5,477 nt of DNA from an uncultured Clostridia bacterium (GTDB lineage: Bacteria; Bacillota; Clostridia; Oscillospirales; Ruminococcaceae). Below, piece after piece: positions 1-5,477 of the stretch. Under the pieces are notes generated by a model. The model did no database searches and was not told the origin of the DNA. It saw nothing but the letters and a program-made list of their open reading frames with translations. The DNA is taken from the NCBI GenBank assembly GCA_946056455.1, contig CAMGJS010000086.1, forward strand, positions 1 to 5,477, read 5' to 3'. Position 1 is the first letter of the stretch; each line of letters begins with the position of its first letter. The translations under genes and the position numbers were made by a program.

Positions 1-2
1 TT

Positions 3-704
3 GAAGAAAAGGCTATGTCTGAGGAAGAGCTCGTAGCGCTCATCAAAAAACAGCGCGAGTGCGTTGCCGGTATCCTTGATATTCTTGTCGGAGAAGGGTA
101 TATTTCTAAGGAAAAGCTTGACAGCGAGATTGAAAATTTAAAGCGCGACTTTGACATAACCGATGATGAGATGAAGCTCATTATGAACGACGATGTTGAT
201 ATGATAGCGTCGCTCCTTATTGACACGGGTGATTTTTATACAAATTATTATCTCAGCATCGCTCTTAAATTCATTACCCGTTTTCTCGGAAACAAAAACC
301 GTATCGGAAGAACAAAAAAGGTTTCTGAATATGAATGCGAAAGAGCAGTTCTGCAAAAAATATGCACACAAAAAAGCAACTTTGCAATAGGCTTTGCAGG
401 AACGAGAGACGCTTTGCACACTCTCACCGACAGCCTCGAAAGCTTTGAAGCCTCGGACGGCAAGGACGGCAGATATTCACAGCTTGTCGGCTTTATCAAC
501 TGTATCAGCTGTATCTTTGAATGTGGAATAATGCGTGAAAGTGAAATAAACAGCCTTTCAAAAGCAAAGCTTTATAAATCTGCTGAAATAATTTTTAAAG
601 AGAACGGCTTTGTCCTTCCCGTAACACTGAGGGGAACGGACATTGACATTATCGTTGCAAGCGGAGTCAATGATGATTTTGTGAAGATTGTTCATAACAT
701 ATAA
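3..704 (+). CDS. CheX/CheC-like chemotaxis phosphatase-family protein, 5'-partial
   Basis: The frame is open to the left edge. The first ATG (position 15) lies in EEKAMSEEELVALIKKQ, which reads like the inside of a helical repeat, and its only purine run (AGG at 10-12) is too close to serve as a ribosome site, so the true start is probably upstream. Numbering from that ATG, residues 1-60 are helical, with GEGYISKEKLDSEI resembling the 'GYIT-x-EQL' repeats seen before some Clostridia CheX domains. Residues 75-218 resemble a CheX/CheC domain: YYLSIALKFITRFL (78-91), FAIGFAGTRDALHTL (123-137), the central helix QLVGFINCIS (156-165) and the final strands FVLPVTLRGTDIDIIVA (199-215). Family members dephosphorylate CheY-P in the cytoplasm using an E-x-x-N motif; here the Asn is present (N162) but the Glu position is Gly (G159). 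The similarity is judged from memory of the family and is remote, so function is tentative. No signal peptide or membrane segment is visible. Confidence 0.55.
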   Translation, partial: EEKAMSEEELVALIKKQRECVAGILDILVGEGYISKEKLDSEIENLKRDFDITDDEMKLIMNDDVDMIASLLIDTGDFYTNYYLSIALKFITRFLGNKNRIGRTKKVSEYECERAVLQKICTQKSNFAIGFAGTRDALHTLTDSLESFEASDGKDGRYSQLVGFINCISCIFECGIMRESEINSLSKAKLYKSAEIIFKENGFVLPVTLRGTDIDIIVASGVNDDFVKIVHNI

Positions 705-738
705 GAAAATTTTTGTTTTGTTTTGTAGAAAAATATAC

Positions 739-767
739 TTGACAAGCAAAAAATAGTATGGTAGAAT
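739..767 (+). promoter_or_regulatory. Sigma-A type promoter of the T-box leader and fusion gene
   Basis: A perfect -35 box TTGACA (739-744) is separated by exactly 17 bp from a -10 box TAGAAT (762-767, one mismatch to TATAAT). The expected start is an A near 774-776, a few bases before the first strand of T-box Stem I. The promoter lies only 34 bp after the stop codon of the upstream gene in AT-rich DNA. Its spacing to the T-box leader is what independent transcription of the fusion gene would require. Confidence 0.9.
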
Positions 768-980
768 ACATTCAAATGCTGTGACGAAGAAGGCAGGAGC
801 GACTGCGCTTTCAGCGAGTCGGTGGTTGGTGCAAACCGATAGGCATAGTTCCGAAAAAGCCTCTCCCTTCCGAGCAGAAAATGCAAAAGCTGTGATTAAT
901 TTCATTGCGAGTAGTGTTTTCCGTCAGCGCGACGTAACTGCGAACGGCTTGTTGGAGCCTGAGGTGGCATGCGAATGCAA

Positions 981-1021
981 TTTGAGTGGTACCGCGGAAT
1001 GGATATTTATTCCGTCTCAAA
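981..1021 (+). promoter_or_regulatory. T-box antiterminator with tRNA acceptor-binding bulge
   Basis: Lower helix TTTGAG (981-986) pairs perfectly with CTCAAA (1016-1021). The seven-base bulge TGGTACC (987-993) follows. Upper helix GCGGAAT (994-1000) pairs with ATTCCGT (1009-1015, one G-U) across an eight-base loop. In the family, the first four bulge bases (UGGN) pair with the tRNA 3' end NCCA. N is U here (990), which predicts A at discriminator position 73. The 3' strand (1012-1021) is shared with the terminator, so the two structures exclude each other. Confidence 0.93.
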
Positions 1022-1050
1022 GAATTATCTCTTTGAGGCGGATTTTTTAT
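1012..1050 (+). terminator. T-box intrinsic terminator (conditional)
   Basis: CCGTCTCAAAGA (1012-1023) pairs with TCTTTGAGGCGG (1030-1041) over 12 bp with one U-G wobble and a six-base loop, followed by A and six T (1043-1048), then ATTTT. It ends transcription about 35 bp before the fusion gene when tRNA is charged. Formation takes the strand 1012-1021 away from the antiterminator. Confidence 0.93.
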
Positions 1051-1062
1051 TTTCGCCTCAGA
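1032..1062 (+). other. Alternative hairpin using the terminator 3' strand
   Basis: TTTGAGGCG (1032-1040) is complementary to CGCCTCAGA (1054-1062) with one G-U pair, and inner G1041-U1053 and A1042-U1052 can add two more pairs around a T-rich loop. It can form only after polymerase has passed the T-run and is incompatible with the terminator. It ends seven bases before the ribosome site AAAGGA (1069-1074). The pairing is visible; any role is inference. Confidence 0.5.
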
Positions 1063-1082
1063 ATACAGAAAGGATGTTTTGA

Positions 1083-3605
1083 ATGAAAATCAGCTTCTCA
1101 ACCCTTGCCTGTCCCGATTTTGACTGGACAGACATCTACTTCATGGCAAAGGACTTAGGCTTTGACGGAATTGAGATCCGTGGTCTTGGCGACGATATTT
1201 ACGCCGTTAAGGCAAAGCCTTTTACCGACAGTCAGATTTCAAAGACTGTCCGCAAACTCAACGAAATCGGCATTGAAATTCCCTGTCTCTCTTCGGGCTG
1301 TTGCCTTAAAGACAAGGATAAGCTTGACGAAGTTATATCCGAAATTTCAAGCTACATAAACCTCGCTGTAAAGCTTGGTACACCCTTTATCAGAATCCTC
1401 GGCGATAAGGAACCTATGCCCAACGGCGAAGTCGACGACGCTTATGTAGCCGAAGTTCTCACAAAGCTCGCCGATATTGCAAAGGACAAGGGCATAACTC
1501 TTCTTGTTGAAACAAACGGCGTTTATGCCGACACAAAGCGTCTTAACAATCTTCTCAATAAGGTTGATAGAATTGAAGTTGCCGCTTTGTGGGATATGCA
1601 CCACCCTTATCGCTATGCGGGAGAATCACCTGCCCAGACCGTTGCAAACCTTGGTGAGCATATCAAATACTGTCATGTCAAGGACAGCGTTATGAAGGAC
1701 GGCAAGGCTGAATATAAACTTATGGGCGAGGGCGATATGCCTATCAAGGAAATGCTTGAAGAACTCAAAAAGATAGGCTATGACGGATATATCTCGCTTG
1801 AATGGGTAAAGCGTTGGGCAAAGAATCTTTACAGCGCAGGAGTTGTATTCCCTCAGTATGCAAACTATATGGCTCCTTACAGAAGGAAACATAAGCATCC
1901 CTTGCAGGACGACCTGCGTCATCAGGGAAAATATATCTGGCCCAAGGAAAAGCTCATTGACTACACATTCCCCGATGTTCTTGACAGAGTATGCGAGGAA
2001 TTTCCCAACCAGTACGCTTTCAGATACACAGAGCTTGACTACACAAGAACATATCCTCAGTTCAGAGACGATGTTGACACATTCGCGCGTTCACTTCTTG
2101 CAATGGGCGTTAAAAAGGGCGACCATGTCGCTATCTGGGCGACGAATGTTCCCGCGTGGTATATAACCTTCTGGGCAACAACAAAGATAGGCGCTGTTCT
2201 TGTAACGGTAAACACCGCTTACAAGATACACGAGGCTGAATATCTGCTCAAACAGTCGGATACAAATGTTCTCGTTATGATTGACGGTTATAAAGACAGC
2301 AACTATGTTGAGATTATGAAAGAGCTCTGTCCCGAGCTTGCTACCTGCAAACCCGGTGAGCTTGTCAGCGAAAGACTTCCTTTCCTCAAAAGCATTGTCA
2401 CGACCGACTCAAAGGTTGAAGGCTGTTTTACATGGGACGAAGCTATGGCGCTTTCAAAGCAGGTTCCTTATTCCGAGCTTGAAAAGGTAAGAAAAACGAT
2501 AGATAAGCACGATGTCTGCAATATGCAGTACACATCGGGCACAACGGGCTTCCCCAAGGGAGTAATGCTCACACACTACAATGTTGTCAATAACGGTAAG
2601 GCGATAGGCGACTGTATGGATCTTTCGACAGCCGACAAGATGATGATTCAGGTACCTATGTTCCACTGCTTCGGAATGGTTCTTGCTATGACTGCTTCCG
2701 TAACACACGGAACAACAATGTGCCCTATCCCTGCTTTCTCTCCCAAAAAGTCGCTCAACTGTATCAATAAAGAGCAGATAACCGCTTTCCACGGAGTTCC
2801 CACAATGTTCATCGCAATGCTTGAAAACGAAAACTTCCCCACAACCGATTTCTCTCATATGAGAACGGGAATTATGGCAGGCTCGCCTTGTCCTGTCAAG
2901 GTTATGGAAGAGGTTATTGAGAAGATGCATATGCCCGAAATCTGCATCACCTACGGTCAGACCGAGGCAAGCCCCGCAACAACAATGAGTAAGACATCAG
3001 ACTCTATCGAGGACAGAGTAAATACTGTCGGAGGTTCAATCTTCGGCGTTGAAACAAAAATCGTCGACCCCGAAACGGGCGAAGAGCTCCCTGATAATGT
3101 TGACGGCGAATTCTGTGCAAGAGGCTACAACATTATGAAGGGTTACTACAAAATGCCCGAGGCTACTGCGGCGGCTATCGACGAGGACGGCTGGCTCCAT
3201 TCGGGCGACCTTGCAAGAAGACTTCCCAACGGCTACTACAAGATAACGGGAAGAATAAAGGATATGATTATCCGTGGAGGAGAAAACATCTACCCCAAGG
3301 AGATTGAAGAGTTCCTCTATACAAACCCCAAGGTAAAGGATGTTCAGGTTATAGGCGTTCCCGATAAGGACTACGGCGAAGAAATTATGGCTTGTATCGT
3401 TCTTAAACCCGGTGAGACTTCAACGGAAGAAGAAATCAAGGACTTTGTACGCTCCCATATGGCAAAGCACAAGGTGCCCAGATATGTTGCTTTTGTTGAC
3501 GACTTCCCGATGAATGCGGCAGGAAAAATTCTTAAATACAAAATGCGTGAGTGGGCAGTAGAGCTCCTCAGCCTGCAAGCCGCAAATAATATTGAGACCG
3601 CTTAA
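1083..3605 (+). CDS. Sugar isomerase/epimerase-type TIM barrel fused to AMP-forming acyl-CoA synthetase
   Basis: The start ATG has a good ribosome site, AAAGGA (1069-1074), eight bases upstream. Residues 1 to about 265 form an AP-endonuclease-2/xylose-isomerase-like barrel (MKISFSTLAC, LGFDGIEIRG). Its expected metal ligands are all present in the tagatose-epimerase/IolE pattern: E143 (VETNG), D171 and H174 (WDMHH), H198 (CHVKD), E240 (SLEW). Residues 270-290 are a linker. About 290-825 is a full ANL adenylate-forming enzyme resembling the YngI/ACSF2 medium-chain acyl-CoA ligases: P-loop YTSGTTGFPKG (483-493), MFHCFGM (526-532), YGQTE (624-628), HSGDL with D709, hinge GRIKD (723-727), and C-terminal GK with catalytic K815. 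The ligase half should convert an acid, ATP and CoA to acyl-CoA, AMP and PPi in the cytoplasm; the barrel half should isomerise or epimerise a small sugar-like substrate. Neither substrate can be named. Single ligases of this type are about 550 residues and single barrels about 270, so 840 is the sum of both. No signal peptide is visible. The gene is monocistronic, under the T-box, and ends before a strong terminator. Confidence 0.93.
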   Translation: MKISFSTLACPDFDWTDIYFMAKDLGFDGIEIRGLGDDIYAVKAKPFTDSQISKTVRKLNEIGIEIPCLSSGCCLKDKDKLDEVISEISSYINLAVKLGTPFIRILGDKEPMPNGEVDDAYVAEVLTKLADIAKDKGITLLVETNGVYADTKRLNNLLNKVDRIEVAALWDMHHPYRYAGESPAQTVANLGEHIKYCHVKDSVMKDGKAEYKLMGEGDMPIKEMLEELKKIGYDGYISLEWVKRWAKNLYSAGVVFPQYANYMAPYRRKHKHPLQDDLRHQGKYIWPKEKLIDYTFPDVLDRVCEEFPNQYAFRYTELDYTRTYPQFRDDVDTFARSLLAMGVKKGDHVAIWATNVPAWYITFWATTKIGAVLVTVNTAYKIHEAEYLLKQSDTNVLVMIDGYKDSNYVEIMKELCPELATCKPGELVSERLPFLKSIVTTDSKVEGCFTWDEAMALSKQVPYSELEKVRKTIDKHDVCNMQYTSGTTGFPKGVMLTHYNVVNNGKAIGDCMDLSTADKMMIQVPMFHCFGMVLAMTASVTHGTTMCPIPAFSPKKSLNCINKEQITAFHGVPTMFIAMLENENFPTTDFSHMRTGIMAGSPCPVKVMEEVIEKMHMPEICITYGQTEASPATTMSKTSDSIEDRVNTVGGSIFGVETKIVDPETGEELPDNVDGEFCARGYNIMKGYYKMPEATAAAIDEDGWLHSGDLARRLPNGYYKITGRIKDMIIRGGENIYPKEIEEFLYTNPKVKDVQVIGVPDKDYGEEIMACIVLKPGETSTEEEIKDFVRSHMAKHKVPRYVAFVDDFPMNAAGKILKYKMREWAVELLSLQAANNIETA

Positions 3606-3617
3606 AAATATTTTATA

Positions 3618-3659
3618 AAAAATCCCCGTTGACAGAATTAAATGTCAACGGGGATTTTT
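3618..3659. terminator. Bidirectional intrinsic terminator between convergent genes
   Basis: TCCCCGTTGACA (3623-3634) and TGTCAACGGGGA (3643-3654) are perfect inverted repeats around an eight-base loop. Flanking AAAAA (3618-3622) and TTTTT (3655-3659) extend the stem to 17 bp and give a U-run in either direction. It lies 12 bp after the fusion gene stop (3605) and 12 bp beyond the cellulase stop (3672, minus strand), so it serves both genes. Confidence 0.95.
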
Positions 3660-3671
3660 CTTTGTAAAGTT

Positions 3672-5474
3672 TTACATAAATTCGCTCATTAAAAATACAA
3701 GGGGAGAGTTCCAGTAAATCGTTATTTCATTTGTGGAGTAGCTCTCTGCGTTGTCGGCATAACATTTTGCCGACGGCTGACCGCGTAATGTGAGCTTTAC
3801 AAAATCGTCCTCGATGTCGTCGTCGGGGCCGCCCACAATCATTCCGGGCATCGGCTTTCCTATAACCTGAGATGGTCTGTGGTGAGGGTTCTGCGGTGAA
3901 GCGGAGCCTGTTTCCGTAACATACGAAATGCCCATCGGGTTTCTTCCGAAGATGTAGTGAAGATGCTCTCTTGCGGCTGAAAGATAGCTGTCGTTGCCCG
4001 TTATCTCGGCGGTATAGATAAGGAACATAGCGTTGTTTGCAACGCACATATTACTGCCCCAGATGTAGTCGTTCTCGCCGAATGAAATCATATATCCGTC
4101 AGAATTTGCAAGGTCACGGAGCCTGTCTGCTTCTTCTATGAATGCCTTTTTGATGTTTGCATAAACATTTTTGTCAATCTTATCTGCGTTATCCGAGGTG
4201 AGAAGTATTGCCGAGCCGTAAGCGCCCATCTGTTGCCAGCCGAATGAAAGCTGAATGTTCTTTTCGGTGAACTTTTTGATTGCGTCAGCGTATTTCTGTT
4301 CGCCCGTAGCGTCAAGCAAAGCGGCGGCGGCAAAATATCTTTCGTCAGTATCCTTTGAGTCGCCGTATGCGCCCGTTGTAATCTGGCTTATGCTCTTGTA
4401 TACGAGTATGTCGTGCTGTTCAAGATAACCCCACGCTTTCTTTGAAGCGGCAAGACATTTTTCCGCAAAAGCTTTGTCAATGGGAAGGTATGTCTTGTAT
4501 GCAACAGCCATAACAGCGGCAAAATCTGCGGTAGCCGTCGATGATACGGGAGAGAGGAAAACCTCGCCCTCGTCCTGCGGCATAATCGCCTGGGGGAATT
4601 CCTTGACGGTAGCTTTATGATAAACTCCGCCGTCCGAGGTCTGCATTTTAAGGAGCCATTCAAGCTGGTATCTTGTTTCGTCAAGCACATCGGGAATACC
4701 GTTGTTGCTTTCGGGGATACCTGCGTTGTCTGAGAACGCGTCGGGGTTTTTCTGATATGCAAGAAGAAGGTCGACAGCCGCCTTAGAGCCTGCAACGGTG
4801 TATTTTCCATAGTCGCCCGCATCGTGCCAACCGCCCGAAACATCAACCTTTTCGCCCGTTTCATAAACGGTAGCCATATCTGTGTGACAAGCCGTGTGAG
4901 CAAAATCTCCTGCGTAATTTTCTGTGAGCTCTTCTCCGCAACGCTGTAAGTAGAACATCTTGACAACCTTGTCAAATGTGTCGCCGTAGATATTGTCGCC
5001 GATTTCAAAGGTATAGGATTTTCCTGCGGTTTCGTTCTCTATGTAATATTTTCCTGCCTTTGTGACAGAGCTGAAATCTGCAAGGCGGTTTATTTCTCCT
5101 GCCATAGCGTTTTCAAAGCTCTGAGAAAGCTCGCCCGTAAAGACCACTTCTCCGTTTTCGGCGTTGACGACATTAAACTTGTCGGCAAGATTTTCGCCTC
5201 TTAAAACGGCAATTTTTTTCTCATTGGGCTTAAAGCCTATCTGGTCGATGTTTATGTCGGGAGCGACAATTTCTTCAACTTTTTTAATGTTGCTGTCATC
5301 AATAAGAGTAAGAACAACATTGTCTATGTAAATATGGTGAATGGGGAGCTCTTTTCCGTCAAGGGTGTTTCCAAGGTTGAATACTATTCTTGAATATTCG
5401 TCCGTGGGTTCTTTCATAGTAAACTCAACGGTGTATGTTTTAATCTCGTTGTCTATTTTAGCCCATACTTCAAC
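3672..5474 (-). CDS. GH9 cellulase/glucanase with Ig-like domain and CBM4-like tail, 5' end missing or broken
   Basis: The first in-frame ATG (5417) starts a 581-residue product, but the frame is open to 5474 and the extra codons (WAKIDNEIKTYTVEFTM) continue the same fold, so this ATG is probably internal; no ribosome site precedes it. From the ATG, residues 1-40 (RIVFNLG, IHHIYIDNVVLTL) look like the final strands of a CBM4/9-type carbohydrate-binding module. Residues 50-140 are the CelD_N Ig-like domain (IDQIGFKPNEKKIAVL ... AGKYYIEN). Residues 147-576 are the GH9 catalytic domain: GGWHDAGDYGKY carries D199 and the predicted base D202, NPHHRPS (510-516) is the active-site His motif, and STNEITIYWNSP carries the predicted acid E564. 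GH9 enzymes hydrolyse beta-1,4-glucan with inversion, normally outside the cell. The CBM4-Ig-GH9 order resembles CbhA/CelK-type cellobiohydrolases, but the protein stops right after the catalytic domain with no dockerin. An in-frame TAA (5475-5477) at the window edge leaves it open whether the gene is a pseudogene, frameshifted, or affected by an end-of-sequence error. The signal peptide would lie outside the window. Confidence 0.9.
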   Translation of the reverse strand, partial: VEVWAKIDNEIKTYTVEFTMKEPTDEYSRIVFNLGNTLDGKELPIHHIYIDNVVLTLIDDSNIKKVEEIVAPDINIDQIGFKPNEKKIAVLRGENLADKFNVVNAENGEVVFTGELSQSFENAMAGEINRLADFSSVTKAGKYYIENETAGKSYTFEIGDNIYGDTFDKVVKMFYLQRCGEELTENYAGDFAHTACHTDMATVYETGEKVDVSGGWHDAGDYGKYTVAGSKAAVDLLLAYQKNPDAFSDNAGIPESNNGIPDVLDETRYQLEWLLKMQTSDGGVYHKATVKEFPQAIMPQDEGEVFLSPVSSTATADFAAVMAVAYKTYLPIDKAFAEKCLAASKKAWGYLEQHDILVYKSISQITTGAYGDSKDTDERYFAAAALLDATGEQKYADAIKKFTEKNIQLSFGWQQMGAYGSAILLTSDNADKIDKNVYANIKKAFIEEADRLRDLANSDGYMISFGENDYIWGSNMCVANNAMFLIYTAEITGNDSYLSAAREHLHYIFGRNPMGISYVTETGSASPQNPHHRPSQVIGKPMPGMIVGGPDDDIEDDFVKLTLRGQPSAKCYADNAESYSTNEITIYWNSPLVFLMSEFM

Positions 5475-5477
5475 TTA

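Follow-up and report, generated by a model that had tools for sequence, protein, structure and literature searches.

In an uncultured bacterium of the Ruminococcaceae, a T-box leader with a leucine specifier codon directly precedes the gene for a fusion of a TIM barrel and an AMP-forming acyl-CoA ligase, and this fusion is probably the isovalerate ligase of a route that remakes leucine through activation, reductive carboxylation and transamination, with the substrate of the ligase and the response of its leader to tRNA both being predictions. Under leucine shortage, binding of uncharged tRNA-Leu to the leader would stabilise its antiterminator, and the ligase would be transcribed and would spend ATP in converting isovalerate to isovaleryl-CoA; a Vor-type 2-oxoacid:ferredoxin oxidoreductase, predicted to run in the carboxylating direction, would then add CO2 with reduced ferredoxin to give 4-methyl-2-oxopentanoate, from which a branched-chain aminotransferase would form leucine. 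The argument draws on features of the sequence: the parts of the leader and its leucine codon, the domains of the protein, the conservation of the arrangement, a LeuA-like gene in related operons, some neighbouring genes, and the loss of LeuB and LeuC from most genomes that have the operon form.

The window, by which is meant the whole stretch of 5,477 nucleotides that was analysed (contig CAMGJS010000086.1), contains an open reading frame at 15-704 (+), the leader region at 739-1048, the fusion gene at 1083-3605 (+) and a GH9 cellulase gene at 3672-5417 (-). The host genome (G000) comprises 1.33 Mb in 244 contigs, is 74% complete, and carries five T-boxes.

The leader and its specifier codon

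The initial annotation had placed a T-box at positions 774-1082, with a promoter of its own and with no gene between it and the fusion, and this description proved accurate to within a few bases: the Rfam T-box covariance model (RF00230) matched the window over the whole model with 81.5 bits and an E value of 3.8e-17 (a score below the Rfam gathering score of 93), the only promoter match in 690-1110 lies just upstream, and the leader immediately precedes the fusion gene (Table 1). Leaders at the same place ahead of orthologous genes scored from 52.3 (L153) to 124.5 bits (G009) with the same model. In addition to the family match, the sequence contains a Stem I specifier loop with its codon, and a UGGN bulge within an antiterminator that excludes the terminator, the two structures being mutually exclusive because both need the same bases. 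The terminator was likewise matched once in 690-1110, at 1011-1042; shuffled sequences yielded on average 0.7 promoter and 0.3 terminator matches, so that these two elements by themselves prove little, and because the folding energy of the leader is ordinary (z -1.49), the case for it rests upon the family model and upon conservation.

Table 1. Features of the leader and of the fusion gene, in window coordinates.
Feature	Position	Strand	Basis
Sigma-70-type promoter, TTGACA-17-TAGAAT	739-767	+	pattern search
T-box leader	772-1022 (complete leader to 1048)	+	RF00230 match, whole model
Stem I from the helix below the specifier loop	786-870	+	786-789 pairs with 867-870, 4/4 pairs
Specifier codon CUC (leucine)	863-865	+	one base ahead of helix strand 867-870; same codon in orthologues
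Antiterminator	981-1021	+	helices 981-986/1016-1021 and 994-1002/1007-1015 around a 7-base bulge UGGUACC, 987-993
T-box core AGUGGUACCGCG	985-996	+	UGGU at 987-990, would pair with a tRNA ending ACCA
Intrinsic terminator, 13 pairs and T-run	1011-1048	+	overlaps the 3' strand of the antiterminator
Fusion gene, 840 aa, TIM barrel and AMP-forming acyl-CoA ligase	1083-3605	+	ORF, domain search
PF01261 xylose-isomerase-like TIM barrel, residues 22-244	1146-1814	+	108.6 bits, cut-off 31.1
PF00501 AMP-binding, residues 301-689	1983-3149	+	E 2.5e-93
PF13193 AMP-binding C-terminal domain, residues 740-815	3300-3527	+	domain search

The codon of a T-box lies just ahead of the helix that closes the specifier loop. 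Codons were accordingly read with a script that required this closing helix and that often returned several candidates, from which the one whose partner helix was normally spaced (70-80 bases in almost every leader) was chosen, and reading by eye was used where the script failed. In the window, the bases two positions earlier spell CUC as well, and the leucine reading thus survives a small shift; in the TBDB procedure, preference goes to codons that lie 2-4 positions 5' of this end of Stem I (PMC7778990). The other four leaders of the host genome, read by eye with the gene known, gave UGC before cysE, UUC before pheS, AUC before ilvA, and UGG before a gene identified by eye as trpB, which lies at a contig end and had no library match. 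Controls in front of genes confirmed by NCBIfam were read correctly in 4/4 cases, namely cysE (UGC), pheS (UUC), ilvA (AUC) and the TrpB-like gene of locus L093 (UGG, missed by the script); the two remaining controls, L003 (the trpB by eye) and L172 (by script too), also read UGG, in front of genes without NCBIfam confirmation.

CUC is also the leucine triplet of the Bacillus subtilis ilv-leu operon (PMC2494555), where a T-box with that specifier stands before the genes of leucine synthesis. The trait is shared with the window, but the Bacillus leader governs ilv and leu genes, whereas that of the window governs an acyl-CoA ligase fusion.

Architecture of the fusion protein

The best NCBIfam match of the ligase half, and thus its nearest named family, is the fatty acid CoA ligase PRK12583 (NF009233), which it matched with 712.9 bits, under the cut-off of 832, and from which it differs further in being fused to a TIM barrel. 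The ligase motifs were invariant in 24 aligned sequences, including those from the operon form described below. A structure prediction for the fusion reached a mean pLDDT of 82.2, and all 50 matches listed in a subsequent fold search were adenylate-forming enzymes at 21-31% identity, which confirms the fold of the ligase and does not inform the TIM barrel. Among the best 120 records listed, those with names were called AMP-binding protein, AMP-dependent synthetase, acyl-CoA synthetase or fatty-acyl-CoA synthase. Against the isovalerate reading, no family member with a proven substrate was met, and PRK12583, below its cut-off, was the only NCBIfam name obtained.

The TIM barrel gave five weak matches in a sequence search against the PDB, among them MJ1311 and D-tagatose 3-epimerase. 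Its metal ligands, which we take to follow a Glu-Asp-His-Glu pattern, would be E143, D171, H198 and E240 in the window, and all four were found in 14 of the 16 aligned sequences of direct form (type A, below) and in only two of the eight of operon form (type B). The barrel is encoded as a separate gene in some genomes (L093, L095), and no TIM barrel was found within the stretch fetched for L100 or L101; at L093, the stand-alone barrel comes after the unfused ligase. An isomerase as the key activity was considered and appears unlikely, in view of the incomplete metal ligands in 6/8 aligned type B sequences and of unfused ligases that can carry a leucine T-box.

Conservation of the arrangement

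At least 578 stretches in GTDB encode a relative of the fusion, and the best 80 of these, at an identity of at least 74%, were kept. A T-box core (at most one mismatch, within 900 bases upstream) was present at 33 of these best 80 loci, and CUC was read in all 33, in 31 by script and in two by eye. Conserved neighbours of the direct form among the best 80 were only lineage-specific, the widest families reaching 14/80, all of them without a T-box core. Ruminococcus flavefaciens SIG534 has two copies of the fusion (L054, L062), one with and one without the core, and in R. flavefaciens 007c a copy with the T-box was found (L069).

A second set of 197 genomes was drawn separately and evenly from the same order, and 195 of these had a completeness of 90% or more with contamination no higher than 5%; 95 of the 197 matched the fusion at an E value of 1e-100 or better. 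These were sorted into 40 of type A (the window's own and 39 others), in which no LeuA-like gene precedes the fusion in the stretch seen; 30 of type B, in which a LeuA-like gene does precede it (two of them partial matches only, G162 over residues 1-767 and G075 over residues 131-832); 19 with an unfused ligase; and six with fragments, leaving 102 genomes without a match. Across the 50 T-boxes that precede fusions in this set, the codon was CUC in 49 and CUG, likewise a leucine codon, in the other.

A search for the T-box before orthologous fusions had been called for in the initial annotation, and in that search the leader proved to be common and not universal. An Rfam T-box lies immediately upstream in 26 of the 40 type A genomes, distributed across nine families, and all 26 leaders read CUC (17 by script, nine by eye); none was found in the other 14 (G171, G055, G043, G056, G069, G029, G052, G088, G081, G017, G142, G159, G170 and G089), the contig ending within about 430 bases upstream in the last four. 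In type B, the T-box stands ahead of the LeuA-like gene in 24/30, with CUC in 23 and CUG in one (L112), 21 being read by script and three by eye; the six type B genomes without an Rfam T-box are G103, G117, G192, G076, G075 and G194, the last at a contig edge. Eleven of the 19 unfused ligases have a T-box directly upstream, always with CUC (least clearly at L173), and in six of the 19 no T-box was found. The genomes without a T-box over these three classes number 26, five of them at contig edges. An exception to the leucine rule is provided by G028 and G042 (L093, L172; 2/19), where a TrpB-like gene under a tryptophan T-box precedes the unfused ligase.

The operon form and its LeuA-like partner

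Twenty type B loci, chosen because a T-box lay some 1.7 kb upstream or because the fusion had 52-60% identity, were fetched at length, and in all 20 a LeuA-like protein (430-540 aa by ORF) is encoded before the fusion; the same gene was found by tblastn in 10 further genomes, for a total of 30. The initial annotation had held that an amino-acid gene recently deleted between leader and fusion would undermine its reading, and the LeuA-like gene does occupy exactly that position in these 30 genomes. The direct form is nonetheless no recent deletion, since together with its T-box it was found in 15 genera other than that of the window, and the gene in question is itself a relative of LeuA from which the catalytic motifs are missing.

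The partner shares HMGL-like and LeuA_dimer domains with 2-isopropylmalate synthase (LeuA, TIGR00973) in 12/12 of those scanned (of 30), and the best PDB match of the L088 protein was 3rmj (E 1e-24). It differs from that enzyme both in its curated score, since two LeuA-like proteins scored against TIGR00973 reached 238 and 263 bits and fell short of the cut-off of 598.7, and in its catalytic motifs. Aligned with 3rmj, the aspartate of DTTLRDGEQ is lost in 19/19 readable proteins, the preceding arginine being kept in three; the histidine pair of HCHND is retained in full by none of 20, one of which retains a single histidine; and the GLGERAGN stretch is absent from 20/20. The residues lost are presumably catalytic or metal-binding, and with the allosteric domain retained we infer that the partner is non-catalytic and may serve to sense leucine.

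Pathway neighbours and the loss of de novo genes

At L114 and L116, and on the other strand at L115, the operon is adjoined by genes that encode a branched-chain aminotransferase and three oxidoreductase subunits; an aminotransferase gene is near the operon of L106, and an aminotransferase and one oxidoreductase subunit are near that of L125. At L114, one subunit was named VorB of 3-methyl-2-oxobutanoate dehydrogenase (NCBIfam; 535.7 against a cut-off of 399), and the aminotransferase matched PRK13357 (477.6 against 307) and ilvE_II (389.2 against 250). VorB exceeds its cut-off in 67/70 fusion genomes, including the host's own and excepting G024, G050 and G186, in a search confined to fusion genomes that therefore shows no enrichment; ilvE_II was found in 65/70, and not in G000 (74% complete), G174, G049, G187 or G107. 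Fusion and VorB are no more than 12 kb apart in 9/30 type B genomes and in 0/40 of type A, and for the nine among the 28 VorB-bearing type B genomes a binomial estimate with random placement in 1.4 Mb gives 6.6e-10. In G050 (L091, L111), which is without VorB over cut-off, a gene that by eye resembles the oxidoreductase NifJ follows the fusion. The ligase and oxidoreductase clusters at L106, L109, L114, L115, L116 and L125 repeatedly include an ATPase of some 220 aa, which is CbiA-like in L114.

The genes of leucine synthesis were counted in each class. With LeuC counted as TIGR02083 over cut-off plus a partial match in G116, and LeuB as TIGR00169 over cut-off, each was found in two of 30 type B genomes (G173, G075), in 29/39 of type A, and in 87 of the 102 genomes that lack the ligase (Fisher 1.4e-15 for type B against this last group), so that 28/30 type B genomes are without LeuB and LeuC over cut-off. 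IlvC was present in 5/30, 14/39 and 86/102, respectively. Counted by genus, any LeuC occurs in 2/21 of type B and 17/23 of type A (p 1.7e-5), a comparison that corrects for relatedness only in part. Among type A genomes, the T-box and LeuC were not significantly associated (LeuC in 17/25 with the T-box and in 12/14 without it, p 0.28). The host genome itself has LeuB and a contig-end piece of LeuC (both on contig C66) and IlvC (contig C3), and the isovalerate route would therefore be an additional supply of leucine there, and not the sole one.

Taken with the codon and with the nine families, the neighbourhood in relatives lends support to the earlier proposal that the fusion is tied to starvation for a single amino acid, which its product would make, salvage or replace: the amino acid would be leucine, and the process its salvage from isovalerate. 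Against this stand the features of type A itself, where VorB was never found within 12 kb of the fusion and most genomes retain LeuC (29/39), as well as the fact that the loss of LeuB and LeuC could also reflect plain leucine auxotrophy, LeuC being missing also from 15 of the 102 genomes without ligase.

A different use of the same chemistry would be for the ligase and its sisters (described below) to supply the isovaleryl-, 2-methylbutyryl- and isobutyryl-CoA with which the synthesis of branched-chain membrane fatty acids would be primed, with leucine being sensed as the usual source of isovaleryl-CoA. The first step would be identical, and there is a precedent in the Pfor4 ferredoxin oxidoreductase of Clostridium thermocellum, which acts in the decarboxylating direction on branched oxo acids destined for branched fatty acids (PMC13011478). 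The type B genomes, however, mostly are without LeuB and LeuC (28/30) and IlvC (25/30) over cut-off and thus need a source of the amino acid; a branched-chain aminotransferase is present in some of the clusters, and T-boxes sense amino acids rather than lipids. This explanation is accordingly rated as unlikely, although lipid-primer use and leucine use of isovaleryl-CoA are mutually compatible.

Somewhat less likely again is that these bacteria are leucine auxotrophs, in which the operon would serve leucine uptake or sparing, or some other leucine-linked product, with the ligase acting on another acid. The loss of LeuB and LeuC, taken alone, would fit such an account, as would a ligase whose substrate is a prediction, and neither the TIM barrel nor an amidohydrolase found in 7/20 long type B loci (after the fusion in six, ahead of the operon in L106; PF04909 in the one scanned) has a place in the isovalerate route; the oxidoreductase and aminotransferase neighbours, and the parallel ligases coded for isoleucine and valine, are instead what reductive carboxylation would lead one to expect. 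An accidental T-box, whether the remnant of an amino-acid gene or a chance neighbour of an unrelated one, might be suggested by the 30 genomes in which a LeuA-like gene separates T-box and fusion and by the known duplication and re-specification of T-boxes (PMC3766115), but it is close to refuted, and was rejected along with recent deletion, by the direct form with its leucine codon, kept in 26/40 genomes over nine families, and by the T-boxes of 11/19 unfused ligases.

Sister ligases under other amino acids

One or two ligases with an HTH-cupin-AMP-binding architecture (three were scanned) lie within 12 kb of the fusion in 11/30 type B genomes and in 0/40 of type A. Upstream stretches of 60 such sister ligases were examined, 59 of them high-ranking matches in relatives and one a weaker match in the host (C74), a sample that left out G096, G123 and genes already included above. 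An Rfam T-box was found upstream in 51/60 (18/20, 20/20 and 13/20), and none upstream of the host's own match. All 51 were readable: 38 carry the isoleucine codon AUC (27 by script and 11 by eye, L236 being the least clear) and 13 the valine codon GUA (10 by script, three by eye). Eleven more sister T-boxes in the long type B loci comprise seven for isoleucine and four for valine.

A PaaK-like ligase, for which PaaK was the best match at L108 (536.7, below the cut-off of 646.3), was found behind a phenylalanine (UUC) T-box at L108 (position 10388) and at L121 (minus strand, position 16433). It resembles the window fusion in being an acid-activating ligase under the T-box of a matching amino acid, and differs in its ligase family (that of phenylacetate-CoA ligase) and in the amino acid concerned. 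Genes that by eye are ACT-domain-like, DAHP-synthase-like and chorismate mutase/prephenate-dehydratase-like lie near the ligase at L108. The L108 locus would fit a salvage of phenylacetate to phenylalanine.

These observations allow a broader scheme, for which the balance of evidence is about even, in which a T-box-coded regulon of leucine, isoleucine, valine and phenylalanine ligases would use isovalerate, 2-methylbutyrate, isobutyrate and phenylacetate as starting material for those amino acids, by way of a Vor-type oxidoreductase and an aminotransferase, and would take the place of de novo synthesis in many gut bacteria that are ruminococcus-like, with the dead LeuA acting as a leucine-sensing regulatory subunit of the leucine ligase.

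Relation to known systems

The carboxylation of isovalerate to leucine was established in rumen ruminococci by labelling, in work by Allison and co-workers published in 1962 and 1966 (PMC7356843), and like routes in the rumen are on record for valine, isoleucine and phenylalanine, the last from phenylacetate (PMC7356843). The hosts are similar, and the same sequence of activation, reductive carboxylation and amination would be expected; the ruminococcal pathway is known from labelling, whereas the present analysis contributes, from sequence, a candidate gene and a predicted mode of regulation. The description of branched volatile fatty acids as growth factors for ruminococci goes back to 1962 (PMC7356843), and isoacids are used as a feed additive (PMC12272956).

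T-boxes and the isovalerate pathway are themselves already known. A literature search on T-boxes with acyl-CoA ligases, on the fusion, and on genes of the isovalerate route, with most subscription journals outside its scope, returned nothing direct; in the main texts of three T-box surveys, "acyl" is absent from PMC2494555 and PMC7778990, and "acyl-CoA" and "AMP-binding" are absent from PMC3766115. As far as the literature was searched, the assignment of an acyl-CoA ligase to leucine by its T-box, the corresponding isoleucine and valine assignments of the sister ligases, and the presence of a dead-looking LeuA in the operon appear to be new.

Each activating enzyme has its predicted product spelled out by a specifier codon, which allows genes for the first step to be picked out from sequence alone; for relatives of rumen and gut bacteria, the fusion is thereby a candidate gene in the conversion of a volatile fatty acid to leucine. 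If the isovalerate reading is correct, gut and rumen bacteria that depend on isoacids would become predictable, and the dead-looking LeuA with its retained allosteric domain would represent a biosynthetic enzyme turned sensor.

Two other genes of the window may be noted. The open reading frame upstream of the leader encodes 229 aa, gave no Pfam or NCBIfam match, and by eye resembles a 306-aa protein encoded near the fusion of L008. On the other side, the GH9 cellulase, which has a CelD_N domain, adjoins the fusion gene, and its presence suggests that the host may be a digester of fibre.
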